A stretch of DNA of 64,000 bases from Micromonospora cremea (GTDB taxonomy: Bacteria > Actinomycetota > Actinomycetes > Mycobacteriales > Micromonosporaceae), in assembly GCF_900143515.1 (NCBI RefSeq), contig NZ_FSQT01000002.1:1241501-1305500 (forward strand). Reading direction: 5' to 3'. The translations under genes were made by a program, and so were the position numbers. A model generated the notes under the pieces. It had not been told where the DNA came from. It ran no database searches and was given only the letters and a program-made list of their open reading frames with translations. Of the stretch, positions 1 through 64,000 are shown in pieces (position 1 is the first letter of the stretch; the number at the start of each line of letters is the position of its first letter).

Positions 1-1338
1 GCGGCCGCACACCCACACATCCAGGTGCTGCACACCGAAAACTCGGGCTGGCCGTCGCGGCCGCGCAACCTGGGCATCGAGCGGGCGCGCGGCGAGTACG
101 TCTTCTTCGCCGACGACGACGACTGGTTTGCCGACCAGGCGCTGGAGCGGCTCCACGACTGCGCGAAGACGTACGACGCGGACCTGGTGATCGGGAAGAT
201 GGCGGGGCACGGGCGGAGCGTGCCGCGGGAGCTGTTCCGGAAGAACCGCTTCGACGCCACGCTGCAGAACGCCCCGCTGATCGACAGCCTGACGTGTCAC
301 AAGCTGTTCCGCCGATCGTTCCTGAACGAGCACGGGCTGCGGTTCCCGGAGGGCGGCAAGCGCCGGCTGGAGGACCACTCGGTGGTGGTGCGGGCCTATT
401 TCCTGTCCCGCCGCACCTGCGTGCTGTCCGACTACACCTGTTACCACCACGCCCAGCGGGGCGACGCGCGCAACGTCACCTCGGCCCTGCTGGAGCCGTC
501 CAGCTATTTCGAGAGCGTGCGCGACGCGCTGGACATCGTGGACGCCAACACCGAGCCGGGACCGCTGCGGGACCGGCTGCACCGGCGTTGGCTGCGCAAC
601 GAGATGATCAACCGGCTACGCGGCAAGCGGCTGCTCGAAGCCCCCGAGGACTGGCTGGAGCAGGTCGCCCTGGAGACCCAGAAGGTCATCCAGGACCGGT
701 TCGCCCCCGGCGTCGCCGCCGGCCTGCCGCCGCTGCAGCGGGCCGTGGCGTACCTGACCGAGCGGGGCCGATTCGCGGACCTGCGCCGGCTGGCCCGCTG
801 GGAGGCGGGCATCGCCGGGCACGGCAGGGTGGACGCGCTCCAGTTGGATGACCGGGCCGTCACGGTGAGCGTCGCCGCCGAGATTCGCTCCGCGGACGAG
901 CCGATCGGCTTCCGCGCGGACGACGGGCGCGACGTGCTGGTGCTCCCGGTCGACGAGATCGCCCCCGAGGTGCTCGACTCCACCACGCAGGTGCGCAAGG
1001 CCCGGCTGGATGTGGTCGCCCGCCGGCGGGAGACCGGTGACGAGATCTTCCTGCCGGTGACCTTCCAGATCGAGCGGGTCGGCGCACCCGACGGGACGGA
1101 CTCCGTCCACCTGGTGCACCGGGCCACCACCACGATCGACTTCGGCGCCCTCAACGGCGGCCGGACCCGGGGCAGTTGGTTCCTCAAGGCGCGGATCACC
1201 AACGCCGGCTGGACCGAGGACGCCCGTCTGCCGCTGCTGTTCATCTGCCGGGCCGACGGCGCGCCGCCCCGGATCCGGGACGAGCGGAAAATCTGGAACC
1301 GGCTGCGTTCGGCGGTGGGTCGCCGGATCCGCCGCTGA
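1..1338 (+). CDS. Glycosyltransferase family 2 protein (5' end outside window)
   Basis: The reading frame is open from base 1, so the N-terminus lies upstream of the window; about 445 residues are visible. The visible part begins inside a GT-A fold: an RNLGIERARGEY segment followed by FFADDDDWF, the acidic DXD-type motif that binds the metal and nucleotide-sugar. About 200 residues of GT2 domain are followed by a C-terminal region of roughly 230 residues, probably beta-rich, as seen in polymer-modifying glycosyltransferases of the TagF/TarS kind. No membrane segment is seen and the C-terminus is basic (RRIRR). It probably transfers a sugar to a cell-surface polymer; donor and acceptor cannot be told. 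The APS kinase gene follows on the same strand, so a link to a sulfated glycan is possible but only inferred. Confidence 0.85.
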   Translation, partial: AAAHPHIQVLHTENSGWPSRPRNLGIERARGEYVFFADDDDWFADQALERLHDCAKTYDADLVIGKMAGHGRSVPRELFRKNRFDATLQNAPLIDSLTCHKLFRRSFLNEHGLRFPEGGKRRLEDHSVVVRAYFLSRRTCVLSDYTCYHHAQRGDARNVTSALLEPSSYFESVRDALDIVDANTEPGPLRDRLHRRWLRNEMINRLRGKRLLEAPEDWLEQVALETQKVIQDRFAPGVAAGLPPLQRAVAYLTERGRFADLRRLARWEAGIAGHGRVDALQLDDRAVTVSVAAEIRSADEPIGFRADDGRDVLVLPVDEIAPEVLDSTTQVRKARLDVVARRRETGDEIFLPVTFQIERVGAPDGTDSVHLVHRATTTIDFGALNGGRTRGSWFLKARITNAGWTEDARLPLLFICRADGAPPRIRDERKIWNRLRSAVGRRIRR

Positions 1339-1426
1339 CCCGTTCGCCCGGGTCGTGGAGTGGCGGCCTCGACCGATCGACGGTCGGCTGCGAAACTGTG
1401 TGCCGGTCAGCGAGTGGGGGGTGTGG

Positions 1427-2956
1427 ATGAGCAACGGCTGGGTGCTGCCCGACGAGGTGCTCCGGGACGCGCCGGCGTACACGCCGCGTCCCGGTGAGCT
1501 CGCGGATCTTGAGCTGCTGCTGACCGGCGCGTACGCCCCCCTCACCGGCTTCATGACCCGCGCCGACCTGGTCTCCGTCAGCCGGCGGGGCCGGCTGGCC
1601 GACGGCACGCCGTGGCAGGTCGCGGTGACCCTCCAGCTGCCCGCCGCGCTGGCCCAGGGCTTCGATCCGCGCGACCCGGCCCGCCGGGCGCTGGTGCTGA
1701 CCGACGGCGAGGGCGCGCCGGTGGCCGCCCTGGACGTGGCGGACGTCTGGCCGGTACGCGAGGGCGTGGCCGGGGTGGGCGGCCAGGTCTGGCGGCTGGG
1801 TGACGGTGGCCACGGCCCGTTCCAGCGGTTGCGCCGCAGCCCGGAGGAGGTCCGCGCGCTGCTGCCGCCGGGCCGGGTGCTCGGGGTGATCGCCGACCGG
1901 CCGCTGCACCGGCCACAGCTTGCCCAGATCGCGCACGCCGCGCGCACCCTTGCCGCGCACCTGCTGGTGATGATTCCGGTCGGTGAGGGTGGCGTCGCCG
2001 GGCTCCCGCCGGAGGCTCTGGTGCGGAGCATCTTCGCCGCCCGGGACCGGATGCCGCCGGCCACCCTGGTCGCGGTGCCACTGTCGCACCGGCGGGAGGA
2101 GATCGCCGACGCGCTGCTGCGCGCCAGGGTCTCCGCCGCGTACGGGGTCACCCACCTGCTTTCCACCGGGGAGATGCTCTCCGGAGCCGGGCTGCGGGTG
2201 CTGGTGCCGCGCGAGCTGGCGTACGACAACCGGGACGGGCAGTGGCGCTGGCGGGAGGACATCCCCCCGCGCAACCGCCGTCTCGCGCTGACCCAGGAGG
2301 AGATCGACGACCTGCTGGACCGGGGCTTCCCGCTGCCGGAGTGGCACACCCCGCCGGCGGTGGCGAAGGAGCTGGCCCGGGCCCGGCCGCCGCGCCGGCA
2401 CCGGGGCCTCGTGGTCTTCCTGACCGGCCTCTCCGGCTCCGGCAAGTCGACCATCGCCCGGGGTCTGGCGGACGTGTTACGCGAGAGCGGCGACCGGACG
2501 GTGACCCTGCTCGACGGGGACGTGGTGCGCCGGGAACTCTCCGCCGGGTTGGGCTTCAGCAAGACCGACCGGGATCTCAACATCCGGCGGATCGGCTGGG
2601 TGGCGGCCGAGATCGCCCGGCACCACGGCGTGGGCATCTGCTGCCCGATCGCCCCGTACGCGGCGGGCCGCGCCACCGCTCGGGAGATGGCCCTGGCCGC
2701 GGGGGCCGGTTTCGTGCTGGTGCACGTCGCCACCCCACTCGAGGTGTGCGAGCAACGGGACCGCAAGGGCCTATACGCGCGTGCCCGGGCCGGCCTGCTC
2801 ACCGGGATGACCGGCATCGACGACCCCTACGAGGAGCCGGCGGACGCCGACCTGGTGGTGGACACCACCGACCTGAGCGTGCCGGAGGCGGTGCAGGCCG
2901 TGCTGCACCACCTGACCGAGACCGGCTGGGTGGAGATCAAAACTCCGTCCGCCTGA
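1427..2956 (+). CDS. Adenylylsulfate (APS) kinase with degenerate ATP-sulfurylase-like N-terminal domain
   Basis: The C-terminal 180 residues are a typical APS kinase, which phosphorylates APS to PAPS, the sulfate donor. They show the Walker A GLSGSGKS (residues 334-341), LLDGDVVRRELSAGLGFS, and a KGLYARARAGLLTGMTGIDD stretch followed by PYE. Residues 1-320 resemble ATP sulfurylase (LTGAYAPLTGFM near the start, LPEWHTPPAV before the kinase). However, the nucleotide-binding HxxH is HRPQ (161-164), the preceding QxRNP is IADRP, and the later GRDH-type loop is not recognisable, so the sulfurylase step is probably lost. I chose the ATG at 1427 because it sits behind a G-rich ribosome site; a longer frame opens at 1355. 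Length is 509 aa. Confidence 0.85.
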   Translation: MSNGWVLPDEVLRDAPAYTPRPGELADLELLLTGAYAPLTGFMTRADLVSVSRRGRLADGTPWQVAVTLQLPAALAQGFDPRDPARRALVLTDGEGAPVAALDVADVWPVREGVAGVGGQVWRLGDGGHGPFQRLRRSPEEVRALLPPGRVLGVIADRPLHRPQLAQIAHAARTLAAHLLVMIPVGEGGVAGLPPEALVRSIFAARDRMPPATLVAVPLSHRREEIADALLRARVSAAYGVTHLLSTGEMLSGAGLRVLVPRELAYDNRDGQWRWREDIPPRNRRLALTQEEIDDLLDRGFPLPEWHTPPAVAKELARARPPRRHRGLVVFLTGLSGSGKSTIARGLADVLRESGDRTVTLLDGDVVRRELSAGLGFSKTDRDLNIRRIGWVAAEIARHHGVGICCPIAPYAAGRATAREMALAAGAGFVLVHVATPLEVCEQRDRKGLYARARAGLLTGMTGIDDPYEEPADADLVVDTTDLSVPEAVQAVLHHLTETGWVEIKTPSA

Positions 2957-3001
2957 GGCGGCGCCCACCCCGTTCCTTCCACCGCTGCCGGCTACGCGCT
3001 A

Positions 3002-3023
3002 GTGTTCATCTTTGTTGGAACAC
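3002..3023. promoter_or_regulatory. Candidate operator for the DeoR regulator
   Basis: This is an inverted repeat GTGTTC-N10-GAACAC, with perfect 6-base arms, 43 bases before the DeoR start codon. DeoR regulators commonly bind their own promoter, so autoregulation of the DeoR-galT pair is a reasonable inference. No binding data are available. Confidence 0.45.
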
Positions 3024-3065
3024 GTTTGACCGCGTGAGAGTACGTGGACCCGGGAGGCACGGCGG

Positions 3066-3890
3066 ATGCTCGCTCAGCAGCGGCAGGCGGCCATCCTGGA
3101 GCGGGTCCGGTCGACGGGCGGCGTCCGGGTGACCGAGCTGGCAATCGAGTTCGGCGTCTCCGACATGACCATCCGGCGGGACCTGGAGGCGCTGCACGAG
3201 CGCGGCCTGCTGGCCAAGGTGCACGGTGGCGCCACGGCGGCCGGCCCGAGCTCGACCGACGAGCCGGGCTTCCACGCCAAGTCGGTCCGCCAGCTGCCCG
3301 AGAAGGCCGCCATCGCGGACCGGGCCGCCCAGCTGGTCCGGCCGGGTGCCGCGGTCGCGCTCTCCGCCGGCACCACCACCGCCGAGCTCGCCCGAAGGCT
3401 GGTCGACGTGCCCGGCCTGACCGTCGTGACCAACTCGCTGCCGGTGGCCGAGATCCTGCACGCCGGCGGTCGGCCGGACCAGACGGTGGTGCTCACCGGG
3501 GGCGTACGCACGCCCTCGGATGCCCTGGTCGGCCCGCTCGCAGTCGGCGCCGTCCGGACGCTGCACCTGGATCTGCTCTTCCTCGGGACGCACGGCATCA
3601 GCGAGCGGGCCGGCTTCACCACCCCGAACCTGATGGAGGCGGAGACCGACCGGGCACTGGTCGCGGCCGCGGACCGGCTGGTGGTGCTGGCCGACCACAC
3701 CAAGTGGGGCACGGTGGGCATCTCCTCGATCGTCGAGCTGGCCGCGGCGCACGTGCTGGTGAGCGACGACCGGTTGCCTCCGCCCGCGCGACGGGTACTC
3801 GAGGAACAGGTGGGCGAATTGATCATTGTGAACCTGACGGGGGCGGGCCGCATGACGCGCACGCCGACGAGTGAGGGGACGGCGCAGTGA
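3066..3890 (+). CDS. DeoR-family transcriptional regulator
   Basis: This is a full-length DeoR regulator of 274 aa. The N-terminal winged helix-turn-helix (about residues 1-57) reads MLAQQRQAAILERVRSTGGV and VSDMTIRRDLEALHERGLL, followed by VHGG, the family signature. The C-terminal DeoRC domain binds a sugar phosphate: SAGTTTAELARRL, VVLTGG, and FLGTHGI near residue 180, which resembles the effector-binding segment. The ATG lies 8 bases after GGGAGG. The stop overlaps the galT start (GTGA), so the two are translationally coupled, and galT is the likely target. The effector is probably a phosphorylated sugar of galactose metabolism (inference). Confidence 0.9.
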   Translation: MLAQQRQAAILERVRSTGGVRVTELAIEFGVSDMTIRRDLEALHERGLLAKVHGGATAAGPSSTDEPGFHAKSVRQLPEKAAIADRAAQLVRPGAAVALSAGTTTAELARRLVDVPGLTVVTNSLPVAEILHAGGRPDQTVVLTGGVRTPSDALVGPLAVGAVRTLHLDLLFLGTHGISERAGFTTPNLMEAETDRALVAAADRLVVLADHTKWGTVGISSIVELAAAHVLVSDDRLPPPARRVLEEQVGELIIVNLTGAGRMTRTPTSEGTAQ

Positions 3891-4963
3891 AGCGCACCGC
3901 GATCGACCTGGCCGACGGCCGGGAGCTGATCTACTTCGACGAGCGCGACGACGCCGTCCGCGACCAGCCGGACCGCCGGGACCTTCCGCCGCCGCCCCCC
4001 GCGTCCCAACTGCGCTACGACCCGCTGACCGACGAATGGGTGGCGGTCGCCGTGCACCGGCAGACCCGCACCTTCCTCCCGCCGGCGAACGAGTGCCCGC
4101 TCGACCCGTCGGTGGGCGACCGCCTGACCGAGATCCCCGCCCCCGACTACGACGTGGTGGTCTTCGAGAACCGCTTCCCGTCGCTGAGCGGCCGGGTGGC
4201 CGACGAGCCCGGGGAGATCACCCCGCTCACGCCGGTCCGGCCAGGCCTCGGCCGGTGCGAGGTCGTCTGCTTCACCTCGGACCACAACGCCTCCTTCGCG
4301 AGCCTCCCCCCGCGCCGGGTCCGCACCGTGCTGGACGCGCTCGCCGACCGGACCGAGGTGCTCGGCGAACTGCCCGGCGTGGAGCAGGTGTTCTGCTTCG
4401 AGAACCGGGGCGTCGAGATCGGTGTCACCCTGCACCACCCGCACGGGCAGATCTACGCGTACCCCTTCGTGACGCCGCGCACCCGGGCGCTGCTGGCCGC
4501 GGCACGCCGGCACGCCGAGCGGACCGGCGGGGGCAACCTCTACGCCGACATGCTGGCCGCCGAACGCGCCGCGGGCGACCGGGTGGTGGCCGAGAACGAG
4601 CACTGGACGGCGTTCGTGCCGGCGGCGGCCCGCTGGCCGTTCGAGGTGCACGTGGCGCCGCGCCGCGTCGTGCCGGACATCCCGGCGCTCAGCGACAGCG
4701 AGCGGGATGCCTTCGGGCCGCTCTACCTGGACCTGCTGCGCCGCTTCGACGGGCTGTTCGACATGCCGATGCCGTATATCGCGGCGTGGCACCAGGCGCC
4801 GGTGCGGATCGACCGCGAGCTGGGCCACCTGCACCTTCAGCTGTTCAGCATCCGGCGCGCCAAGGACAAGTTGAAGTACCTGGCGGGCTCCGAGTCCGGG
4901 ATGGGCGTCTTCATCAACGACATCTCCCCTGAACGCGCCGCCGACCTCCTGCGCGCCGCCTGA
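3887..4963 (+). CDS. galT: Galactose-1-phosphate uridylyltransferase
   Basis: GalT exchanges UMP between UDP-glucose and galactose-1-phosphate in the Leloir pathway, in the cytosol. The active-site HPHGQ motif, holding the uridylylated histidine, lies near residue 184 within TLHHPHGQIYAYPFV. Other family segments are LRYDPLTDEWVAVAVHR, FENRFPSLS, and a C-terminal HLHLQLFSIRRAKDKLKYL. The 358-aa length is normal. The GTG start overlaps the DeoR stop. No galK or galE lies downstream: the gene ends in a short tandem repeat and strong hairpins, so the other Leloir genes must be elsewhere if present. Confidence 0.95.
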   Translation: MKRTAIDLADGRELIYFDERDDAVRDQPDRRDLPPPPPASQLRYDPLTDEWVAVAVHRQTRTFLPPANECPLDPSVGDRLTEIPAPDYDVVVFENRFPSLSGRVADEPGEITPLTPVRPGLGRCEVVCFTSDHNASFASLPPRRVRTVLDALADRTEVLGELPGVEQVFCFENRGVEIGVTLHHPHGQIYAYPFVTPRTRALLAAARRHAERTGGGNLYADMLAAERAAGDRVVAENEHWTAFVPAAARWPFEVHVAPRRVVPDIPALSDSERDAFGPLYLDLLRRFDGLFDMPMPYIAAWHQAPVRIDRELGHLHLQLFSIRRAKDKLKYLAGSESGMGVFINDISPERAADLLRAA

Positions 4964-5022
4964 GACAGGCCCTCCTGCGCGCCGCCTGAGTCAGGCTTCC
5001 TGCGCGCCGCCTGAAAGCGGCC
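4945..5022 (+). repeat. 26-bp tandem repeat duplicating the galT 3' end
   Basis: Three head-to-tail units start at 4945, 4971 and 4997. Units 1 and 2 are 25/26 identical and unit 3 is degraded toward its end. Each carries the last codons of galT and its TGA stop (core CTGCGCGCCGCCTGA). Only the first is in frame with the gene; the other two lie after the stop. The joints form small palindromes such as GCCTGAGTCAGGC (4984-4996). Confidence 0.85.
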
Positions 5023-5034
5023 GGAGAACAGGGC

Positions 5035-5062
5035 GCGGGGGGCCCGGGACTGGGCCCCCCGC
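5035..5062 (+). terminator. galT terminator hairpin
   Basis: A perfect 11-bp stem (GCGGGGGGCCC with GGGCCCCCCGC) encloses a 6-base loop. It lies 72 bases after the galT stop. There is no T-run, as is usual in high-GC actinomycetes. Confidence 0.75.
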
Positions 5063-5077
5063 AGGGAAGGGACGGCT

Positions 5078-5096
5078 GGCTGTGCACGACACAGCC
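5078..5096 (+). terminator. Second hairpin downstream of galT
   Basis: GGCTGTG and CACAGCC form a 7-bp stem around a 5-base loop, just after the stronger hairpin. It may back up termination between the convergent galT and icd genes. Confidence 0.4.
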
Positions 5097-5235
5097 GGGA
5101 AGGCTGGCTGATCGGCACGCATGCCGCGGGTCGACCGCGGTCAACCTTCCTGGACGCGACTGGCATCTCGTCCACCCTGGTCAACGAGGCGCGCCGGCCG
5201 GGGTGACGCGGGCGGTGTGTCGACCGCGGACACGC

Positions 5236-5267
5236 CGGAGCCCGCCGGCGGGTGCCGACGGGCTCCG
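5236..5267 (-). terminator. icd terminator hairpin
   Basis: CGGAGCCCG and CGGGCTCCG form a perfect 9-bp stem with a 14-base loop, 20 bases beyond the icd stop on the minus strand. With the plus-strand hairpins at 5035-5096 it fills most of the 323-base convergent gap, where I see no gene. Confidence 0.6.
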
Positions 5268-5286
5268 TTGAAGCGGTACGCCTGGA

Positions 5287-6504
5287 TCAGGCGGCGATCT
5301 TGCGCGCCAGGTTCTCGTCGAGCGCGTTCATGAACTCGTCGGTGGTCAGCCACGGGGCGTCGCGCGAGATGAGCAGCGAGAGGTCCTTGGTCATCTGGCC
5401 GCCCTCGACCGTGTCGACGATGACCTGCTCCAGGGTGTTGGCGAACTCGGTCACCGCCGGCGTGCCGTCCAGCTTGCCCCGGTGGGCCAGGCCCCGGGTC
5501 CAGGCGTAGATCGACGCGATCGGGTTGGTCGAGGTCTTCTCGCCCTTCTGCCACTGCCGGTAGTGCCGGGTGACCGTGCCGTGCGCGGCCTCGGCCTCGA
5601 CGGTACGACCATCCGGGGAGAGCAGGACCGAGGTCATCAGACCCAGCGAGCCGAAGCCCTGCGCGACGGTGTCCGACTGCACGTCACCGTCGTAGTTCTT
5701 GCAGGCCCAGACGTAGCCGCCCTCCCACTTGAGCGCGGCGGCGACCATGTCGTCGATCAGCCGGTGCTCGTAGGTGATGCCGGCGGCGTCGAACTCGGCC
5801 TTGAACTCGTTCTCGAACACCTCGGCGAAGATGTCCTTGAACCGGCCGTCGTACGCCTTGAGGATGGTGTTCTTGGTGGACAGGTAGACCGGGTAGTTGC
5901 GGTCCAGGCCGTACCGGAACGAGGCCCGGGCGAAGTCCCGGATCGACTCGTCGTAGTTGTACATGCCCATGGCGATGCCGCCGCCGGGGAAGTTGGCGAC
6001 CTCCATCTCCATGGGCGCGCCGCCGTCGGCCGGGGTGTAGGTGATGGTCACCGTGCCCGGGCCGGGGACGACGAAGTCGGTGGCCTTGTACTGGTCACCG
6101 TGGGCGTGCCGGCCGATGATGATCGGCTTGGTCCAGCCGGGGACCAGCCGCGGCACGTTGGACATGATGATCGGCTCGCGGAAGACGACGCCGCCGAGGA
6201 TGTTGCGGATGGTGCCGTTGGGCGACCGCCACATCTTCTTCAGGCCGAACTCCTCGACCCGGGCCTCGTCCGGGGTGATGGTCGCGCACTTGACGCCGAC
6301 GCCGTGCTCCTTGATGGCGTTGGCGGCGTCGACGGTGACCTGGTCGTCGGTCTCGTCGCGGTGCTGGATCGACAGGTCGTAGTAGTGCAGGTCGACGTCG
6401 AGGTAGGGCAGGATCAGCTGCTCCCGGATCTGCTTCCAGATGATCCGGGTCATCTCGTCGCCGTCGAGCTCCACGACCGGGTTGTTTACCTTGATCTTCG
6501 CCAT
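5287..6504 (-). CDS. icd: NADP-dependent isocitrate dehydrogenase
   Basis: Oxidative decarboxylation of isocitrate to 2-oxoglutarate in the TCA cycle, producing NADPH. The 405-aa protein is of the type-II homodimeric class shared with eukaryotic enzymes rather than the E. coli class: it begins [20 protein letters not shown] and contains [15 protein letters not shown] and [16 protein letters not shown], the substrate-binding serine segment. Near the C-terminus [17 protein letters not shown] and [13 protein letters not shown] are present. The ATG at 6504 is preceded by GAGGAG on the minus strand. It stands alone, divergent from the hydrolase at 6643. Confidence 0.96.
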
Positions 6505-6642
6505 CGGCCGGCGCTCCTCTCGGGGGACACGTGCTCAAGCAGTACGAGCGTACTGGAAACAGGCCGGCAGCCCCCAGCCGGCCTCGGCCGGCCGGTGGAA
6601 ACCGGGCTGCACGGCGCGGAAATCTCCTGACATCATCGCCCG

Positions 6643-7440
6643 ATGCCACTGAGCCGCACCCTCGGGTCTATCACGGTCACCGCCCTCACCGACGGGGAGG
6701 GTCCCTTCTTCCAGCCCCGGACGGAGGCGTTTCCGCACGCCACGGCGGCGCACTGGCGGGAGGCCGACCGGCGCGACCCCACCTCGGTGACCGCCGACGG
6801 GCAGTGGTGGCTGCCGTTTCGCAGCTTCGCCATCCGCACCGGCGACGGGCCGGTGACCCTGGTCGACGCCGGGATCGGCCCGGCCGACGCGCCCGCCGCG
6901 AGCTGGGCGCCCGTACCCGGTCGACTGCCCACCGAGCTGGCCGCCGCCGGCATCGACCCGGCCGACGTCGACACGGTCGTGCTGACGCACCTGCACAGCG
7001 ACCACATCGGGTGGGCGGTGACCGGTACGCCGGGGCGGCCGTACTTCCCGAACGCGAGCTACCTGGTGCAGCGCGCCGAGCTGGACGCCGCCGAGACGCT
7101 CAATCCAGGGCTGCCGGCCGGCCTGGTCGCGCCGTTGCGCGCCGCCGGCCAGCTCCGGGTCGTGGACGGCGAGACGACCCTCACCCCGGCGGTACGCCTG
7201 CTGCCCACCCCGGGGCACACCCCGGGCCACCAGTCGGTGCTCCTGACGGCTGCCGACGAGCGGATGCTGTTCACCGGCGACCTGCTGGTGCACGCCGTGC
7301 AACTGGTCGACCCCGTCCTGTCGTACGCCCACGAGGAGGACCCCGACGCGGCCCGCCGTTCCCGCACCACCCTGCTCAAGGCCCTCTCCCCCGCCACCCT
7401 GGCCACCCCCCACCTGGGCACCCCCTTCACCCCCGCCTAA
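6643..7440 (+). CDS. Metallo-beta-lactamase-fold hydrolase
   Basis: A 265-aa MBL-fold protein with the zinc-binding HxHxDH motif in THLHSDHIGW (near residue 112), the later TPGHTPGHQS histidine, and FTGDLLVH holding the bridging aspartate. A final histidine lies in TPHLGTPF. There is no signal peptide, so it is probably cytosolic. The arrangement fits the broad family of lactonase/hydrolase-type MBL proteins; the substrate is not deducible. The ATG at 6643 is close to the divergent icd promoter, and only 138 bases separate the genes. Confidence 0.85.
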   Translation: MPLSRTLGSITVTALTDGEGPFFQPRTEAFPHATAAHWREADRRDPTSVTADGQWWLPFRSFAIRTGDGPVTLVDAGIGPADAPAASWAPVPGRLPTELAAAGIDPADVDTVVLTHLHSDHIGWAVTGTPGRPYFPNASYLVQRAELDAAETLNPGLPAGLVAPLRAAGQLRVVDGETTLTPAVRLLPTPGHTPGHQSVLLTAADERMLFTGDLLVHAVQLVDPVLSYAHEEDPDAARRSRTTLLKALSPATLATPHLGTPFTPA

Positions 7441-7488
7441 CCCCCACCCCCGCCGGCCTCCCGCCCCCGCCCCCCGCCCCCGACCCCG

Positions 7489-7553
7489 CCGTCGATCATG
7501 AAGTTATTGCTCCGACACGCCGGGTGGGCCGGCAACAACTTCATGATCGACGG
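7489..7553. repeat. Intergenic inverted repeat, GATC-N6 family, copy A
   Basis: Arms 7489-7510 and 7532-7553 are complementary at 21 of 22 positions around a 21-base spacer. The left arm reads GATC, then ATGAAG, then TTATTGC; the right arm mirrors it. It lies between the convergent hydrolase and mdh genes. It has the same outer arms as copy C (45460-45514). It may act as a terminator or a protein-binding site. Confidence 0.85.
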
Positions 7554-7595
7554 GCTGAGGGTGGGCCGAAGGCCGGGTGGGTGGGTGGGAGATGC

Positions 7596-7631
7596 GAAGG
7601 GGCGCGCCGGCACAGCCGGGCGCGCCCCTTC
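7596..7631 (-). terminator. mdh terminator hairpin
   Basis: GAAGGGGCGCGC pairs perfectly with GCGCGCCCCTTC (12-bp stem, 12-base loop). It starts 18 bases past the mdh stop. Confidence 0.75.
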
Positions 7632-7648
7632 GGGGTTGTCTGGTGCGG

Positions 7649-8599
7649 TCACATGTTCGCGACGTCGCCCTGCTTGGCGCGGACGGCCTCGGCGGCCGCC
7701 AGGAGGCTGGCCCGCTCGTCGGCGTCCAGGTCGGTCTCGACGACCCGCTTGACGCCCTCGGCGCCGATCTCGGCCTCGACACCCAGGTAGACGCCGGAAA
7801 TGCCGTACTCGCCGTCGACCCAGGCACAGACCGGCATGACCTCGCCGGAGTCCTCGGCGACGGCCTTCGCCATCCGGGCCGCCGCGGCGGACGGGGCGTA
7901 GTACGCCGAACCGGTCTTAAGCAGCGCGACCACCTCGGCGCCACCGTTGCGGGTCTTGACGACCAGCTCCTCGATCTGCGCGGCCGGCATCGCCTCGCGC
8001 AGCGGCTTGCCGTTGACCGTGCTCTTCGACGGCACCGGGACCATGGTGTCGCCGTGCGAGCCCAGGGTCAGCGTGCGGACCGACGCCACCGGCACGTTCA
8101 GCGCCTCGGCGACGAAGTTGCTGAACCGGGCGGTGTCCAGCATGCCGGCCTGGCCGAGCACCCGGTTCTTCGGGAACTGGGTGGCGAGCTGCGCCAGCGC
8201 GGTCATCTCGTCCAGCGGGTTGGAGACCACGATGACGACGGCGTTCGGGGCGTACTTGGCGACGTTCTCGGCGACCTGCCGCACGATCTTGGCGTTGGTC
8301 TCCAGCAGGTCCATCCGGCTCATGCCCGGCTTGCGCGGCAGGCCAGCGGTGATCACCACGACGTCGGAGCCCTCGATGGACTCGTAGCCCTCGCCGTTCG
8401 GGCCGGTGGTCACGCCGACCACCTTGGTCTCGAAGCCCTCGATGGCCCGCGACTGGTTGAGGTCGAGTGCGAGACCCGCGGGCTTGCCCTCCACGATGTC
8501 GGTGATCACTACGGTGTCGAAGACGTCGTACTCGGCCAGGCGCTGTGCGGTGGTGGAGCCGTAGAAGCCAGCCCCGACGACAGTGACCTTCTTACCCAT
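7649..8599 (-). CDS. mdh: Malate dehydrogenase (LDH-like type)
   Basis: Catalyses malate to oxaloacetate with NAD in the TCA cycle. The 316-aa protein begins MGKKVTVVGAGFYGSTTAQR, a Rossmann NAD-binding site, followed by the acidic TDIVEG loop expected for NAD preference. It contains AGLPRKPGMSRMDLL, VSNPLDEMT, and the catalytic histidine in LTLGSHGDTMVP. The short length and the SNPLD and GSHGD segments place it with LDH-like MDHs. The ATG is preceded by GGGAG. It lies downstream of folD on the same strand, but a repeat element separates them. Confidence 0.95.
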   Translation of the reverse strand: MGKKVTVVGAGFYGSTTAQRLAEYDVFDTVVITDIVEGKPAGLALDLNQSRAIEGFETKVVGVTTGPNGEGYESIEGSDVVVITAGLPRKPGMSRMDLLETNAKIVRQVAENVAKYAPNAVVIVVSNPLDEMTALAQLATQFPKNRVLGQAGMLDTARFSNFVAEALNVPVASVRTLTLGSHGDTMVPVPSKSTVNGKPLREAMPAAQIEELVVKTRNGGAEVVALLKTGSAYYAPSAAAARMAKAVAEDSGEVMPVCAWVDGEYGISGVYLGVEAEIGAEGVKRVVETDLDADERASLLAAAEAVRAKQGDVANM

Positions 8600-8697
8600 G
8601 GTCGTCCCACTCCCTGATACCAGTCGGTTTTCCGGACCGTATCAGTCATCCTGGCACCGATCAGGCCAGGGGCGGACGGTTACGGCCTCGTCGGGTC

Positions 8698-8745
8698 AGG
8701 AAGGGCCCCTTCACATGCACCAGGCGTTAACAAGGTGCCCTTCCT
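8698..8745. repeat. 48-bp hairpin element after folD
   Basis: AGGAAGGGC (8698-8706) and GCCCTTCCT (8737-8745) form the outer arms; the interior holds GCATGCACCAGGCGTTAAC-like sequence (ATGCACCAGGCGTTAAC). It lies immediately past the folD stop on the minus strand. I recall similar AAGGGCCC/TTAACGCCTGGTGCAT elements as dispersed repeats in Micromonospora chromosomes, though I cannot search here. It may serve as the folD terminator. Confidence 0.6.
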
Positions 8746-8751
8746 TACACG

Positions 8752-9612
8752 TCAGCCGCGTTCGGCGCGCTCGACGACGTTGCTGAGCAGCATGGCCCGG
8801 GTCATCGGCCCGACGCCGCCGGGCATCGGGACCAGCGCGCCGGCCGTCTCGGCCACGCCCGGGTCCACGTCGCCGGTGTAGCGGCCCTTGCCGTCCGGGC
8901 CGATCACCCGGGTGATGCCGACGTCCACCACCACCGCCCCGGGCTTGATCATGTCGGCGGTGAGCAGGCCCGGTACGCCGGCCGCGACGATGACGATGTC
9001 GGCGGCCCGGGTGTGCGAGGCGAGGTCGAGCGTGCCGGTGTGGCACAAGGTGACGGTGGCGTTCTCACTGCGCCGGGTGAGCAGCAGGCCGAGCGGGCGG
9101 CCGACGGTGTTGCCCCGGCCGACCACGGCGACGGTGGCGCCGCGCAGCGCCACGTCGTGCCGGCGGAGCAGCTCCACGATGCCGCGCGGTGTGCAGGGCA
9201 GCGGACCGTCGTAGCCGAGGACGAGCCGGCCGAGGTTGACCGGGTGCAGGCCGTCGGCGTCCTTGGCCGGGTCGATCAGTTCCAGGACCCGTTGGGTGTC
9301 CAGGTGGGCCGGCAGCGGCAGCTGGACGATGTAGCCGTGGCACGCCGGGTCGGCGTTCAGCTCGGCCAGCACGTCGTCGACCTGCTGCTGGGTGGCGTCG
9401 GCAGGCAGCTCCCGGCGGATCGAGGCGATGCCCACCTCGGCGCAGTCCCGGTGCTTGCCGTTGACGTACGCCTGGCTGCCCGGGTCCGCCCCGACCAGGA
9501 CCGTGCCCAGCCCGGGAGTGATGCCACGCTCCGCGAGCGCCTTCACCCGTATCCGCAGCTCGTCCTTGATTTCCGCCGCGGTCGCCTTGCCGTCCAGAAG
9601 CGTTGCCGTCAC
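8752..9612 (-). CDS. folD: Methylenetetrahydrofolate dehydrogenase/cyclohydrolase
   Basis: Bifunctional enzyme interconverting 5,10-methylene-THF, methenyl-THF and 10-formyl-THF. It supplies the formyl group used by PurN and PurH, both encoded in this window. Signature segments are [20 protein letters not shown] (catalytic lysine), [13 protein letters not shown] and [15 protein letters not shown], then the C-terminal [14 protein letters not shown]. Length is 286 aa from the GTG at 9612; a TTG two codons upstream is an alternative start. The N-terminal ATLLDG matches the family's usual beginning. Confidence 0.95.
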
Positions 9613-10060
9613 GACCAAATCGTCTCACGGCTGCGGCCCACCGTTCGGACGACCTGGATCGGGCCGGCTGCCGAGATCTCCGCCACCCGCTGGTTGTAAC
9701 GAAGTGTGACGTGTTGCTCATCACTCTCAGTGACGATTTGTGGAGCCGGTCACCACCGAACGAGACAAGCCGGTAGCGCGGGACAGGGACCGGGCGTCCG
9801 CCCCACAGCAGCCGAGTCGCGCCGACACGGCCACATCAGGTACCGGAACGGGCCGGACAATGCGCACGTCAGGGCGGTTGAACCTCGTTGGGATTAGCAG
9901 GTCCCCGAGCGCTCGGCAAGGAAGGACACCCCGGACCGTTATGCAGCCGCAACCGCGTCGTTGTCGAAGCCAGTCAGCCGACCTACCGTTACCGCTTGTT
10001 GCGCAGCGTAAACCCCAGCGTCGGGCCTGACTGCGCAGCGTGAGGAGATGAGGAGGCTCA
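9613..10060. promoter_or_regulatory. Divergent promoter region between folD and the first peptide-transporter operon
   Basis: These 448 bases hold no convincing gene. Visible structure: a 12-base palindrome CCGAGCGCTCGG (9905-9916), and a direct repeat TGCGCAGCGTR at 10000-10010 and 10032-10042. The second copy lies just before the GAGGAG ribosome site of the binding-protein gene. Promoter elements for both directions must lie here, but I cannot fix them. Confidence 0.5.
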
Positions 10061-11662
10061 ATGCGAGTTCGTAGACTCGCCGCCTGGACCGCCCTCCCGC
10101 TCGCGGTGACGCTGGGCCTCGCGGCCTGCGGCAGCGGCGGAGACGGTGGATCCGGTAGCGGTGGCAGTTCAGCTGTCAGCATCCAGATCGCGGAACCGAA
10201 GCACCTGGTTCCCACCAACACCACCGAGACGTCCGGTGCGCAGGTCCTTACCGGCCTGTTCGCCCCGCTCGTGGACTACGACGCCCAGAACAAGCCGTAC
10301 GAGGTCGCGGCCGAGTCCGTGACGTCGTCGGACAACAAGGTCTGGACGGTCAAGCTCAAGGACGGCTTCACCTTCCACAACGGTGAGAAGGTCACGTCCG
10401 AGGACTACGTCAACGCCTGGAACTACGGCGCGTACGCCCCCAACGGGCAGGACAGCAACTACTTCTTCGAGAAGATCGCTGGCTACCCGGACCTGCAGGG
10501 CAAGGCGCCGAAGGCGAAGGAGATGTCCGGTCTGAAGAAGGTCGACGACCTGACCTTCCAGGTGACGCTCTCCGAGCCGTACATCGACTTCCGGACGATG
10601 CTCGGCTACACGGCGTTCTACCCGATGCCGGATGCCGCGTTCTCCGCCCCGGGCGTGCTCAAGGACTCCTACGAGCAGGCGCCGATCGGGCAGGGCCCCT
10701 TCAAGATGAAGGGCACCTGGCAGCACGACAGCAAGATCGATGTCGAGCGGTACGACGCCTACCCGGGCGAGAAGCCCAAGGTGAAGGACATCGAGTTCCG
10801 GATCTACCAGCAGCTCACCGCGGCCTACGCGGACGTCCTGGCGGACAACCTGGACGTGCTGCCCACGATCCCGACCGAGAGCCTGAGCACCGCTCCGACC
10901 GACCTGGGTGACCGGTACAAGACCAGCCCCATGTCGTCGTTCCAGTTCCTGGCGTTCCCGACGTTCGACAAGGACTTCAGCAAGCCGGACGTGCGCAAGG
11001 CCATCTCGATGGCGATCGACCGGGACGAGATCACCAAGTCGGTCTTCAAGGGTTCGCAGCAGTCGGCCCGCTCGTTCGTCTCGCCGGTGCTGCCGGGCTA
11101 CCGGGACAACAGCGCTGGTGCGGCCGGGGAGTTCAACCCGACCGAGGCCAAGAAGCTCTACCAGGCCGCCGGCGGCCCGTCGAAGATCGTCATCTCCTAC
11201 AACGGGGACGGCGGCCACAAGGACTGGGTCGACGCCACGGTCAACCAGCTGAAGGCCAACCTGGGTGTCGACGTCGTCGGCTCGGCCGAGCCGAAGTTCG
11301 CCGACCTGCTGACCAAGGTCGAGAAGAAGCAGCCGGTGGGCATGTTCCGGATGGGTTGGGTCATGGACTACCCGACCATGGAGGACTACCTCGGCCCGCT
11401 GTACAGCACCAACGGCTCGTCGAACTACTACGGCTACAGCAACCCGGAGTTCGACAGGCTCGTCAAGGAGGGTTCCGCCGCCAAGACGCAGGACGAGGCG
11501 ATCGCCAAGTACCAGCAGGCGGAGGACATCCTGGCCAAGGACATGCCGGTGATCCCGCTCCGCTTCGGCGAGAACGTGTTCGGCCACTCGTCCAAGGTCA
11601 AGAACGTCCAGATGGACCTGTTCCAGCGGGTCAACCTGGTCAAGATCGAAGCGGCCAGCTGA
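10061..11662 (+). CDS. Peptide ABC transporter substrate-binding lipoprotein (operon 1)
   Basis: A 533-aa family-5 extracytoplasmic solute-binding protein that captures oligopeptides or dipeptides for import. The signal peptide MRVRRLAAWTALPLAVTLGL runs into a lipobox ending AAC, so the mature protein is anchored by lipid at Cys24. The sequence after the cysteine is Gly/Ser-rich. Family segments include KDGFTFHNGEKVTSEDYVNA and RKAISMAIDRDEI near residue 315. The ATG follows GAGGAG. It is the first gene of a five-gene operon and is followed by a strong hairpin, suggesting it is made in excess over the membrane parts. Confidence 0.93.
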   Translation: MRVRRLAAWTALPLAVTLGLAACGSGGDGGSGSGGSSAVSIQIAEPKHLVPTNTTETSGAQVLTGLFAPLVDYDAQNKPYEVAAESVTSSDNKVWTVKLKDGFTFHNGEKVTSEDYVNAWNYGAYAPNGQDSNYFFEKIAGYPDLQGKAPKAKEMSGLKKVDDLTFQVTLSEPYIDFRTMLGYTAFYPMPDAAFSAPGVLKDSYEQAPIGQGPFKMKGTWQHDSKIDVERYDAYPGEKPKVKDIEFRIYQQLTAAYADVLADNLDVLPTIPTESLSTAPTDLGDRYKTSPMSSFQFLAFPTFDKDFSKPDVRKAISMAIDRDEITKSVFKGSQQSARSFVSPVLPGYRDNSAGAAGEFNPTEAKKLYQAAGGPSKIVISYNGDGGHKDWVDATVNQLKANLGVDVVGSAEPKFADLLTKVEKKQPVGMFRMGWVMDYPTMEDYLGPLYSTNGSSNYYGYSNPEFDRLVKEGSAAKTQDEAIAKYQQAEDILAKDMPVIPLRFGENVFGHSSKVKNVQMDLFQRVNLVKIEAAS

Positions 11663-11676
11663 GCTGACCATGGTGC

Positions 11677-11708
11677 GGGCCACCCGGGCGATGACGCCCG
11701 GGTGGCCC
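11677..11708 (+). terminator. Hairpin after the binding-protein gene (operon 1)
   Basis: A perfect 14-bp stem (GGGCCACCCGGGCG with its complement) with the tetraloop ATGA starts 14 bases after the stop. It lies inside the operon, so it probably causes partial termination or protects the upstream message, giving more binding protein than permease. Confidence 0.7.
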
Positions 11709-11858
11709 GGACCGCGCTCCGCGGGACCGGACCACCGGAACCGACGTCGGTAGCGCCGGCCTTCCCCGGGCCGGACGGCAGATAGACCGGATATTTCGGG
11801 TACGACCAGAGATGCCGTCCTGCGACCCTTTCGCACATTTCCGGAGAGACTGCTAAGC

Positions 11859-12797
11859 ATGTTCCGCTACATCTTGCGGCGCCTACTGCAGATGGTCCTG
11901 GCGTTCTTCGGGACCACCCTGATCGTCTACGCGCTGATGTTCGCCGGCCAGGGCGACCCCATCCAGGCCCTCGCCGGCGAGCGGCCGGTGACCGAAGCCC
12001 AGCGGGCCTACCTGACCGAGAAGTACCACCTGGACGCCACCGGCGTCGGAGGCTTCTTCTACCGCTACTTCGACTACGTCAAGAGCCTGCTCCAGGGTGA
12101 CCTCGGCCAGTCGCTGACCGGCCGCCAGATCGGCGACATCCTGCAGGGGGCCTGGCCGGTCACCGTGAAGCTGGCGCTCATCGCGCTCGCCGTGGCGGTC
12201 ATCTTCGGAGTCACCGCCGGCGTGGTGGCCGGCATCCGCCGGGCCAGCATCTTCGACAACTCGACGCTGGTGCTGACCCTGCTGGTGCTGGGCATCCCGA
12301 CCATCGTGCTGGCGCCGCTCGCGCAGTACTTCCTGGGCGTCAAGTGGCAGCTCTTCCCGCCGACCGCCGGCTCCGAGCCGACGTTCTACGCGCTGCTGCT
12401 GCCGGGCATCGTGCTCGGCTCGCTGTCGCTGGCCACCGCGCTGCGGCTGACCCGCACCTCGGTGGCGGAGAACCTGCGCGCCGACTACGTACGGACCGCC
12501 CGGTCCAAGGGCCTGGTCAAGCGCCGCATCGTCACCGTGCACGTGCTGCGGAACTCACTCATCCCGGTGATCACCTTCCTCGGTGTGGAGCTGGGCAACC
12601 TGATGAGCGGCGCGATCATCACCGAGGGCGTCTTCAACATCCCCGGCGTGGGCTTCAACCTCTTCCGCGGCATCCGCACCGAGGACGGCCCCCTGGTGGT
12701 GGGCATCGTCAGCGTGCTCGTCGTGGTCTACCTGGTCTCGAACCTGGTGGTGGACGTCCTGTACGCCGTACTCGACCCGAGGATCCGCTATGAGTGA
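11859..12797 (+). CDS. Peptide ABC transporter permease, DppB/OppB type (operon 1)
   Basis: A 312-aa inner-membrane permease with about six hydrophobic segments. It starts MFRYILRRLLQMVLAFFGTT, the typical B-subunit opening with the first membrane helix. It carries the BPD_transp_1 loop that contacts the ATPase: ENLRADYVRTARSKGL near residue 205, followed by HVLRNSLIPVITFLG. The end DPRIRYE overlaps the next gene by 8 bases (ATGAGTGA). A 196-base gap with a hairpin separates it from the binding-protein gene. Confidence 0.93.
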   Translation: MFRYILRRLLQMVLAFFGTTLIVYALMFAGQGDPIQALAGERPVTEAQRAYLTEKYHLDATGVGGFFYRYFDYVKSLLQGDLGQSLTGRQIGDILQGAWPVTVKLALIALAVAVIFGVTAGVVAGIRRASIFDNSTLVLTLLVLGIPTIVLAPLAQYFLGVKWQLFPPTAGSEPTFYALLLPGIVLGSLSLATALRLTRTSVAENLRADYVRTARSKGLVKRRIVTVHVLRNSLIPVITFLGVELGNLMSGAIITEGVFNIPGVGFNLFRGIRTEDGPLVVGIVSVLVVVYLVSNLVVDVLYAVLDPRIRYE

Positions 12798-13746
12798 CTT
12801 TGAAACTGTGGCGGCCACCGAGAACCAGGCCGCACGGCGTGGCCCCTCGGGCGAGCCGGGCACGCCGAACCAGATCGGCGCGCCGAACAAGGCGCGCAGC
12901 CTGGCCGGGGACGCCTGGCGCGACCTGCGCCGCAACCCGATCTTCTGGATCTCGCTGGCGCTGGTCGTCGTGTTCACCCTGATGGCCCTGGCCCCCGGGG
13001 CGTTCACCGCCAACAGCCCGAACGACTGCCTGCTCTCCCGGCAGCACGCCGGACCGTCCGGAGGGGCCATCTTCGGGTACGACTTCCAGGGCTGCGACAC
13101 GTACTCCCGGGCCGTCTACGGCACCCGGGCCTCGCTGCTGGTCGGCGCGCTCTCCGCGCTCGGCACCGGGGTCATCGCGCTGGTGGTCGGCATGCTGGCC
13201 GGCTACTTCGGCCGCTGGGTCGACGCGGTGCTCTCCCGGGTGATCGACGTGGTGCTCGGAATCCCGCTGCTGCTGGCCGCGATCGTGCTGCTCAAGCGGG
13301 TGTCCAGCGACAGCGTGAACGCCCGGATCGCCGCGGTGATCTTCGTGCTGGCCATACTGGGCTGGACCACGGCCGCCCGGGTCGTGCGCTCCTCCGTGAT
13401 CACCGCCAAGGAGCAGGACTACGTGGCGGCGGCCCGGATGCTCGGCGCCGGCCACGGCCGGATCATGTGGCGGCACATCCTGCCGAACTCGCTGGCCCCG
13501 GCCATCGTCGTGCTGACCATCGCGCTCGGCTCCTTCATCGCCGCCGAGGCGACGCTCTCGTTCCTGGGCATCGGCCTGAAGGCGCCGACCATCTCGTGGG
13601 GCCAGGACATCGACACCGGCCGGATCCACATGCGGGAGGCGGCCACGCCGCTGATCGTCCCGTCGGCCTTCCTCGCGCTGACCGTGCTGGCGTTCATCAT
13701 GCTCGGCGACGCGATCCGTGACGCCTTCGACCCGAAGCTGCGGTGA
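12790..13746 (+). CDS. Peptide ABC transporter permease, DppC/OppC type (operon 1)
   Basis: A 318-aa membrane protein forming the second half of the translocation pore. After a polar N-terminus of about 35 residues it shows DAWRDLRRNPIFWISLALVV, the OppC_N segment and first helix. The ATPase-contact loop is EQDYVAAARMLGAGHGRIMW, followed by HILPNSLAP. The C-terminus is FIMLGDAIRDAFDPKLR, typical of the family. The ATG overlaps the preceding gene by 8 bases. Confidence 0.93.
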   Translation: MSDFETVAATENQAARRGPSGEPGTPNQIGAPNKARSLAGDAWRDLRRNPIFWISLALVVVFTLMALAPGAFTANSPNDCLLSRQHAGPSGGAIFGYDFQGCDTYSRAVYGTRASLLVGALSALGTGVIALVVGMLAGYFGRWVDAVLSRVIDVVLGIPLLLAAIVLLKRVSSDSVNARIAAVIFVLAILGWTTAARVVRSSVITAKEQDYVAAARMLGAGHGRIMWRHILPNSLAPAIVVLTIALGSFIAAEATLSFLGIGLKAPTISWGQDIDTGRIHMREAATPLIVPSAFLALTVLAFIMLGDAIRDAFDPKLR

Positions 13747-13753
13747 ACCTCTC

Positions 13754-14791
13754 ATGACGCACTCCACCGTCCAACCCACGCCCGCCTCCGCCACTCCGGA
13801 GGGCGGCCACCTGCTGGAGCTCCGGGACCTGCACGTCGAGTTCCGGACCAACGAGGGTGTGGCCCGGGTGATCAACGGCGTGTCGTACCACCTGGACGCC
13901 GGGGAGACTCTCGCAGTGCTCGGCGAATCCGGTTCCGGCAAGTCGGTCACCGCGCAGGCGATCATGGGCATCCTAGACACGCCGCCCGCGGTCATCCGCT
14001 CCGGCCAGATCCTCTACCAGGGTCAGGACCTGCTCACCCGCTCCGAGGAGCAGCGCCGGCAGGTGCGCGGCAAGGAGATCGCGATGATCTTCCAGGACGC
14101 GCTCTCCGCGTTGAACCCGGTGTTCCCGGTCGGCTGGCAGATCGGCGAGACGCTGCGCCAGCGCGCCGGCATGTCACGCGGTGACGCCCGCCGGCGGGCC
14201 ATCGAGCTGATGGACCTCGTCAAGATCCCGGGTGCCGCGAAGCGGATCGGCGACTACCCGCACCAGTTCTCCGGAGGTATGCGGCAGCGGGTCATGATCG
14301 CCATGGCGCTGGCGCTGGACCCGAAGGTGCTGATCGCCGACGAGCCCACCACGGCGCTCGACGTCACCGTGCAGGCCCAGATCATGGACCTGCTGGCCGA
14401 CCTGCGCCGGGACCTGAACATGGCGATGATCCTGATCACCCACGACCTGGGCGTGGTCGCTGGCGTCGCGGACCGGATCGCGGTCATGTACGCCGGCCGG
14501 ATCGTCGAGCACGCCGACGTCCGCTCGCTGTACAAGGCGCCGGCCCACCCGTACACCAAGGGGTTGCTGGAGTCGATCCCGCGGATGGACGTCCGCGGCC
14601 AGGAGCTTTCGACGATCAAGGGGCTCCCGCCGAACCTGATGCGGATCCCCTCCGGCTGCACGTTCCACCCCCGGTGCCCGTACGTGCAGCAGGTCTGCGT
14701 GGACGTGGTGCCGCACGACCTGGTCCTCGGCGACGGCCGGACCAGCGCTTGCCACTTCGCGCAGGAGGTCCGTGATGACAGCGCCCGCTAG
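13754..14791 (+). CDS. Peptide ABC transporter ATPase, DppD/OppD type (operon 1)
   Basis: A 345-aa cytoplasmic ATPase. It has Walker A GESGSGKS, the Q-loop at [13 protein letters not shown], the ABC signature FSGGMRQR, and Walker [14 protein letters not shown] with ITHDLGVV (H-loop). The C-terminal oligopeptide-transporter extension holds four cysteines ([15 protein letters not shown] and SACHF). In the M. tuberculosis OppD homologue this domain binds a 4Fe-4S cluster, so one may be present here. The chosen ATG at 13754 lies 8 bases after the dppC-like stop; a longer frame opens at 13718. Confidence 0.93.
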
Positions 14792-15812
14792 CTCCACCAA
14801 GGTCCGGGGCGAGACCATCCTCTCCGTCGACAACCTGGTCAAGCACTTCCCGATCAGTCAGGGCGTGTTGTTCCAGCGGCAGATCGGAGCGGTCAAGGCC
14901 GTCGACGGCGTGAGCTTCGAGCTGCGCCGCGGTGAGACGCTGGGCGTGGTCGGTGAGTCCGGCTGCGGGAAATCGACCCTCGCCCGGCTGCTGATGCGGC
15001 TGGAGACGCCCACCTCCGGGCGGGCCACCCTCGAGGGCAAGGACCTGTTCAAGGCGTCCGGGGCCGAGCTGCGCCGGCTGCGGCGCAACATGCAGATGGT
15101 CATGCAGGACCCGTACACCTCGCTGAACCCGCGGATGACCGTCGGCGACATCATCGGCGAGCCGTTCGAGATCCACCGCGACGCCGCGCCGAAGGGCAGC
15201 CGGGGTCGACGGGTCCAGGAGCTGCTGGATGTGGTCGGGCTCAACCCGGAGCACATCAACCGGTACCCGCACCAGTTCTCCGGCGGCCAGCGTCAGCGCA
15301 TCGGCATCGCCCGGGCGCTCGCGCTGCGGCCCGAGGTGATCGTCTGCGACGAGCCGGTGTCGGCCCTGGACGTCTCCATCCAGGCCCAGGTGATCAACCT
15401 GCTGGAGCAGCTCCAGGACGAGTTCGGGCTCTCGTACATCTTCATCGCGCACGACCTGTCGGTGGTGCGGCACATCGCCGACCGGGTCGCGGTGATGTAC
15501 CTCGGCCGGATCGTCGAGATCGGCACCGAGGACGAGATCTACGAGCGGGCCACCCACCCGTACACCCAGGCGCTGCTCTCGGCGGTGCCGGTTCCGGACC
15601 CGGAGGCACGCGAGCAGCGCAACATGATCCGGCTCGTCGGCGATGTGCCCAGCCCGGCCGACCCGCCGAGCGGCTGCCACTTCCGGACCCGCTGCTGGAA
15701 GGCCCAGGACATCTGCGCCATCGAGGATCCGCAGACCGTGCCCCGCGCCGCGGACCCGCACCCGTCGGCCTGCCACTTCGCCGAACTCCGCCCGGCCGCC
15801 CCGACCCTCTGA
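14775..15812 (+). CDS. Peptide ABC transporter ATPase, DppF/OppF type (operon 1)
   Basis: The second ATPase of the transporter, 345 aa. It shows Walker [24 protein letters not shown], Walker [14 protein letters not shown], and [20 protein letters not shown]. The C-terminal oligo_HPY extension again carries conserved cysteines ([16 protein letters not shown] and SACHF). The ATG at 14775 lies 6 bases after GGAGG; a GTG just before it is an alternative. It overlaps the D-type gene by 17 bases. Its close relative is at 30169-31185. Confidence 0.93.
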
Positions 15813-15846
15813 CCCACCCTCCCCGCCCCACGCCCCCCACGCCGTC

Positions 15847-15902
15847 GATCTAGGGCTTATCGCTGCTGTTCGAGATCAACGAGCGACAACATTCCCTAGA
15901 TC
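15847..15902. repeat. Intergenic inverted repeat, GATC-N6 family, copy B
   Basis: GATCTAGGG (15847-15855) pairs with CCCTAGATC (15894-15902). Inside, TTATCGCT pairs with AGCGACAA at 7 of 8 positions. The plan GATC-N6-TTATYGC matches copies A and C while the N6 stretch differs. It is the only inverted repeat I see between the convergent ABC operon and purH. Confidence 0.8.
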
Positions 15903-15946
15903 GGCACGGGCGTGGGGTGGGGTGGCACGGGCGGGGGTGGGGTGGG

Positions 15947-17518
15947 TTAGTGGAAGAAGTGGCGGGTGCCGGTCAGGTACATGGTGACGCCGGCTTCCTT
16001 GCAGGCGGCGATGACCTCTTCGTCGCGGATCGAGCCGCCGGGCTGGACGATCGCCCGGACGCCCGCCTCGATGAGGATCTTCGGGCCGTCGGCGAAGGGG
16101 AAGAACGCGTCTGAGGCACAGACCGAGCCGCGGGCCCGCTCGGCGCCGGCCCGGTCGACCGCCAACCGCGCCGAGTCGACCCGGTTGACCTGTCCCATGC
16201 CGACCCCGACGGTGGCGCCGTCGCGGGCGAGCAGGATCGCGTTGCTCTTCACCGCGCGGACCGCCCGCCAGGCGAACGCGAGGTCGCGCAGCAGGTCCTC
16301 GTCCGCCGCCTCGCCGGTCGCCAGCCGCCACCTCGCCGGGTCGTCGCCGGGGGCGTCCACCCGGTCGGCGACCTGGGTCAGCACGCCACCGGTCACCGGC
16401 CGCCACTCGACCTTCGCCGGGTTCCAGGCCGGCGCGCGCAGCAGCCGGATGTTCTTCTTGCCCTGCAACACCTCCACCGCACCCGCGTCGAAGCCGGGGG
16501 CGACCACCACCTCGGTGAAGATGTCGGCCACCTGCCGGGCCAGCTCGACCGAGACCGGCCGGTTGACCGCGATCACCCCGCCGTACGCCGACACCGGGTC
16601 GCAGGCGTGCGCCTTGCGGTGCGCCTCGGCCACGTCCGCGCCCACCGCGATGCCGCAGGGGTTGGCGTGCTTGATGATCGCGACGGCCGGCTGGTCGGCG
16701 AAGTCGTTCGCGGCCCGCCAGGCGGCGTCCGCGTCGACGTAGTTGTTGTAGGACATCTCCTTGCCGTGCAACTGCTCGGCCTGGGCGAGCCCCGCCGGCG
16801 CGTCCGGGTCGGTGTAGAGCGCGGCCGGCTGGTGCGGGTTCTCGCCGTAGCGCAGCACGGCCGACTTGCGCAGCGCCTGCCCGGTGAACGCCGGCCACCC
16901 GTCGTCGGCCGGTGCCAGCTCCTGGGCGCACCACTGGGCCACCGCCACGTCGTACTCGGCGATGTCGGCGAACGCCCGGGCGGCCAGCGCGCGGCGCTGG
17001 GCCAGGGTGAACCCGCCCTCGCCGAGCGCGGCGCGCAGCGCCGGGTACTCGGCGGGGTCGGTGAGCACGGCGACCGAGGCGTGGTTCTTGGCGGCGGCCC
17101 GCACCATGGCCGGGCCGCCGATGTCGATCTGCTCCACGCACTCCTCGACGCCGGCGCCGGAGGCGACGGTCGCCTGGAACGGGTAGAGGTTGGAGACCAG
17201 CAGGTCGAACGCGGCCACTCCCAGCTCGTCGAGCTGCGCGACGTGCGTGTCCTTGCGCAGGTCGGCGAGGAGACCGGCGTGCACCTTCGGGTGCAGGGTC
17301 TTGACCCGGCCGTCGAGCACCTCGGGGAAGCCGGTCACCGTCTCCACCGGCGTCACCGGCACCCCGGCGGCGGCGATGGCGCCCGCCGTGCTGCCGGTGG
17401 ACACGATCTCCACGCCGGCCGCGTGCAGGGCCTGGGCCAGCTCGACCAACCCGGTCTTGTCGTAGACGCTGACCAGCGCCCGCCTGATCGGGCGGCGCCC
17501 GTCCTGAGTGGAACTCAC
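15947..17518 (-). CDS. purH: Bifunctional AICAR transformylase / IMP cyclohydrolase
   Basis: Carries out the last two steps of de novo IMP synthesis, using 10-formyl-THF. The 523-aa protein has the N-terminal MGS-like IMP cyclohydrolase domain ([32 protein letters not shown]) and the C-terminal transformylase with [24 protein letters not shown], and the C-terminal [20 protein letters not shown] and TGTRHFFH. The GTG start overlaps the purN stop by 4 bases (GTGA), so the two genes are coupled. The order purN-purH with perM upstream is also found in M. tuberculosis. Confidence 0.96.
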
Positions 17519-18135
17519 GGAACCGTGACCTTCCTTCCGGTGATGGTCCAGCCTTCGCGGACCAGACGGCCGACCTGCTCGACGAGCTGGCGCCGCTCGG
17601 CTTCCTTGATGCGCTCGGTGAGCGTCTCCACGTCGTCCCCGTCGAGGACCGGAACCGCGACCTGCGCCACGATCGGCCCGGTGTCCATGCCGGCGTCGAC
17701 GAAGAAGAGCGTGGCCCCGGTGAGCTTCACGCCGTAGGCGAGAGCGTCGCGCGGGCCGTGGATGCCGGGGAACGCCGGCAGCAGGGTGTTGTGCGTGTTC
17801 AGGTAGCGGTCACCGAAGGCGGCGAGGAAGTGCGGGCCGACCAGCTTGAGGAACCCGGCGGAGATGACCAGGTCGGGTTGGTGCTTCGCGACGTGCGCGG
17901 TGAGCGCCCGGTCCCAGTCCTCCCGGGTGTCGTGGTCGCGGACCCGCTCGACGAACGTCGGCACCCCGGCGGCCTCGGCCCGGTCCAGGCCCGCGATGCC
18001 GTCACGGTCCGCGCCGACCGCGACGACCTGTGCGCCGTACGCGGGGTCGGCGGCGGCGTCCAGCAGCGCCTGCAGGTTGCTTCCGGAGCCGGAGACGAGG
18101 ACGACGATGCGGGCGGCGGACGCGGGCTCGGTCAC
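17515..18135 (-). CDS. purN: Phosphoribosylglycinamide formyltransferase
   Basis: Transfers the formyl group of 10-formyl-THF to GAR in purine synthesis. At 206 aa it has the normal length. The N-terminus [17 protein letters not shown] binds the phosphate, followed by [20 protein letters not shown] and [20 protein letters not shown], where the catalytic Asn-His pair lies, then [18 protein letters not shown] with the catalytic aspartate. It starts at a GTG and is the first gene of the purNH pair. Its promoter must lie in the 179 bases shared with the divergent small membrane-protein gene. Confidence 0.95.
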
Positions 18136-18314
18136 CGGACCACCCTATCGGGCAGGTCAGGACGCCCTTCGGCTGGGCGGCGCGCCGATCTTTGACAGTG
18201 CCGACGGGCATCGACCCGGTACGCTGCCGGTCGCTCGGGCTGGACACCGTGCCGGCCCGCACCCCCGTCACTGATCCGGCACGCCAGCCGTGTCGTTGGA
18301 ATGAGGAGCACCCC

Positions 18315-18614
18315 GTGCAGCCCGGTTATCACCCCCAGCAGCAGCCGCCACCGATCAACAACAACATGACGATGTCGATCGTCGCCATCTTCCTCTTCTG
18401 GCCGCTGGCCATCCCGGCGATCATCAATGCGTCGAAGGTCAATCCGCTGCTCCAGCAGGGCGACTACGCCGGGGCCCAGGCGGCCGCCGCGGAGTCGCGG
18501 AAGTGGTCGAAGTGGGCCCTGATCGTGGGCATCGCGTGGTATGCCATCTTTTTGGTGTGCTGTGCTTTGGGCGGTCTGGGCGCGATCATGAGTAGCGACA
18601 ACAACAGCTACTGA
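18315..18614 (+). CDS. CD225/dispanin-family small membrane protein
   Basis: A 99-aa protein starting at the GTG at 18315, 6 bases after GAGGAG; the much longer upstream frame has no support. It begins with a Pro/Gln-rich stretch (HPQQQPPPINNN), then a hydrophobic helix (MSIVAIFLFWPLAIPAIINA). A short amphipathic loop follows, KVNPLLQQGDYAGAQAAAAE, and SRKWSKWALIVGIAWYAIFL begins the second helix. That two-helix layout, with the SKV and QGDYAGAQ-like loop, is typical of CD225 proteins. Function in bacteria is unknown; a role in membrane organisation is only a guess. Confidence 0.8.
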   Translation: MQPGYHPQQQPPPINNNMTMSIVAIFLFWPLAIPAIINASKVNPLLQQGDYAGAQAAAAESRKWSKWALIVGIAWYAIFLVCCALGGLGAIMSSDNNSY

Positions 18615-18640
18615 CGGAACCAGTCCAAGGAGCTTCTCGA

Positions 18641-19198
18641 ATGCAGCCCGGTAACCCCGGTCAGGACCCGTACGGCCAGCAGCCCAATCAGGACCCGACC
18701 GCCCCCCAGCCGCCGCACGACCCGTACGCCCCGCCGCCGGCCGCCCCGTACGGCCAGCAGCCGCAGAACCCGTACGGCCAGCAGCCGACCTCCGGCCAGC
18801 CGTACGGCCAGCAGCCCACCTCGGGGCAGCCGTACGGCCAGCAGCCGCCGTACCAGGACCCGTACGGTCAGCAGCAGCAGCCGCCGTACGGCGCGCCGAC
18901 GTATCCGAACGCCGGCTACCCGCAGCAGCAGGGGCAGAACAACACCCTCGGCCTGGTGTCGATGATTCTCGGCATCGCGTCGATCCCGCTGGTCTGCTGC
19001 CTCTACCTGGGCATCCCGCTCGGCATCGCGGGCGTGGTGACCGGTTACCTGGCCCGGCAGAAGGTCGCCCAGGGCCAGGCCAGCAACGCGGGGCAGGCCA
19101 AGGCCGGCCTGATCTGCGGCGCGGTCGGTGTCGGGCTGGGCATCCTGCTGCTCATCCTGAGCGTCGTGGCGCAGGTCAGCCTGCCGACCCAGCCCTGA
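18641..19198 (+). CDS. DUF4190-like membrane protein with PYGQQP repeats
   Basis: 185 aa. The first 100 residues are low-complexity, made of PYGQQP/TSGQ repeats rich in Pro, Gln, Tyr and Gly, probably disordered and cytoplasmic. Two hydrophobic helices follow: TLGLVSMILGIASIPLVCCL with YLGIPLGIAGVVTGYLAR, and AGLICGAVGVGLGILLLILS. That arrangement matches the DUF4190 family of small actinobacterial membrane proteins. It lies 26 bases after the CD225 gene with its own ribosome site (AAGGAG), so they are probably co-transcribed. Function unknown. Confidence 0.8.
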   Translation: MQPGNPGQDPYGQQPNQDPTAPQPPHDPYAPPPAAPYGQQPQNPYGQQPTSGQPYGQQPTSGQPYGQQPPYQDPYGQQQQPPYGAPTYPNAGYPQQQGQNNTLGLVSMILGIASIPLVCCLYLGIPLGIAGVVTGYLARQKVAQGQASNAGQAKAGLICGAVGVGLGILLLILSVVAQVSLPTQP

Positions 19199-19213
19199 CG
19201 AATCCGGTTCTGA

Positions 19214-19245
19214 CGGGGCGCTCCGGATTCGTCCGGGGCGCCCCG
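19214..19245. terminator. Hairpin between DUF4190 gene and perM
   Basis: A 14-bp stem with one G-U pair encloses the stable tetraloop TTCG. It lies 15 bases past the plus-strand stop and 22 bases past the perM stop, so it can serve both convergent genes. Confidence 0.7.
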
Positions 19246-19267
19246 CGGTCGTACCGGTGGCTTGTGG

Positions 19268-20557
19268 TCACTGAGCAGGGGCTCGGGTGAGCGCGCGGGT
19301 GGCGGCGGCACCGAGCAGCGCGCCAACCGCGATGACACCGGCCGCCACGAGCCCGACCTGCCAGGCCACCGGCCCGAGCTGCGCCAGCCGGCCGGCGCCG
19401 AGCGGGCCGCCGGAGATCGCGGCGGCCACCCCGACCAGCACGCCGGCCACCGGCCCGGCCAGCGCCGCCGGTGCCAGCAGCTCGGCCCAGCGCCGCGGGG
19501 CGCGCTCCGGCCCGGCGATCCGGGCGACCCGGCGCGCGAGCAGCCAGCCGGCGACCATCCCGACCAGCACCGGCACCGCGAGCAGCAGGGCGCCGAGGCC
19601 GTCCACCGGGCCGCGCGGCAGGCCGGCGAGCAGCGGTACGGCCGGCAGGGCGCCGACCGACACTTCACTGGTACGGACCGCGGTGTCGGTGCCGACCGCG
19701 AAGCCCGGCCCGAGCAGGTAGCTGGTCGACCAGATCGCGGCGTTCGGCGCGTACGCCACGCTGACCAGGGTGATCCCGGCCTGCCCGGCCACCCCGGTCC
19801 GGTACGCCCCGATCATGTCCGCCGCGTCCCCACCGCCGGTGGCCACGGCCAGGCCGGCCGCGCCGGCACCCGCCCCGAGCAGCAGCAGCACAGCCACCAG
19901 CCCGGTGCGCACGCCGTCGCGCAGCGGACCCGGCATCCGGGCGACCAGCAGCCGGGTGACGGCGGTGATCCGGGTCGCGCCGACCAGCGCGGCGAGCGTG
20001 CCGACCACCGCGAACGTGGCTGCCGCCCGGACCGGGGACACGTCCGGCCCACCGGCGCCGACCAGCACCGCCGCCAGGGCGCCGAGCAGCGCGTACGCCA
20101 TGCCGACCGTGCCCGCGGCGAGCAGCGCCCGGCGTGGTGAGCGGGTGTCGCGGGCACCGATCGCGCGGCTGACGTGCACGCCGGCTCGGGTCAGCCGCCA
20201 GAGTGCGAGCACGGTCAGGGCCAGCGGGGCGAGCGCGAACGGGCCGGACTCGGTGCGCAGCGGCACGCCGTGCCCGAGGATCCAGCCGGCCAGCGCGGTG
20301 CGCAGGGTGCCGCTCAGCGTCGCCGATTCCGCGCTGAGCTGGACCAGGCCGAGCACGATGGCGACCGGCAGGTACGAGGTGAGTGCGGCCCAGCCGGCGG
20401 CCACCCCGGCGGCGACGGGCAGTGGCGCGCGCCCGCGCGGCGACCCGCCGGCGCGGGGCGCGGGCACCCGCCGGGCCGGCACGGCACGGTCGACGGGCCG
20501 GTTGTCGGCGCTCACACCGCCGGCACGGCTGGGATGGTCAGGGGTGACGGGGGACAT
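19268..20557 (-). CDS. perM: PerM-like multi-spanning membrane protein (DUF6350)
   Basis: A 429-aa protein with about ten to twelve hydrophobic segments rich in Ala, Val and Leu. Sequence features: ARRVPAPRAGGSPRGRAPLP before the first helix, WILGHGVPLRTESGPFALAP, and GPGFAVGTDTAVRTSEVSVG, a long periplasmic-type loop typical of the actinobacterial DUF6350 family. The M. tuberculosis member PerM (Rv0955) supports cell division and lies next to purN and purH, as here. The ATG at 20557 is chosen because upstream sequence is low-complexity and poorly coding. Identity rests on topology and gene order. Confidence 0.8.
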   Translation of the reverse strand: MSPVTPDHPSRAGGVSADNRPVDRAVPARRVPAPRAGGSPRGRAPLPVAAGVAAGWAALTSYLPVAIVLGLVQLSAESATLSGTLRTALAGWILGHGVPLRTESGPFALAPLALTVLALWRLTRAGVHVSRAIGARDTRSPRRALLAAGTVGMAYALLGALAAVLVGAGGPDVSPVRAAATFAVVGTLAALVGATRITAVTRLLVARMPGPLRDGVRTGLVAVLLLLGAGAGAAGLAVATGGGDAADMIGAYRTGVAGQAGITLVSVAYAPNAAIWSTSYLLGPGFAVGTDTAVRTSEVSVGALPAVPLLAGLPRGPVDGLGALLLAVPVLVGMVAGWLLARRVARIAGPERAPRRWAELLAPAALAGPVAGVLVGVAAAISGGPLGAGRLAQLGPVAWQVGLVAAGVIAVGALLGAAATRALTRAPAQ

Positions 20558-20759
20558 CCGCTCTACTCTGGCACGTCGCGGGTGCGGGAGCAGTCCGTTA
20601 AGCCGCCCCGAAGGACGGCGAGTTGACCGAATCGGGCTTCGGGACGCCCGGCCCGGTCTAGCCTCGGCCACAGAGGGGTCGGCTGTCGCCGCCGGCCGGG
20701 TCGGGGCCGCCGGTCGCGGTCCAGGTCGGCCCACCGCCCAGGACCGTCCGGAGGACGCC

Positions 20760-21026
20760 GTGACGAGCGCATACCCGCCGCCCCCGCCACCGCCGGCGAG
20801 GGGACGCGACCGGACCACGCTCTGGGGCGTGCTGGGCATCGTGCTGGGCCTGATCTGCTGCGGCATCCTCGGCATCCTCTTCGGCTACCTGTCCATCCGC
20901 GACGCCCGGCGGTACGGCCAGTCGCCGGTCCTGGGTTACCTCGCCATCGCGTTCGGCGTGCTCAACATCATCGGCGGAGCGATCCTGCGCCTCACCGGCA
21001 ACTACCCGTTCTGGAACAACGACTGA
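20760..21026 (+). CDS. Small DUF4190-like membrane protein
   Basis: 88 aa from the GTG at 20760, which follows GGAGG with good spacing. A proline-rich N-terminus (TSAYPPPPPPPARG) leads into two hydrophobic helices: TLWGVLGIVLGLICCGILGI and LGYLAIAFGVLNIIGGAILR, joined by YLSIRDARRYGQSP. It resembles the DUF4190 protein at 18641 in layout. It converges on the acetyltransferase gene with only 9 bases between the stops. Function unknown. Confidence 0.75.
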   Translation: MTSAYPPPPPPPARGRDRTTLWGVLGIVLGLICCGILGILFGYLSIRDARRYGQSPVLGYLAIAFGVLNIIGGAILRLTGNYPFWNND

Positions 21027-21035
21027 GCGGGCTGG

Positions 21036-21521
21036 TCAGCTGACGAGTCGCCGCTCGTACCGCAGGCCGGGTCGTCGGTCGACCTGGATCTCCCCCGTCA
21101 CGGCGAACCCGGTGCGCGCCAGCACCGCCTGGGACGCCGGATTGTCGAGGGTGGTCACCGCGGTGAGGCTGGCGAGCCGGTAGTCGTCGGCGGCCAGGCG
21201 GCACACGGCCTCGACGGCGGCGGTCGCCACGCCTCGGCCGGCGGCCCGCTCGCCGATCCGGTAGCCGAGTTCGGCCGTCCCGTCCGTGACGTCCACCAGG
21301 TTGACCCGGCCGACCAGGTCACCCGACTCGGCCAGGACGACATGGAAGTGGCACAGCCCGGCCTCCTGCTCGGCCAGCAACGCCCGGTGCCGGTCGGCGA
21401 ACCCGGTGAAGTACGCGTCGCCCCGATCCGGCACGGACCGCGCGAAGTAGGTCCGGTTCTCCCGCTCGAAGGCCAGCAGAGCGGCCGCGTGTTGGGCCCG
21501 GAGCGGTTCCACCGTCAGCAT
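21036..21521 (-). CDS. GNAT-family N-acetyltransferase
   Basis: 161 aa with the RimJ/RimL-type GNAT layout. It opens TVEPLRAQHAAALLAFEREN, contains HVVLAESGDLVGRVNLVDVT, and then the acetyl-CoA loop YRIGERAAGRGVATAAVEAV, with a variant of the Q/RxxGxG/A motif. It ends with ASQAVLARTGFAVTGEI, typical of ribosomal-protein or amino-group acetyltransferases. The substrate is unknown. It lies downstream of sucD, but a hairpin separates them, so it may be transcribed alone. Confidence 0.85.
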   Translation of the reverse strand: MLTVEPLRAQHAAALLAFERENRTYFARSVPDRGDAYFTGFADRHRALLAEQEAGLCHFHVVLAESGDLVGRVNLVDVTDGTAELGYRIGERAAGRGVATAAVEAVCRLAADDYRLASLTAVTTLDNPASQAVLARTGFAVTGEIQVDRRPGLRYERRLVS

Positions 21522-21560
21522 GTCGGCAGCATACGGCGCACGGCCGCCGGTGGTACGACG

Positions 21561-21596
21561 CGAAGGGGGCCGACCAGAACCGGTCGACCCCCTTCG
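21561..21596 (-). terminator. sucD terminator hairpin
   Basis: A 15-base arm CGAAGGGGGCCGACC pairs with GGTCGACCCCCTTCG with one mismatch and a 6-base loop, 17 bases past the sucD stop. Confidence 0.7.
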
Positions 21597-21612
21597 GTGT
21601 TGCCTGGTCCGC

Positions 21613-22500
21613 TCAGCTGCCGGACATGATCTCGCGCATCAGGCGGGCGGTCTCGGTCGGCGTCTTGCCAACCTTGACTCCGACCGCCTCCAGCGCCGCC
21701 TGCTTCGCCTCGGCGGTGCCGGCCGAGCCGGAGATGATCGCCCCGGCGTGGCCCATGGTCTTGCCGGGAGGCGCGGTGAAGCCGGCGATGTAGCCGACCA
21801 CCGGCTTGGTGACGTGCGCCTTGATGAACTCGGCGGCCCGCTCCTCGGCGTCGCCGCCGATCTCACCGATCATGACGATGGCGTCGGTCTCCGGGTCGGC
21901 CTCGAACGCCTTCAGGGCGTCGATGTGGGTGGTCCCGATGATCGGGTCGCCACCGATGCCGACACAGGTGGAGAAGCCGATGTCGCGCAGCTCGTACATC
22001 ATCTGGTAGGTCAGCGTGCCGCTCTTGCTGACCAGACCGATCCGGCCCGAGCCGGTGATGTCGGCCGGGATGATGCCGGCGTTGGACGCGCCCGGCGAGG
22101 CGATGCCCGGGCAGTTCGGCCCGATGATCCGGGTCCGCTCGCCCTGCGCCAGGTTGTACGCCCAGAACGCGGCGGTGTCGTGCACCGGCACACCCTCGGT
22201 GATCACCACGGCCAGGGGGATCGCGGCGTCGATCGCCTCGACCACGGCGGCCTTGGTGAACTGCGGCGGCACGAAGATGACCGTGACGTCGGCCCCGGTC
22301 TCGGCCATGGCGTCCGCCACGGACGCGAAGACCGGCAGCTCGGTACCGTCGAAGTCGACCTTCTGGCCCGCCTTGCGCGGGTTGACGCCACCGACGACGT
22401 TCGTGCCGGCGGCGAGCATCCGCCGGGTGTGCTTGGAGCCCTCGGAACCGGTCATCCCCTGGACGATGACCTTCGAGTCCTTGGTCAGCCAGATAGCCAT
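21613..22500 (-). CDS. sucD: Succinyl-CoA synthetase alpha subunit
   Basis: The alpha subunit of succinate-CoA ligase, 295 aa. It binds CoA near the N-terminus ([20 protein letters not shown] and GGVNPRKAG) and carries the phosphohistidine in [31 protein letters not shown] and [14 protein letters not shown] are family segments. It starts 2 bases after the sucC stop, so the subunits are made together. The enzyme gives ATP or GTP in the TCA cycle. Confidence 0.96.
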
Positions 22501-22502
22501 GA

Positions 22503-23681
22503 TCAGACCCCCGCAGCTGCCAGCTCGGCGGCCCGCTCGGCCGCTCCGTCCATCGTGTCCACCCGCTGCACGAGCGGGTTGTTCGCGCCGTCCAGGATCG
22601 CCCGGCCGGCCTCGGCGTTGTTGCCGTCGAGGCGGACGACGAGCGGCTTGGTGACCTGCTCGCCGCGCTGCTCCAGCAGGGCCAGCGCCTGGATGATGCC
22701 GTTGGCGACCTCGTCGCAGGCGGTGATGCCGCCGAAGACGTTGACGAAGACGCTCTTCACGGCCGGGTCGGAGAGCACGATCTCCAGCCCGTTGGCCATC
22801 ACCGCGGCGCTCGCGCCGCCGCCGATGTCGAGGAAGTTGGCCGGCTTGACGTTGCCGTGCCGCTCACCGGCGTACGCGACCACGTCGAGGGTCGACATGA
22901 CCAGACCCGCGCCGTTGCCGATGATGCCGACCTCGCCGTCGAGCTTGACGTAGTTGAGGTCCTTCTCCTTGGCGGCCTGCTCCAGCGGGTCCACCGAGGC
23001 CTGGTCGACCAGGGCCTCGTGGTCCGGGTGCCGGAACGCGGCGTTCTCGTCCAGGGTGATCTTCGCGTCGAGCAGAAGCATCCGCCCGTCGCCGTTCTTG
23101 GCCAGCGGGTTCACCTCGACCAGGGTGGCGTCCTCGGCGACGAACGCCTGCCACAGGCCGACGGCCACCTCGACCACCTGGTCGGCGACCTCGGCCGGGA
23201 AGCCGGCGGCGGAAACGATCTCCCGCGCCTTGGCCTCGTCGACGCCGACGTTCGCGTCGATCGGGGCCTTGACCACGCGATCCGGGGTCTCGGCGGCAAC
23301 CTGCTCGATGTCCATACCGCCGGCGACGCTGGCGATGCAGAGGAAGGTGCGGTTCGCCCGATCGAGCAGGTACGAGAAGTAGTACTCCTCGGCCACGTCC
23401 GCGGTCACCGTGATCATGACCTTGTGGACGGTGTGGCCCTTGATGTCCATGCCGAGGATGTCGGTGGCCCTGGCCACCGCCTCATCCGGGCCCTCAGCCA
23501 GCTTGACGCCGCCGGCCTTGCCTCGGCCGCCGACCTTCACCTGCGCCTTGACGACCACCCGACCGCCGAGGCGTTCGGCGATCGCGCGGGCCTCCTCCGG
23601 GGTAGTGGCGACGCCGCCGGCAAGCACGGGCAAGCCGTGCCGCTCGAACAGGTCCCGCCCCTGGTACTCGTACAGGTCCAC
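22503..23681 (-). CDS. sucC: Succinyl-CoA synthetase beta subunit
   Basis: The beta subunit, 392 aa, with an N-terminal ATP-grasp domain ([38 protein letters not shown]) and a C-terminal ligase domain ([38 protein letters not shown]). It starts at a GTG. Upstream lies an array of TGTCA/TGACA half-sites that may bind a regulator. In M. tuberculosis sucC and sucD lie close to perM and purNH, as here. Confidence 0.96.
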
Positions 23682-24034
23682 GATTGCGCGTCCCGTCCCG
23701 TCTCCGCGGCGCGCCGTCGCGCCGCCACCAGCGTTCAGAAAACAGTTTGACGCCTGTCATCACTTGACACAGGCCATTGGCCGCAGCCTAGCGAGGTGGG
23801 CACGACCGGCGACCGAGCGGGTGCACGGTGTGCGGTAATGCACAACCGGGCGTCGGACAGGGCCGGTTTCCGGCACGGCGCGGGCGGCGTCAGCCGTCCG
23901 GGCGATGTTGCCGGGGGTGCGTAACCCGCCCGTCGGGGCGTCGTTGAGTCAGGTGTCGGAGCGCTGAACAGCGCGATGACGGGAGACGGCCGATGCCCTG
24001 TCGGTCGAGGGGTGGCGGCGGGGCATCGTGCATA
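23682..24034. promoter_or_regulatory. Upstream region of sucCD with TGTCA/TGACA half-sites
   Basis: This stretch has no supported gene. At 23755-23769 there is TGTCA-TCACT-TGACA, a perfect 5+5 inverted repeat, preceded at 23747 by another TTGAC half-site. The cluster is about 75 bases upstream of the sucC start, where a repressor or activator would act. The regulator is unknown. The rest shows nothing I can interpret. Confidence 0.4.
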
Positions 24035-24071
24035 GAGGGGCCGGACGTGTGAGGGGTGCGTCCGGCCCCTC
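24035..24071 (-). terminator. Terminator of the B12-binding protein gene
   Basis: GAGGGGCCGGACG pairs perfectly with CGTCCGGCCCCTC (13 bp) around an 11-base loop, 43 bases past the stop on the minus strand. Confidence 0.75.
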
Positions 24072-24113
24072 CCCCGTGCCCGGACCCCGTCCGACGACCC
24101 GTTCCAGCGCGCC

Positions 24114-24518
24114 TCAGGCGACCGGCTGCGCGACGTTCTGCCGGACCCACTCGACGATCGACTGGGTGGTGGCGCCCGGCGTGAAGATCTTGGCGACGCC
24201 CAGCTTCTCCAGCTCGGGGATGTCGCCGTTGGGGATGATGCCGCCACCGAAGACGACGATGTCCCGCGCGTCGCGCTCGCCGAGCAGTTCCAGCACCCGA
24301 CGAAAGAGCGTCATGTGCGCGCCGGAGAGGACGGAGAGACCGACGGCGTCCGCGTCCTCCTGGATGGCGGTCTCCACGATCTGCTCGGGAGTCTGGTGCA
24401 GGCCGGTGTAGACGACCTCCATCCCAGCGTCCCGCAGGGCCCGCGCGACCACCTTGGCGCCCCGGTCGTGGCCGTCCAGACCTGGTTTGGCGACGACGAC
24501 CCGAATACGAGAGCTCAT
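24114..24518 (-). CDS. Stand-alone cobalamin-binding domain (mutase small subunit type)
   Basis: 134 aa consisting only of a B12-binding domain. The [20 protein letters not shown] segment contains the DxHxxG motif whose histidine replaces the lower ligand of cobalamin. [20 protein letters not shown] and [20 protein letters not shown] follow, typical of methylmalonyl-CoA, isobutyryl-CoA or 2-hydroxyisobutyryl-CoA mutases. Length matches separately encoded small subunits such as IcmB. No large catalytic subunit or MeaB-type chaperone lies nearby, so the partner is encoded elsewhere and the substrate is not known. Confidence 0.88.
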
Positions 24519-24963
24519 CAGCGCACACCTTTCACCGGCTCCACGGCCTTCACCTGAACGAACGGTAACCCGGCCGACCGGGCCCGGAAAATCCGGGCCG
24601 GGAAACTCGAGCGGCGCCGCGCGCCACCGGGCACGGTCACCGCGGGTACGGGTGGTCAGGCGGCAGGACTCCGGCGGTCCTCGCCGTCAAGCCGGACGAC
24701 TCCGCCGGATCGGTCACTGTCGGCGACGAACGGGCAGTAACGAGGGCACCGATTGATGTCACGAGGCGTGACAATCATGGGCGCAAACGGACAGATCGAC
24801 ACGCCAATTCGGCGGTCTGGCTTGTGACTCGCCTGGTGGTTGGCTAACGTGTCCACGGTTGTCATCAGGTCCAAGGACGGGTGACGACGCGGTCAGCAGA
24901 CGTTCACCACAGCTTCGCGAACGTCCACCGGCCGCCTCGGAACCCCGACAACGGAGGGTGTGC
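24519..24963. promoter_or_regulatory. Divergent intergenic region before the first M23 peptidase
   Basis: No gene is supported in these 445 bases. An inverted repeat GTCACG-AGG-CGTGAC lies at 24758-24772, within near-symmetric ATTGAT/AATCAT flanks, about 190 bases before the peptidase start. It could be an operator. I looked for a cyclic di-AMP riboswitch, often found before such genes, and did not find its conserved segments. Confidence 0.4.
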
Positions 24964-25671
24964 GTGCGCCAGCGCCTGTCGTCTGAGCCCGATAGATATC
25001 GCGGTCGTCGCCGCGTACCCACCCCCCCGCGTAGCCGTTACGCCGCGGTCGTCACCACCGCCTTCGTCGGAGCCGGCCTCGTCGCGCTCGGCGCCAGCGC
25101 CCTGCCGGACGCCAAGGACGTCAGCCCGTCGGTGCTCGACGAGCTCAAGCAGGCGTCGGTAACCAGCCAGGACGCCGCGGCCCGTGGGGACAACGCCGAC
25201 CGCGCCTCCCGGGCAGACCGGGGCAGGGACGCGGCCGAGCCCGAGGTCTGGATGCTCCCGCTCCAGGGTTACGACTTCAACTCTCCCTACGGGGTGCGCT
25301 GGGGCAAGCTGCACACCGGCGTGGACCTGGTCGTCCCCGAGGGCACGCCGTACGTGGCGATCCACGACGGGCTGGTCACCAAGGCCGGCTGGTCCGGTGG
25401 GTACGGCTACGCGGTGATCGTGCAGCACGCTGACGGCAGCGAGGCCATCTACGGCCACTCCTCCGCGCTGAGCGTCAAGGAGGGGCAGCAGATCAAGGCG
25501 GGCGATCAGCTCGGCCTGGTCGGCCAGACGGGCCACGCCTACGGCACCCACCTGCACCTTGAGATCCATGTCAAGGGCCAGCCGATCGACCCCGTGCCGT
25601 TCCTCCAGGAGCGCGGAGTGGACATCAAGCTGCAAGTCGAGGCAATCTACAGCGAGGTAGCCGCGTCCTGA
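24964..25671 (+). CDS. Membrane-anchored or secreted M23 metallopeptidase
   Basis: 235 aa from the GTG at 24964, 5 bases after GGAGGG. A basic N-terminus (RYRGRRRVPTPPRSR) precedes a hydrophobic segment (YAAVVTTAFVGAGLVALGAS) that should act as signal peptide or anchor. The C-terminal LytM domain has HTGVDLVVPEGTPYVAIHDG with the first zinc ligands, GYAVIVQHADGSEAIYGHSS, and the HLHLEIH motif. Such enzymes cleave peptide cross-links of peptidoglycan or activate amidases. The family segment YGVRWGKLHTG is intact. In M. tuberculosis an M23 gene (Rv0950c) lies between uvrD1 and sucC, as here. Confidence 0.9.
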   Translation: MRQRLSSEPDRYRGRRRVPTPPRSRYAAVVTTAFVGAGLVALGASALPDAKDVSPSVLDELKQASVTSQDAAARGDNADRASRADRGRDAAEPEVWMLPLQGYDFNSPYGVRWGKLHTGVDLVVPEGTPYVAIHDGLVTKAGWSGGYGYAVIVQHADGSEAIYGHSSALSVKEGQQIKAGDQLGLVGQTGHAYGTHLHLEIHVKGQPIDPVPFLQERGVDIKLQVEAIYSEVAAS

Positions 25672-25690
25672 CGCTGCGTGCCGACCGTTG

Positions 25691-25722
25691 ACCGCCCGAA
25701 TCTGTTGATCCGGGCGGTTTTT
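25691..25722 (+). terminator. Rho-independent terminator after the first M23 gene
   Basis: ACCGCCCG and CGGGCGGT form an 8-bp stem with a 12-base loop, followed by five T residues. It is one of the few classical T-tailed terminators in the window. Confidence 0.85.
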
Positions 25723-25945
25723 CGTCGCTCCGGCGGGGTGAATGTCTGCTGGATCACAGCACGGACTGTGGCCGACGCCACTCACGAACAAGAGCAGTTT
25801 TCCGGATGGATCACAGCGGAGTGGGTCATATCCGGACAGGCGGCACCCGACGCATCGGCCGGCAGCCCGGTCCCCGTACCCGTCCCGGCTCGGCCCGACA
25901 CCAGTATTTCGAGGTCAAGTGCCCCCTCGACTGTGAAGGTCCGCC

Positions 25946-26713
25946 GTGCAGGAAGACAGCCCCGTCCAGAACGAGAACACCCCCGACACCGCCGCCGAGC
26001 GACCGCAGCGTGCCGGCCGGCGGAACCGCCTCATCGTGCTCAGCGCGGCCGCCTTGGTAGCCCTCGGCCTGGGCGGTGTCGCCGTCGCCACCACCGGCGC
26101 GGACCGGCCGGCGCCCGCCGCCGTCTCCCTGGACGCGCAGTCCCGGGCCGAGGCCGCCAGCCGGGCGGACCGCTCCGCCCGCGAGTCCAGCGCGCCGGTC
26201 TCCCCCTCGGCCATCCCGACCGCGAGCCCGACGGCGACCGGCGCCAGCCCGACGCCGACGAAGACGGCCACCGCGAAGCCGAAGCCCAAGCCGAAGAAGA
26301 CCACCAAGCCCACCCCGGCCTGGGTCGACCCGATGCCGGGCGCCGCGGTCACCTCCTGCTACGGCCAGCGCTGGGGCACCCTGCACGCCGGCATCGACCT
26401 GGCGCTGCCCTCCGGCACACCGATCCACGCCGCGGCCACTGGCACGGTCGTCCAGGCCGGCGACGCCGCCGACGGGTACGGCAACTCCGTCTTTGTCGAC
26501 CACGGCAACGGTTACCTGACCCACTACGCCCACCAGAGCCGCATCGCGGTGACCGTCGGCCAGAAGGTGAAGGCAGGCCAGGTGATCGGCTACGAGGGCG
26601 CCACCGGCGACGCCACGGGCCCGCACCTGCACTTCGAGGTGCACCAGGGCATGTGGAACCAGATCGACCCGGCGCCGTTCATGCGGGCGCGCAGCGTCGA
26701 CCTGGGCTGCTGA
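25946..26713 (+). CDS. Second M23 metallopeptidase
   Basis: 255 aa starting at a GTG. After about 30 polar residues comes a hydrophobic segment (LIVLSAAALVALGLGGVAVA), then a linker rich in Ala, Ser, Thr, Pro and Lys (AKPKPKPKKTTKPTP) that could span the cell wall. The LytM domain includes SCYGQRWGTLHAGIDLALPS, VFVDHGNGYLTHYAHQS and HLHFEVH, so all zinc-binding residues appear present. It is a paralogue of the gene at 24964 but has its own 274-base upstream region and a terminator between, so it is probably expressed separately. Confidence 0.9.
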   Translation: MQEDSPVQNENTPDTAAERPQRAGRRNRLIVLSAAALVALGLGGVAVATTGADRPAPAAVSLDAQSRAEAASRADRSARESSAPVSPSAIPTASPTATGASPTPTKTATAKPKPKPKKTTKPTPAWVDPMPGAAVTSCYGQRWGTLHAGIDLALPSGTPIHAAATGTVVQAGDAADGYGNSVFVDHGNGYLTHYAHQSRIAVTVGQKVKAGQVIGYEGATGDATGPHLHFEVHQGMWNQIDPAPFMRARSVDLGC

Positions 26714-26739
26714 GGCTCGCTGCACGCAGCTTCAGAGAG

Positions 26740-26773
26740 AGAGTGGCCTCCGGCGGTGCCGAGGCCACTCTTT
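26740..26773. terminator. Bidirectional terminator between M23 gene and pcrA
   Basis: AGAGTGGCCTC and GAGGCCACTCT form an 11-bp stem with a 10-base loop, followed by TT on the plus strand. It lies 26 bases after the M23 stop and about 60 past the pcrA stop. Confidence 0.75.
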
Positions 26774-26830
26774 CCCGCAAGCAGTGCGGATTCTGGACGG
26801 ACGCGCTAGCTCCCCCCGCGCGGCTCGGGG

Positions 26831-29236
26831 TCAGAGCTTGTCGATCGGGGCGTGCCGCAGCACCAGCCACATGGTCTGGTCGCCGAAGTCGATCTGCGCG
26901 CGGGCACCCGGGCCGTGCCCCTCGACGGCGACCACCCGCCCCAGCCCGTAGCGCTGGTGGTTGACCCGGTCGCCGGCCGACACCTTCGGCCCCTGCGGCA
27001 GCTCGCTGGCCGTGGTCAGGCGGCTGGCGTCCACGCCGAGCCGCTTCGCCAGCTGCGCCGCCTTCGGCGTGCCCCCGTTGAAGGTGCCCCGCCCGCCCGG
27101 CACGCGGTCCGCGCGGCCGCCCACGCCGCCGCCCCCACCGGCCCACGAGGTGTACGACCCCTCGGTGCGCTCCCAGTGCACCAGCTCCGGCGGCAACTCC
27201 TCCAGGAACCGCGACGGAGGGTTGTAGGACGGCTGTCCCCAGGCCGAGCGGGTCACCGCCCGGGAGAGGTAGAGCCGCTGTCGGGCCCGGGTGATGCCGA
27301 CGTACGCAAGCCGGCGCTCCTCCTCCAGCTCGCGGGTGTCGCCCAGCGAACGCAGGTGCGGGAAGACACCGTCCTCCAGCCCGGTCAGGAAGACCACCGG
27401 GAACTCCAGCCCCTTGGCGGTGTGCAGCGTCATCAGGGTGACCACGCCCTGATGGTCGGGGTCGTCGGAGGGGATCTGGTCCGCGTCGGCGACCAGTGCG
27501 ACCTGCTCCAGGAAGCCCGCCAGAGTTGCCCGCTCGCCCTCGGCGCCGGTCGCCTCGATCCGCTCGGTGTACTCCCGGGCGACGCTGACCAGCTCCTGGA
27601 GGTTGTCCACCCGGCCGGCGTCCTGCGGGTCCAGGCTCTCCTCCAGCTCGGTGAGGTAGCCCGAGCGGGTCAGCAGCGCCTCCAGCACCTCCTCCGGAGT
27701 GCCGGTCTCGGCCAGCTCCCGGGCGCCGTCGAGCAGAGCCACGAAGTCGGCGATGCCGTTGGCCGCGCGGCTGGAGATGCCCGGCGCCTCCCGGGCCCGG
27801 CGCAGCGCCGCGCCGAAGGAGATCCGGTCGCGGCTGGAGAGCGCCTCGACGCACGCCTCCGCTCGGTCGCCGATCCCCCGGCGCGGAGTGTTCAGCACCC
27901 GCCGCAGGCTCACCGTGTCGTCGTCGTTGACCACCGAACGCAGGTACGCGAGCGCGTCGCGGACCTCCTTGCGCTCGTAGAAGCGCACCCCGCCGACCAC
28001 CTTGTAGGGCAGGCCGACCCGGATGAACACCTCCTCGAAGACCCGGGACTGGGCGTTGGTGCGGTAGAAGACGGCAACGTCGCCGGGGCGGGTCTCGTCG
28101 GCGTCGACCAGCCGGTCGATCTCCCGCGCCGCCCAGTCCGCCTCGGCGTGCTCGGTGTCGGCCACGTAGCCGACGATCCGCTCGCCGGCGCCGGCCTCGC
28201 TCCACAGCCGCTTCGGCTTTCGGGAGGTGTTCCGGTCGATCACCGCGTTGGCCGCGTTGAGGATAGTCTGGGTGGAGCGGTAGTTCTGCTCCAGCAGGAT
28301 CGTCCGCGCGTCGGTGAAGTCCCGCTCGAACTCCAGGATGTTGCGGATCGTCGCGCCGCGGAACGCGTAGATCGACTGGTCGGCGTCACCGACCACGCAC
28401 AGCTCGGCCGGCTCCAGCCCGTCGGTGCCGGAGACCAGCTCCTTGATCAGCGTGTACTGCGCGTGGTTGGTGTCCTGGTACTCGTCGACCAGGACGTGCC
28501 GGAACCGGCGGCGGTAGCTCTCGGCGACGTGCGGATGGGACTGGAGCAGGTGCACCGTGGTCATGATCAGGTCGTCGAAGTCCAGCGCGTGCGCCTCACG
28601 CAGCCGACGCTGGTAGAGCGTGTACGCCTCGGCCAGCGCCCGCTCGTTGGGCCCCGTGGCCCGCGCGGCGAACTGCTCCGGGTCGATCAGCTCGTTCTTC
28701 AGGTTGGAGACCTGGGCGGCCAGCCCGCGTGCCGGGTAGCGCTTCGGGTCGAGGTCCAGCTCGCGGGTGACCAGCTGCATCAGCCGGCGCGAGTCGTCCG
28801 CGTCGTAGATCGAGAACGTCGACTTGAGGCCCGCGTGCTCGTGCTCGGCGCGCAGGATGCGGACACAGGCGGAGTGGAACGTCGACACCCACATCAATCG
28901 GGCCCGCGGGCCGACCAGCGCGGCGACCCGCTCCTTCATCTCGCCGGCCGCCTTGTTGGTGAAGGTGATCGCGATGATCTCCCCGGGATGCACGTCCCGC
29001 GCGGCCAGCAGGTAGGCGATCCGGTGGGTGAGCACCCGGGTCTTGCCCGACCCGGCGCCGGCCACGATCAGCAGCGGCGAACCGGCGTGGCTGACCGCGT
29101 CGCGCTGCGGCCCGTTCAGCCCGGCGAGCAGCTGCTGCGGATCGAGGCGGACAGCGGCCGGCCGGGGCCGGTCCGGACGGGCCGGCGCGGACTCCGGCGC
29201 AGGCGGGGACGCGGGAATGTCGAAGAGAGGATGCAT
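26831..29236 (-). CDS. pcrA: ATP-dependent DNA helicase PcrA/UvrD1
   Basis: Superfamily-1 3'-5' helicase acting in nucleotide excision repair and replication. The 801-aa protein has LNGPQRDAVSHAGSPLLIVA (Q motif) leading to Walker A GAGSGKT, ITFTNKAAGEMKERV (Ia), LVDEYQDTN (II), VVGDADQSIYAFRGA (III), LEQNYRSTQTIL (IV), LMTLHTAKGLEFPVVFL (V) and EEERRLAYVGITRAR (VI). The C-terminus has the PcrA-type Tudor-like region with DRVNHQRYGLGRVVAVEGHG, which contacts RNA polymerase in relatives. It is divergent from the chorismate mutase leader, an order also seen in M. tuberculosis (uvrD1, Rv0948c). Confidence 0.95.
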   Translation of the reverse strand: MHPLFDIPASPPAPESAPARPDRPRPAAVRLDPQQLLAGLNGPQRDAVSHAGSPLLIVAGAGSGKTRVLTHRIAYLLAARDVHPGEIIAITFTNKAAGEMKERVAALVGPRARLMWVSTFHSACVRILRAEHEHAGLKSTFSIYDADDSRRLMQLVTRELDLDPKRYPARGLAAQVSNLKNELIDPEQFAARATGPNERALAEAYTLYQRRLREAHALDFDDLIMTTVHLLQSHPHVAESYRRRFRHVLVDEYQDTNHAQYTLIKELVSGTDGLEPAELCVVGDADQSIYAFRGATIRNILEFERDFTDARTILLEQNYRSTQTILNAANAVIDRNTSRKPKRLWSEAGAGERIVGYVADTEHAEADWAAREIDRLVDADETRPGDVAVFYRTNAQSRVFEEVFIRVGLPYKVVGGVRFYERKEVRDALAYLRSVVNDDDTVSLRRVLNTPRRGIGDRAEACVEALSSRDRISFGAALRRAREAPGISSRAANGIADFVALLDGARELAETGTPEEVLEALLTRSGYLTELEESLDPQDAGRVDNLQELVSVAREYTERIEATGAEGERATLAGFLEQVALVADADQIPSDDPDHQGVVTLMTLHTAKGLEFPVVFLTGLEDGVFPHLRSLGDTRELEEERRLAYVGITRARQRLYLSRAVTRSAWGQPSYNPPSRFLEELPPELVHWERTEGSYTSWAGGGGGVGGRADRVPGGRGTFNGGTPKAAQLAKRLGVDASRLTTASELPQGPKVSAGDRVNHQRYGLGRVVAVEGHGPGARAQIDFGDQTMWLVLRHAPIDKL

Positions 29237-29426
29237 CGCGCGACAAGTCTATGCCGCCGGCCGGACACTTCCCGACCGCGCGGTGTCGTCGCCGGCGCGC
29301 CCGCCCCCGGACGCAGAACGATGACGGTGAAAGCAACCTGGTCGTCACGCAGGGGCCGGCTTCCGGAACGTGCCGGAGCGGAGGATGCGCCCTGTTGAAC
29401 CGAATCCTTGCGCACAGGCGGCCGGC

Positions 29427-29510
29427 ATGGGCATACTCGACGGCGTGTTCGCTCAGCGCTACTACTTTTACTACGGCACCGGGAGTCCGGCAGCCGTAGG
29501 TCGCGCCTGA
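29427..29510 (+). CDS. Leader peptide of the chorismate mutase attenuator
   Basis: A 27-codon frame, ATG to TGA, too short to stand out on coding statistics. Codons 12-16 read Tyr-Tyr-Phe-Tyr-Tyr (bases 29460-29474), an extraordinary run given how rare these residues are nearby. Tyr and Phe are the end products of the pathway that chorismate mutase opens. The peptide ends 18 bases before a terminator hairpin with a T-tail, and codons just after the run can pair with the left arm of that hairpin. This is the usual layout of a ribosome-mediated transcription attenuator. A weak AGGCGG lies just upstream as a ribosome site. Confidence 0.85.
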   Translation: MGILDGVFAQRYYFYYGTGSPAAVGRA

Positions 29511-29558
29511 TCGATCAGACCTGCGAAAGCCCCGGGCTCCTGGAGCCCGGGGCCTTTT
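29481..29558 (+). promoter_or_regulatory. Tyr/Phe transcription attenuator (antiterminator and terminator)
   Basis: Terminator: CCCCGGGCTCC (29530-29540) pairs with GGAGCCCGGGG (29542-29552), followed by CC and TTTT (29555-29558); the loop would open a few bases. Antiterminator: GGAGTCCGG (29482-29490) can pair with CCGGGCTCC (29532-29540) over nine positions with one G-U pair, taking the left arm of the terminator. A ribosome stalled on the Tyr codons leaves the antiterminator arm free; one that reaches the stop codon would cover it or release the terminator. An extra hairpin AGGTC/GACCT (29498-29522) could act as a pause structure. Confidence 0.8.
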
Positions 29559-29604
29559 CGTCCCGGGATCCGGGCACCGGGCACGACAGTGCGAGAGGTA
29601 CCCG

Positions 29605-30000
29605 ATGATGACAGACGTGGCGGAGCAGAGCGGCGGGCCGGTCCGACCGGGGGCGGACCAGTCCCCGGTCGACAGAGGCGAGCCCGTGGCGGGGGTGGCG
29701 CCACCCGCCGAGGACGGCGGGCCGGCCGAGGCACGGACCGGCACCGCGGAGCCGGCCGCCGCCGCACGGATCGTGCAGATCAGGGAACGGATCGACGAGA
29801 TCGACAACGCGTTGATCTCGCTCTGGCACGAGCGGGCCACGCTGTCCCAGGAGGTCGGGGCGACCCGGATGGCGTCCGGCGGGACGCGCCTGGTGCTCTC
29901 CCGGGAACGGGAGATCCTGGAGCGTTTCCGGGTCGCACTCGGCGCCGACGGCACCCAACTGGCGCTGCTGCTGCTCCGGGCGGGCCGCGGCCCGCTGTGA
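29605..30000 (+). CDS. Chorismate mutase (AroQ-delta type)
   Basis: Converts chorismate to prephenate, the branch point to Phe and Tyr. The 131-aa protein has a low-complexity N-terminus of about 50 residues (Gly, Pro and Glu rich) and a C-terminal helical domain: RIVQIRERIDEIDNALISLW, the RMASGGTRLVLSRE segment, and LALLLLRAGRGPL. These match the M. tuberculosis intracellular enzyme Rv0948c, which is weakly active alone and is switched on in a complex with DAHP synthase. The LLLRAGRG tail is the part that contacts DAHP synthase there. GAGAGG lies 6 bases before the ATG pair at 29605/29608. It is controlled by the attenuator upstream. Confidence 0.92.
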   Translation: MMTDVAEQSGGPVRPGADQSPVDRGEPVAGVAPPAEDGGPAEARTGTAEPAAAARIVQIRERIDEIDNALISLWHERATLSQEVGATRMASGGTRLVLSREREILERFRVALGADGTQLALLLLRAGRGPL

Positions 30001-30121
30001 GCCACCCGGGCCGGCCATCCGGCCCGGCCGGCAGCCGCTCCCCGGCCCCACGCTGCGAGCGGCCGACGCCACGGCTGGCCGCTCGGCGCCGGAGGAGGCA
30101 GCCCGGTCCCCGGACAAACGA

Positions 30122-30160
30122 AACCGCCTGCCGTCGTCGTGGTGACGTCGGCAGGCGGTT
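30122..30160 (-). terminator. Terminator of the second peptide-transporter operon
   Basis: AACCGCCTGCCG pairs perfectly with CGGCAGGCGGTT (12 bp, 15-base loop), 9 bases past the last stop codon of the minus-strand operon. On the plus strand it could also serve chorismate mutase, whose stop is 121 bases away. Confidence 0.75.
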
Positions 30161-30168
30161 CCGGTGAC

Positions 30169-31185
30169 TCAGGCAGCCTCGTGGCTCGCGACGATCTCGC
30201 GCTTCTCCGCGAAGTGGCAGGCGCTCGGGTGGTCCGAGCCCTGCCGGATCTCCAGCAGCGGGACCTGCTCGGCGCAGACCTCCTGCGCCTTCCAGCAGCG
30301 GGTGCGGAACCGGCAGCCCGAGGGCGGGCTGATCGGCGACGGCACGTCACCGGTGAGCCGGATGATCGTCTTGTTGTGCCGCTGGGTCGGGTCCGGCACC
30401 GGCACCGCCGAGAGCAGCGCCTGGGTGTACGGGTGGGTCGGCCGCTCGTAGATCTCGTCCTCGGTGCCGATCTCCACGATCTTGCCGAGGTACATCACCG
30501 CGACGCGGTCCGAGAGGTGACGGACCACCGACAGGTCGTGCGCGATGAAGACGTACGAGAGACCGAACTCGCCCTGGAGCTGCTCCAGCAGGTTCATCAC
30601 CTGGGCCTGGATGGAGACGTCCAGCGCCGACACCGGCTCGTCGCAGACGATCACCTCGGGCCGCAGCGCGAGCGCCCGGGCGATGCCGATGCGCTGACGC
30701 TGACCGCCGGAGAACTGGTGCGGGTACCGGTTGATGTGCTCCGGGTTGAGCCCGACCAGGTCGAGCAGTTCCCTGACCTTCGCCCGACGGCTGCCCTTCG
30801 GCGCCACCTCCGGGTGGATCTCGAACGGCTCACCGAGCAGGTCACCGACGGTCATCCGGGGGTTCAGCGAGGTGTACGGGTCCTGCATCACCAGCTGGAT
30901 CTGGCGGCGGAGGCGCCGCAGCGCCCCGCCGGAGAGCTTGGAGATGTCCTGGCCCTTGTAGACCACGCTGCCGGCGGTCGGCCGCTCCAGGTTCATCAGC
31001 ACCCGGGCGAGGGTCGACTTGCCGCAGCCGGACTCGCCGACCACGCCCAGCGTCTCACCGGCACCCAGACCGAATGAGACCCCGTCGACCGCCTTGACCT
31101 GACCGACGGTCTTCTTGAACACCACGCCCTGGGTGACGGGGTAGTGCTTGACCAGGTCACGGACCTCGATGATGTTCTCAGACAC
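30169..31185 (-). CDS. Peptide ABC transporter ATPase, DppF/OppF type (operon 2)
   Basis: 338 aa, starting at a GTG. Walker [37 protein letters not shown] and [20 protein letters not shown] are all intact. The C-terminal oligo_HPY region carries [16 protein letters not shown] and a final SACHF. It overlaps the D-type gene by 8 bases. It is very similar to the product of 14775-15812, identical over long stretches around the ABC signature. It is the last gene of the operon. Confidence 0.93.
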   Translation of the reverse strand: MSENIIEVRDLVKHYPVTQGVVFKKTVGQVKAVDGVSFGLGAGETLGVVGESGCGKSTLARVLMNLERPTAGSVVYKGQDISKLSGGALRRLRRQIQLVMQDPYTSLNPRMTVGDLLGEPFEIHPEVAPKGSRRAKVRELLDLVGLNPEHINRYPHQFSGGQRQRIGIARALALRPEVIVCDEPVSALDVSIQAQVMNLLEQLQGEFGLSYVFIAHDLSVVRHLSDRVAVMYLGKIVEIGTEDEIYERPTHPYTQALLSAVPVPDPTQRHNKTIIRLTGDVPSPISPPSGCRFRTRCWKAQEVCAEQVPLLEIRQGSDHPSACHFAEKREIVASHEAA

Positions 31186-32221
31186 GGTTCACCAGCTCCT
31201 CGGCGAAGTGGCAGGCGCTGGCCCGTGCGGTGCCCACCTGCAGCAGCGGCGGGAGCTTCTCCCGGCACACCGGCTGAGCCATGGGGCAGCGCGGATTGAA
31301 CGGGCAGCCCGGCGGGATGTTCATCAGGTTCGGCGGGAGGCCCTTGATCGTCCGGAGCTGCTGCCCCTTCTCGTCCAGGCGCGGGATCGAGTCGATCAGG
31401 CCCATCGTGTACGGGTGCGCCGGCTTGGCGTACAGGTCGTACACATCGGCTTCCTCCACGATCCGGCCCGCGTACATGACCGCGATCCGGTCCGCGACGT
31501 CGGCGACCACGCCGAGGTCATGGGTGATCAGGATCATGCCCATCTGCCGCTCACGCTGGAGCTCGGCGAGCAGGTCCATGATCTGGGCCTGCACGGTCAC
31601 GTCGAGCGCGGTGGTCGGCTCGTCCGCGATCAGCACCTCCGGGTCGAGCGCCAGCGACATCGCGATCATCGCGCGCTGCCGCATACCACCGGAGAACTGG
31701 TGCGGATAGTTGTTGAACCGGCCCCTGGCGTTCGGGATCTTGACCTGGTCGAGCATCTCGATCGCGCGCTTCTTGGCCTCCGCGCGGCCCATGCCCCGCC
31801 GGACCCGGAACTGCTCGGCGATCTGGAACCCGACGGTGAAGACCGGGTTCAGCGCGGAGAGCGCGTCCTGGAAGATCATCGCGATGCCCTCACCGCGGAT
31901 GCGGCGGCGCTCCTCGTTGGACATGCGGAGCATGTCCTTGCCGTGGAAGCGGACCTGCCCACCGGTGACGAAGCCGGGCGGGGTGTCGAGGATGCCCATG
32001 ATGGTCTGCGCCGTGACGCTCTTACCGGAGCCGGACTCGCCGAGCACGGCGAGGGTCTCCCCCGCGTCGACGTGGTACGTGACCCCGTTGATGACCTTGG
32101 CGACGCCGTCCCGGGTACGGAACTCCACCCGCAGGTCGTCGACCTCGAGCAGCCGGCCGGAGGGACGTCCGGAGCCGCCGGTTCCCGGCGCGGACTGCTC
32201 GGACACGAGAATGTCGGACAA
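31178..32221 (-). CDS. Peptide ABC transporter ATPase, DppD/OppD type (operon 2)
   Basis: 347 aa. The start is a TTG at 32221, 7 bases after GGGGAG on the minus strand; no better ATG or GTG is near. It contains [49 protein letters not shown] and [20 protein letters not shown]. The C-terminal four-cysteine pattern (GCPFNPRCPMAQPVC, SACHF) resembles the 4Fe-4S domain described for the M. tuberculosis OppD. It is the paralogue of 13754-14791. Confidence 0.92.
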   Translation of the reverse strand: MSDILVSEQSAPGTGGSGRPSGRLLEVDDLRVEFRTRDGVAKVINGVTYHVDAGETLAVLGESGSGKSVTAQTIMGILDTPPGFVTGGQVRFHGKDMLRMSNEERRRIRGEGIAMIFQDALSALNPVFTVGFQIAEQFRVRRGMGRAEAKKRAIEMLDQVKIPNARGRFNNYPHQFSGGMRQRAMIAMSLALDPEVLIADEPTTALDVTVQAQIMDLLAELQRERQMGMILITHDLGVVADVADRIAVMYAGRIVEEADVYDLYAKPAHPYTMGLIDSIPRLDEKGQQLRTIKGLPPNLMNIPPGCPFNPRCPMAQPVCREKLPPLLQVGTARASACHFAEELVNRV

Positions 32222-32232
32222 CTGGATCTCCC

Positions 32233-33201
32233 CTAGCGGAGTTTCGGATCGAGGGCCTCGCGGACCGCCTCACCGAGCATCACGAAGCTCAGAACGGCGG
32301 TGACGAGGAACGCGGCGGGGAAGAACACCAGCCCCGGCGCGACCCGGATGAACTGCTGCCCGTCGCTGATCATGATGCCCCAGGACACCACCGGCGACTT
32401 CAGGCCGACGCCCAGGAACGACAGGGTGGCCTCGGCGCCGATGAACGAGCCGACCATGATCGTGCCGTAGACCAGCAGCGGGGCCAGGCAGTTCGGCAGC
32501 AGGTGCTTGAGGATGATCCGGCCGGTGCCGGCACCCAGCGCGCGGGCCGCCACGATGTAGTCGGCCTCCTTGGTGGCCAGCACCGAGGAACGCATCAGCC
32601 GCATCACGACCGGCCAGCTCAGCACCATCAGGGAGGCGATCACCAGGCCCATGATCTGGGCCTTGCTGTTGCTGGAGTTCGAGCCGTTGAACGTGGTCAG
32701 GATGACGATCGCGCCGAGCACGAAGGGCAGGCCGAAGAAGACATCGGCGATCCGGCTGAGCAGACCGTCCACCCAGCCACCGCGGTAGCCGGCGATGATG
32801 CCCATGGCACCGCCGACCAGCAGGGTGCCCAGCACGGAGAGCACGGCGACCACGATGGAGGCACGCGCGCCGTAGATGACCCGGGCGTAGACGTCCCGGC
32901 CCTGCACGTCGTAGCCGAACCAACCATCGGCGGACGGCTTGTCGAGGCTCCGGGACAGCGTGCCGTTGACCGCGTCACCCGGGGCGAACAGCGCCGGGAA
33001 GGCCGCCATCAGCAGGAAGATCACGATCAGCGTGGCCGAAATCCAGAACAGCGGCTTGCGCCGCAGGTCCCGCCAGGCGTCACCGAGCAGGCCGCGCGGC
33101 TTCTCGTTGCTCTGCGGCAGGCCGGCGGTGGCGGGGGCGCCGGCGTCGGTCGACTGCGCGGGAGGAGTGCTGACGATCGATGCGGTACTCGGGTCACTCA
33201 T
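32233..33201 (-). CDS. Peptide ABC transporter permease, DppC/OppC type (operon 2)
   Basis: 322 aa from the ATG at 33201, which overlaps the B-type gene by 8 bases (ATGAGTGA), the same junction as in operon 1. A polar N-terminus leads to LLGDAWRDLRRKPLFWISAT and the first helix. The cytoplasmic loop EADYIVAARALGAGTGRIIL contacts the ATPase. The C-terminus FVMLGEAVREALDPKLR mirrors that of the operon 1 paralogue. About six hydrophobic helices are present. Confidence 0.93.
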   Translation of the reverse strand: MSDPSTASIVSTPPAQSTDAGAPATAGLPQSNEKPRGLLGDAWRDLRRKPLFWISATLIVIFLLMAAFPALFAPGDAVNGTLSRSLDKPSADGWFGYDVQGRDVYARVIYGARASIVVAVLSVLGTLLVGGAMGIIAGYRGGWVDGLLSRIADVFFGLPFVLGAIVILTTFNGSNSSNSKAQIMGLVIASLMVLSWPVVMRLMRSSVLATKEADYIVAARALGAGTGRIILKHLLPNCLAPLLVYGTIMVGSFIGAEATLSFLGVGLKSPVVSWGIMISDGQQFIRVAPGLVFFPAAFLVTAVLSFVMLGEAVREALDPKLR

Positions 33202-34120
33202 AGCGGATCCTCGGGTCCAGGGCGGCGTAGAGCAGGTCAACCAGCAGGTTCATCACGAGATAGACCAGCACGAGGACGACCACGATCCCTACCACGGTAG
33301 CGCTTTCCTTGGTGACGATCGCGCGGAAGACCTGGCGGCCGATTCCGTTGATGCCGAAGATGCCCTCGGTCACGATCGCGCCGCCCATCAGGGCACCGAG
33401 GTCGGTGCCGAGCAGGGTGACCACCGGGATGAGCGAGTTGCGCAGCAGGTGCACGCCCACCACCCGGCGCATCGGGAGGCCCTTGGCGATGGCGGTACGC
33501 ACGTAGTCGGCGCGGCGGTTCTCCGCGATGCTCGTTCGTGCTACCCGGGCGATGTACGCCACTGACGCGCTACCGAGCACGAAGCCCGGCACGATCAGCT
33601 CGGAGAGCCGCATCTCGGAGGAGACGGTCGGCTTGATGATGCCCCACTGCACGCCCAGCAGCCACTGAAGCACGAAGCCGACGACGAAGACCGGCAGCGC
33701 GATCAGGAACAGCGTGGAGACCAGGACCAGGTTGTCCAGGAACCCGTTGCGCCGCAGACCGGTCAGCACGCCGGCGCCGAGGCCGATCACGGCCTCGATG
33801 GTGAGCGCCACCAGGGCCAGCTTCAGCGTGTTCGGGTACGACGTCAGGATGATGTCACTGATCTCGCGCTGCGAGAAAGTCTGACCGAAGTCGCCCTGGA
33901 GCAGGTTCTTCATGTAGTTCGCGTACTGCACGAAGACGTTCTGGTCCAGGTGGTACTTCTCGGTCATGAAGGCGATGTACTGGTCCGGGCAGCGGCGGTC
34001 ACCGCACTTGCCGGCGAACGGATCGCCCGGAACAGCCCAGACGAGGGCGTAGATCATGAACGTCGTACCGATGAAGACCGGCACGAGTTGGAGCAGCCGT
34101 CTCAACAGATAACGGCCCAT
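33194..34120 (-). CDS. Peptide ABC transporter permease, DppB/OppB type (operon 2)
   Basis: 308 aa from the ATG at 34120, preceded by GGAGG. It begins MGRYLLRRLLQLVPVFIGTT with the first helix and carries a periplasmic loop with two cysteines (FAGKCGDRRCPDQYIAFM) that the operon 1 paralogue lacks. The ATPase-contact loop is ENRRADYVRTAIAKGL, followed by HLLRNSLIPVVTLLG. It ends DPRIRYE at the 8-base overlap with the C-type gene. Confidence 0.93.
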   Translation of the reverse strand: MGRYLLRRLLQLVPVFIGTTFMIYALVWAVPGDPFAGKCGDRRCPDQYIAFMTEKYHLDQNVFVQYANYMKNLLQGDFGQTFSQREISDIILTSYPNTLKLALVALTIEAVIGLGAGVLTGLRRNGFLDNLVLVSTLFLIALPVFVVGFVLQWLLGVQWGIIKPTVSSEMRLSELIVPGFVLGSASVAYIARVARTSIAENRRADYVRTAIAKGLPMRRVVGVHLLRNSLIPVVTLLGTDLGALMGGAIVTEGIFGINGIGRQVFRAIVTKESATVVGIVVVLVLVYLVMNLLVDLLYAALDPRIRYE

Positions 34121-34188
34121 GGGGTGGTCCTCCAGACAGGGGGCGCGTCGGACGGCCGACACGGTGGTGACAACGTGGCGAGTGGATG

Positions 34189-34204
34189 TTGTAACACTCA
34201 CTCG
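34189..34204 (-). promoter_or_regulatory. Shared 16-base box before the operon 2 permease
   Basis: On the minus strand this reads GCGAGTGAGTGTTACA. A copy differing at two positions (GCAAGTGAGTGTCACA) lies upstream of the operon 2 binding-protein gene at 36171-36186. It follows the internal hairpin and precedes the B-type start by about 70 bases, so it may mark a second promoter or a shared operator. Confidence 0.5.
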
Positions 34205-34212
34205 CGGAACGG

Positions 34213-34254
34213 CCCCGGGTCGGGCTCACCGGATGTGGCGAGCCCGACCCGGGG
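34213..34254 (-). terminator. Hairpin after the binding-protein gene (operon 2)
   Basis: A perfect 15-bp stem (CCCCGGGTCGGGCTC and its complement) with a 12-base loop begins 15 bases after the binding-protein stop. As in operon 1 it lies between the binding-protein gene and the permease genes, where it would limit read-through. Confidence 0.75.
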
Positions 34255-34268
34255 TCAGACCGTTCGGA

Positions 34269-35906
34269 TCAGAGCTCGACCGAGGTGATGTCGAGTTCGC
34301 CGACGTTGTTCAGCTCGAGCTTCTTGATCTTCTCCGAGTGGCCGGACTGCTGGCCGTAGAAGTAGACCGGAATGCTCGGGACGTCCTGGTCGACCAGCTC
34401 GACGGCCTTGGAGAACGCCTCGTGCGAGGCCTCCAGGCTCGGCGCGGCACCGGCCTGCTTGGCCAGCGCGTCGACCTGCGGGTTGCTGTAGAGGCCGTCG
34501 TTCGAGGAGCCACCAGTCACGTAGAGCGGGTTGATCCAGTTCTCCACGTCCGGGTAGTCCTGCTGCCAGGCGGCACGGTACGGGCCGGTCATCTTGCGTG
34601 CGTTGACCTGCTGGCGGAAGACCGCGAAGGTCGGCAGGCCCTCGGCGCGGGCCTCGATGCCGAGGTTGGTCTTGACCTGCTGCGCAACGGCGTCCATCCA
34701 GTCCTTGTGGCTGGAGTCCGTGTTGTAGAAGAAGACCATCTCGCCCTGGAAGCCGCCGGCCTCGGCCAGGAGCCGCTTGGCCTCGGTGGCGTCGAACTTG
34801 CAGGCGGTGCAGTTACCCGGCTTGGCACCCGGGGTCAGCGGGTTCGCCCAGCTGTCGGCCGGCTTGCGGGTACCGAAGAAGATCTTGTCCGTGATCTCCT
34901 GCCGGTTGATCGACAGCGACACGGCACGACGCAGCTTCGGGTCCTGGAAGCGCTTGTCGTACATCGGGAACGCGATCAGCCCGGTCGTCGGCGTGGTGGT
35001 CGACAGGCCCCGCTCACCGAGGTCGGTCTTCCACTTGTCACCGGCGAGCGCCGAGGTGGGGATCGACTCCAGGAAGTCCAGGTTGTTGGCCAGCAGGTCG
35101 TTGTAGGCCGCCGTCTCGTCCTGGTACAGCTTGACGTCGACGTCCTTGACCTTCATGGTGTCGCGCAGGTTGTAGTCGTCGAAGCGCGTCAGCTTGATGA
35201 GGACGTTGTCGTCCCACGACACGAACTTCACCGGCCCGTTACCGACCGGCTTCTTGCCGAACTCTTCGGGCTTCTGGGTGAAGAACACGTCCGGCAGCGG
35301 CATGAAGGCGCTGTAGCCGAGCTTGGTCGGGAAGACCGCGGTCGGGGCCGCCAGGGTGACCTCGAAGGTCTGGTCGTCGACGACCTTCAGGCCGGACAGC
35401 TTCTCGGCCGTGGGCGGCGGAGCCTTCTTCGGGCCCTCGCCGTCCGGGTCCGACGTGTAGGTCTTGTCGAAGCCCTCGATGTCCGAGAAGAAGGAGCCGT
35501 TCTGCGCGCCGTTCGGCGAGTAGGCGGCCCAGTTCCAGGCGTCGACGAAGTTCTTCGCCTTCACCTCGGTACCGTCGTGGAACTTGGTACCCTTCTTGAT
35601 CTTGATCGTGAAGACCTTGGAGTCCGTGGTGTTGATGGACTCCGCCAGCGCGTTGCGCGGGGCCCCACCGTCGTTCGGGTACTCGACCAGGCCGGTCCAC
35701 ATCCAGTCGATGATCTTGCCACCGCCGGTCTCCGTCGTGTTCGACGGGACCAGCGGGTTCTCCGGCTGGACGCCGTGGATAACGATCGAGCCGTCCTTGC
35801 TGGCGGCGGGATCGCCGTCATTGTCACCGCTCGAGCAACCGCTCGCGACAAGCGCGGCAGCCGCGCTGAGCGCGATCGCGCTCGTCGCCCGCTTCGAGAC
35901 TCTCAT
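34269..35906 (-). CDS. Peptide ABC transporter substrate-binding lipoprotein (operon 2)
   Basis: 545 aa from the ATG at 35906, preceded by AGGAGG. The signal peptide MRVSKRATSAIALSAAAALV ends in ASGC, a lipobox. The family-5 binding-protein core is visible: KKGTKFHDGTEVKAKNFVDA, RRAVSLSINRQEITDKIF, and the DYPDVENWINPLYV segment near residue 480. Loop cysteines (CTACKF) are an unusual extra. It differs from the operon 1 protein enough to suggest a different peptide preference. First gene of the operon. Confidence 0.93.
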   Translation of the reverse strand: MRVSKRATSAIALSAAAALVASGCSSGDNDGDPAASKDGSIVIHGVQPENPLVPSNTTETGGGKIIDWMWTGLVEYPNDGGAPRNALAESINTTDSKVFTIKIKKGTKFHDGTEVKAKNFVDAWNWAAYSPNGAQNGSFFSDIEGFDKTYTSDPDGEGPKKAPPPTAEKLSGLKVVDDQTFEVTLAAPTAVFPTKLGYSAFMPLPDVFFTQKPEEFGKKPVGNGPVKFVSWDDNVLIKLTRFDDYNLRDTMKVKDVDVKLYQDETAAYNDLLANNLDFLESIPTSALAGDKWKTDLGERGLSTTTPTTGLIAFPMYDKRFQDPKLRRAVSLSINRQEITDKIFFGTRKPADSWANPLTPGAKPGNCTACKFDATEAKRLLAEAGGFQGEMVFFYNTDSSHKDWMDAVAQQVKTNLGIEARAEGLPTFAVFRQQVNARKMTGPYRAAWQQDYPDVENWINPLYVTGGSSNDGLYSNPQVDALAKQAGAAPSLEASHEAFSKAVELVDQDVPSIPVYFYGQQSGHSEKIKKLELNNVGELDITSVEL

Positions 35907-36337
35907 TCCGAGGGGCCTCCTCTTTCTGAACCTGGTTCCGTCGTGGGTTTCACGCACGTCTGGGGGTGACACCGCCCGACCACCCCGGGGCGCGGGTCGC
36001 CGGGTTCACAGGGAAGTTGGGGACACCCCTGATGTTCCGATCCGCCGGGCTCCCCACCGACGAGGTACGGCCCGACGCAGGCGACACAGCCACGAACTTG
36101 CCGCGAAACAGCGGAGGTCGTGGTCGTGAGCCGTACGGAGTGCCGCACACCGAGGGTGGGGTGCTGCCACTGTGACACTCACTTGCCGCTTCCGTGAAGG
36201 TGCCGTTATCAAGCCGTTAGTTGCCCGCCACGTTGCCGATACTTGAAAATTGATCATAAAACCGTCCGCTCGGGCATCTCTGAGCAGGAAATACGCGGCC
36301 CAGCCGGACGCCGGCGCCCGGCGTAGGCTCGGGTCCT
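35907..36337. promoter_or_regulatory. Divergent promoter region, operon 2 and PIG-L deacetylase
   Basis: There is no supported gene here. At 36171-36186 the minus strand carries GCAAGTGAGTGTCACA, the partner of the box at 34189. At 36236-36268 the sequence becomes AT-rich (ACTTGAAAATTGATCATAAA), unlike its surroundings, and probably holds promoter or operator elements for one or both genes. Confidence 0.5.
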
Positions 36338-37072
36338 GTGAGCTTTCCGGCATCCGCTCCCGTGCTGTCCGACGTCCGTCGCGCGCTGGCCGTTTTTGCC
36401 CATCCGGACGATGTCGACTTCGGCTGCACAGGCACGATTGCCGGCTGGGTGGACGAGGGCGTCGAGGTCGCCTATCTGATCATCACCCGTGGCGAGGCCG
36501 GCGGCTTCGACGACACCGACCGGTCCGAGATGCCCCGGCTGCGCGAAGCGGAACAGCGGGCCGCGGCCGCCGTTGCGGGCGTGCGGCAGGTCGACTTCCT
36601 CGACGGGTACCCCGACGGCACGCTGACCTCGACCCCGGCGCTACGCCGGGACATCGCCGCGGCCATCCGCCGGTTCCGGCCCGACCGGGTGTTGACCAGC
36701 TCGCCGCTGCGCCGCTGGGAGCTGCTGGCCGGACCGAGTCACCCCGACCACCTGGCCGTCGGGGAGGCCACCACCTGCGCCATCTACCCGGACGCGCGCA
36801 ACCCCTTCGCGTTCCCCGAGCTGCTGGCCGAGGGGCTGGAGCCGTGGGTCGTCCGGGAGGTCTGGTACGCCGGCGGCCCCGCCCCGGACCACGCCGTCGA
36901 CATCACCGACCGGTACGACCGCAAGGTGGCCGCGATGCGCGCCCACCACTCGCAGACCGGTCACATGGACGTGCCGGCGTGGATCCACGAACGACTCGCC
37001 GCGGTCGCCGCCGACGCGGGCCTGCCACCGGGCCGGCTGGCCGAAGCGTTCACAGTCCTGCGGACCACCTGA
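36338..37072 (+). CDS. PIG-L family deacetylase (MshB/Mca-like fold)
   Basis: 244 aa from a GTG. The zinc-binding AHPDDVDFGCTGTIAGWVDE motif is at about residues 23-42, holding the His, Asp and Asp typical of LmbE/PIG-L N-deacetylases. ITRGEAGG and the later SHPDHLAVGEAT, with the third zinc ligand, complete the site. There is no signal peptide. Members deacetylate GlcNAc-inositol, mycothiol conjugates, or antibiotic precursors. Short length and an isolated setting do not allow a choice. Divergent from the operon 2 binding protein. Confidence 0.88.
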   Translation: MSFPASAPVLSDVRRALAVFAHPDDVDFGCTGTIAGWVDEGVEVAYLIITRGEAGGFDDTDRSEMPRLREAEQRAAAAVAGVRQVDFLDGYPDGTLTSTPALRRDIAAAIRRFRPDRVLTSSPLRRWELLAGPSHPDHLAVGEATTCAIYPDARNPFAFPELLAEGLEPWVVREVWYAGGPAPDHAVDITDRYDRKVAAMRAHHSQTGHMDVPAWIHERLAAVAADAGLPPGRLAEAFTVLRTT

Positions 37073-37138
37073 GCCGCCGGCCCACCCGCCGAAGTGGCCC
37101 GTTGCGGTGGCAGGCGCCGGCCGGCCCGCGACGTCAGA

Positions 37139-37831
37139 TCACACGAGCCGGCGGTCCGCCGCCCATCGGGACAGCTCGTAGCGGTTGGACATCTGAAGCT
37201 TGCGCAGCACGTTCGACACGTGCGTCTCCACCGTCTTGATGGAGATGAACAGCTCCTTCGCGATCTCCTTGTACGCGTACCCCCGAGCGAGCAGCCGCAG
37301 CACCTCCCGCTCCCGGTTGGTGAGCTGGTCCAGCTCCGGATCGGCCACCGGGGCGTCCGGCCGGGCCGCGAAGGCGTCCAGCACGAACCCGGCTAGCCGA
37401 GGGCTGAACACGGCGTCGCCGTCGGCGACCCGGCGGATCGCCGCGGCCAGCTCGTCCGGGGAGATGGTTTTGGTGACGTAACCCCGGGCGCCGGCACGGA
37501 TCAGCCCGATCACGTCCTCCGCCGCGTCGGAGACGCTCAGCGCCAGGAACTTGACCTGCGGATGGCTGCGGCGCATCGCCTCCAGCACCGCGCGTCCGCC
37601 GCCGTCGGGCATGTGCACATCGAGCAGCACCACGTCCGGTCCGGTCGCGGCGATCCGGGTGACCGCCTCGGCCACCGTGCTCGCCTCGCCCACCACCTCG
37701 ACGTGGGCGCCCAACTCCGCGCGCACCCCGGCCCGGAACATGGCGTGGTCGTCCACCAGGAACACCCGCAGCCGTTCGGGGCGACGGTCCGCCGGGTCGA
37801 GCTGCTCCATCGACTGCTCAGCCATGGTCAT
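37139..37831 (-). CDS. NarL/LuxR-type response regulator, LiaR-like
   Basis: 230 aa. The receiver domain begins RLRVFLVDDHAMFRAGVRAE with the acidic pair, has the phospho-acceptor in VVLLDVHMPDGGG, and the conserved lysine in ARGYVTKTISPDEL. The C-terminal LuxR helix-turn-helix is LTNREREVLRLLARGYAYKE and FISIKTVETHVSNVLRKLQM. The ATG overlaps the kinase stop by 4 bases (ATGA). With the PspC-containing kinase and the LiaF-like protein next to it, it looks like the output of an envelope-stress system. Confidence 0.9.
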   Translation of the reverse strand: MTMAEQSMEQLDPADRRPERLRVFLVDDHAMFRAGVRAELGAHVEVVGEASTVAEAVTRIAATGPDVVLLDVHMPDGGGRAVLEAMRRSHPQVKFLALSVSDAAEDVIGLIRAGARGYVTKTISPDELAAAIRRVADGDAVFSPRLAGFVLDAFAARPDAPVADPELDQLTNREREVLRLLARGYAYKEIAKELFISIKTVETHVSNVLRKLQMSNRYELSRWAADRRLV

Positions 37832-39093
37832 CTGTTCCTCTCCGCTGCGGACGAGTCCCGGGAGATCGGCAGGATCAACCGGACCTCGGTCCCCTCCCCC
37901 GGGCCGGACCGGATCTCGGCCCGTCCGCCGTGCCGCTTCATCCGCCCGATGATCGAGCCGCGTACGCCGTGCCGGTGGTCCTCCACGGTATCCGGGTCGA
38001 AGCCCGCTCCCCGGTCCCGGACGAAGACGCTGACCTGATCGGGCTCCACCTCGGCGTAGAGCGACACGGTCTGCACCCCCGCGTGCCGGGCCGCGTTCAC
38101 CAGCGCCTCCCGCGCGGCGGCGACCAGCGCCCCGACCTTCTCGTCGGTCTCCCGGTCGCCGACCACCACCGCCTCCACCGTGATCGCGAACGTGTCCTCG
38201 ACCTCGGCCGCGGCCTGCTCCAGCGCGGCCGCGAGGCGCTCGTTCGGCGACGCGGTGGGCTTGTAGAGCCAGTTGCGCAGCGAACGTTCCTGCCCCCGGG
38301 CCAGCCGCTGCACCGTCTTGACGTCACCGGCGTTGCGCTGGATCAGGGCCAACGTGTGCAGCACCTGGTCGTGCACCATCGCGGCCAGCTCGGCCCGCTC
38401 CTGCTCCCGTATGCGGCCCTCGCGCTCCGAGCGGAGCTGGCTGTACGTCCGCCAGAGCACCGGCGCGGCGACCACCCCGACCCCGGCCAGCCCGACCAGC
38501 GCGAAGATCACGCCGTTGATCACGGCGTCGAAGTTCTGTGCCGGCGAGTAGACCGCCGCGACGCCGATGATGCCGACCGCGACCAGCACCCCGCCGCCGA
38601 TGAACCGGAGCACGAAGGCCCGCCGGTCGCTCTCCTCGACCACCGCGCCGAGCCAGGGCACCGGCATCGTGTCGCCCCACCGCCGCCGCCGCTCGGGCGC
38701 GGACTGGTGCCAGATGACCCCGGCGCCGACCGCGATGATGGCCACCAGCCAGCCGGCGGTGCCCGCCGCGCCGACCGAGTCGAAGACCATCACCTGGATC
38801 AGCAGGACTCCGAGCCCGATCCCCACGAACGGCAGGAGCTGGGCGACGTCCCGCCGGGGCGGCACCGCGGTGTCGCCGGGCCGCAGCGGCACCACCGCCC
38901 AGAAGGCCGCGTAGAGCAGCAGGCCGAGCCCGCTCAGCCCGAGCAGCACCATGAACGCGACTCGCACCCGCAGCACCGAGATGCCGAGGTGGTCGGCGAT
39001 GCCGGCGGCGACGCCGGCGGCCATCCGGTGCTCGGGGGCGCGGTAGAGGCGCGGGGGCGGGGTCACGATGCTGATCGGAGGCTCCCTGGTCAC
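37828..39093 (-). CDS. PspC-domain sensor histidine kinase, LiaS-like
   Basis: 421 aa from a GTG at 39093; a GTG at 39066 would also keep the domain. An N-terminal PspC domain (RLYRAPEHRMAAGVAAGIAD, then LRVRVAFMVLLGLSGLGLLL) is followed by about four more hydrophobic segments. The HisKA_3 box is LAAMVHDQVLHTLALIQRNA with the phospho-accepting His, and the ATP-binding domain includes LVNAARHAGVQ and VFVRDRGAGFDPDT. Coupled to the regulator at 37139. PspC domains usually sense membrane stress through a partner, and the divergent gene at 39252 encodes one candidate. Confidence 0.9.
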   Translation of the reverse strand: MTREPPISIVTPPPRLYRAPEHRMAAGVAAGIADHLGISVLRVRVAFMVLLGLSGLGLLLYAAFWAVVPLRPGDTAVPPRRDVAQLLPFVGIGLGVLLIQVMVFDSVGAAGTAGWLVAIIAVGAGVIWHQSAPERRRRWGDTMPVPWLGAVVEESDRRAFVLRFIGGGVLVAVGIIGVAAVYSPAQNFDAVINGVIFALVGLAGVGVVAAPVLWRTYSQLRSEREGRIREQERAELAAMVHDQVLHTLALIQRNAGDVKTVQRLARGQERSLRNWLYKPTASPNERLAAALEQAAAEVEDTFAITVEAVVVGDRETDEKVGALVAAAREALVNAARHAGVQTVSLYAEVEPDQVSVFVRDRGAGFDPDTVEDHRHGVRGSIIGRMKRHGGRAEIRSGPGEGTEVRLILPISRDSSAAERNR

Positions 39094-39251
39094 GGTGGCG
39101 GGTCGGGCGAGGTTGGTGGATCCGATCGTCACACGCTGCGGCGTACCGCGACCACGGGGACGCCCCCGACATTCCGGCCGCCCGGATCTCAGGGTGGGGT
39201 CAGGGTCGGGTCCTGAGGTCGCTCGGGCGGGACTGGCAGCAGGATCGAGGC

Positions 39252-41126
39252 ATGACCGAGGAAGCTGCCCCGCCGCCCCGACCCGGGTCGGCACAGCCGG
39301 GCGGTTCATCACCGCCCTCACCAGCCGCGATACCCGCCGGTTGGGCCGAGCCCACCCCGTTCGGCCCGCCCACCGGCGCCACCACCGGGTTCGACGCCGG
39401 CCCGGCCGCCGACCCCACACCGGGCGCTCCGGGCAGCGGCTACGGGCCCGGTAGCGCGGGCTACGGGCCCGGCGTCGGCTATGCGGCCGGCACCGGCTAC
39501 GGGCCGGGGGGGGCCGGGGGCATGCCACCCGGGCCGGGTGGTCCCGGTCCGTCGGCACCGCCACCGCCGCTGGGCGGCGCCGGCTTCACCTCTCGGTACG
39601 GGCTGGTCCGGCCGCGCGACGGGCGCTACCTGGCCGGGGTCTGCGCGGCCATCGGCCGAGCCACCAACACCGATCCGGTGCTCTGGCGGGTGCTGCTCGC
39701 GGTGCTCGGGTTCTTCGGCGGCATCGGCATCCTGGTGTACGTCGCCGCCTGGCTGATCATCCCCAACGAGGGCGACACCGCGTCCCCGGTGGAGTCCATG
39801 CTCGGGCGCGGCCGGTCCAGCATGTCGCCGGTGACCGTGATCGTCCTGGGCATCCTGGTGGCGGCCAGCTTCGGCTACATCGTCACCGACGCCTTCCGCG
39901 CGGTGCTGCTCGGCGCCGCCATCCTGATCGGCGGTGCGCTCCTGCTCAACCGGGACAGCCGAGGGCCACAGCCCGGCACTCCGGGCCCGATGCCATCCGC
40001 ACCGGTCGGTACGCCGTCCGGGCCGGTCCCGCCGGTCACCTGGCCCGCGCCGGCGCACGGCGCCGTGCCGCCCACCGGCCCGCCGGCGACGGCACCGCTG
40101 GCCGGCGGGGATCCGGCGTACGCCACCGCGGCACCGGACGTGTCGCCGACCCTGCACGCCCCGGCTCACGGTGCGCAGCCGTCCGCCGGTCCGCAGCCGT
40201 TCACCAGCGCGCAGCCGGTGTCCGGGGTGGGCCCGGTGTCCGGGCAACCGGCCGCCACGACGGCTCAGCAGGCCGCCTGGCCCGCGCCCGCGCCCGCCGC
40301 ACCCGGCTGGCCGAGCACCGGCACGCCCAGCGGCGGTTGGCCGTCGGCGCCCGTGGCGGGTGCTCCCGCCGCCGGCGTCCCGGCCGGCTACCCGGTCACG
40401 CCGCCGCCACCGGCCGGATACCGCCCTCCGTTTGCGCCGCACGGGCCGTACGCGTCACCGGCCGCCTACCCGCCGCCCAAGCCGCCCAAGCCACCGAAGC
40501 CACCGAAGCGACCCCGCGAGCGCTCCCCGCTCGGCGCGGTGACCTTCTCGCTGATCTTCCTGGCCCTCGGCGTGGTCGCGCTGCTCGACCTGCTGGACGT
40601 CTTCGACGTCGGCGCGTCGGCGTACTTCGCCGCCGCGCTGGCCACGATCGCGCTGGGACTGCTGGTCGGCACCTGGTTCGGCCGGGCCCGCTGGCTGATC
40701 GCGCTCGGCCTGGTGACCGCCGCCGCGCTGGGAACGGCCACGGTGGCCGAGTCCTACGACCGGATCCGCGGGGTCGACGGCGCGGTCACCTGGGCGCCCA
40801 CCGACTACCGCGACCTCGCGGACCGGTACGAGAACAGCTTCGGTGACGCCGTGCTCGACCTGCGCGGGATCGACTTCGCCAAGCGGGACAGTCAGGTGAC
40901 CGTGGCGATCAACTTCGGCCAGGCGACCGTGGTCGTGCCCCCGAACGTGGACGTCACGACGGTGGCCGACGTCAACGCGGGCGACGCCACCATCTTCGGC
41001 AACCGATCCGGCGGGCTGGACGGGCGCCTGCGGGAGTCGACCGACCTCGGTGCGGACGGGCCCGGGGGCGGGACACTTCGCCTGTACATCCACGTCAATG
41101 CCGGCAACCTGGAGGTGACCCGGTGA
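39252..41126 (+). CDS. PspC and LiaF-like membrane protein with proline-rich linkers
   Basis: 624 aa. Residues 1-115 are low-complexity (Gly, Pro, Ala, Tyr). A PspC domain lies at about 116-175 (RPRDGRYLAGVCAAIGRATN and VLGFFGGIGILVYVAAWLII), followed by a pair of helices near 195-240. A 200-residue Pro/Ala linker rich in Thr and Ser leads to further helices around 440-500. The C-terminal 100 residues (AVLDLRGIDFAKRDSQVTVA and VTVAINFGQATVVVPPNVDV) resemble LiaF, whose beta-helix inhibits the LiaS kinase. It is divergent from the PspC kinase, so it is probably the inhibitory partner (inference). Confidence 0.85.
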   Translation: MTEEAAPPPRPGSAQPGGSSPPSPAAIPAGWAEPTPFGPPTGATTGFDAGPAADPTPGAPGSGYGPGSAGYGPGVGYAAGTGYGPGGAGGMPPGPGGPGPSAPPPPLGGAGFTSRYGLVRPRDGRYLAGVCAAIGRATNTDPVLWRVLLAVLGFFGGIGILVYVAAWLIIPNEGDTASPVESMLGRGRSSMSPVTVIVLGILVAASFGYIVTDAFRAVLLGAAILIGGALLLNRDSRGPQPGTPGPMPSAPVGTPSGPVPPVTWPAPAHGAVPPTGPPATAPLAGGDPAYATAAPDVSPTLHAPAHGAQPSAGPQPFTSAQPVSGVGPVSGQPAATTAQQAAWPAPAPAAPGWPSTGTPSGGWPSAPVAGAPAAGVPAGYPVTPPPPAGYRPPFAPHGPYASPAAYPPPKPPKPPKPPKRPRERSPLGAVTFSLIFLALGVVALLDLLDVFDVGASAYFAAALATIALGLLVGTWFGRARWLIALGLVTAAALGTATVAESYDRIRGVDGAVTWAPTDYRDLADRYENSFGDAVLDLRGIDFAKRDSQVTVAINFGQATVVVPPNVDVTTVADVNAGDATIFGNRSGGLDGRLRESTDLGADGPGGGTLRLYIHVNAGNLEVTR

Positions 41127-41758
41127 AGGCTCACCGTACGGACCTGGTGTCGTTCGCCTTCGGGCTGGTGTTCCTGGGGCTGTCCGCCTGGTGGCTGCTC
41201 GCCCAGCTGCTCGGGCTCGCGCTGCCGCCGGTCGGCTGGTTCCTGGCCGGTGCACTGATCCTGATCGGGGTCTTCGGGCTGGTCGGCGCGCTGCGCTCCA
41301 GCCGGCCGGTCCAACCGGCACCGACCGCTCCGGACGCCGTCGCCACCGAACCTGCCGCGCCGGTTTCCGGTGCGTCCGCGCCGACCTCCGGCGCGGGCCT
41401 GCCGTCCTGGGACGCCGAACGCTCCACCTGGGACTCTCCTGCACCGGGTCCGGTGCCGGAGACGCCGACGGCGGAGCTGCGGGCACCGGAGACGCCGACG
41501 GCGGAGCTGCGGGCACCGGAGACGCCGACGGCGGAGCTGCGGCCAGCGGAGACGCCGATTGCGGAGGTGATCCACCCTGCCTGGCTGGCCCACCCGCCGT
41601 CGGAGCCGGAAACCACCCCGGTCGCCGATCAGCGCGCCGACGGGGGCGACGAGCCGACCACCGGCCTCCTCGCCCGTCCGGCCGGGGCCGAGGCCGACGA
41701 GCCGACCCGGGTCGACCACCCGGCGGACGAGCGGGACGATCAGCGGCGGGAGTCCTGA
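41123..41758 (+). CDS. Two-helix membrane protein with a repeated ETPTAELRAP tail
   Basis: 211 aa; the GTG overlaps the preceding stop by 4 bases. Two hydrophobic segments (LVSFAFGLVFLGLSAWWLLA and GWFLAGALILIGVFGLVGAL) are followed by a 150-residue polar tail, probably cytoplasmic. The tail holds a ten-residue repeat, ETPTAELRAP, in three near-perfect copies, encoded by a 30-bp tandem repeat, and ends Asp/Glu-rich. No known domain is recognised. It is co-transcribed with the LiaF-like gene and may work with it. Confidence 0.8.
   Translation: MKAHRTDLVSFAFGLVFLGLSAWWLLAQLLGLALPPVGWFLAGALILIGVFGLVGALRSSRPVQPAPTAPDAVATEPAAPVSGASAPTSGAGLPSWDAERSTWDSPAPGPVPETPTAELRAPETPTAELRAPETPTAELRPAETPIAEVIHPAWLAHPPSEPETTPVADQRADGGDEPTTGLLARPAGAEADEPTRVDHPADERDDQRRES
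41459..41568 (+). repeat. 30-bp in-frame tandem repeat
   Basis: Units begin at 41459, 41489 and 41519, with a partial degenerate unit at 41549. The first two are identical (GAGACGCCGACGGCGGAGCT, then GCGGGCACCG). Being a multiple of three it adds ten residues per unit, so copy number could vary between strains without breaking the frame. Confidence 0.85.
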
Positions 41759-41762
41759 CCCG

Positions 41763-41822
41763 GCGCCTGCCCGCGCCGGCCTTCTCGACCGCTACGGCGG
41801 TGCGGTCGGCGCGGGCAGGCGC
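41763..41822 (+). terminator. Nested hairpin after the LiaF-like operon
   Basis: Outer arms of 16 bases (GCGCCTGCCCGCGCCG and its complement) pair perfectly. The 28-base interior has its own GACCGC/GCGGTC stem. It begins 5 bases after the stop and ends about 100 bases before psd. Confidence 0.75.
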
Positions 41823-41924
41823 ATATGCTGACCGGTGGAGATCTCGCCTCCGCCGGCCGGCCCGTCCCGCCATGGCGGGCCCCGCCGCGATTCCCGTCTC
41901 TACCCCGTCAGGAGCCCGTCCGAC

Positions 41925-43178
41925 ATGACCCAGTCCCCCGCCGTGCGTACCACCGGTCGGTCCGGTCCGGTCCGCATCGGCGAGCGAGCCGCCCGTACGC
42001 TCGTCACCGAGCTGGCCCGGATCAACGATCCCAAGGTCGCCCTCCTGGTCGGCGCGAGCCCGGAGTCCGCGGTGCTGGCCGCGGCGATCGAGGCGCTGCT
42101 CCCCGGTGACCGGCTCACCGTGGTACCCGCCGAGTCGTCCGGCGTCACCGTGCTCCGCGAGCACGTCACCGCCCAGGGCCGGTGGGTCGCCGACCGGGTT
42201 CAGGTGATCGACTCGCTGGCCGAGGCCGAGGCCGCCGCGGTGGTCATCGCCGGCGAGGCGTTCACCGGCACCGCCGAAGAGACCCGCGGCGCCATCGAGG
42301 CCCTGGTCAAGCACCTGGCCGACGGAGCGGTGCTCAGCGTCGCCACCACCGCCACGCCCGGCCGGACCACCGGCGCCGCGGCCGAGCTGGCCCGGCAGGA
42401 CGCCCTCTACGGCGTCGGCGCAGACCTGGTGCTGCGCAACTCGCCGCCGGTCCGGATCTACCGGCTACGGTTCACCCCGGCCAGCCCGGCCGCGGCCGAC
42501 CGGTTGGCCCCGGCGCACCGGCCGTCGAGCGTGCCGCTGACCCGCGGCATGCACATCGACTCCAACGGGGTGGCCGCGGCGGGCATCACGCTGGGCCTGG
42601 CCGCGCTGGCCCGGGTGGCGCGTCCCTCGTCGAAGCTCTGGCTGCTGCCGGCGCTGGCGGCCGGGCCGGTCGCCGCGTTCTTCCGTGACCCGCAGCGCGA
42701 CGTGCCGGAGGACCCGGCGGCCGTGGTCGCCAGCGCCGACGGGCAGGTCCTGTCGGTGCAGCGACTGCACGACGAACGTTTCGGCGACGGTGAGTGGCTG
42801 CGGATCGCCGTTTTCCTGTCCGTCCTGGACGTACACGTCAACCGAGCGCCCGTCGCCGGCAAGGTTGTCGACTACTTCGTGGCCGACGGCGGCTTCGTGA
42901 ACGCGATGAAGCCGGACGCCGAGCACAACGTGGCCGCGTACACCGTGCTGGACACCAGCCGCGGCACGGTGGTGGTCGCGCAGCGGACCGGGCTGATCGC
43001 CCGCCGGATCGTGCAGCGCGCGCCGATCGGCGCGCTGCTGGCGAAGGGCGAGCGCTTCGGGCTGATCAGGTTCGGCTCCCGGACCGACGTGTACCTGCCG
43101 GCCGACGCCGCCGAGCCGCTGGTCGGGCCGGGCGACAAGGTGGTCGGGGGCTCCACGGTCATCGCCCGCTGGCGCTGA
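41925..43178 (+). CDS. psd: Phosphatidylserine decarboxylase with methyltransferase-like N-terminal domain
   Basis: 417 aa from the ATG at 41925. The C-terminal 210 residues are the decarboxylase proenzyme: AAFFRDPQRDVPEDPAAVVA, IAVFLSVLDVHVNRAPVAGK, and the self-cleavage site in LIRFGSRTDVYLP, where Gly-Ser is cut to form the pyruvoyl group. The enzyme makes phosphatidylethanolamine. Residues 20-200 are an unusual extra domain with an alternating alpha/beta pattern resembling a class-I methyltransferase (VALLVGASPESAVLAAAIEA; GDRLTVVPAESS). Its glycine-rich motif I is altered, so activity is uncertain. The gene is convergent with pssA, which makes its substrate. Confidence 0.88.
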   Translation: MTQSPAVRTTGRSGPVRIGERAARTLVTELARINDPKVALLVGASPESAVLAAAIEALLPGDRLTVVPAESSGVTVLREHVTAQGRWVADRVQVIDSLAEAEAAAVVIAGEAFTGTAEETRGAIEALVKHLADGAVLSVATTATPGRTTGAAAELARQDALYGVGADLVLRNSPPVRIYRLRFTPASPAAADRLAPAHRPSSVPLTRGMHIDSNGVAAAGITLGLAALARVARPSSKLWLLPALAAGPVAAFFRDPQRDVPEDPAAVVASADGQVLSVQRLHDERFGDGEWLRIAVFLSVLDVHVNRAPVAGKVVDYFVADGGFVNAMKPDAEHNVAAYTVLDTSRGTVVVAQRTGLIARRIVQRAPIGALLAKGERFGLIRFGSRTDVYLPADAAEPLVGPGDKVVGGSTVIARWR

Positions 43179-43191
43179 CCCGTCGACGAAG

Positions 43192-43226
43192 GAACGGGGT
43201 GCCCGCGGTCCGCGGGCACCCCGTTC
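43192..43226. terminator. Bidirectional terminator between psd and pssA
   Basis: GAACGGGGTGCCCGCG pairs perfectly with CGCGGGCACCCCGTTC (16 bp) around a 3-base turn. It fills most of the 60 bases between the convergent stops. Confidence 0.8.
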
Positions 43227-43238
43227 TCCTTGCGCGAA

Positions 43239-44252
43239 TCAGGCGGTACGACGCTGCCGCAGCCAGAGCACCGGCCCGCTGACCAGGTAACCCACCACGA
43301 TCAGGGCGAACGTGAGCCGGATGTCGACCAGTGCGCCGATCACCGGGGCCAGCCAGAGCCACGGCGGCAGCTTGACCAGCCGGGCGAGCTTGGCGTACGG
43401 GAAGCTGGAGACCATCGCGAAGGCGAGCAGCGCCACCCCGGCGACCAGCACGGGGCCGGGCACGGGCAGGCCGATCGCGACGGTCACGGCGAGCACCGCG
43501 GCCGCCATGGTGGTGGGCACCCCGCAGAAGAAGCGGCCGTCCTTCGGCGAGACGTTGAAACGGGCCAGCCGGATCGCGGCACAAGCCGCGACCAGGGCGC
43601 AGGCCACCGCCGCCGCGGCCGTCGACACCGAGCCGGCGAGCGAGGCGTAGACCACAACCGGTGCGGCGAGGCCGAACGAGCACATGTCGGCCAGCGAATC
43701 CATCTGCGCGCCGAACGGGCTGGCCACGTTGAGCCGGCGAGCCAGCGCGCCGTCCAGGCCGTCGAAGGCGACGCAGGCGATCAGGCAGAGCGCGGCGATG
43801 CGCACCTCACCCTGCATGGCCTGGAAGATGGCGAGCATGCCGAGCATCAGGCTGGCCAGCGTGCACGCGTTGACCAGGCCGAACTTCATCCGGCGGGCGA
43901 CCGTGCGCTCGCCGGGGAGCAGTGGGATCGACCGGGACGAAGCCTCGTCGGCGTGCGCGACCGGCGGCAGCGCCGGGCTCACCGGCATGACGGCCTCGAT
44001 GTCCGGTCGGCCCGCGCCGAGCGATGGGCGGCCGAGGCGGTCCAGGCCGTAGCGGCGGCGCTGCCGGTCGGCGTACCGGTGCTCGGGCAGCGCCACGTCG
44101 GTGGTCCGCAGGTCGCCGTCGCGGCGGCCCACACGGACCAGCAGCACCTGGCGCGCGAACGTGCTGCTGCGGCGCAACCGGCCCGCCCAGCGACGCCCGG
44201 CGGGGCGCGGACTGTCAGTAGTACGACGCCGGCGCCATAGGGCTCTCGGCAC
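43239..44252 (-). CDS. pssA: CDP-diacylglycerol-serine O-phosphatidyltransferase
   Basis: Makes phosphatidylserine, the substrate of Psd. 337 aa from the GTG at 44252, which follows GGAGGAAAC, the best ribosome site in the region. The CDP-alcohol phosphatidyltransferase motif is complete: FDGLDGALARRLNVASPFGA followed by QMDSLADM, giving the DG-x2-AR-x8-G-x3-D-x3-D pattern. About eight hydrophobic helices follow from residue 160 on. The first 140 residues are an unusual arginine-rich extension with no recognised domain (RRRRTTDS, RQRRRYGLDRLGR). A downstream start near MPVSPALPP or MKFGLVNACT would give the usual short form. Confidence 0.9.
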   Translation of the reverse strand: MPRALWRRRRTTDSPRPAGRRWAGRLRRSSTFARQVLLVRVGRRDGDLRTTDVALPEHRYADRQRRRYGLDRLGRPSLGAGRPDIEAVMPVSPALPPVAHADEASSRSIPLLPGERTVARRMKFGLVNACTLASLMLGMLAIFQAMQGEVRIAALCLIACVAFDGLDGALARRLNVASPFGAQMDSLADMCSFGLAAPVVVYASLAGSVSTAAAAVACALVAACAAIRLARFNVSPKDGRFFCGVPTTMAAAVLAVTVAIGLPVPGPVLVAGVALLAFAMVSSFPYAKLARLVKLPPWLWLAPVIGALVDIRLTFALIVVGYLVSGPVLWLRQRRTA

Positions 44253-44522
44253 GTTTCCTCCATCACCGGATCGGCTGCCCGCCGTGGGGCGGGTGTCCGG
44301 CCGTCTCGTGCCGGACCTTGCGTGGCCCGGCAGCCGTTTTGCGGAGTACACCATCGCATAAGGGGACAGGACTTGGCGATAGCTGCCGGCGGTACTTATA
44401 TCTGGCTCAAACCGCGCGAACCGCACTCTTATTCCCACGCCGGGCCTCATCGCCCGTTTCCTCCATCATTCCCGCCATCGACTGTACCGGAGGGCCACCA
44501 TCTCGGCTCAGCGAGCGGAGAG

Positions 44523-45428
44523 CTATCGACCCGACTGCCCGATTGCGGAGGCAGCGATCCCGGTCAACGGCAGGTCGGCGGCCTCGGCCAGGGTGAACCA
44601 GCCGGCCCGCGCCGTCGAACCGCCGGCCGACTCGGTGACCACCGCGTCGGTTGGTACGTCCACCAGCACCCGATAGATCACCCGGACGCCGTGCCAGTCC
44701 AGCGGCCGCCCCTCCGGGCCGAACGCGGCAGGGTTGTGCAGATTGTCCACCCCGAGCAGCTCCACCACCCGGCCCAACTGACCGCCCTCCTCGACCAGCT
44801 CACGGAGCAGCCCGGTGGTTGGTTGCTCGCCGTGATCGGTGCCGCCACCCGGCAGGTGCCACCTGCCGGCCCCCGGATAGCCGTCCGCGATCTGGGTGAG
44901 GAGGATCCGCCCGGCCGGATCGGTGACCAGCCCGTACGCTCCGAAGCGCAGCCGACGGTCGGGGTGCGCCGGCGGGAACGGCTCGGCGGGCCGGTGGGCA
45001 CCGGTCGCAAGCGGGGTGACCGGCAGGCCGAGCAGCTCGGCGCTGAACGGTGCCAGTGGCAGGCGGGCCGCCTCGGCCGTGGTGACCCAGCGAGCCTGGT
45101 CGGTCGGGCCGTCGACGGCGTCGCGCAGCGTGCCGCCGCGCGCGCTCAGGTCGAACGCCAACCGGTCGGTGTGCAGGGCGACGTCGTCCTCGGGGTAGGT
45201 GGTCACGTCGGCGACGGCCGCCCGCAGCCGGTCCACCGTCACGGTGAGCCCGGTCTGCCGGGCCACCTCCCGGATCACCGCGTGCTCCGGATGCTCGGCG
45301 TGTGCCACCGCACCCCCCGGCAGCCGCCACACCCCCGGAACGTCGCCCCCAACCCCTTCCCGAACCATCAGGACCCGCCCCGAGTCCCACAGAATCCCGT
45401 GGACCCCCACACCCCGCCGCAGTTCCAT
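44523..45428 (-). CDS. Double-NUDIX hydrolase-like protein 1
   Basis: 301 aa made of two NUDIX folds. The second (about residues 160-290) has an intact box, GGGTDHGEQPTTGLLRELVE then EGG (194-216), matching G-x5-E-x7-RE-x2-EE-x-G. The first (about 5-135) has GGAVAHAEHPEHAVIREVAR then QTG (38-60), where the two metal-binding glutamates are Arg and Gln, so it is probably inactive. NUDIX enzymes cleave nucleoside diphosphates linked to another group; the substrate is unknown. A paralogue with the same plan lies upstream at 45567. The start is an ATG at 45428. Confidence 0.88.
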   Translation of the reverse strand: MELRRGVGVHGILWDSGRVLMVREGVGGDVPGVWRLPGGAVAHAEHPEHAVIREVARQTGLTVTVDRLRAAVADVTTYPEDDVALHTDRLAFDLSARGGTLRDAVDGPTDQARWVTTAEAARLPLAPFSAELLGLPVTPLATGAHRPAEPFPPAHPDRRLRFGAYGLVTDPAGRILLTQIADGYPGAGRWHLPGGGTDHGEQPTTGLLRELVEEGGQLGRVVELLGVDNLHNPAAFGPEGRPLDWHGVRVIYRVLVDVPTDAVVTESAGGSTARAGWFTLAEAADLPLTGIAASAIGQSGR

Positions 45429-45459
45429 CCCGCTCCCCGCTCCCCCGCCATCACCCGTC

Positions 45460-45514
45460 GATCATGAAGTTATCGCCGTCCATCTCGGCGCGTCCTGACA
45501 ATAACTTCATGATC
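45460..45514. repeat. Intergenic inverted repeat, GATC-N6 family, copy C
   Basis: GATCATGAAGTTAT (45460-45473) pairs perfectly with ATAACTTCATGATC (45501-45514) around 27 bases. The arms are the same as in copy A, 38 kb away. Unlike the other copies it lies between two genes on the same strand, just before the double-NUDIX gene 1 start and after the stop of gene 2. Confidence 0.85.
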
Positions 45515-45566
45515 AACGCGGGGAAGGGGGGCCGGGGGGGCCGGGGAGGGGGTCGGGGTGGGGGGG

Positions 45567-46517
45567 TTAGGTGAGTTGGGCGGCTTGGACGGCTTCGGCG
45601 GTCACCTCGGTGAGGTGGTGGGTGGGGAGGGCGCCCAGCTCCTCGCGGGCGAACCAGCGGGCCTCGCAGGTGGAGCCGCCGACGTCGGCCACCGTCAACG
45701 GGTTCGGCTGGTCGACCACCACCCGGTAGAAGGCGCGGACCCCGTGCCAGTCGATCGGGTAACCCTCCGGGCCGAGCGAGGCGGCGTCGCGGTGGCTAGC
45801 CACGCCGAGCAGCTCGACCAGGCGACCGGTCTGGCCGGTCTCCTCGACCAGCTCCCGGATCAGCGCCGCGCCCGGCTGCTCGCCGTAGTCGGTGCCGCCG
45901 CCAGGCAGGTGCCAGCAGCCGGCGCCCGGGTAGCCGTCGGAGACCCGGGTGAGCAGGACCCGCCCGGCCGGGTCGGTGCACACCGCGTACGCGGCGAAGC
46001 GCTGCGCCCGGTGCAGCCCGTCCGGGCCGGGCACCGCGTAGAAGGAGGGGAACTCGGGCGCCTCGTCGGGCACCACGTCGGCCGAGGAGGCCGGCAGCCC
46101 GAGGGCACGCGCGGTGAACGAGCGCAGCGGCAGGCGCCGGGCCTCGTCGAGGGTGTACCAGCGGGCCAGGTCCGTGGGCCGCTCGCCGACCCGGTCGGCC
46201 AGCGTGCCGCCGCGCACCGCCACCCGGTAGATCAGCCGGTCGGTGTGGATGGTGATACCGCGCTCCGGCAGGGCCCGCATGTCGGCGAGCACGTCGGCCA
46301 GGCCCGAGACGGCGACCGAGAGGCCGGTCTCGGCGGCGGTCTCCCGGACCACCGTGTGGTTCGGGTCCTCGCCGTGGTCGACCGCCCCGCCGGGCAACGA
46401 CCACGTGCCGGGCGTGCCGGAGCGCTCCGATGCACGGACCAGCAACACTCGGCCGTCTGAGTCAGCACAAACTGCGTATGCCGCGATCCTGCGGAGCGGC
46501 TCCAGCAAGGTGGTCAC
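45567..46517 (-). CDS. Double-NUDIX hydrolase-like protein 2
   Basis: 316 aa, GTG start at 46517. Two NUDIX folds, as in its neighbour. The second box, GGGTDYGEQPGAALIRELVE then ETG, is intact. The first, GGAVDHGEDPNHTVVRETAA then ETG (43-65), keeps one of the paired glutamates and replaces the other with Ala, less decayed than in the neighbour. PGTWSLPGGAVDHGE in the first half and GCWHLPGGGTDYGE in the second show the internal duplication. The gene pair therefore arose by fusion of two NUDIX units, then duplication of the fused gene. Confidence 0.88.
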   Translation of the reverse strand: MTTLLEPLRRIAAYAVCADSDGRVLLVRASERSGTPGTWSLPGGAVDHGEDPNHTVVRETAAETGLSVAVSGLADVLADMRALPERGITIHTDRLIYRVAVRGGTLADRVGERPTDLARWYTLDEARRLPLRSFTARALGLPASSADVVPDEAPEFPSFYAVPGPDGLHRAQRFAAYAVCTDPAGRVLLTRVSDGYPGAGCWHLPGGGTDYGEQPGAALIRELVEETGQTGRLVELLGVASHRDAASLGPEGYPIDWHGVRAFYRVVVDQPNPLTVADVGGSTCEARWFAREELGALPTHHLTEVTAEAVQAAQLT

Positions 46518-46660
46518 GGAAGCAAATTCTCCCCGGGCGGGGTTACCGGAACGGAAAAGAGTCGGATTCCTGACTGTCTGACCCCGATCAGGGATCGGTC
46601 AGGGTAAGGATCCGGGCGGTCACCGAGGGCGGGCCGGGCACCGGCGCGGAGTGTGGAGGC

Positions 46661-47002
46661 ATGACATCCACCACCGCTCCCCACGCCCCGTACAAGCAGC
46701 TACGGCGACCCACCACCGACCGCATGGTCGCCGGTGTCGCCAGCGGCCTCGGCCGCTACTTCGACATCGACCCCACCCTGGTCCGGGTGATCTTCGCGGT
46801 CAGCGGCCTGCTCACCGGTGGGCTGGCGCTGTTCGCGTACCCGATCATGTGGTTCCTGATGCCCGAGGAGCCCACCGGCGCGCCGGCCTGGCCGCACCCG
46901 GCGGGCGTCGCGCCGCAGGGCCCGCCGGCCACCGCCGGGCCCACGCCCGGCGAGCCGGACCGGGGGTACGCCCCGACGCCGCCCTACCCGCCGGTCGGCT
47001 GA
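46661..47002 (+). CDS. Small PspC-domain protein
   Basis: 113 aa. Residues 12-70 are a single PspC domain: KQLRRPTTDRMVAGVASGLG, RYFDIDPTLVRVIFAVSGLL, and FAYPIMWFLMPEE, giving two close hydrophobic stretches. The last 40 residues are Pro/Gly/Ala-rich. PspC proteins help cells meet membrane stress. This is the third PspC gene in 10 kb, after those at 37828 and 39252. It is convergent with guaA, with only 7 bases between the stops. Confidence 0.88.
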   Translation: MTSTTAPHAPYKQLRRPTTDRMVAGVASGLGRYFDIDPTLVRVIFAVSGLLTGGLALFAYPIMWFLMPEEPTGAPAWPHPAGVAPQGPPATAGPTPGEPDRGYAPTPPYPPVG

Positions 47003-47006
47003 GGTG

Positions 47007-48566
<1,560 letters not shown>

Positions 48567-48637
48567 GTGCACAAAGCCTACCGACAGTCACCGCCGCCCC
48601 CGGCACCGGCTCGCCCCCAGCGCCCCGCCAGGGTGGG

Positions 48638-50335
48638 TCAGGGGCGCAGGGCGGCGGGAGCGTCGGCGGGGACGGCGGGGGTGTGCGGCGCGACCGGGTC
48701 CACCCGGCGGTACGGGCTGCCGAGCGGGGGCCGGGGGTCGGGGTGGTCCTTGTTGGGCCAGAGGGACATGGCCCGCTCGGCCTGGGCGGTGATCGTCAGC
48801 GACGGGTTGACGCCGAGGTTGGCCGAGACCGCCGCGCCGTCCACCACGTGCAGCCCCGGGTGCCCGTACACCCGGTGGTAGGGATCAATCACCCCGTCGG
48901 CCGGGGTGGCCCCGATCACCGCGCCACCCAGGATGTGCGCGGTCATCGGGATGTCGAACGGCTCGGTGAGCGAGCCGCCGGGCGTACCGCCGATCTCCTC
49001 GGCGAGCAGCCGGGCCGCGGTGTTGCCGGCCGGGATCCAGGTCGGGTTGGGCGCACCGTGGCCTGGGCCGGTCACCAGCCGGCGGCCGAGCGAGCCGCGT
49101 CGCCACCGGGTGGTCAGTGAGTTGTCCACCGACTGCATCACCAGGGCGATCACCGTCCGCTCCGACCAGCCGCGCACCGAGAGCATCCGGGCGGCCAGCC
49201 CCGGCTGCCGCACGATGCTGCCCAGCCAGCGCCGGACCCGGTGCGGGCCCCCGTCGACCAGCAGCGACTGGAGCAACCCCATCGCGTTGGAACCGCGCCC
49301 GTAGCGGACCGGCTCGACGTGCGTCTGCGGGTCGGGGTGGAACGAGCTGGTGATCGCCACCCCCTCGGTGAAGTCCAGCCGCTCGGACCGGGCACGCTGG
49401 CGCGGCACCGAGGCCCCCAGGATCGCCTCCGAGTTGGTCCGGGTCAGCTCGCCCAGGCGCGGCGAGAGCCCCGGCAACGCCCCATCGGCCTTCATCGTGT
49501 GCAGCAGCCGCTGGGTGCCGAGCGCCCCGGCCGCGAAGACCACCTGGTTGGCCTGGATCACCCGGCGGCGGCGACGCAGCCAGGCCCCGGTGCGGACGGT
49601 GTGCACCTCGTACCCGCCGCCGGTGGCCGGCCGGACGGCGGTCACCGTGGTCAGCGGGTGCACCGTGGCGCCCAGCCGCTCGGCGAGCCAGAGGTAGTTC
49701 TTGACCAGCGTGTTCTTCGCCCCGTGCCGGCAGCCCGTCATGCACGAGCCGCAGTGCAGGCAGCCGGTGCGCTCCGGGCCGGCGCCGCCGAAGTACGGGT
49801 CGGCGACCCGCTGGCCGGGGCGGCCGATGTGGACGCCGACCGGGGTGGCGTGGAAGGTGTGCCCCACCCCCATCCGCTCGGCCACCGCCCGCATGGCCCG
49901 GTCCGCGCCGGTGTCCACCGGGTACGTGGTGACGCCGAGCATCCGCTTCGCCTGGTCGTAGTGGCGGGCCAGCTCGTCGCGCCAGTCGGTGATGTCCCGC
50001 CACTGCGGGTCCGTGTAGAAGGCCGGCAGCGGCTCGTAGAGGGTGTTCGCGTAGACCAGCGAACCGCCGCCCACCCCGGCTCCGGAGAGCACCAGCACAC
50101 CACCGCCGGATCGCCGGTCGGCAGGACGGAGCAGGGTGATCCGCTGGATGCCGTAGCAGCCCAGCTTCGGCGCCCACAGGAACCGGCGGGCCCGCCACGA
50201 CGTCTGCGGGAACTCGTCGTCGGCGAACCGCCGGCCCGCTTCCAGCACGCCGACCGAGTAGCCCTTCTCGGCCAGCCGGAGCGCGGTGACGCTGCCGCCG
50301 AAGCCGGACCCGATGACGAGAACGTCGTACCGCAT
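48638..50335 (-). CDS. GMC-family oxidoreductase, ChoD-like
   Basis: 565 aa from the ATG at 50335. The FAD-binding motif VLVIGSGFGGSVTALRLAEK lies at the N-terminus, with GAGVGGGSLVYANTLYEPLP further on. CLHCGSCMTGCRHGAKNTLV (around 195-215) matches the cysteine-containing segment of M. tuberculosis ChoD, an FAD sterol-oxidase-like protein. The C-terminus holds the conserved HILGGAVIGAT and the dinucleotide-binding HVVDGAAVSANLGVNPSLTI. No signal peptide is seen. The substrate is not known. In M. tuberculosis choD lies next to guaB3; here it precedes guaA and is about 6 kb from guaB3. Confidence 0.88.
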   Translation of the reverse strand: MRYDVLVIGSGFGGSVTALRLAEKGYSVGVLEAGRRFADDEFPQTSWRARRFLWAPKLGCYGIQRITLLRPADRRSGGGVLVLSGAGVGGGSLVYANTLYEPLPAFYTDPQWRDITDWRDELARHYDQAKRMLGVTTYPVDTGADRAMRAVAERMGVGHTFHATPVGVHIGRPGQRVADPYFGGAGPERTGCLHCGSCMTGCRHGAKNTLVKNYLWLAERLGATVHPLTTVTAVRPATGGGYEVHTVRTGAWLRRRRRVIQANQVVFAAGALGTQRLLHTMKADGALPGLSPRLGELTRTNSEAILGASVPRQRARSERLDFTEGVAITSSFHPDPQTHVEPVRYGRGSNAMGLLQSLLVDGGPHRVRRWLGSIVRQPGLAARMLSVRGWSERTVIALVMQSVDNSLTTRWRRGSLGRRLVTGPGHGAPNPTWIPAGNTAARLLAEEIGGTPGGSLTEPFDIPMTAHILGGAVIGATPADGVIDPYHRVYGHPGLHVVDGAAVSANLGVNPSLTITAQAERAMSLWPNKDHPDPRPPLGSPYRRVDPVAPHTPAVPADAPAALRP

Positions 50336-50480
50336 GAACGCATCATTACCGGTGAGTAGCGCTCGCGCCAGCGGCAGTTTCGCGCGATCATGCTCCGGCC
50401 GACCGACCCGGCGCATCCCGGCCGCAACCCGGAGCACCCGTCGGAGCGTTGTTCCGGATACGGGTGAAAGGAAATCCACG

Positions 50481-51599
50481 ATGGTCCTCGGATCGATGGC
50501 ACCACGCCGACGGTGGCTGCTGCTGGGGCTGACGGCCCTCGCCGTCGTCGCGCTGGTCACGGCCGGGGCGGTGGTGGTCACCCGGCTGACCGGCGACAGC
50601 ACGCCGGACCGTTCGGCACCGGCCGGCTCGCCGAGCGCCCCGCCGGCCGGCACGCCCAGCGCCAGCCCGACCGGGCCGCCACCGGGCGCCGGCATCACCG
50701 GGCCGCTGAACCTCCTGCTGGTCGGGGTGGACACCCGGGTGAGCGTGCCCGGGTGGGAGCCGCACGCCGACGCCGTGCTGGTGCTGCACGTGCCCAAGGG
50801 GCTGGGCCGCGCGTACCTCTTCTCGCTCCCCCGCGACCTGCTGGTGGACATCCCGGCGTTCCCGAAGGCCGACTACGCCGGTGGCAAGACCAAGCTCACC
50901 CACGCGATGAGCTTCGGCAGCCGGGTGCCGGGCAAGCCCAAGCAGCCGAGCACCGCCCAGGGGTACGAGCTGCTGCGCAGCACTGTCAGCGGGTACACCG
51001 GTCTGCGCATCGACGCCGGCGCGGTGCTCACCTTCACCGGGTTCGACCGGCTGGTGACCGCCCTGGGCGGGGTGGACGTCTACATCGACCAGCGGGTCGC
51101 CTCGCTGCACCGCCGGCCCGACGGCAAGTACCGGGAGAGCGTCCCCGGCGGGTACACCGGGCCGCAGATGGTCTACGAGAAGGGCGAGCGGCACCTCAAC
51201 GGCTGGCAGGCGCTGGACTACTCGCGGCAGCGCTACATCACCGGCGGCGACTACGCCCGGCAGCGCCACCAGCAGCAGCTGATCCGGGCGCTGACCCGCA
51301 AGATCCTGGACGAGGGCCTGGCCCGGCAGCCAGAGCGGATCGACCAGGTGGTCGCCGCGCTGGGCGACACCCTGATCTACGTGGGTGGTCGCCGGATCGT
51401 CGACCTGGCGTACGCGCTGGGCGGGGTGCCGGAGGACCGGTTCGTGGCGGTCGGCCTGCCCGGCTCGGGCGTCGGCAAGGGCAGCGCCTACCGCGGCGAA
51501 CAGCTCACCAGCGTCGGCAAGAAGTTCATCACCGAACTCCGCGCCGGCCGCGCCGACGCCTACCTGTCCGCCAACCCCACCCTACGCATCAAAACCTGA
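50481..51599 (+). CDS. LCP (LytR-CpsA-Psr) family cell-wall ligase
   Basis: 372 aa from the ATG at 50481, behind a GAAAGGAAA site; a much longer upstream frame lacks coding character. A cytoplasmic tag (MAPRRRW) precedes one hydrophobic anchor (LLLGLTALAVVALVTAGAVV), a Pro/Ser linker, then the LCP domain: LNLLLVGVDTR, SLPRDLLVDIPAF, and TFTGFDRLVTALGGVDVYID, then ALDYSRQRYITGGDYARQRH with the arginines that bind the pyrophosphate of the lipid-linked polymer. These enzymes attach glycopolymers to peptidoglycan outside the membrane. It is divergent from the GMC gene and alone on its strand. Confidence 0.93.
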   Translation: MVLGSMAPRRRWLLLGLTALAVVALVTAGAVVVTRLTGDSTPDRSAPAGSPSAPPAGTPSASPTGPPPGAGITGPLNLLLVGVDTRVSVPGWEPHADAVLVLHVPKGLGRAYLFSLPRDLLVDIPAFPKADYAGGKTKLTHAMSFGSRVPGKPKQPSTAQGYELLRSTVSGYTGLRIDAGAVLTFTGFDRLVTALGGVDVYIDQRVASLHRRPDGKYRESVPGGYTGPQMVYEKGERHLNGWQALDYSRQRYITGGDYARQRHQQQLIRALTRKILDEGLARQPERIDQVVAALGDTLIYVGGRRIVDLAYALGGVPEDRFVAVGLPGSGVGKGSAYRGEQLTSVGKKFITELRAGRADAYLSANPTLRIKT

Positions 51600-51627
51600 C
51601 ACCCCCTATCCCCTCCGCCCTCCGCCC

Positions 51628-51696
51628 CGATCTTGCACTTTCGGTCCCCGGTTTACGGAGTTTGCCCGTTTTGTCCGGGCAGCAAGTGCAAGATCG
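51628..51696. repeat. Intergenic inverted repeat, GATC-N6 family, copy D
   Basis: CGATCTTGCACTT (51628-51640) pairs perfectly with AAGTGCAAGATCG (51684-51696) around 43 bases. The flanks add CCTCCGCCCC/GGGGGCGGAGG pairing. The right arm reads GGCAGCAA-GTGCAA-GATC, matching the GGCAACAA-N6-GATC of copy A. It lies between the convergent LCP and M1 peptidase genes. Confidence 0.85.
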
Positions 51697-51756
51697 CGGG
51701 GGCGGAGGGGCGGGGACGAGGGCGGGGGCGGGGGCGGGGGCGGGCGCGGGGTGGGG

Positions 51757-53217
51757 TTAGAGGGGTTTGGGGGTGGGGGGTTTTTTCGTGCCGTAGAGCC
51801 AGGTGTCGAAGAGAGCGTCTAGCTGCTTGCCGGAGATGCGCTCGGCGAGGGCCACGAACTCGGCGGTGGTGGCGGTGCCGTTGCGCTGCTCCGCCGCCCA
51901 GGTCTTGACGATCTCGAAGAACCCCTTGTCGCCGACGGCCACCCGCAGGGCGTGCAGGGTCATCCCGCCGCGCTGGTAGACCGACTCGCTGAACAGCCCC
52001 TTCACCCCGGGCTTGCCCGGCGGCGTCCTCCACACCTGTGCCGGCACCTGGGCGTACCGGATGTCGAACGCCTGCTCGGCCGTGTACTCCTTGGTGTGCT
52101 CGGCCCAGAGCCACTCCGCGTACGTGGCGAAGCCCTCGTTGAGCCAGATGTCCTCCCACTTGGCCAGCGCCACGCTGTCGCCGAACCACTGGTGGGCCAG
52201 CTCGTGCGCGACCACCTCGGTGTTCTCGCCCTGCCGGAAGAAGCTGGCGGAGTAGACCGGGCGGCTCTGCGTCTCCAGGGCGTAGTTGATCCGGCTGTCG
52301 GAGACAACCACACCGCCGTACGCGTCGAACGGGTACGGCCCGAACACGCTCTCCAGGTAGTCGGCCACCTTGACGGTCTTCGCGATCGAGGCGTCCGCCG
52401 CGCCCTTGGCCACCTTCGTGGTGACCGCGCTGTACACCGGCCGTCCCTTGTGCTCACCGGTGGTGATCCGGAACTTGCCGATCACCAGCGTGCTCAGGTA
52501 GCTGGCCATCGGCGACTTCTCCGACCATTTCCAGGTGGTCCAGCCGTCCTTGCTGGTCTTGCCACCCGGTACGCCGTTGCTGACGGCGGTCACACCGTCC
52601 GGGACGGTGATCTCGAAGTCGTAGGCCGCCTTGTCGGAGGGGTGGTCGTTGACCGGGAACCAGGTGCTCGCCGACTCGGGCTGGCCCAGCGCGATGGCGC
52701 CGTCGGAGGTGTGCAGGAACCCGCCGTCGCCGAGCACCTCGTTCTTCAACGGCTTCGGCTGCCCTTCGTACCCGATCTCGGCGACGAAGCCGTTGCCCGT
52801 GATCAGGCCGGTGGCCGGCTTGATCACCAGCTCGTTCTTCTCCCGGGTGTGGGTGGCCGGGGCGCCGTCCACGGTGACCGTCTTGACGGTCAGGCCGGCC
52901 AGGTCGAGGTTGAACGCCGACAGATCGGCGGTCGCGGTGGCCTGCACCGTCGCCGTGCCGGTCAGCTGGTCCTTCGCCGGGTCGTACCGCACCTTGACGG
53001 TGTACCGGCCGACGTCGTAGCCACCGTTGCCGTAGGTGGGGAAGTAGGCGTCACCGGCCCCGGCCGCGCCGGGCTTGAACGTCCGCGACGGCGTCGGGGA
53101 AACGCTCGCTGACGGCGCCGCCTCCGGTGCGGTCGAGTCGCATCCGGACAGTGCGAGCGCCCCGGTCACCAGCAGACCCGCGCCCACCCGCAGCCTGTGC
53201 CGCGTCACCCACATCAC
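51757..53217 (-). CDS. M1-family metallopeptidase lipoprotein 1
   Basis: 486 aa. The signal peptide (TRHRLRVGAGLLVTGALAL) ends in LSGC, a lipobox, so it is anchored outside the membrane. The N-terminal beta domain has FNLDLAGLTVKTVTVDGAPA, followed by the catalytic domain with VVAHELAHQWFGDSVALAKW and DIWLNEGFATYAEWLW, giving the HEXXH-x18-E zinc site. It lacks the long C-terminal helical domain of ePepN-type enzymes, as is common for short bacterial M1 lipoproteins. It probably trims N-terminal residues from extracellular peptides. It lies downstream of a paralogue by 106 bases. Confidence 0.92.
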   Translation of the reverse strand: MMWVTRHRLRVGAGLLVTGALALSGCDSTAPEAAPSASVSPTPSRTFKPGAAGAGDAYFPTYGNGGYDVGRYTVKVRYDPAKDQLTGTATVQATATADLSAFNLDLAGLTVKTVTVDGAPATHTREKNELVIKPATGLITGNGFVAEIGYEGQPKPLKNEVLGDGGFLHTSDGAIALGQPESASTWFPVNDHPSDKAAYDFEITVPDGVTAVSNGVPGGKTSKDGWTTWKWSEKSPMASYLSTLVIGKFRITTGEHKGRPVYSAVTTKVAKGAADASIAKTVKVADYLESVFGPYPFDAYGGVVVSDSRINYALETQSRPVYSASFFRQGENTEVVAHELAHQWFGDSVALAKWEDIWLNEGFATYAEWLWAEHTKEYTAEQAFDIRYAQVPAQVWRTPPGKPGVKGLFSESVYQRGGMTLHALRVAVGDKGFFEIVKTWAAEQRNGTATTAEFVALAERISGKQLDALFDTWLYGTKKPPTPKPL

Positions 53218-53323
53218 GAGCCCTCCCCCTTACGGCGGCGGAGGCGGCCTGCGCCACCCCACGCGAACGGCGTCCGCCCGCCGATCGCAGGCGGCAGCCT
53301 ATCGACCGATCATCGCGGCCCCG

Positions 53324-54745
53324 TCACGGCAGGGTGGGTGCGGCACCGCCCACCAACCAGGCGTCGAAGAGCGGGCGTAGCTGCCGATTCGCCACCCGCT
53401 CGGCCAGCGCCACGAAGTCGGAGGTGGTGGCGTTGCCCCCCGCCCGCTCGGCGGTCCAGGTGCGCAGGATGCGGAAGAAGGTGTCGTCGCCGACGGTTCG
53501 GCGCAGCGCGTGCACAGCGAGCGCGCCGCGCTTGTAGACGGCGGTGCCGAACATCCGCTCCCGGCCCGGCTCGACCGACGGCTGCGACCAGTCGGTCGCC
53601 GCGTACTGGAGCTCGAAGTTACGCTGCGCGGTGCGGCCGCCGTCGTGCTCCTCCCACAGCCACTCGGCGTAGCTGGCGAAGCCCTCGTTGAGCCAGATGT
53701 CGCCCCATCTGCTGAGCGACACGCTGTCGCCGAACCACTGGTGGGCCAGCTCGTGCGCGACAACGCCGAGGTTGGGCTGGTCGTCGGCGAAGAAGGCCGG
53801 CCCGTAGACCGGCCGGGACTGGGTCTCCAGCGCGTAGCCGATCCGGTCGTCGGCGACCACGATCCCGCCGTACGAGTCGAACGGGTACGGACCGAAGCGG
53901 CTGGCCAGGAAGTCGACGATCGCGCCGGTACGGGCCAGCGAGCGGGCCGCGCCGCCGGTCGCCGGCACGCTCGCCGCCACCGCGGTGACCATCGGCCGGC
54001 CGGCGTGACTGCCGCTCACCACCCGGTAGTCGCCGATCACCAGCGTGGTCAGGTAGCTGGCCATCGGGGTGCGCTCCGACCAGCGCCAGGTGGTCCAGCC
54101 GCCGGCGCTGCTCTTCGGCCCGGGCACCCCGTTGCTCAGGGCGGACAGGCCGTCCGGGACGGTCACCGCGAGGTCGTAGCTGGCCTTGTCGGACGGGTGG
54201 TCGTTGACCGGGAACCAGGTGGCGGCCGAGTCCGGCTGGCCCAGCGCGACCGCGCCGTCGGCGGTGTGCAGGAAGCCCCCGCTGCCCAGCTCCCCGCCGG
54301 TGACGGCGGTGGGTACGCCCGCGTACTGCACCGCCACCGTGAACGACCGGCCGCGCGGCAGCCCGTCGGAAGGGGTCACCACCAGTTCGCCGTCGGTGCG
54401 GTGGTGCTCGGCCGGGGCGTCTCCGACGGTGACGGCGCCGACGTCGAGCCCGGCCAGGTCCAGGTTGAACCGGGACAGGTCCTGGGTGGCGGTCGCCGTG
54501 ATGGTGGCCCGGCCGGTCAGCCGGTCGGCCGCCGGGTCGTAGCGGACGTCCAGGCCGTAGTGCGTGACGTCGTATCCGCCGTTGCCGCGCCCCGGGACGT
54601 ACGGGTCTCCGGCGTCGACGGCACCGGGCCGGAACCCGTCGTCGTCGCTGGTGCAGCCGGCCGCGCCCACCGCGATCGCACAGGTCAGCGCGGTGACGGC
54701 GGCGGCCAGCCGGTGGCGGGCCGGGGTCCGTCCGGTCAGGACCAT
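53324..54745 (-). CDS. M1-family metallopeptidase lipoprotein 2
   Basis: 473 aa from the ATG at 54745, 5 bases after GGAGGAG. The signal peptide (RHRLAAAVTALTCAIAVGAA, then GC) carries a lipobox. FNLDLAGLDVGAVTVGDAPA and GGFLHTADGAVALGQPDSAA mirror its neighbour, and VVAHELAHQWFGDSVSLSRW with DIWLNEGFASYAEWLW gives a complete zinc site. It is the upstream member of a tandem pair formed by gene duplication. Both are probably surface aminopeptidases, perhaps feeding the two peptide ABC transporters; that link is inference. Confidence 0.92.
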   Translation of the reverse strand: MVLTGRTPARHRLAAAVTALTCAIAVGAAGCTSDDDGFRPGAVDAGDPYVPGRGNGGYDVTHYGLDVRYDPAADRLTGRATITATATQDLSRFNLDLAGLDVGAVTVGDAPAEHHRTDGELVVTPSDGLPRGRSFTVAVQYAGVPTAVTGGELGSGGFLHTADGAVALGQPDSAATWFPVNDHPSDKASYDLAVTVPDGLSALSNGVPGPKSSAGGWTTWRWSERTPMASYLTTLVIGDYRVVSGSHAGRPMVTAVAASVPATGGAARSLARTGAIVDFLASRFGPYPFDSYGGIVVADDRIGYALETQSRPVYGPAFFADDQPNLGVVAHELAHQWFGDSVSLSRWGDIWLNEGFASYAEWLWEEHDGGRTAQRNFELQYAATDWSQPSVEPGRERMFGTAVYKRGALAVHALRRTVGDDTFFRILRTWTAERAGGNATTSDFVALAERVANRQLRPLFDAWLVGGAAPTLP

Positions 54746-55123
54746 GCCTACTCCTCCTGCGGCTCCCAAGTCACGATGAGCGTAGCCAGCGCCGCCGGGC
54801 GCGAGGCAGGTACCGATGTCCATCAGTTACTTTCGTCGAATCAAACAAAAGTTGGCATCAATCGATACTTTCTTTTGGCTTCGACCGACGTTATCTGTCT
54901 CCAAGATGTAACGCGTTCGGACCATTCAAGCCGACCGCTGCCGGAGACGGGGTTTCCCACTCCACACGCGCCGTGGCGCCAGCGTGGACCTGCCCCTTCG
55001 ACCGCACACTCCCGGCCCCGCCGGCGACGCGGAACGGACGCTCGGCGGCGCCCGCGACCGGACCCTCGTCGCCCCTCTGCTGATCGTCATCGACGGCCAA
55101 CCGCCGTCGCGAAAGGTGGAACG
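54746..55123. promoter_or_regulatory. Divergent region with an AT-rich island
   Basis: Bases about 54815-54910 are far richer in A and T than the surroundings. They contain TACTTTC twice (54828-54834 and 54866-54872), CAAACAAAAGTT between them, and CTTTCTTTTGG. This looks like a cluster of operator sites for a regulator of the Tat-exported gene or the peptidase pair. The remaining bases to 55123 show no gene that I can support. Confidence 0.5.
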
Positions 55124-56242
55124 ATGCCAGACCACACCGCACCCGACGCCTCCACTGCCGGCCGGCTCAGCCGCCGATCACTGCTCGCCGCGTCCGCCGG
55201 CGCGGCCGCCGCGCTCGGCGCCGGCCTGCCGGTCCTCGCGACCGGCACCCCCGCGCTCGCCAACCCCAAGGACAAGGGGAAGAGCAGGCTGCGGGTCGAG
55301 CCGCTGATCCCGTCGAGGAACCGCGGCATCATCCTCTACAGCGTCCGGGACCGGATCACCGCCGCACCCGACGACAGCGGAGTGCCGTACGGCTTCGAGC
55401 GCGTCCTCGCCCGGCTCGCCGAGATCGGCTACAAGGAGATCGAGTTCGCCGGCTACACCCAGAGCACCGAGATCCTCGGCCGGCAGATCACCCCGCGCGA
55501 GATCCGCAAGATCCTCGACGACAACGGTCTGGTGGCCAACGGCACCCACGCCTCGATCCAGGCGGCCACCTTCCAGCAGCAGCTGGACATCGCCGAGGAA
55601 CTCGGCATGAAGAACATCGGCACCGGCAGCGACCCGACCAACAGCGCGTACAAGGCCGACTGGGACGCCGCCGCCGACACCTGGAACGAGCTGGGCCGGC
55701 AGGCCCGGGCCCGGGGCATGCGGCTCTACACGCACAACCACGACGTCGCGTACAGCTTCCTGCTCGACTCCGGGCCGCTGGACGACCAGGGCCGCCCCAC
55801 CCGCTCGTCCGGCATCCGGCGGCTGGAGTACTTCTTCGGCAGGACCGACCCGCGCTACGTCTTCTTCGAGTTCGACATCTACTGGGGTTACGTGGCCCGC
55901 TACAAGCACCAGAAGTACGTCGACCCGGCCGGCCGTGAGGTGACCGACCTGTTCGACCCGATCCTCAACGTGGCCGACCGGACCACCCGGTTCCCGCTCT
56001 TCCACGCCAAGGACGGCGACCGCGACACGAGCGTGCCCAACGGCCACCAGATGACCCCGCTGGGCGAGGGCGACATCAACTTCCAGCAGTTCTTCCAGAC
56101 CATCGGCGAACGGGACCTCCACCACGCCAACTGGGAGATGGACACCGCCCCCGGCGGCACCGCCAACCGGGGCCAGTCGCTCGACTTCGCGGCCCTCAGC
56201 TACCGCAACATGTCCGACCTGACCATCTACCTCAAGAAGTGA
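55124..56242 (+). CDS. Tat-exported sugar phosphate isomerase/epimerase-like protein
   Basis: 372 aa from an ATG. The twin-arginine signal (RLSRRSLLAASAGAAAALGA, then a cleavable LATGTPALA) sends it folded across the membrane. The mature part is a xylose-isomerase-like TIM barrel: GIILYSVRDRITAAPDDSGV, YKEIEFAGYTQSTEILGRQI, LYTHNHDVAYSF, YVFFEFDIYWGYVARY, FPLFHAKDGDRD and HHANWEMDTAPGGTANRGQS, which place metal-binding Glu, His, Asp and Glu at barrel strand ends. Relatives act on sugars or inositols; the substrate here is unknown. An AT-rich operator-like island lies upstream. Confidence 0.88.
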   Translation: MPDHTAPDASTAGRLSRRSLLAASAGAAAALGAGLPVLATGTPALANPKDKGKSRLRVEPLIPSRNRGIILYSVRDRITAAPDDSGVPYGFERVLARLAEIGYKEIEFAGYTQSTEILGRQITPREIRKILDDNGLVANGTHASIQAATFQQQLDIAEELGMKNIGTGSDPTNSAYKADWDAAADTWNELGRQARARGMRLYTHNHDVAYSFLLDSGPLDDQGRPTRSSGIRRLEYFFGRTDPRYVFFEFDIYWGYVARYKHQKYVDPAGREVTDLFDPILNVADRTTRFPLFHAKDGDRDTSVPNGHQMTPLGEGDINFQQFFQTIGERDLHHANWEMDTAPGGTANRGQSLDFAALSYRNMSDLTIYLKK

Positions 56243-56282
56243 CCCCGACCCGGTCCGACTTCACCGGGGGCTGACGTCCCCG

Positions 56283-56332
56283 GTACGACGGAGGCCGGCC
56301 CCGCATCGTCGCGGGGCCGGCCTCCGTCGTAC
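56283..56332. terminator. 22-bp perfect hairpin, bidirectional terminator
   Basis: The arm from 56283 to 56304 pairs without mismatch with 56311-56332 around a 6-base loop (ATCGTC). It is the longest perfect stem I found in the window, between the convergent isomerase-like gene and guaB3. Confidence 0.85.
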
Positions 56333-56342
56333 GGGTAACGGG

Positions 56343-57461
56343 TCAGCGGTCGAGGACCAGGCCGACCTTCTGGAACTCCTTGAGGTCGCGGTAACCGCAC
56401 TTGGCCATCGCCCGGCGCAGCCCGCCGAACAGGTTGAGCTGGCCGTCGGCCTCGTCGGCCGGACCGAAGAGCAGCTGCTCCATCGAGCCGATCGGCTCGC
56501 CGGAAACCTCGAACGCGCCCCGCGGCAACGACGGGTGGCTGGCCGCCGAGTGCCACCAGGCACCGCCGGCGGGCGCCTCGTCGCAGAGCGACAGCGGCTC
56601 GCCGAGCATCACCGCGTCGGCGCCGCAGCCGAGCGCCTTGGCGATGTCACCCGAGGTCTGGATGTCGCCGTCGGCGATCAGGTGCACGTACCGGCCGCCG
56701 GTCTCGTCGAGGTAGTCCCGGCGGGCCGCCGCGGCGTCGGCGATCGCGGTGGCCATCGGCACGCGGATGCCCAGCACCGACTCGGTGGTCGACCACTCGT
56801 CGCCGCCGATGCCCACGATCACGCCGGCCGCGCCGGTACGCATCAAGTGCAGCGCGGTCTTGTAGTCCGTGCAGCCGCCGACGATCACCGGCAGGTCGAG
56901 GTCGGCGATGAACTCCTTGAGGTTCAGCGGCTCGTCGGTGGTCGACACGTGCTCGGCCGAGACGATGGTGCCCTGGATGACCAGGATGTCCACGCCGGCG
57001 TCCAGGATCACCGGGGCCAGCGCCAGGGTGTGCTGCGGGGAGACCCGCACCGCCACCGTGCCGCCACCGGCGCGCAGCTCACGGACCCGCTCGGCGATCA
57101 GGTCGGGGCGGATCGGCTCGGCGTACACCTCCTGGAGCCGCTTGGTGGCGCGTGCGTCCTCGTCGAGGCCGGCCAGCTCCTCCAGGACCTTGGCCGGGTT
57201 CTCGTAGCGGGTCCACAGCCCCTCGACGTTGAGCACGCCGAGGCCGCCGAGCTGACCGAGCCGAACGGCCGACGCGGGGCTCATCGTGGCGTCGGAGGGG
57301 TGCCCGACGCACGGGATGCCGAACGGGTACGCGTCCAGCTGCCAGGCGGTCGAGACGTCGTCGACGTCCCGGGTCCGGCGGCTCGGCACGATGGCGATGT
57401 CGTCCAGGTGGTAGCCGCGCTGCGCGGTCTTGCCCAGCCCGATCTCGACCACGTCACGCAT
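56343..57461 (-). CDS. guaB3: GuaB3-family IMP dehydrogenase-related protein
   Basis: 372 aa, starting MRDVVEIGLGKTAQRGYHLD. It is a TIM barrel without the CBS pair of GuaB. AVRVSPQHTLALAPVILDAG, GGCTDYKTALHLMRTGAAGV and [20 protein letters not shown] (the phosphate loop), then AVMLGEPLSLCDEAPAGG, are visible. The standard IMPDH catalytic loop GSICTT is not present; the equivalent region reads GIGGDEWSTTE. In M. tuberculosis the homologue (Rv3410c) follows guaB2 and lacks clear IMPDH activity; members in other actinobacteria act on GMP. It is 27 bases downstream of guaB in the same operon. Confidence 0.92.
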   Translation of the reverse strand: MRDVVEIGLGKTAQRGYHLDDIAIVPSRRTRDVDDVSTAWQLDAYPFGIPCVGHPSDATMSPASAVRLGQLGGLGVLNVEGLWTRYENPAKVLEELAGLDEDARATKRLQEVYAEPIRPDLIAERVRELRAGGGTVAVRVSPQHTLALAPVILDAGVDILVIQGTIVSAEHVSTTDEPLNLKEFIADLDLPVIVGGCTDYKTALHLMRTGAAGVIVGIGGDEWSTTESVLGIRVPMATAIADAAAARRDYLDETGGRYVHLIADGDIQTSGDIAKALGCGADAVMLGEPLSLCDEAPAGGAWWHSAASHPSLPRGAFEVSGEPIGSMEQLLFGPADEADGQLNLFGGLRRAMAKCGYRDLKEFQKVGLVLDR

Positions 57462-57488
57462 GGGGGACTCCAGGTTGTTGGGGGATGG

Positions 57489-59081
<1,593 letters not shown>

Positions 59082-59236
59082 TCAGCGAGGTGGCGCGGGC
59101 GGGCACCGGAACGCGCCATGATGCCGGCGCGTCGCCCCATCGTACCCAGTGAGCTGGGCGACTCCTGCGGTGGCGGGCCGGCCCGGCGCGGGGCCGGGGG
59201 CGGACGCTCCCGCCGTCTTGGGTCTACGGTGAGGGG

Positions 59237-59659
59237 GTGCACGACGAGCCCATCGACCCGTTCAACGGCGACCCGGCCGATCCGACCGCGGGGCTGGACG
59301 ATCCGGGCGACGACGCGACGCCGGATCCGCTGACCGACGTCGAGCGGCAGGATGTGCTGGAAGATCTCGCCGACCTGGAGATCTACCAGGCGCTGCTGGC
59401 GCCCATCGGGGTCCGGGGGCTGGTGATCGAGTGCGAGGACTGCCGGGAGCCGCACTACTTCGACTGGGACCTGCTCCGGGGCAACCTGCGACACCTGCTC
59501 AACTCGGGCCGGCCCCGGGTGCACGAGCCGGCGTACGACCCGGACCCGGATCACTACGTGACGTGGGACTACGCCCGCGGGTACGCGGACGGGGTGCACG
59601 ACACCCTGACCGAGGGCACCGAGGACGAACCGGGCGCCCCCACCGCCGCCGCCGACTGA
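59237..59659 (+). CDS. DUF5319 family protein
   Basis: 140 aa from a GTG immediately after a G-rich site. Very acidic N-terminus (HDEPIDPFNGDPADPTAG), then RQDVLEDLADLEIYQALLAP and GLVIECEDCREPHYFDWDLL, with a CxxC pair that could bind metal, and DPDHYVTWDYARGYADGVHD near the end. These match DUF5319, found beside guaB in actinobacteria, including Rv3412. No enzymatic motif is known, so its role is open. It converges on the BldM-like gene. Confidence 0.88.
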   Translation: MHDEPIDPFNGDPADPTAGLDDPGDDATPDPLTDVERQDVLEDLADLEIYQALLAPIGVRGLVIECEDCREPHYFDWDLLRGNLRHLLNSGRPRVHEPAYDPDPDHYVTWDYARGYADGVHDTLTEGTEDEPGAPTAAAD

Positions 59660-59707
59660 CCCGACCCGCCCGCTCGCCCGGTCCCGCCCCCGCGTTCCGG
59701 CCGGCAC

Positions 59708-59779
59708 GATCGTGCTGCAACCACGAAGTAGTGGCCTCCCTGTTCCGGGAAGCCACTACATCCTGGATCGAGCACGATC
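59708..59779. repeat. Intergenic inverted repeat, GATC-N6 family, copy E (nested)
   Basis: Outer arms GATCGTGCT (59708-59716) and AGCACGATC (59771-59779) pair perfectly. Inside lies a second stem, GTAGTGGC (59728-59735) with GCCACTAC (59752-59759), closed by TCCC/GGGA. The left outer arm also sits in a 12-base palindrome GCACGATCGTGC (59704-59715). It is between the convergent DUF5319 and BldM-like genes. Confidence 0.8.
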
Positions 59780-59813
59780 AGCGAGCGGATGCGAACCGGG
59801 GGGTTTGCCGGGA

Positions 59814-60626
59814 TCAGGCGACCAGGCCGGCGCGGAACCCGGCGGCGACCGCGTGTGCCCGGTCCCGGGCACCGAGCTTGCGGAACAGCCGACGGGCGTG
59901 GGTCTTGACGGTGTCCTCCGAGACGAACAGCTCCCGGCCGATCTCCGCGTTGCTCTTGCCCTCGGCCATCCCCAGCAGCACCTGGAGCTCCCGCTCGGTG
60001 AGCCCGATCGACGCCCGGGCGGGCCGGGTGCTCGGGGCGGGGCGGGGCGGGTCGGTCTGGTCGGCTTCCGGCTCACCGGCTGCCGATTCGACCTCGTCGT
60101 CGCCCCGCTGCACGGGCACCGACGGCACACCCGCCGGCCCCTCTCCGGGCGCGGCGCCCCAGCCGGGCTCGCCGGAGCCGCGAAGCGAGGGAGCGGAGCG
60201 CCCGCCGACCGCCGCCGTGTCCCGGGCCGGGTCGGTGATCCGTTGCCGGGAGGCCCGGCCGGGCGCGGTGAGCAGCAGCAGGGCTTTGGCCACTGCGCTG
60301 GTCAGGTCATGGTCGGCATTCTGGATGAGGCCCCGGGCACCGGCGCTGATGGTGGCCGCCGCCGCCTCGGACTCCTCGGCGCCGAGCAGCACCACCGCGG
60401 CCTGCGGCGCGCGGGCCAGGACGCGGCGGACGAAGCCCGCGCTGTCCGGCCGGGTGAGGGCCGTGTCGGCCAGCACCACGTCGGCCGGCCGCTCGGCCAG
60501 CCGCAGCATCACCTCGGGATCGGAGACGGCGGTACGAACGATCGCGGACAGCCCCAGCCGCGCGGCGGCCGAAGTCAGGTGCTGGGCCGCGAGTGGTGTC
60601 CGAACGCACACAAGAACGGTACGCAC
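59814..60626 (-). CDS. BldM-like atypical response regulator
   Basis: 270 aa from the GTG at 60626, 7 bases after GAGAGGAG. The receiver-like domain starts RTVLVCVRTPLAAQHLTSAA: the acidic pair that binds magnesium is missing (VCVR where DD is expected), the phospho-site aspartate survives in VVLADTAL, and the lysine is replaced (RGLIQNADHD). A 90-residue Pro/Gly linker leads to the LuxR helix-turn-helix, LTERELQVLLGMAEGKSNAE and FVSEDTVKTHARRLFRKLGA, ending RDRAHAVAAGFRAGLVA. That C-terminus closely resembles Streptomyces BldM, which controls development without phosphorylation. It sits between guaB and whiB, as bldM does near guaB in Streptomyces. Confidence 0.85.
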   Translation of the reverse strand: MRTVLVCVRTPLAAQHLTSAAARLGLSAIVRTAVSDPEVMLRLAERPADVVLADTALTRPDSAGFVRRVLARAPQAAVVLLGAEESEAAAATISAGARGLIQNADHDLTSAVAKALLLLTAPGRASRQRITDPARDTAAVGGRSAPSLRGSGEPGWGAAPGEGPAGVPSVPVQRGDDEVESAAGEPEADQTDPPRPAPSTRPARASIGLTERELQVLLGMAEGKSNAEIGRELFVSEDTVKTHARRLFRKLGARDRAHAVAAGFRAGLVA

Positions 60627-60878
60627 TGTGATCTCCTCTCCGCCAACGAGCAGACCATGACGGGGTCGGCTGGGGAGGGGGTTCCCGGCAATCCTCCGAA
60701 CTTTTCCGACAGATAGGGCAAAAGCCGCAACTTCCGGGGCGTTCTCGATCACAGACGTGTGAGTCGGGGACAGTCCGGGTACCGAGAAATCCAGGCCGGG
60801 AACGGTGCGCCTGCGCGGCCCGCCGCCCGGAAGCCGGCCACAAGGATCTCGCGGTGCCGCGCGGGAGGAGGGGTGCTG

Positions 60879-61262
60879 ATGTCGAACGTACGTAGACTGC
60901 CCGGACCCATCGTCGATCTCTGGGACTGGCAGCGGCTCGGTGCCTGCCGAGGGCGGGACAGCGCCCAGTTCTTCCACCCCGACGGTGAGCGGGGATCCTC
61001 CCGACTGCGTCGGGAGTCCGCCGCCAAGACCGTCTGCCGCGCCTGCCCGGTTCGCGCCGAGTGCGCCGCGCACGCGTTGTCGGTCCGCGAGCCGTACGGC
61101 GTGTGGGGCGGCTTCAGCGAGTCGGAGCGGCTGCGCCTGCTCGCCGTCGGCTGGGAGGACCTGGCGGACCGCCGCCAGGCTCGGGTCGACGTGGCCCGCC
61201 TGGAGGCCCGGCTGGGCCGTCCGCACAAGTCCACCGTCCCGGCCCAGCGCAACGTCGCCTGA
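60879..61262 (+). CDS. WhiB-family iron-sulfur transcription factor
   Basis: 127 aa from the ATG at 60879 behind GGGAGGAGGGG. Four cysteines bind a 4Fe-4S cluster: Cys23 (RLGACRGRDS) and VCRACPVRAEC (53, 56, 62). The turn GVWGG (74-78) and a C-terminal basic region (RRQARVDVARLEARLGRPHK) follow, used for contact with sigma and DNA. Its position beside guaB, guaB3 and DUF5319 matches whiB3 of M. tuberculosis, a redox-responsive member, so orthology is likely but not proven. It is divergent from the BldM-like gene. Confidence 0.92.
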   Translation: MSNVRRLPGPIVDLWDWQRLGACRGRDSAQFFHPDGERGSSRLRRESAAKTVCRACPVRAECAAHALSVREPYGVWGGFSESERLRLLAVGWEDLADRRQARVDVARLEARLGRPHKSTVPAQRNVA

Positions 61263-61290
61263 GCCGTCCCACCTGCGCGACACCGACACT

Positions 61291-61324
61291 CGCCGCCGCG
61301 CCCCGTCACCGGGGCGCGGCGGCG
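61291..61324 (+). terminator. whiB terminator hairpin
   Basis: CGCCGCCGCGCCCC pairs perfectly with GGGGCGCGGCGGCG (14 bp) with a 6-base loop, 28 bases after the stop. Confidence 0.75.
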
Positions 61325-61390
61325 ACGCGTATCCAGACATCCGGGAGCTTGCCGCGAAAGGGGTATCGCCCCGCGTGGTGGAATGAGCGG

Positions 61391-62290
61391 GTGGAAATAC
61401 GGGAAATGCGGGCGTTCGTCGCGGTCGCTGAGGAGGGGAGCCTGTCCGCGGCCGCGCGCAGACTGCACGTGAGCCAGCCCGCCCTGTCGCAGAGCATGAA
61501 CGCGTTGGAGCGACAACTCGGCGTGCAGCTGCTGATTCGTGGCAGCACCGGAGTGCAGGCCACCGAGGCGGGCATGACGTTGCTCGACGAGGCTCGCGCG
61601 GTGCTCGCCCGGCACGACCAGGCGGTCGCCGCCGTCGCCCGGCACACGTCCGTCGGCGACCGCGTGCTCAGGCTCGGGATTCCGCTGGAACTCCCCACCG
61701 ACCTGCTCTCCCAGCCGCTGGCGGACCTCGCCGCGGCGTACCCGGGCACCCGGGTGCAGGTCCGCCACATGTCCACCGCGGCACAGGTCGCCGCACTGCG
61801 GGCTGGCGACATCGACGTCGGACTGGTCCGGGAACGGCCGATCGGCCCGGACCTGGACGCTGTGCTGGTCGTCGAGGAACGACTGGGTGTGCTGCTGACC
61901 GCCGAACACGCCGCGAAGATCGCCGGGCCCGACGGGATCCGCCTGGACGCACTGGCCGGGCTGAGCTGGGTGGGCTTCCCCCGCTCCGGAAGCCCCGCCT
62001 GGTACGACGAACTCACCGCGATCCTGCGCAGCCACGGGCTCGATCTCGGACCGGCCGCGCCGGAAGGACAGGAACTCATCGCCGCGGTGAAGCTCGCCGC
62101 GGTGACCGCCGGCGCGGCCTTCGCGTTGGCGCCACCCAACTGGTCACCACCGATTCCCGATCCGGTCATCTGGTCACTGCTGGTCGGGAATCCCCTGGTC
62201 CGGCGTACCTGGGCGGCCTGGCCGGCCGACTCCCACCGGCGGGACCTCGGCTATTTCATCGCCGCGCTGGAGTTGCGGGGCCCGGAGTAG
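61391..62290 (+). CDS. LysR-family transcriptional regulator
   Basis: 299 aa from a GTG. The N-terminal helix-turn-helix is clear: REMRAFVAVAEEGSLSAAAR, RLHVSQPALSQSMNALERQL and GVQLLIRGSTGVQATEAGMT. The effector domain follows (RVLRLGIPLELPTDLLSQPL, AGDIDVGLVRERPIG, AFALAPPNW). The inducer is unknown. A short-chain dehydrogenase lies 157 bases downstream on the same strand, with a LysR-type palindrome just after the regulator's stop, so the SDR is the likely target. Confidence 0.92.
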   Translation: MEIREMRAFVAVAEEGSLSAAARRLHVSQPALSQSMNALERQLGVQLLIRGSTGVQATEAGMTLLDEARAVLARHDQAVAAVARHTSVGDRVLRLGIPLELPTDLLSQPLADLAAAYPGTRVQVRHMSTAAQVAALRAGDIDVGLVRERPIGPDLDAVLVVEERLGVLLTAEHAAKIAGPDGIRLDALAGLSWVGFPRSGSPAWYDELTAILRSHGLDLGPAAPEGQELIAAVKLAAVTAGAAFALAPPNWSPPIPDPVIWSLLVGNPLVRRTWAAWPADSHRRDLGYFIAALELRGPE

Positions 62291-62314
62291 CTCCGGCAGC
62301 CGCACGACCGCGGT

Positions 62315-62333
62315 GCTTATGGCGGCCATAAGC
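62315..62333. promoter_or_regulatory. Candidate LysR operator
   Basis: GCTTATGG-CGG-CCATAAGC is a perfect 8+8 palindrome containing a T-N11-A core, the LysR consensus. It lies 24 bases after the LysR stop and about 115 bases before the SDR start, where a LysR activator would bind. Confidence 0.6.
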
Positions 62334-62447
62334 AGCCCGCAGAGGGCGATGGGAAACGCTGAGCCCCTGGACGACTTGCACTCACTGGTCGGGACAGCCC
62401 CGACCGAAGCCGCCGATCGGCGGAACTGAATGTGGGTGGAGATAACG

Positions 62448-63191
62448 ATGACAGACCTTCGAGGAAAGTCGGCGCTGGTGACCGGCGGCAACAGCGGCAT
62501 CGGCCGGGCGACGGCGATGGCGCTGGCCACGCTCGGCGCCCACGTGGTGATCTCCGGGCGGGACGAGACCCGGGGCGGCGACGTGGTCCGGGAGATCCGT
62601 GCGGCGGGCGGTCAGGCGGACTTCCTGGTCGCCGACCTGCGGGACGAGGCGTCGGCCCGGTCCCTGGCCGCGCGGACCAGGGAGCTGGTCGGGCAGGTGG
62701 ACGTACTGGTCAACAACGCCGGTATCTACCCGTTCGGTCCCACTGAGCAGACCACCGAGCAGGACTTCGACTCGGTGTTCGCGCTGAACGTGAAGGCCCC
62801 GTACTTCCTGGTCGCCGAACTCGCGCCGGAGATGGCGAAGCGCGGCCACGGCGCGATCATCAACCTGACGACCATGGTCGCCGAGTTCGGTCAGGCGGGG
62901 ATGAGCCTCTACGGGTCGAGCAAGGCCGCGCTGGTCCTGCTCACCAAGTCCTGGGCCGCCGAGTACGGACCTCAGGGCGTCCGGGTGAACGCGGTCAGCC
63001 CCGGCCCGACGCGCACCGAGGGCACCGCCGGCATGGGCGACAACCTTGACCAGCTGGCCACCATGGCACCGGCCGGCCGGCCGGGCTCGGCCGAGGAGAT
63101 CGCCGAGGCGGTCGCCTTCCTGGCCACCGAGCGGTCCAGCTTCGTGCACGGCGCGGTGCTGCCCGTCGACGGTGGACGCATCGCCGTCTGA
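62448..63191 (+). CDS. Short-chain dehydrogenase/reductase
   Basis: 247 aa from the ATG at 62448; a GTG six codons earlier is less likely. The NAD(P)-binding ALVTGGNSGIGRATAMALAT, the NNAG of VDVLVNNAGIYPFGPTE, and the catalytic Tyr-x3-Lys in SLYGSSKAALVLLTKSWAAE mark a classical SDR with the Ser (LTTMVAEFG) slightly altered. VRVNAVSPGPTRTEG and HGAVLPVDGG complete the fold. The residue after the second strand (SGRDET) suggests NADPH. Substrate unknown; regulated probably by the upstream LysR protein. Confidence 0.92.
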   Translation: MTDLRGKSALVTGGNSGIGRATAMALATLGAHVVISGRDETRGGDVVREIRAAGGQADFLVADLRDEASARSLAARTRELVGQVDVLVNNAGIYPFGPTEQTTEQDFDSVFALNVKAPYFLVAELAPEMAKRGHGAIINLTTMVAEFGQAGMSLYGSSKAALVLLTKSWAAEYGPQGVRVNAVSPGPTRTEGTAGMGDNLDQLATMAPAGRPGSAEEIAEAVAFLATERSSFVHGAVLPVDGGRIAV

Positions 63192-63210
63192 GATGCCCGG
63201 CACCACCTCG

Positions 63211-63248
63211 CGGCCCGCTCCACGGTGCTCCAGCCGTGGGGCGGGCCG
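63211..63248. terminator. Bidirectional terminator between SDR and LtrA
   Basis: CGGCCCGCTCCACGG pairs with CCGTGGGGCGGGCCG (15 bp, one G-U) around an 8-base loop, 20 bases after the SDR stop. Confidence 0.75.
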
Positions 63249-63312
63249 CGGCCAGCCGAGTTGGGCCGACCCGTGCGTGATCAGCGGTCCCGGCAGCACA
63301 GCGGTAAGGCCG

Positions 63313-64000
63313 TCAGCGAGACCGGCCCGACGCGGCACGTTGTTCGACGACTGCCAGCACCACCCAGGCCGCCGCAGTGAGCCACACCGCCACCAGCGGC
63401 GGCAGTCCCCCCAGCGCGACCACCAGCGCGACGAGTCCCACCCCGGCCTGAGCCAGCGCCACCGGGCGGCCGACCGACAGGCTGATTCCCCGGTAGATGA
63501 TGACGCAGCCGACGATCATGGCCAGCTGACTGCCGCCCAGCAGCCGCCCCGCCACGTCATGTCCGGGCCCTCGGTGGGCCGCCTCCTCCGCCGCCAGTTC
63601 GACGGCGACACCGGCGGTCACGATCGCCGCGTAGACCAGCAGGTGACCGTACGCGTAGAAGTAGCTTCGGACCACCGCCTGCCGCCCGGCGCGCAGCACC
63701 CTGTTTCCCGCCTCGCTGTCGAAGGTGGCGATGAAATACACCCACCACACCCCGCTGGCGATGACGAAACCGCCGATCCCGATCGCCACCGAGACACCCC
63801 GCCACCCCGTGGCGTCGATCCCGTTGGCGACCGCCAGGACCGCCTCACCCAGCACGACGATGGTGAAGAGACCGAACCGCTCGGGCATGTGGGACTTCTG
63901 CGTCGGCGCCCGGCGCACCACGGCGTAGGCCAGTGGCCCGGCGATCGCGGCGTTGACGACGAGTGCGACGCCCCAGATGCCGTACTGCACGGGTGGGGAC
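63313..64000 (-). CDS. Low temperature requirement A (LtrA) membrane protein, 5' end outside window
   Basis: The frame is open to the window edge, so about the first 150 residues of a normal 380-400-aa protein are missing; 229 residues are seen. HMPERFGLFTIVVLGEAVLA is the family signature, a His-x-Pro-Glu-Arg-Phe-Gly segment ahead of a membrane helix. RSYFYAYGHLLVYAAIVTAG and QLAMIVGCVIIYRGISLSVG mark further helices, five or six in all. LtrA proteins are conserved membrane proteins of unknown biochemistry, named for cold growth in Listeria. Convergent with the SDR. Confidence 0.88.
   Translation of the reverse strand, partial: SPPVQYGIWGVALVVNAAIAGPLAYAVVRRAPTQKSHMPERFGLFTIVVLGEAVLAVANGIDATGWRGVSVAIGIGGFVIASGVWWVYFIATFDSEAGNRVLRAGRQAVVRSYFYAYGHLLVYAAIVTAGVAVELAAEEAAHRGPGHDVAGRLLGGSQLAMIVGCVIIYRGISLSVGRPVALAQAGVGLVALVVALGGLPPLVAVWLTAAAWVVLAVVEQRAASGRSR

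Follow-up and report, generated by a model that had tools for sequence, protein, structure and literature searches.

The chorismate mutase gene of Micromonospora cremea is very probably controlled by a ribosome-mediated transcription attenuator of the trp/phe type, which comparative and modelling evidence suggests would sense charged tRNA-Tyr and tRNA-Phe. We analysed a stretch of 64,000 nucleotides (assembly GCF_900143515.1, contig NZ_FSQT01000002.1, positions 1,241,501–1,305,500, forward strand), hereafter the window, whose first letter is position 1 and to which all coordinates below refer. The gene (29605..30000, plus strand, ATG start at 29605) encodes an AroQ type II chorismate mutase, as indicated by matches to PF01817, TIGR01808 and NF005894 and to the structure 2qbv in the PDB (E 2e-17); the nearest solved structure is that of M. 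tuberculosis Rv0948c. A Shine–Dalgarno-like GAGAGG was read in the sequence at 29593..29598 on the plus strand. On its upstream side, the attenuator region borders a minus-strand gene for a UvrD/PcrA-type helicase, which begins at 29236. The next gene after chorismate mutase, for an ABC-transporter ATPase (30169–31185), also lies on the minus strand, so chorismate mutase seems to be a single-gene unit without a co-directional follower. Between the helicase gene and chorismate mutase, we found a short leader open reading frame (ORF), a hairpin, 1:2, at 29475–29495 and an intrinsic terminator at 29529–29558. Chorismate mutase places chorismate on the Phe/Tyr branch, and the codons clustered in the leader are those of the end products of this pathway; the downstream gene thus makes the amino acids that would be sensed.

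All of the RNA elements lie on the plus strand. The terminator, 3:4, was found by folding and by a terminator scan (two overlapping matches, compared with a mean of 0.1 in shuffles), and it comprises a stem at 29529–29553 followed by TTTT at 29555–29558. This U-tract, between leader and gene, ends 46 nt ahead of the ATG at 29605; the preliminary description of this DNA had placed it there, and reading of the sequence, the scan and the fold all agree. Segment 2, GGAGTCCGG (29482..29490), the 5′ side of the predicted antiterminator, can pair with segment 3, CCGGGCTCC (29532..29540), read in the sequence within the terminator. Hairpin 1:2 has arms at about 29475–29482 and 29487–29495, and it appears in a 179-nt fold of the leader region (−87.1 kcal/mol, z −3.14), the folding check that had been proposed earlier. 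By eye, we also recognised a putative Micromonosporaceae-type helix, GTAGGTC / GACCTGC, which would pair 29496–29502 with 29518–29524 and span the stop codon of the leader. An Rfam search of the window gave no match at gathering scores, so the leader does not belong to the Phe or Trp leader families by that measure, and a lax search of 29350–29700 gave nine sub-threshold matches, all to other RNA families.

These elements suggest the following mechanism. Transcription would begin at or beside GTG 29445, and a ribosome would load on the leaderless end. When Tyr or Phe is scarce, the ribosome would stall on 29460–29474 and cover the 5′ arm of hairpin 1:2, leaving segment 2 available to segment 3 at a time when segment 4 has yet to be transcribed, so that polymerase would read through into chorismate mutase. 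When Tyr and Phe are ample, the ribosome would reach the stop codon, with segment 2 covered or kept in hairpin 1:2; the 3:4 terminator would then form, and transcription would stop near 29558. Conservation, covariation, the register of codons with structure and the specificity for one gene were computed here, and we infer the promoter, leaderless initiation, termination in vivo and a starvation response.

The leader had initially been described as a frame of 27 sense codons, from ATG 29427 to TGA 29508–29510, containing Tyr-Tyr-Phe-Tyr-Tyr. The aromatic run (TAC TAC TTT TAC TAC, 29460..29474, plus strand) and its coordinates held, and the run is conserved with Phe/Tyr exchanges, but the start codon did not hold. 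Of 83 Micromonosporaceae loci, counting the window, 7 have ATG at the position of 29427, 30 have GTG and 46 another codon, whereas at the position of 29445 GTG stands in 82 loci and ATG in the remaining one. The leader therefore very probably starts at GTG 29445 rather than at ATG 29427, which would fall in the promoter spacer, giving the predicted leaderless leader-peptide ORF MFAQRYYFYYGTGSPAAVGRA (29445..29510, plus strand, stop TGA 29508–29510), whose frame is conserved. Across the 83 loci, a −10-like element, CATACT (29432..29437), lies 7 nt (72 loci) or 6 nt (11 loci) upstream of the start codon; the starts were chosen with the help of a −10-like box, which fixes this distance in part. 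That choice does not account for the conservation of CATACT as a sequence or of TTG: TTGnnn (in the window the −35-like TTGCGC, 29408..29413) precedes CATACT in all 83 loci, 18 nt away in 74 and 17 nt away in 9. In most leaders of other families the −10-like box reads CATACT, CACACT or CAGACT. A generic sigma-70 scan found no consensus promoter. No Shine–Dalgarno-like motif precedes the leader start in any of the 83 loci, and the data are compatible with leaderless initiation at GTG 29445. Five consecutive Phe/Tyr codons occur 5 times in the 7.76-Mb genome, and the pattern read backwards occurs 4 times, so the run by itself is unremarkable. The other four runs sit in frames of 222–341 amino acids, and only at this locus is the frame short. 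As judged from the sequences, it is the conservation of the leader, not the run alone, that goes beyond chance.

A Phe/Tyr leader precedes chorismate mutase in all 89 Micromonosporaceae loci read (L001–L085, with the window as L001, and L159–L162), in two of which (L009 and L085) the script overlooked the leader, which was then recognised in the sequence. Within this set, L001–L055 are the closest chorismate mutase matches and are biased to near relatives, and L056–L085 were hand-picked from other genera among the matches listed. A pattern derived for the family matched 233 of 300 Micromonosporaceae genomes, one match each, and 104 of the 106 genomes of the window's genus (counted from the table), again once each; the reversed pattern had no match among the genomes listed. 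The preliminary description had proposed a comparison across Micromonosporaceae, where the leader is indeed present, but this scope was too narrow, as other families and orders also have it. It was seen in 40 of 46 loci from other families in the order of the window (L157 by hand); no leader was found by the criterion used in the remaining six (L088, L094, L133, L134, L137 and L163). Beyond the order but within the class, the leader is present in 10 of 20 loci (L167, L168, L169, L171, L179, L181, L182, L184 and L186, plus L183 by eye), nine have none by the criterion (including L170, L173–L178 and L185; L172 is a second paralogue) and one, L180, ends too early for a call. Loci L096–L124, L165 and L166 are left out of these counts.

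The association with chorismate mutase also emerged when the gene was ignored. We scanned public genomes with a pattern made of a −10 box, a start codon and an aromatic-Gly motif, which matched at least 118 stretches. Among the matches listed, representing 80 loci, chorismate mutase lies within 1 kb downstream in 75. Three further loci (L203, L227 and L263) encode a like peptide, and the fetched sequence ends too near to show the gene; two (L222 and L239) are without the peptide and look like chance matches. The named records among the matches listed are mostly from Streptomyces, Mycobacterium/Mycolicibacterium, Geodermatophilaceae and Pseudonocardia, with one from Saccharomonospora; several named Mycobacterium species carry the leader. 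Typical peptides are MLTHPTFLFTYGNRPAGCHGRAA (Streptomyces), VLNMQRRFFYGYRPAVPVV (Mycobacterium) and VLATVSFFYGHRDPVSVTAG (Blastococcus). Altogether the leader was seen ahead of this gene in about 20 families, and a predicted attenuator of this kind is present ahead of chorismate mutase in many actinomycetes, including Streptomyces and Mycobacterium.

GC-rich DNA folds easily, and GC-rich hairpins beside a fortuitous aromatic frame could in principle imitate an attenuator. In single sequences the energies of the 2:3 duplex were indeed unremarkable and did not go beyond those of shuffles (group median p 0.065–0.40). A cross-clade swap test took over from this weak test: the segment 2 of each clade was paired with its own terminator arm and with the arms of other clades, and the values were double-centred. 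The test covered 19 clades from 17 families, two divergent genera of the window's family counting as clades of their own, and dropped only L141, for which the wrong hairpin had been picked. Native partners fitted better for the antiterminator 2:3 (z −4.1, p 2e-4, expected direction in 17 of 19 clades) and for hairpin 1:2 (z −5.0, reached in 0 of 20,000 permutations, expected direction in 15 of 19). The arms of the terminator, as a positive control, gave z −6.5. Control stretches gave +2.0 (5′ part of the leader), −1.2 (region after the terminator), +1.4 (reversed sequence) and −0.6 (a non-partner stretch), and shuffles gave +0.3, −0.1 and −0.9. An earlier version of the test with 20 clades had given p 0.00045. 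That 29482–29490 can pair with 29532–29540, the left arm of the terminator, as had been noted at the outset, is confirmed by the sequence, and the pairing covaries across clades.

Counts of individual base pairs in hairpin 1:2 pointed the same way. We compared 57 distinct 21-nt hairpins out of 65 stretches, a selection that favours structure because 8 out-of-register stretches were dropped; Streptomyces was excluded since its hairpin has 22 nt rather than 21. Paired cells amounted to 86.7% versus 76.9% in shuffles, cells altered on both sides to 28 versus 12.2, and the score to 0.209 versus 0.091, and none of 500 shuffles reached any of these values. Further pair types were also more numerous (11 versus 8.3; 5 of 500 shuffles). 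Two pairs had changed on both sides, a count that was not unusual for these 57 hairpins (454 of 500 shuffles). Versions of the hairpin slid out of register were at most 54% paired, with scores of at most 0.123. A mutually exclusive antiterminator 2:3 and protector 1:2 are thus indicated by covariation across clades and not in single sequences. This covariation and the recurrence ahead of one gene in so many families make a chance arrangement exceedingly improbable. Relatives lacking the aromatic run or compensatory changes had been named beforehand as what would count against the proposal; the run recurs in many families, both pairings covary and the controls are flat.

Consistent with ribosome stalling, the aromatic codons appear to be in register with the switch. 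Our folding model covers 12 nt from the start of the A-site codon and gives the probability that segment 3 becomes sequestered while segment 4 is still to be transcribed. For the window, this modelled probability was 0.01 with the A site before the aromatic run. Along the five aromatic codons it took the values 0.55, 0.84, 0.88, 0.88 and 0.76, dropping to 0.48 one codon later and to no more than 0.12 over the five codons after that. It was 0.35–0.55 over the final five sense codons, 0.17 with the A site at the stop codon and 0.44 without a ribosome, and in the model this late rise is an argument against a perfectly clean switch. In all 12 clades with both values, stalling at codons −4 to −2 gave a higher modelled value than the stop codon (0.60 versus 0.17). 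Of 57 distinct leaders, with no more than 6 taken per clade, 55 had their modelled antitermination peak on the last aromatic codon or one of the five codons before it. Clade means lay above those of shuffles of the region after the run in 19 of 19 clades, counted as in the swap test (0.79 versus 0.63, p 1.9e-6), although few single clades were clearly above their shuffles on their own. The original interpretation, attenuation by stalling at Tyr and Phe codons, is supported by conservation, covariation and the modelled peak at the run.

Codon choice within the leaders is strongly biased. TTT makes up 171 of 287 Phe codons (60%) in 148 distinct chorismate mutase leaders, compared with 0.3–5% in other frames: 13 of 432 in the window's long GC3-rich frames, 21 of 1355 in Streptomyces loci, 54 of 1105 in Mycobacterium loci and 1 of 350 in Geodermatophilaceae loci. 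Where the codon two before the last aromatic encodes Phe, it is TTT in 145 of 154 cases (counted over 210 leaders). The window has its own rare UUU at 29466–29468, and UUU is favoured in the leaders despite their high-GC genomes. This preference is likely to reflect a slow or starvation-sensitive codon, and RNA structure may also account for it.

It could be argued that the small ORF encodes a functional peptide and that the hairpins are the ordinary terminator of a small gene, as the peptide is conserved within the family. However, third codon positions after the run are more constrained than those of the enzyme gene (0.89 versus 0.67 identical in 82 loci), which therefore indicates a constraint on the RNA. 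In L159–L162, from two genera, the frame after the aromatic run is shifted and RNA like GCCGTAGGTCG is retained, and between families it is chiefly the run and the RNA pairings that persist. The C-terminal end of the peptide seems unimportant from these comparisons, and we regard a functional peptide as hardly credible.

Another explanation retains the sensing of Tyr and Phe and changes the output, which would be ribosome access to the chorismate mutase start (translation attenuation) or the loading of Rho. In relatives, for which the script always takes the best hairpin after the stop codon, stems are GC-rich, and U-tracts are weak in mycobacteria and some other clades; the available text of PMC13236596 describes mycobacterial cysteine leaders as translation attenuators. 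Against such an output, the window has a strong stem whose TTTT ends well ahead of the gene, GAGAGG (29593–29598) lies outside the hairpins, and the 2:3 pairing competes with an arm of the terminator. We therefore consider a translational or Rho-linked output improbable and transcription attenuation much the better reading.

We also compared the leaders of DAHP synthase genes in 32 genomes, which were hand-chosen rather than randomly sampled. The type I family (PF00793) gave 19 matches and 18 loci, one match being without a locus. Under the same loose criterion, 12 of the 18 loci show a short frame rich in aromatic residues, and Trp occurs in every one of these 12, in motifs such as YWRF, WRFYF and FYFWY, and YRWF in the window's own genome. 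Among 210 chorismate mutase leaders, only 4 encode Trp within or before the run; Fisher's test on this contrast gave p 8e-17, a value that is indicative only, as the sequences are related. The motif used to pick leaders required Phe or Tyr and could hide Trp-ended runs, and in looser scans that treated Trp alike we noticed no recurrent Trp-bearing leader ahead of chorismate mutase. For type II DAHP synthase (30 loci of 32 matches), the loose criterion picked out only L340, whose frames were judged by eye not to be leaders. The Trp pattern fits a trunk enzyme that serves three amino acids versus a branch enzyme that serves two.

The window's own genome has both a chorismate mutase leader and a type I DAHP synthase leader. 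The latter (L318, G000:C2:906615, outside the window) consists of VTRSYRWFRQPARTPVTSP ahead of a type I DAHP synthase-family gene, followed by a stem-like stretch and TTTT. Of the six order-level genomes without a chorismate mutase leader, five carry a type I DAHP synthase leader that contains Trp (L311, L312, L314, L315 and L316). A strict replacement of one leader by the other is ruled out, as both occur in L317, L318, L320, L321 and L323. We moderately favour a two-tier aromatic attenuator regulon that actinomycetes would have inherited from a common ancestor, in which the chorismate mutase leader reads Phe/Tyr, the type I DAHP synthase leader reads Phe/Tyr/Trp, and UUU is the hungry codon.

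On its own, the chorismate mutase of M. tuberculosis has little activity, according to the available text of PMC4281200, and its complex with DAHP synthase is more than 100-fold more efficient. A widespread RNA switch would bring chorismate mutase under a further, transcriptional layer of control, one that the available text of a dedicated comparative study (PMC1262725) does not report; that text describes no conserved RNA structures ahead of the phenylalanine or tyrosine operons of Actinobacteria. Likewise, none of the 8 leaders in the available text of a study of S. lividans (PMC8079986) is for Phe or Tyr, and term look-ups for chorismate in the accessible parts of PMC4633059, PMC10937400, PMC9094748 and PMC11133741 found no mention. 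Our literature search, whose scope excluded most subscription journals, supplements and figures (PMC13236596 Extended Data Fig. 5 among them), found no recognisable report of a chorismate mutase attenuator. Attenuation itself is already known, and an earlier mention of this leader may exist. The predicted attenuator is a candidate Tyr/Phe sensor in antibiotic producers, and it would supply a reason for the striking rare-codon bias.

As far as the accessible portions of the sources describe them, known systems resemble this one in part. In Actinobacteria, trp, ilvB, trpS and leuS are known to be under attenuation (PMC1262725); their leaders are similarly short and often leaderless ORFs with competing hairpins (PMC1262725, PMC8079986), but they sense other amino acids. 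In E. coli, pheL-pheA also places a gene with chorismate mutase activity under leader-peptide attenuation, responding to charged tRNA-Phe (PMC11802643); there the enzyme is a fused chorismate mutase-prephenate dehydratase in a proteobacterium, whereas here we find a lone chorismate mutase, Tyr and Phe codons and a predicted leaderless start. In Corynebacterium glutamicum, aroF, a DAHP synthase gene, is preceded by aroR (Neshat et al. 2014, via PMC11802643 and PMC4046766), which has Phe-Tyr-Phe and is likewise an aromatic leader acting by ribosome-mediated attenuation in an actinobacterium. However, the leaders that we found ahead of type I DAHP synthase genes carry Trp as well, and aroR controls the first common step of the pathway, whereas the window's leader lies ahead of chorismate mutase rather than a type I DAHP synthase gene and would control the Phe/Tyr branch.
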